From NCBI GenBank assembly GCA_014584635.1, contig JACTML010000036.1, positions 1 to 11,475 of the forward strand: DNA of 11,475 nt, read 5' to 3'. Both the position numbers and the translations under genes were made by a program. Shown here piece after piece: positions 1-11,475 of the stretch. This DNA comes from Nitrosomonas eutropha. GTDB taxonomy: Bacteria > Pseudomonadota > Gammaproteobacteria > Burkholderiales > Nitrosomonadaceae. Every line of letters starts with the position of its first letter. The stretch's first letter is position 1. The notes under the pieces were generated by a model that worked only from the letters and a program-made list of their open reading frames with translations, did no database searches and had not been told where the DNA came from.

Positions 1-1
1 C

Positions 2-61
2 AGCCAGGAAGCAAAAGGAACTATTTTTTCAGTCATGCTGCCGCTTGCAGAATCCGCATGA
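2..61 (+). CDS. C-terminal end of a probable sensor histidine kinase (5' part outside window)
   Basis: An open frame enters from the left edge and ends at TGA 59-61, giving a 19-residue tail that contains GTIFSVMLPLAES. A Gly-Thr followed by a hydrophobic beta-strand and Leu-Pro is the usual last strand of the HATPase_c domain of two-component sensor kinases, typically GTTFTVxLP. That is the only basis for the call. The stop lies 74 bases before the ABC transporter gene on the same strand, so the two could be co-transcribed, but nothing in the short gap proves it. The fragment is too short to say what the kinase senses. It could be another protein ending by chance in a similar strand. Confidence 0.5.
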   Translation, partial: SQEAKGTIFSVMLPLAESA

Positions 62-135
62 TTTTCCTGACTGCATCATGTAAAGACAATTCACCTGATA
101 TTTCCCCGTTACACCCTTCTTTCTGAAACATATTT

Positions 136-1944
136 ATGCTCCGTTATTTTGAACGCCTGATCGATCCTTTTCCATCCGGCCAGCTTACTGAACCACCCGC
201 CACGCTCTACCAGTTTTGCCGTCACTACATGCAAGGTTCGGGAATTTATTTCCTGTTGCTGGCAATTGCTACATTCTGCGTGGCTGTGGGGGAAGCAATG
301 CTGTTCGGTGTACTGGGAACCATTGTGGACTGGCTCGCCGAGAAAGACCCGCAAGCATTTTTACAACAGGAAAGACTGGCATTACTGGGGTTGTCATTTT
401 TTATCCTGATATTAATGCCGATTATTGTTTTCTTTCATTCGGTAATTTTGTATCAGTCCCTGATGGGTAACTTTCCCATGATCGTTCGCTGGTTATCCCA
501 TCGCTATCTGCTCGATCAAAGTTATGCTTTTTTCCAGAATGAATTCAGCGGACGTATCGCCACCAAAGTCATGCAAACCGCTTTGGCAGTACGCGAAACC
601 ATTATTAAAACCCTGGATGTTCTGCTGTTCGTCACTGTATATCTGGCAACCGCGCTGTTACTGATCGCTAATGCGGATATACGCCTGTGCATTCCACTGG
701 TTATCTGGCTGGCAATATATTTATGCATCTTGCGTTACTTTATTCCCAAACTCAGAAGTATTTCCAAGATCCAGGCAAATGCTCGTTCAGATATGACCGG
801 ACGTATCGTGGACAGCTACGCCAATATCCTGACACTCAAGCTCTTTTCTCATACCCGGCGGGAATCCGATTACGCCCGCGATGGGATGCAGGAATTCCTG
901 GATACTGTTCATCCGCAAATGCGTCTGGTAACGCAATTAAATACTTCTGTATGGATCAACAACATGTTGTCCGTTTTCGCAATCGGTGCACTGGGAATTG
1001 CGCTATGGCTCAACGGCAGTATCAGCACTGGAGCCATCGCCATCGCACTGAGTCTGGCTATCCGACTGACCGGAATGTCTCACTGGATCATGCTGGAGGT
1101 CGGGGAGCTATTTGAAAATATCGGTATTGTTCAGGATGGCATGAATATGCTGGCCAAGCCACACGCGGTAACAGATGCCGCCGATGCCATTCCACTAACC
1201 GTTACCCAAGGGGCAATTGACTACAACCAGGTTGAATTTTCCTACCATAACGCTATCAGGGATGAAGATCATCGGATTTTTGAGGCACTTGATCTTCACA
1301 TCTGCGCAGGTGAAAAAGTTGGCCTTGTCGGCCCTTCCGGTGCCGGAAAATCAACCCTGATCAATCTGCTGCTGCGTTTTTACGATATCCAGCAAGGCAG
1401 CATCCGGATTGATCAGCAGGATATCCGAACGGTGACACAGGAAAGCCTGCGTGCCAGCATTGCCATTGTCACGCAGGATACTTCACTGCTGCACCGCTCC
1501 ATTCGTGAGAATATTCTGTTTGGCCGACCGGATGCCACTGAAGAAGAAGTGATTCTGGCCGCGCAACAGGCGCATGCCCACGAGTTTATTCAGGATCTGG
1601 TTGACAGCCATGGTCGCAGAGGATATGACGCCATGGTGGGAGAGCGCGGAGTCAATCTGTCAGGCGGTCAACGTCAGCGTATTGCCATTGCACGCGTACT
1701 GCTCAAGAATGCACCTATCCTGATTCTGGATGAAGCAACTTCCGCACTGGATTCCGATATTGAAGCCAGTATCCAGCAAAGCCTGCAAACACTGATGCAC
1801 AACAAAACCGTGATCGCCATTGCACACCGCCTTTCCACCATAGCCGCAATGGATCGGCTCATCGTACTGGATAAGGGTCAAATCGTTGAGGAGAACCACC
1901 AGTCCGGCGGTTTTCTGGGTCACCTCACCCTTCAATCGGAATGA
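136..1944 (+). CDS. ABC exporter, fused transmembrane and ATP-binding domains (MsbA/MdlB-like half-transporter)
   Basis: This 602-residue inner-membrane half-transporter should homodimerise and use ATP to export a substrate I cannot identify. The N-terminus (FERLIDPFP) matches the usual opening of this exporter subfamily and supports the ATG at 136, although no clear Shine-Dalgarno precedes it. Residues about 35-340 form the six-helix membrane domain, including the GRIVDSYANILTLKLF segment and FENIGIVQDGM, which are typical of the group. The nucleotide-binding domain follows, with Walker A GPSGAGKST (399-407), a Q-loop in IVTQDTS, signature LSGGQRQR (508-515), Walker B ILILDE (528-533) and the switch histidine in IAIAHRL (H564). 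All catalytic motifs are intact and the length is normal. The gene converges on the RND operon with a 51-base gap, so the two are transcribed separately. Lipid or peptide export is possible but not shown. Confidence 0.93.
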   Translation: MLRYFERLIDPFPSGQLTEPPATLYQFCRHYMQGSGIYFLLLAIATFCVAVGEAMLFGVLGTIVDWLAEKDPQAFLQQERLALLGLSFFILILMPIIVFFHSVILYQSLMGNFPMIVRWLSHRYLLDQSYAFFQNEFSGRIATKVMQTALAVRETIIKTLDVLLFVTVYLATALLLIANADIRLCIPLVIWLAIYLCILRYFIPKLRSISKIQANARSDMTGRIVDSYANILTLKLFSHTRRESDYARDGMQEFLDTVHPQMRLVTQLNTSVWINNMLSVFAIGALGIALWLNGSISTGAIAIALSLAIRLTGMSHWIMLEVGELFENIGIVQDGMNMLAKPHAVTDAADAIPLTVTQGAIDYNQVEFSYHNAIRDEDHRIFEALDLHICAGEKVGLVGPSGAGKSTLINLLLRFYDIQQGSIRIDQQDIRTVTQESLRASIAIVTQDTSLLHRSIRENILFGRPDATEEEVILAAQQAHAHEFIQDLVDSHGRRGYDAMVGERGVNLSGGQRQRIAIARVLLKNAPILILDEATSALDSDIEASIQQSLQTLMHNKTVIAIAHRLSTIAAMDRLIVLDKGQIVEENHQSGGFLGHLTLQSE

Positions 1945-1995
1945 GCAATCCGAATGATATTCACTAACCGGTCAGTAACAATCTCAGCACAAAGC

Positions 1996-4900
1996 TTATT
2001 GCTGCGCTGCCGGGGGGGAGTCAAACCATCGGTACAACACCGGTAACACCACCAGTGTCAGTAACGTGGAAGTAATTAACCCGCCAATTACGACAATAGC
2101 CAGCGGCCGTTGCACTTCCGAACCCGGCCCGGTTGCAAACAAAAATGGGACCAGCCCAAGCATCGCTACCGTAGCAGTCATCAATACCGGTCGAAAACGC
2201 TGCTCACACCCCCGAATGACTGCTTCCCTGACAGCAACTCCTTCGTCACGCAGTTTACGAATGTAGGAAATCAGCACGACTCCGTTCAGTACCGCTATCC
2301 CCCATAATGCGATAAAACCAACCGAAGCTGGCACCGACAAATACTCACCGGTAACAAACAGGCCGAATACGCCACCTATTGATGCAAATGGCAGTACCAG
2401 AATGATCAAAGCGGCCAGTTTAATGGAATTGAACAGCATGAACAACAGAAAGAAAATGGCAGCAATCGTGACAGGAACGATAATCGAAAGTGTATTCATC
2501 GCGCGTTCCATATTCTCAAACTGCCCGCCCCATTCGAAAAAATAGCCATCCGGCAGTTTTACTTCCTTGGCAATCCGCTCCTGTACCTCTGCCACAAACC
2601 CGCCTAAATCACGGCCTTCAACGTTTGAACCGACTACTACACGGCGCTTGGCATTTTCACGTGAAACTTGCGCCGGACCATCAACAATGTTGATACTGGC
2701 CACGGTATACAAAGGCACGGTTACGCCATCCGGTGCGCGCAACAATAGATTACGGATACTCTCGATACTGTCACGGAAATGTTGTGGAAAACGTACTACA
2801 ATGGAAAAACGTCGTTCACCCTCGTACAAAATACTTACTTCACGGCCACCTACAGCAGTCTCAATCAGCTCGTGTACATCCGCAACATTGATGCCGTTAC
2901 GCGCAATGGCATTACGATCAATATCAATAGTCAGCGACTGCTGACCGGAAAGGCGTTCGATTCGGATATCCTGTGCCCCGGGAACAGTACGCAGAATGCG
3001 GGCGATCTGTTCTGACAGCTCGCGTAATTTATCCAGGTCATCCCCAAAAATTTTCACGGCAATTTCAGAGCGTACACCGGTCACCATTTCATCCACTCTT
3101 TCCGCAATCGGTTGCGACAGAACAATATTGACACCAGGCAGTACTTCCAGCAATTTGCGGATATCATCATCCACCTCGTCCTGGGTTCGCCCGGAATTGG
3201 GATCCAGCGTCACCATCGGATCAGATTCATTCTGCCCGGCAGGATCAGCAGGTGATTCACCCCGGCCCAGCTTGGACACGACACTTTTCACCCCAGGCAC
3301 TTGTGAGATAGCCTTCATTGCTTCCATTTCCATTTCAATTGCTTCAGCCAGAGAAATCGAAGCCACTCGGTTAATCTGCGGTGTTAATGCACCTTCCTGC
3401 AAGGTGGGAATAAATGATTTCCCCAGAAATGGAAACAACATGAAAGACAGCAACAGCAGCCCCAGCGCGGTAATAACCGTCAGCCTTCCTTTTTTAAGCG
3501 CCGCGTTAAGCAGGAACCGGTAGGTTTTCTTCAGTCCAATAATGACCCGGGTATCATGCTCGGCTGTTCCACCTTTCAGCACATAGGCGCACAATACCGG
3601 CGACAACGTCAGTGAGACAATCAGGGAAATCGCCAGAGCAATGGCAATTGTAAAAGCCAGCGGGCTGAACAGTTTGCCTTCCATACCCTGTAGCGTCATC
3701 AACGGCAGGAAAACCAGAATAATGATACAGATCCCGAAAATTACCGGTGTGCCCACTTCAGCAACAGCATCCACAATAGCACGCGTCCGGGATTCAGGTG
3801 CACTGTCGCTATGGCCCAGCCGGTGAAAGACGTTCTCCACCACGACTACGGTTGAATCAACCATCAAGGGCGTAACCACCAGCGTTGCCACTACGATCAA
3901 ACTGGAGCGCACATCTCCCAGAAAGATGAACAGTACGATAATAACCAGAAAAATACCTTCCATCAGCACTTTGCTGACTGTCCATAAAGCAGCATCAACC
4001 AAGTCAGTCCGATCATAATATGGAACAATCTGCAATCCATCCGGTAACAGATTTTGTTCATTGATCTCGGCCACTTTTGCCTTGACTCGCCCTACGATCT
4101 CCTTGGCATTCCCTCCCCTGATCATCAGCACGATGCCAGAAGCAGATTCCGTATATCCGCCCTTGATGATGGCCCCTGCTCTCACTTCTGTGCCCAGTTT
4201 TACTTCCGCAACATCACGCACGAACACGGGCACACCACGCTCCTCAGACAACACAATATTGCCGATATCCTGTAGTGTACGGATCAGCCCAACGCCCTTG
4301 ACGAGGTACTGTTCACTGCCTGTCGGCAGAATCCCGCCACTGGCATTGGCATTGTTTTCGGCAATGGCTTTTTCTACCTGCTCCAATGTCAAGTCATAGT
4401 GACGCAGCTTATTGGGATTCGTCAGCACATGATATTGCTTGACGTATCCGCCTTGAGAATTGATTTCCGCCACCCCGGGAATTGAACGCAACATTGGCCG
4501 GACAATCCAGTCCTGCACAATGCGCCGCTTGGTCAGTTCTTCCACGGTCAGCGCTCGTTCCCCGTCATCAGGATGATCTATCGTGTATTGATACACCTCT
4601 CCCAACCCCGTGGAAACCGGACCCAAACGCGGCGTAATTCCGGCTGGCATTTTACTGGCCACTTCCAGCAGTCGCTCCATCACCAGTTGCCGAGCAAAAT
4701 AAACATCAGTTGCATCGGTAAATACCAGTGTAATGATAGATAAGCCGCTCTTGTTCAAGGAGCGCATTTCTTCCAGCCCAGGCATCCCGGTCATAGCAAT
4801 TTCCAGCGGGACGGTTACTAGCCGCTCTATTTCTTCCGGGCTACGGCCGACCGCCTCAGTTGCAATCTGCACCTGAACATTGGTGACATCCGGGAAAGCA

Positions 4901-5010
4901 TCAACCGACAAATGCTGTGCTGCATGCAGGCCAAACCCCATTAAAATCAGCGCAATGACAACGATCACCAGACGCTGCGCCAGCATGGCGCGTACCAGAG
5001 AAATAATCAT
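1996..5010 (-). CDS. czcA: Heavy-metal efflux RND pump, CzcA/CusA family, with apparent in-frame deletion of the TM3-TM4 region
   Basis: This is the inner-membrane proton/cation antiporter of a tripartite efflux system, 1004 residues long. TM1 spans about 13-31, the first periplasmic porter region runs to about 340, and TM2 is about 350-365. TM7 is near 506-528, the second porter region spans about 530-840, and the last five helices occupy about 842-995. Motifs such as DAFPDVTNVQVQ, the R-x-P-A-S-V-G-F-I-like helix region and GCEQRFRPVLMTA place it in the HME (metal) branch. CzcA/CusA proteins are usually about 1030-1060 residues. Here TLVVTPLM runs straight into VDSTVVVVEN (residues 376-393), skipping the end of TM3, the loop and most of TM4, normally something like an SANLMSLGGLAIAIG segment. 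D385 and E392 still match the TM4 Asp/Glu pair spaced by seven. The ATG lies 2 bases after the stop of the adaptor gene, implying coupled translation. Metal specificity cannot be read from sequence. Function is doubtful given the gap. Confidence 0.95.
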   Translation of the reverse strand: MIISLVRAMLAQRLVIVVIALILMGFGLHAAQHLSVDAFPDVTNVQVQIATEAVGRSPEEIERLVTVPLEIAMTGMPGLEEMRSLNKSGLSIITLVFTDATDVYFARQLVMERLLEVASKMPAGITPRLGPVSTGLGEVYQYTIDHPDDGERALTVEELTKRRIVQDWIVRPMLRSIPGVAEINSQGGYVKQYHVLTNPNKLRHYDLTLEQVEKAIAENNANASGGILPTGSEQYLVKGVGLIRTLQDIGNIVLSEERGVPVFVRDVAEVKLGTEVRAGAIIKGGYTESASGIVLMIRGGNAKEIVGRVKAKVAEINEQNLLPDGLQIVPYYDRTDLVDAALWTVSKVLMEGIFLVIIVLFIFLGDVRSSLIVVATLVVTPLMVDSTVVVVENVFHRLGHSDSAPESRTRAIVDAVAEVGTPVIFGICIIILVFLPLMTLQGMEGKLFSPLAFTIAIALAISLIVSLTLSPVLCAYVLKGGTAEHDTRVIIGLKKTYRFLLNAALKKGRLTVITALGLLLLSFMLFPFLGKSFIPTLQEGALTPQINRVASISLAEAIEMEMEAMKAISQVPGVKSVVSKLGRGESPADPAGQNESDPMVTLDPNSGRTQDEVDDDIRKLLEVLPGVNIVLSQPIAERVDEMVTGVRSEIAVKIFGDDLDKLRELSEQIARILRTVPGAQDIRIERLSGQQSLTIDIDRNAIARNGINVADVHELIETAVGGREVSILYEGERRFSIVVRFPQHFRDSIESIRNLLLRAPDGVTVPLYTVASINIVDGPAQVSRENAKRRVVVGSNVEGRDLGGFVAEVQERIAKEVKLPDGYFFEWGGQFENMERAMNTLSIIVPVTIAAIFFLLFMLFNSIKLAALIILVLPFASIGGVFGLFVTGEYLSVPASVGFIALWGIAVLNGVVLISYIRKLRDEGVAVREAVIRGCEQRFRPVLMTATVAMLGLVPFLFATGPGSEVQRPLAIVVIGGLITSTLLTLVVLPVLYRWFDSPPAAQQ
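3853..3876 (-). other. Junction of the inferred in-frame deletion in the RND pump gene
   Basis: At this point the coding strand reads Thr-Pro-Leu-Met-Val-Asp-Ser. In CzcA/CusA relatives the Leu-Met closing the first half (TM3 start) and the Met-Val-Asp of TM4 are separated by roughly 26 residues. The Leu-Met codons here are TTGATG. In family members a Leu/Met-Met pair often precedes the Val-Asp as well, so a short direct repeat on both sides of the lost segment is plausible and would fit slippage or short-homology recombination. The reading frame is kept. The missing segment is inferred from remembered family sequences, not from an alignment. Confidence 0.7.
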
Positions 5011-5012
5011 CG

Positions 5013-6176
5013 CTATTCCAGATCCTTGCGTTTACGCTCGTTATTCAGATGGAAGGCTCCCTTCACAATAATCAGCTGATCTGGTGTTAATCCTTCCAAA
5101 ACGGGCCTCATCTGATTAACCGGTTCGTCCAGCTTCACCTGGGTTAATGTGAAACCACCATCTTCTCGGGCAACAAATACGTGATCTTCATTATGCTCAC
5201 GCACCACTGCGCCTTCCGGGATGACGAGACGTTCACGTGCATGCTCATCAATATGAACCGTAGCCAGCATATCCGGTTTTAGCTTACGCTCAGGATTATC
5301 CACCTCAGTACGGACAGTTACTGTCCTAGTCAACGGATTAACAATATCGGATACGAAAATGATCGTTCCATCGAAACTGGTATCACCCAGTGCCGGCACA
5401 CGAACTTCCACATGCTGCCCTTGCTCGACAAAATGCGCAGCGTATTCCGGAACATCCCCCACCACCCATAGCTCAGATAAATCAGCCAGAGTAAACAATT
5501 GATCCGATGGCTGCACTACTTGTCCAAGCGCTACATTACGCACAATAACCGTGCCACTGCGCGGGGCTGTAATCACCACAGAAGGAAGAATCTGCCCGCG
5601 TCGCGTCAAATCTTGTATCGCCTGATTATCCACCCCAAGCAAAAGCAATTGATCCTTGGCTGCACTCAACTCGGCACTTGACACTTGGGATTCCGATTCC
5701 CGGCGCTGCAGCTCGGCGGCACTAATGACATCCTCAGTGAACAGCTGTCTGGCACGCATGGAGGCACGCTCTGCCAGAACAGCCAATGAATTCGCACGAA
5801 GATAAGCCAATTGCGCCTGTACCAGTTCCGGGCTCGTCATCCTGGCCAGCCTGGCACCCGCCGTCACGTTATCACCCAAATGCGCATAAACCTCGACGAT
5901 TCTTCCAGTAAAACTGGCTCCCACTTGAACAAGTTTCGTCTCATTCACCTTAATCTGGCCGGGAACATGTAACTTTTCAGAGATATCAGCAAGAAACGGT
6001 TTACCGGTTTCAACTCGTTGACGCAAATCCGGTCTGAGAAAAATTGTATGAGAATCAACCGATTCCGCCTTAACATGTTTTTCTGGGGAATCCTGCTCTT
6101 CTTTGCTGCTGCAACCCGAAATAGAAAGCGCTACGAATGCAAAAACAACTGCAATGATTTGTATCTGAGAACTCAT
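5013..6176 (-). CDS. czcB: Periplasmic adaptor (membrane fusion) lipoprotein of the RND system, CzcB/CusB-like
   Basis: This 387-residue protein should link the RND pump to the outer-membrane channel. Residues 1-22 are a lipoprotein signal ending in lipobox ISGC with the lipidated cysteine at C22, so it is anchored in the inner membrane facing the periplasm. The first lipoyl half (VPGQIKVNETKLVQVGASFTG and on, about 50-100) precedes an alpha-helical hairpin at about 105-185. The second lipoyl half follows (VVITAPRSGTVIVRN), then a beta-barrel (LWVVGDVPEYAAHF to about 310) and a membrane-proximal domain ending near KGAFHLNNERKR. Length and order are normal. There is no Met-rich or His-rich metal-chaperone extension at the N-terminus, so nothing points specifically to copper or silver. 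The start lies 9 bases after the stop of the outer-membrane factor gene. An AGGAG sits 12 bases ahead of the ATG, a rather long spacing. The stop is 2 bases from the pump start. Confidence 0.95.
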   Translation of the reverse strand: MSSQIQIIAVVFAFVALSISGCSSKEEQDSPEKHVKAESVDSHTIFLRPDLRQRVETGKPFLADISEKLHVPGQIKVNETKLVQVGASFTGRIVEVYAHLGDNVTAGARLARMTSPELVQAQLAYLRANSLAVLAERASMRARQLFTEDVISAAELQRRESESQVSSAELSAAKDQLLLLGVDNQAIQDLTRRGQILPSVVITAPRSGTVIVRNVALGQVVQPSDQLFTLADLSELWVVGDVPEYAAHFVEQGQHVEVRVPALGDTSFDGTIIFVSDIVNPLTRTVTVRTEVDNPERKLKPDMLATVHIDEHARERLVIPEGAVVREHNEDHVFVAREDGGFTLTQVKLDEPVNQMRPVLEGLTPDQLIIVKGAFHLNNERKRKDLE

Positions 6177-6185
6177 TGGGAAAGA

Positions 6186-7439
6186 TTACTCCTGTGGATA
6201 ATGCGCTCGCAGCCGATCTATCTCTGCTGCTGCTGTCTGCAATTCGAACTGGGCCTGCAATAATTCCGAGCGCGCATTGCGCAGCACCCGTTGAGTATCC
6301 AGTACCTCGATAAACCCTCTTTCTCCCAACCGGAAAGCCGCTTCCGCCACGCGCAACGCAGCTTTCGCCTCCTTGACGATGCCGCCTTCGAACATCTCTA
6401 CCCGGCGCCGAGCAATTTCCATGGCCTGCCAGGCAGACTCCAATAACCGGCCAATTTCGTAACGACGATAATCAAGCGTTTCACGTACCCTGGCCGCATC
6501 TGAAACAGCCGCATCAATTTCGCCCCGCTGTCGGTAAAAAAGTGGAATCCGCACACTCAGTCCAGCGGTATTCGATGTAAATTGCTTGTCCTGAAAGTTG
6601 CTATAAAGGACATTTACAGAAGGCAGCACGGAAGCACGCTCCTGATCGATACGTAAATTTGCACGATCCTGCTCCGCTTCCAGCCGCTGAATTTCCGGAT
6701 TTGTAACGGGTAATTCCGCACGCAATATCTCCAGCGAAGGCAATTCGACCGGATCGCTAAGTGAAGCAGCAACATCAAATTCGGCAGGTAAAGCACCCGC
6801 TGTCAATTTCAACAAGGCAATACGCGCCCGCTCTGTATTCAACAATGCTGCTTCTTTTCTGCTTGCCGCTGTCATCACCTCGGTATCGGCCCGAATCAGC
6901 TCAAATCGGGCAATTTCACCCGATTCAACACTCAGTTTGATACGGCGTTGAATTTCTCCCATCAAATTGAAAATATCCGATTCCATTTCTGCCAGACCGC
7001 GCCGTAACAGAAATTCGTAGATATGTACCCGCAGTTGTGCCGCCAGATCTGCTCGGGTCTGCTCCAGATTTGCACGACTGGCTTCAACACCAGACTCCGC
7101 CGCCCCGATGCGGGCACGTCGCACCCATGGATTTTCCAGTGGTTGGCTGACGGTTACCTGCCGCTGCATGGAAGATGGCCCAGTATCGATCTCTGGCAGT
7201 CGCCGACTATCAGGCCCGGCCATGAAGGTTATTTCCGGGTTGGGAAATGCCGATGCACTGGTTACTCCCGCCTGTGCAATATCAACCTGTGAACGTGCTG
7301 CCTGCAACAGGCCGTTAGCCTGCAACCCCATGCGCTGAATATCTGCAACGGTATAGCTGCCACCTGCTGCCAGAACAGAACAATTCAATATAAATAAAGT
7401 CAGACCACACAAAACCCATGAGAAAAAAACATTACACAT
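6186..7439 (-). CDS. czcC: Outer-membrane efflux channel of the RND system, TolC/CzcC-like
   Basis: This 417-residue outer-membrane factor should form the trimeric exit duct. Residues 1 to about 24 are a Sec signal peptide ending near VLAAG. The mature part starts with YTVADIQRMGLQANG and contains two OEP-type repeats rich in long alpha-helices with alanine, arginine and glutamate. The second repeat includes LSVRIPLFYRQRGEIDAA and the closing LGERGFIEVLDTQRVL segment seen in CzcC-type proteins. There is no lipobox at the signal, unlike many CusC/OprM proteins, which fits a CzcC-type member. It is the first gene of the operon, 9 bases ahead of the adaptor gene. The ATG at 7439 lacks a clear Shine-Dalgarno; the only purine-rich element is a GGAA about two dozen bases upstream. 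I keep this start because the signal peptide follows directly from it. Confidence 0.93.
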   Translation of the reverse strand: MCNVFFSWVLCGLTLFILNCSVLAAGGSYTVADIQRMGLQANGLLQAARSQVDIAQAGVTSASAFPNPEITFMAGPDSRRLPEIDTGPSSMQRQVTVSQPLENPWVRRARIGAAESGVEASRANLEQTRADLAAQLRVHIYEFLLRRGLAEMESDIFNLMGEIQRRIKLSVESGEIARFELIRADTEVMTAASRKEAALLNTERARIALLKLTAGALPAEFDVAASLSDPVELPSLEILRAELPVTNPEIQRLEAEQDRANLRIDQERASVLPSVNVLYSNFQDKQFTSNTAGLSVRIPLFYRQRGEIDAAVSDAARVRETLDYRRYEIGRLLESAWQAMEIARRRVEMFEGGIVKEAKAALRVAEAAFRLGERGFIEVLDTQRVLRNARSELLQAQFELQTAAAEIDRLRAHYPQE

Positions 7440-7491
7440 ACGAAAAATGATAGTTATTCATATTCCAACAACAGTACCCGCATAAAGTTAT

Positions 7492-7505
7492 CAATCATAC
7501 GATTG
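7492..7505 (-). promoter_or_regulatory. Candidate operator/-10 region for the efflux operon
   Basis: The sequence CAATC-N4-GATTG is a perfect 5-base inverted repeat. On the minus strand it contains TATGAT, five of six bases of the sigma-70 -10 consensus, about 55 bases before the outer-membrane factor start codon. Only a poor -35 (TTTAAT) is found at suitable spacing, which would fit an activated promoter. An operator overlapping a -10 element is plausible but unproven, and a repeat this short can occur by chance in AT-rich DNA. Confidence 0.22.
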
Positions 7506-7522
7506 CACATAAAAAAATTAAA

Positions 7523-7630
7523 TCAGTCACTTATATCTTTTGATTGATTAAGTTTTGCACGAGTGATCATCACAAAAAACATGGCCAAGGTGTCGATTCC
7601 GCGGACGAGTGACAGTGAAATATCTATCAT
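7523..7630 (-). pseudogene. Possible degraded fragment of an IS4-type transposase, or chance small ORF
   Basis: A 35-codon frame starts at ATG 7630 and ends at TGA 7523-7525. Its product includes RGIDTLAMFFVMITRAKLN. This vaguely resembles the RGYxDFxRLY...FFVTRAKxN segment of IS4-family DDE transposases with several residues missing between the two halves. There is no ribosome binding site, no terminal inverted repeat was found, and the match is from memory. The alternative is an untranslated chance frame, or a small leader peptide for the efflux operon. Confidence 0.18.
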
Positions 7631-7715
7631 GGCGTGTCGCGAAGGAAACAAGCATTCATAATCTTATAGATCTGACATTTTGTTTCGAGGAATACAGTAC
7701 GCATTCATGTGGCTT

Positions 7716-8375
7716 TTAATCAGAAGCGCCCTGCTCTGACTTCCGTCTTTTTATCTGGCGCTTTTTCCACCACCATCCTGCTATTAACAACGTAAGGGCT
7801 ATATACCAGATGCCGTAAGTCCGTATCCAGGTTTGTGGATTCTCTTTTACGAACAGCTGAATTTCAGCCAGATCAGCAGTTTGCAGATGTCCGGAAGCGG
7901 TTCCGGTTGTTTGCATATATAACTTGACAGATAGTTCATAACGCCCTTTTTTCTCCGGTGTAACAATCCAGGACCAGTGCGTTTCCTTCTGGTTTGAAAA
8001 AAGCTGAATTTGGGGTTCAGGCGGATCAATAGAGAAAGCATCACCGGTTATTCCTGCCTGCATTTCGGGAAAAATTTCATCGTGAATACCTTGCGGCTCT
8101 GTTCCAGGTTGGGATTTTTTAACGATGTCATTGATACGCAGCGCTAACTCTTTGGTATCCAGCCGCAACGTAATTTCAAAAGGCTTGAATTGCTTCACTT
8201 CACGCGGCAGGGTAATGACTGAGCTGTCTGCGGGTAATTTCATCTTTACGAGCGGTGGAAAATGTTTTTCTCCAAACCAGGCATGTGCAAGAAAATTCAT
8301 TACAAACGGAACCAGTAAAATAGCCGCAATCAAGGTTGGCAACACCATGTTAAAAGGAGCGTCTTTCTTGTACAT
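7716..8375 (-). CDS. Unrecognised membrane-anchored protein with periplasmic beta-rich domain and two terminal helices
   Basis: The product has 219 residues from the second of two adjacent ATG codons, or 220 from the first at 8376-8378. The strong Shine-Dalgarno (GGGAGG complement at 8381-8386) is 5 bases from the second ATG but only 2 from the first, so I prefer the second. A hydrophobic helix at about 12-33 follows a short positive N-terminus. The middle, about 35-185, looks soluble and strand-rich. A second helix at about 188-204 (IALTLLIAGWWW) is followed by a highly basic tail with RQIKRRK. This suggests both ends in the cytoplasm and the middle in the periplasm. Within the middle, HWSWIVTPEKKGRYELSVKLY resembles the WxWxVTPxxxGxxxLxLxV pattern I associate with Ig-like periplasmic sensor domains in large multi-domain proteins. 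I do not recognise the family and assign no function. It is divergent from the phosphodiesterase gene and upstream of, but 276 bases from, the efflux operon. Confidence 0.8.
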   Translation of the reverse strand: MYKKDAPFNMVLPTLIAAILLVPFVMNFLAHAWFGEKHFPPLVKMKLPADSSVITLPREVKQFKPFEITLRLDTKELALRINDIVKKSQPGTEPQGIHDEIFPEMQAGITGDAFSIDPPEPQIQLFSNQKETHWSWIVTPEKKGRYELSVKLYMQTTGTASGHLQTADLAEIQLFVKENPQTWIRTYGIWYIALTLLIAGWWWKKRQIKRRKSEQGASD

Positions 8376-8380
8376 CATAT

Positions 8381-8386
8381 CCTCCC
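8381..8386 (-). promoter_or_regulatory. Strong ribosome binding site deciding between two adjacent ATG starts
   Basis: The minus strand reads GGGAGG here. Spacing is 2 bases to the ATG at 8378 and 5 bases to the ATG at 8375. The latter spacing is the more usual, so the second ATG is the more probable start of the membrane-protein gene. Confidence 0.6.
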
Positions 8387-8488
8387 TGAACTGAACAATT
8401 CCTGAACAACCTTCCCTTTGCCAGGCGGTATCGTAATCCGGCAGGATAGAGAGTAGACTTTACCGAAAATCCAATTGATTCTTCTGTT

Positions 8489-9211
8489 ATGGCACATAAC
8501 ATTCCTTGTTTCGTTGCTCATCGGGGTTTTCCTGCATTGTATCCGGAAAATTCCCTGCCCGGAATTCAGGCTGCTATCCAGCTCGGCGCGCGTTATGTTG
8601 AGATTGATATCCAGTTAAGCAGCCGGCTCACGCCCTATGTATGTCATGATGATAATCTGCAGCGACTGACCGGCCATGACGTCTACCTGACCGAATTGGG
8701 GGACGATGAAATCGACACACTGACGATTTCCTATCCGCAGGATGCCACCCGATCCGCTGCAATCCCACGCCTGGCAGCATTCTGTCAACGTCTGGCACAA
8801 TATCCGCAAGTCACTGCGTTTATTGAAATAAAATCCGAAAGTATCGCCCGGTTTGGCCTGAAACAGACAATAGCGGCAATCCTTCCTGTCATCGATACGG
8901 TACGTGAACAATGTGTCCTGATTTCTTTTGACTGGGAAGCCATGATGCTGATCAAATCACGCCAGCGATACAAAACCGGCTGGATCATCGAAAGCTGGAC
9001 GGACGAACAATCCAGCATGGCAACACGTCTGCAACCGAATTATCTGTTCAGCAGCGTGCACTGCCTGCCCGAAAAACTGGATCAGCTCTGGACTGGGTCA
9101 TGGCAATGGGTCATTTACACTGTCGATGACTGCGACACAGCACTCCATTACGCAAAGGCCGGTATTACATTGATCGAAACCGATACCATCGGCACTTTAC
9201 TTGAGCCTTAG
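8489..9211 (+). CDS. Cytosolic glycerophosphodiester phosphodiesterase (UgpQ-like)
   Basis: This 240-residue enzyme should hydrolyse glycerophosphodiesters (deacylated phospholipid head-group compounds) to sn-glycerol-3-phosphate and an alcohol. The GDPD fingerprint is complete: HRG (11-13), PEN (19-21), the metal ligands E38 and D40 in VEIDIQ, the catalytic H53-D54, and FIEIK with E113 and K115. The late TIM-barrel strands are represented by ISFDW and WVIYTVDD. There is no signal peptide and the size matches the cytosolic UgpQ type, not the roughly 350-residue periplasmic GlpQ type. The ATG at 8489 lacks a good Shine-Dalgarno but the HRG motif at residue 11 leaves no room for a later start. 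The next gene, a GlpD-like dehydrogenase, starts 9 bases after the TAG, forming a two-step pathway unit. Confidence 0.93.
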   Translation: MAHNIPCFVAHRGFPALYPENSLPGIQAAIQLGARYVEIDIQLSSRLTPYVCHDDNLQRLTGHDVYLTELGDDEIDTLTISYPQDATRSAAIPRLAAFCQRLAQYPQVTAFIEIKSESIARFGLKQTIAAILPVIDTVREQCVLISFDWEAMMLIKSRQRYKTGWIIESWTDEQSSMATRLQPNYLFSSVHCLPEKLDQLWTGSWQWVIYTVDDCDTALHYAKAGITLIETDTIGTLLEP

Positions 9212-9220
9212 ACCAGCATC

Positions 9221-10396
9221 ATGTCATCAGACTGTCACTACGACATCGTAATCGTCGGAGGAGGAATCCAGGGAGTTGCGGTTGCACAAGCGGCAGCTGC
9301 ACGCGGTTACAGCGTACTGTTACTGGAAAAAACCGCTCTGGCAGCAGGGACCTCAAGCCGTTCAAGCAAATTGATCCACGGCGGTTTGCGCTATCTGGAA
9401 AGTGGCCAGTTCGGGCTGGTGCGGGAAAGCCTGAAGGAACGTGCAGAGCTCTTGCGTCTTGCTCCATCACTGGTCAAACTGCAGCCGTTTTATATTCCCG
9501 TTTACCAGCAGACATCTCGTGACACACTCACCATTCGCGCAGGACTCAGTCTTTACGCCTTGCTGGCAGGACTGGGAAAAGATGCGGGTTTTCGCTCCAT
9601 ACCGCGCAACACATGGGAAGAACTGGACGGACTCTCCACGCGCGGACTGAAACATGTCTTCCAGTACTGGGATGCGCAAACCGATGATCAGGCGCTTACT
9701 CAGGCAATTATGCATTCTGCCGCATCACTGGGCGCGGAGCTGCGCTGTCCGGCAGAATTCACCAGCGCTAAAATCTCCGGGGAAATCTGCGAAATTGAAT
9801 TTGCAGAGAACAATCAGGTGTATCAATGTACAGCAAGTGCACTGATTAATGCCGCCGGCCCTTGGATCAACCAGGTGGCAGAACGTATCTCCCCCTTACC
9901 ACCGATTTATCCGGTAGAGCTGGTACAAGGCACTCACCTGGTGCTGAATGGACAACTCAGCAGAGGGTGCTACTATCTTGAATCACCGCAAGATCAAAGA
10001 GCTATCTTTGCCCTCCCATGGAAGCAGCATATCTTGCTGGGTACGACTGAAACAATATTCAAGGACGCGCCTGAAAAGACATCGCCTTCAATTGCAGAAG
10101 AAGTTTATTTGCTCGGCTGTTTTCGCTACTATTTTCCGGATCACTACATCACAATCCGGGAACGTTTTGCCGGGTTGCGTGTGCTGCCAGCATCCGGAAA
10201 TACTCCTTTCGGTCGCTCACGTGAAACACATCTGCAATGTGATCACCCGAAATATCCCCGGGTTGTGGGAATTTATGGCGGAAAACTGACTGTCAGTCGT
10301 GTAACAGCTCAAAAAGTTTTACACACTTTGCGTCTTTCGCTGCCTGTCCGCATTCCTAAAGCAGATATTGCCCAGCTCCCCCTTAAACTTCCCTGA
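9221..10396 (+). CDS. glpD: Short GlpD-like FAD-dependent glycerol-3-phosphate dehydrogenase lacking the C-terminal domain
   Basis: This 391-residue FAD enzyme should oxidise sn-glycerol-3-phosphate to dihydroxyacetone phosphate at the inner membrane, passing electrons to quinone. The N-terminal Rossmann motif GGGIQG (13-18) ends in an acidic residue at E36. The GlpD hallmark SSKLIHGGLRYLE (about 48-60, with R57 and Y58) follows. INAAGPW, a second FAD-contacting element, lies in the middle. Near the end ERFAGLRVLP (R320) and YGGKLTVSR (K355) provide the conserved basic substrate-site residues. Typical GlpD proteins are about 500 residues with a C-terminal DAO_C helical domain. Here the chain stops soon after the GGKLT element, so that domain is absent. 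Nothing downstream resembles it: the next gene is on the opposite strand 26 bases away. It may be a naturally short variant. Context with the phosphodiesterase supports the substrate. Confidence 0.85.
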   Translation: MSSDCHYDIVIVGGGIQGVAVAQAAAARGYSVLLLEKTALAAGTSSRSSKLIHGGLRYLESGQFGLVRESLKERAELLRLAPSLVKLQPFYIPVYQQTSRDTLTIRAGLSLYALLAGLGKDAGFRSIPRNTWEELDGLSTRGLKHVFQYWDAQTDDQALTQAIMHSAASLGAELRCPAEFTSAKISGEICEIEFAENNQVYQCTASALINAAGPWINQVAERISPLPPIYPVELVQGTHLVLNGQLSRGCYYLESPQDQRAIFALPWKQHILLGTTETIFKDAPEKTSPSIAEEVYLLGCFRYYFPDHYITIRERFAGLRVLPASGNTPFGRSRETHLQCDHPKYPRVVGIYGGKLTVSRVTAQKVLHTLRLSLPVRIPKADIAQLPLKLP

Positions 10397-10422
10397 ATTC
10401 GATCGGGGAGATCATGCGATAT

Positions 10423-10755
10423 TTATTTTTTCGCTGCTTTCTCAGCTTTTTTGACACGTCGCGCAATCTCATCTTTGACTCCCTCCAGGAAACCACTGTT
10501 TTTTTTATGTTGCTGTTTTACCTTGTACCACATGAAACAAACAACCCCTCCCAGCAAAATAGGCACCAGACTCACGGGCTCAAAGCCATCAAACAGCAAA
10601 AACACAATACCGGTCGAAACACCAAATACACCCAGCAATCCCACCGCATGCCCCTTGCGCCCCCCCCAAATTGATTGAGCGTGCCTGGTACACCAGGTGT
10701 CAATCTCATCCCGGATCGATGCCAGCTCCTCATCAGTCATTTTTTTAAAATTCAC
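10423..10755 (-). CDS. Small two-helix membrane protein, unknown function
   Basis: The product has 110 residues and starts with GTG at 10755. A GGAG 7 bases upstream (complement of 10763-10766) supports this start over the in-frame ATG at residue 6, which has no ribosome binding site. An acidic N-terminal helix (MTDEELASIRDEIDTW) precedes a short Gly/basic linker. Two membrane helices follow, at about 38-56 and 61-77, joined by a short DGFEP turn. The tail is strongly basic and lysine/alanine-rich (ARRVKKAEKAAKK). The charge pattern suggests a hairpin with both ends in the cytoplasm. N-terminal features recall 2TM-type domains in small bacterial proteins, but I do not recognise a named family. 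It converges on glpD and is separated by 113 bases from the coiled-coil gene upstream, so it probably has its own promoter. Confidence 0.8.
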   Translation of the reverse strand: MNFKKMTDEELASIRDEIDTWCTRHAQSIWGGRKGHAVGLLGVFGVSTGIVFLLFDGFEPVSLVPILLGGVVCFMWYKVKQQHKKNSGFLEGVKDEIARRVKKAEKAAKK

Positions 10756-10868
10756 TATTTATCTCCAGACAAATTAAAAACAGCTTCACCAACTTTCCAC
10801 CTTAAGGAAAATATTCGTGAAACTATTGAAAAATAACAAGTTTTATTTCTGATAGCCGTATCATCATG
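10756..10868 (-). promoter_or_regulatory. AT-rich gap with a weak candidate promoter for the small membrane protein
   Basis: On the minus strand TTGTTA is followed after 17 bases by GAATAT, a poor sigma-70-like pair, upstream of the GGAG and the GTG start. A purely AT 6-base stem (AAATAA 10831-10836 with TTATTT 10843-10848) lies in the same gap. It is too weak to call an intrinsic terminator for the coiled-coil gene. Confidence 0.2.
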
Positions 10869-11282
10869 CTACTTTTTTCGCTCCATCAGATTATCTTCTC
10901 CTGATTTAAGTCCATTCAACTGTTCAATCAGCGTCTGCCTTTCATTTTCCATTTCCTGATAGCGTGCATAAAGCTCATTCAGCTCATTTGTATAGCGCTG
11001 TATTCTCTCAACACGATCCTTACGTTGCCTGGCTAAATCCTCATACTTTGGCGCTTCGCCACTCAAGGCTAAACCACTGCCAACAGGAGCTGCCTGACCA
11101 TCCTGCGCAATCTCATGCCGCCGCAGTTCCTGCAGCATTTGAAACTGCTGGAACAGAGTCTGCTGTTCCTGTTGTCGCTGCGTAATGGCAGATTCCAGTT
11201 CAAAAAGCTGCTTTTCATTATCCGCCGCGACTGCAAACGCGGGTAATAAAAATAACAGCAAACCAAAAAATAGCCGTTTCAT
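10869..11282 (-). CDS. Secreted periplasmic coiled-coil protein, unknown function
   Basis: A frame open back to 11459 exists, but the real start is the internal ATG at 11282. It is preceded at 5 bases by GGAGAG and begins a classic Sec signal peptide (MKRLFFGLLLFLLPAFAVA, cleavage near residue 19-20). The 5' extension overlaps the end of lpdA on the same strand in another frame and is not coding. The resulting protein is 137 residues. The mature part is almost all predicted helix with heptad-like glutamine, leucine and glutamate patterns: about 22-58 (LESAITQRQQEQQTLFQQF) and about 80-130 (DRVERIQRYTNELNELY). A Gly/Pro-rich linker joins them. No cysteine or catalytic motif is seen. It probably lies in the periplasm as a small coiled-coil oligomer. 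The gene starts 40 bases after the lpdA stop and may be co-transcribed with it. Confidence 0.8.
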   Translation of the reverse strand: MKRLFFGLLLFLLPAFAVAADNEKQLFELESAITQRQQEQQTLFQQFQMLQELRRHEIAQDGQAAPVGSGLALSGEAPKYEDLARQRKDRVERIQRYTNELNELYARYQEMENERQTLIEQLNGLKSGEDNLMERKK

Positions 11283-11291
11283 GTCATCTCT

Positions 11292-11305
11292 CCAGAAAAC
11301 TCTGG
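11292..11305 (-). promoter_or_regulatory. Small hairpin overlapping the ribosome binding site of the coiled-coil gene
   Basis: CCAGA (11292-11296) can pair with TCTGG (11301-11305) around a 4-base loop. A competing TCCAG (11291-11295) with CTGGA (11306-11310) stem is also possible. The hairpin includes two bases of the GGAGAG Shine-Dalgarno (complement of 11288-11293). It has no following T-run, so it is not an intrinsic terminator for lpdA. It could reduce translation initiation, but a 5-base stem is weak evidence. Confidence 0.3.
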
Positions 11306-11322
11306 CTGGAGTTTCACAAAAA

Positions 11323-11475
11323 TCAGAGATGAATTGCCCGTTTATCCACTCCCAATGCCGCTTCGTGCAGCGCTTCGGAAAGCGAAGGGTGTGCGTGCAC
11401 GATACGCGCCAGATCTTCGCTGCTGGCAGAGAATTCCATAGCAACCACTGCTTCTGCAATCATCTCAGAGACATA
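11323..11475 (-). CDS. lpdA: Dihydrolipoamide dehydrogenase (E3), C-terminal 50 residues; 5' part outside window
   Basis: The minus strand frame entering from the right edge ends at TGA 11323-11325. It encodes [20 protein letters not shown], then [17 protein letters not shown]. This is the dimerisation-domain end of E3 flavoproteins. The HAHPSLSE element carries the catalytic His-Glu pair (second His and the Glu five residues later) that deprotonates the dithiol of the partner subunit across the dimer interface. E3 reoxidises lipoamide in the pyruvate and 2-oxoglutarate dehydrogenase complexes and passes electrons to NAD+. Which complex this copy serves cannot be seen because upstream genes lie outside the window. 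The ending is normal with no truncation. Confidence 0.93.

Follow-up and report, generated by a model that had tools for sequence, protein, structure and literature searches.

In a draft genome of a Nitrosomonas, the gene for a heavy-metal efflux permease is missing 81 bp that specify 27 residues in every compared homologue covering the site, and this gap is most likely an artefact or a recent null allele and not a new kind of pump. The split between these two readings is a matter of judgement; we consider it probable that the segment was lost from the draft or from the library behind it. The stretch of 11,475 nucleotides that was analysed, called the window here, is contig C229 of a 1.68 Mb draft that comprises 230 contigs and is 80% complete.

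The window carries an ordinary three-gene heavy-metal RND efflux operon from a Nitrosomonas near N. eutropha (Table 1). Membership of the permease in the CusA/CzcA family is indicated both by its TIGR00914 score of 1069.6 bits, against a curated cut-off of 701.45, and by the adjoining genes for an adaptor and an outer-membrane factor. These two genes have no indel relative to the strain Nm24, as expected from the preliminary description, which had called the rest of the operon intact. Upstream of the operon lies an ORF of 220 aa (7716-8378, minus strand) that gave a weak Pfam CcmH match below the cut-off (E 0.061) and no NCBIfam match. PADLOC returned no match.

Table 1. Genes and loss junctions in the window (C229), with the clean internal losses found on other contigs of the draft.
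Feature	Contig	Position	Strand	Size	Remarks
CusA/CzcA-family heavy-metal efflux RND permease gene	C229	1996..5010	-	1004 aa	Without 27 residues; ORF, TIGR00914, Pfam ACR_tran
Periplasmic adaptor gene	C229	5013..6176	-	387 aa	HlyD_D23, RND_mfp; 0 indels vs Nm24
Outer-membrane factor gene	C229	6186..7439	-	417 aa	OEP/TolC family; 0 indels vs Nm24
ABC transporter gene	C229	136..1944	+	602 aa	ABC_membrane + ABC_tran; separate 17-residue loss near C-terminus
Junction of permease loss (P381-L382-M383-V384)	C229	3862..3868	-	81 bp, in frame	Window CCC TTG ATG; nearest orthologues TTGCTG ... TTGATG
Junction of ABC transporter loss (between IVEE and NHQS)	C229	1890..1896 (~1893)	+	51 bp, in frame	
Loss in Cache-GGDEF diguanylate cyclase	C230	~8344		93 bp, in frame	L140 (G000:C230)
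Loss in BPSS1780-family membrane protein	C193	~404		49 bp, out of frame	L184 (G000:C193); near contig end
Loss in TonB-dependent receptor	C150	~362		58 bp, out of frame	L143 (G000:C150); near contig end
Loss in mutL	C162	~2711		134 bp, out of frame	L154 (G000:C162)

The gap among homologues and its edges

In the minus-strand permease ORF, TLVVTPLM abuts VDSTVVVVEN and the frame stays open, exactly as the preliminary description had reported. Its in-frame loss of about 26 residues also stands, except that the size is 27 residues: alignment with the closest orthologues confirmed a gap of this length and showed no close orthologue that matches the window protein in length and aligns without a gap. 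Placement of the junction is ambiguous over a TTG at 3867-3865.

When the fused region was searched against proteins, 7995 candidates were scored and the best 120, including the query, were listed; all 119 others carry exactly 27 residues at the site and the query alone is without them. A search of 61 genomes led to 29 loci, and each of the 28 that cover the site has exactly 27 extra residues. When these 29 loci were combined with the best 80 from GTDB contigs, a set that may omit records very near the window's genome, the segment was found in 108 of 109 loci (some genomes being present twice, such as L015/L046 and L016/L051), the remaining locus, L028, ending before the site. Among the nearest proteins, P0006 (1031 aa, on 20 public contigs) agrees with every one of the 1004 residues of the window protein and differs only in having the 27 residues, which are present in all of P0002-P0011 (at least 98.7% identical; 46 contigs among the matches listed). 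On these alignments, the gap is no product of chance and appears private to the window's contig in the data compared, and a literature search found nothing in print on this deletion of the pump. Two variants of other kinds were seen: P0004, from a Nitrosomonas sp. whose longest contig is 1.69 Mb, has the 27 residues and differs at its C-terminal end, and the pump gene of another genome of the genus (L017, G017:C12) has a 1-bp frame shift near residue 116.

That the gap is ancestral and the relatives gained 27 residues can practically be discounted. No support for ancestral absence was found in this material, and we rejected the idea because the segment is present in compared relatives both within and beyond the genus; the CusA and ZneA matches also have extra chain residues at this point.

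The preliminary description had suggested a deletion between TTGATG-like direct repeats. Short repeats are indeed present at the edges, where the two nearest orthologues (L015 from Nm24 and L016 from Nm57) read CCC or CCT TTG CTG ... GGA TTG ATG GTT and the window reads CCC TTG ATG GTT, but the exact match is only 3 bp, or five of the six positions of the hexamer (TTGCTG versus TTGATG). Among random 81-bp deletions in the Nm24 gene, ~8% have at least 3 bp of microhomology and ~3% touch a five-of-six hexamer, so that the match at the edges is only mildly unusual. The missing 81 bp were also sought in the rest of the draft, which yielded only 52 bases at 77% identity on contig C228, in another RND gene.

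A genuine and very recent in-frame deletion between TTG[C/A]TG repeats is a possible, less probable explanation. Such an event would have halved TM3 and TM4, removed the TM4 proton relay and turned the permease gene into a null allele. The short direct repeats at its edges and its preserved frame speak for it, as does the fact that the gap is the sole indel in the coding part of the operon (1996-7439) relative to both Nm24 and Nm57. The rest of the gene, moreover, is strongly constrained (dN 0.0145, dS 0.318 versus Nm24). A lost pump may be compensated by a second RND gene elsewhere in the genome; the one on C228, which is 40-42% identical and has an open frame of 1066 residues, is a candidate. 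Counted against the null allele is the occurrence of the query protein on a single contig among the matches listed.

Transmembrane helices and the proton relay

Missing from the protein are the last part of TM3 and the first half of TM4. The preliminary description had named the end of TM3, which holds, and most of TM4, for which the models indicate the first half, or much of the helix. In an alignment of 73 homologues chosen by hand (63 listed proteins plus 10 loci), 15 of the 27 lost residues are invariant, which favours a damaging loss as in a null allele.

AlphaFold models of the window protein and of full-length P0006 were built from matched alignments. TM3 and TM4 span residues 367-391 and 397-427 in P0006 (25 and 31 residues) and are cut to 367-379 and 385-400 in the window protein (13 and 16 residues). 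Model confidence in the block 381-390 is 65 for the window protein and 86 for the full-length control; overall, mean pLDDT is 76.8 versus 77.6 and pTM is 0.60 versus 0.66. Hydropathy likewise gives one merged stretch in the window protein and two in P0006. The window permease thus does not have the full set of twelve TM helices, with TM3 and TM4 entire, that marks the family, and helices of 13 and 16 residues would be too short for each to span the membrane.

According to PMC8092243, the proton-relay residue D405 and methionines along the metal path are located in TM4 of CusA, a point change of D405 abolishes transport, and TM4 is needed for proton coupling, which is a further point in favour of the null allele. 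In the window protein D385 and E392 are retained. D385 lies in an MVD motif that aligns with the MVD of CusA TM4, its equation with D405 resting on chain numbering worked out here; the acidic relay residue is kept and much of its helix is gone. The shortened permease has probably lost transport, and the lost or altered transport proposed in the preliminary description is supported to that degree. Its appeal to the removal of CzcA D402 was rejected, since the orthologues have Ala at that position (AIG-x3-DST-x3-VEN) and the argument has no bearing on this subfamily.

A functional RND pump of reduced topology, with merged or re-entrant TM3 and TM4, was also considered. The open frame and the retention of D385 and E392 agree with it, and the modelled window protein retains the RND fold (TM-score of 0.89 against CusA) with overall confidence near that of the control. 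However, AlphaFold models tend to retain the family fold whatever is cut out, and the kept fold therefore says little; the damaged model still matches CusA, and the match does not discriminate. The two helices are too short, confidence falls locally at the junction, and the gap is shared by no compared relative, for which reason the genuine variant envisaged in the preliminary description was rejected as very improbable.

Other small losses in the same draft

Neither a second loss in the window, of 51 bp in the ABC transporter gene, nor losses on other contigs were visible in the preliminary description, whose interpretation as a whole is partly supported. We compared 60 other contigs (488 kb) of the 230, plus the window, with ~1.07 Mb of an Nm24-like genome (G036), and ORFs were compared both ways. 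The first screen matched ORF against ORF (264 pairs) and the second matched reference ORFs against the draft (226 pairs, ~74,000 aligned residues), the pairs being stop-to-stop ORFs, some antisense, and not curated genes. Six clean internal losses, of 49, 51, 58, 81, 93 and 134 bp, were picked by hand from the 14 rows of one screen. The rows dropped were five shifts of 1-2 bases, a 27-bp loss where conservation is weak (L162), a 60-bp gap close to an uncertain ORF start (L140) and an antisense row that repeated the L143 event.

The diguanylate cyclase loss, like that in the pump gene, is private: all 44 homologues have the 31 residues, ten of them being 97.5-99.2% identical outside the gap. 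At the ABC transporter site exactly 17 residues are present in 114 of the best 120 homologues listed; of the other six, P0165 (590 aa, named partial) shows none and five show 5, 24 or 25 residues. Of the 12 relatives searched for mutL, 9 gave a single unbroken match that starts at residue 1 or 3 and runs to 607. In two distant ones the match is divided in two inside a single open frame (of 706 and 687 residues), and in G003 the gene is a fragment where a contig ends; in the draft mutL falls into two pieces in different frames. Among 13 genomes the C193 gene is split in two only in the draft, with G001 alone covering the query from end to end.

Three of the six losses, including both in the window, are in frame (p 0.32 versus one-third by chance). 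Three are located no more than ~410 bp from the end of a contig, a zone that makes up 10% of the sample (p 0.016, a pattern noted post hoc). Screening in the reverse direction (187 pairs) produced seven rows, and we regarded none of them as a clean loss at a conserved position: one row of 27 bp at residue 8, one of 20 bp, two shifts, and three from a single locus, L149, which has a His-rich linker and was the only one inspected closely. As a control, the 109 other pump loci (~337 kb of one gene, with some genomes present twice) showed no loss of at least 24 bp and a single 1-bp shift, that of L017.

The second loss in the window and the similar losses on other contigs make an artefact the leading explanation, because the losses form a narrow size class, half of them are out of frame, and they affect unrelated conserved genes in one fragmented draft, in part near contig ends. 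The pump gap would then belong to a class of internal losses of 49-134 bp, for which we infer an origin in library amplification or in the joining of reads or contigs across short overlaps. The pump gene in the living cell would be full length and would encode a 12-helix, proton-driven exporter of a divalent metal. Against an artefact, the short edge repeats are also compatible with replication slippage in vivo, three in-frame losses out of six may likewise reflect selection, the missing 81 bp were not found elsewhere in the draft, and the six losses were hand-picked. The losses of similar size elsewhere in the draft, half of them out of frame and one in mutL, weigh in turn against a genuine deletion that made a null allele.

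If the losses were all real, they might mark a deletion-prone Nitrosomonas lineage in which mutL is broken and deletions of 50-130 bp have accumulated across conserved genes, a metal pump among them. We regard this as improbable, although such a lineage, with its broken mutL and numerous small deletions, would merit study. The main value of the case is as a warning that an in-frame loss in a draft genome can mimic a striking variant of a membrane protein. Before a protein of reduced topology is claimed, it costs little to check whether the remainder of the draft has losses of similar size.

The operon and related RND systems

The operon (~2250-7540) is 91-93% identical by block to Nm24 and 89-91% to Nm57. 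The flanks of the window are 77-84% identical by block, and where the sampled draft aligns with the Nm24-like genome its mean identity is 80%. The higher identity of the operon points to its probable exchange by recombination between Nitrosomonas species. Within the sample, identity of at least 90% is otherwise reached only on L143, where the TonB-dependent receptor is 95% identical to Nm24 over 1.7 kb. Since the closest ABC transporter among the matches listed agrees at only 549 of 588 residues, the operon may be shared between species, and the presence of the pump segment in close strains does not prove that they are the same species as the window's genome.

For the full-length pump a divalent metal is probably the substrate. 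The TM4 motif of HME1/HME2 pumps (CzcA, CnrA type) is DFG-x3-DGA-x3-VEN (PMC3637150), and full-length homologues of the window pump read AIG-x3-DST-x3-VEN in its place. HME4 pumps (CusA type, Cu/Ag) bind metal at the methionines M573/M623/M672 (PMC8092243). These align, as read off the alignment, with Q545/E595/E641 of the window protein, and the replacement of methionines by Gln and Glu makes a divalent metal the likelier substrate.

The Nm24 (L046) and Nm57 (L051) permeases share 974 and 972 of 1004 residues with that of the window. Their operons are colinear with it and both have the same TM4 end, VDSTVVVVEN, but they have 27 more residues, which complete TM3 and TM4. The nearest solved structures are E. 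coli CusA (3k07, 3ne5) and ZneA (4k0e), with which the window protein has the RND fold in common. CusA has a methionine site of the Cu/Ag type, whereas the corresponding Q545/E595/E641 are not of that type, and the CusA and ZneA chains both contain residues at the gap site, where the window protein lacks part of TM3 and TM4.
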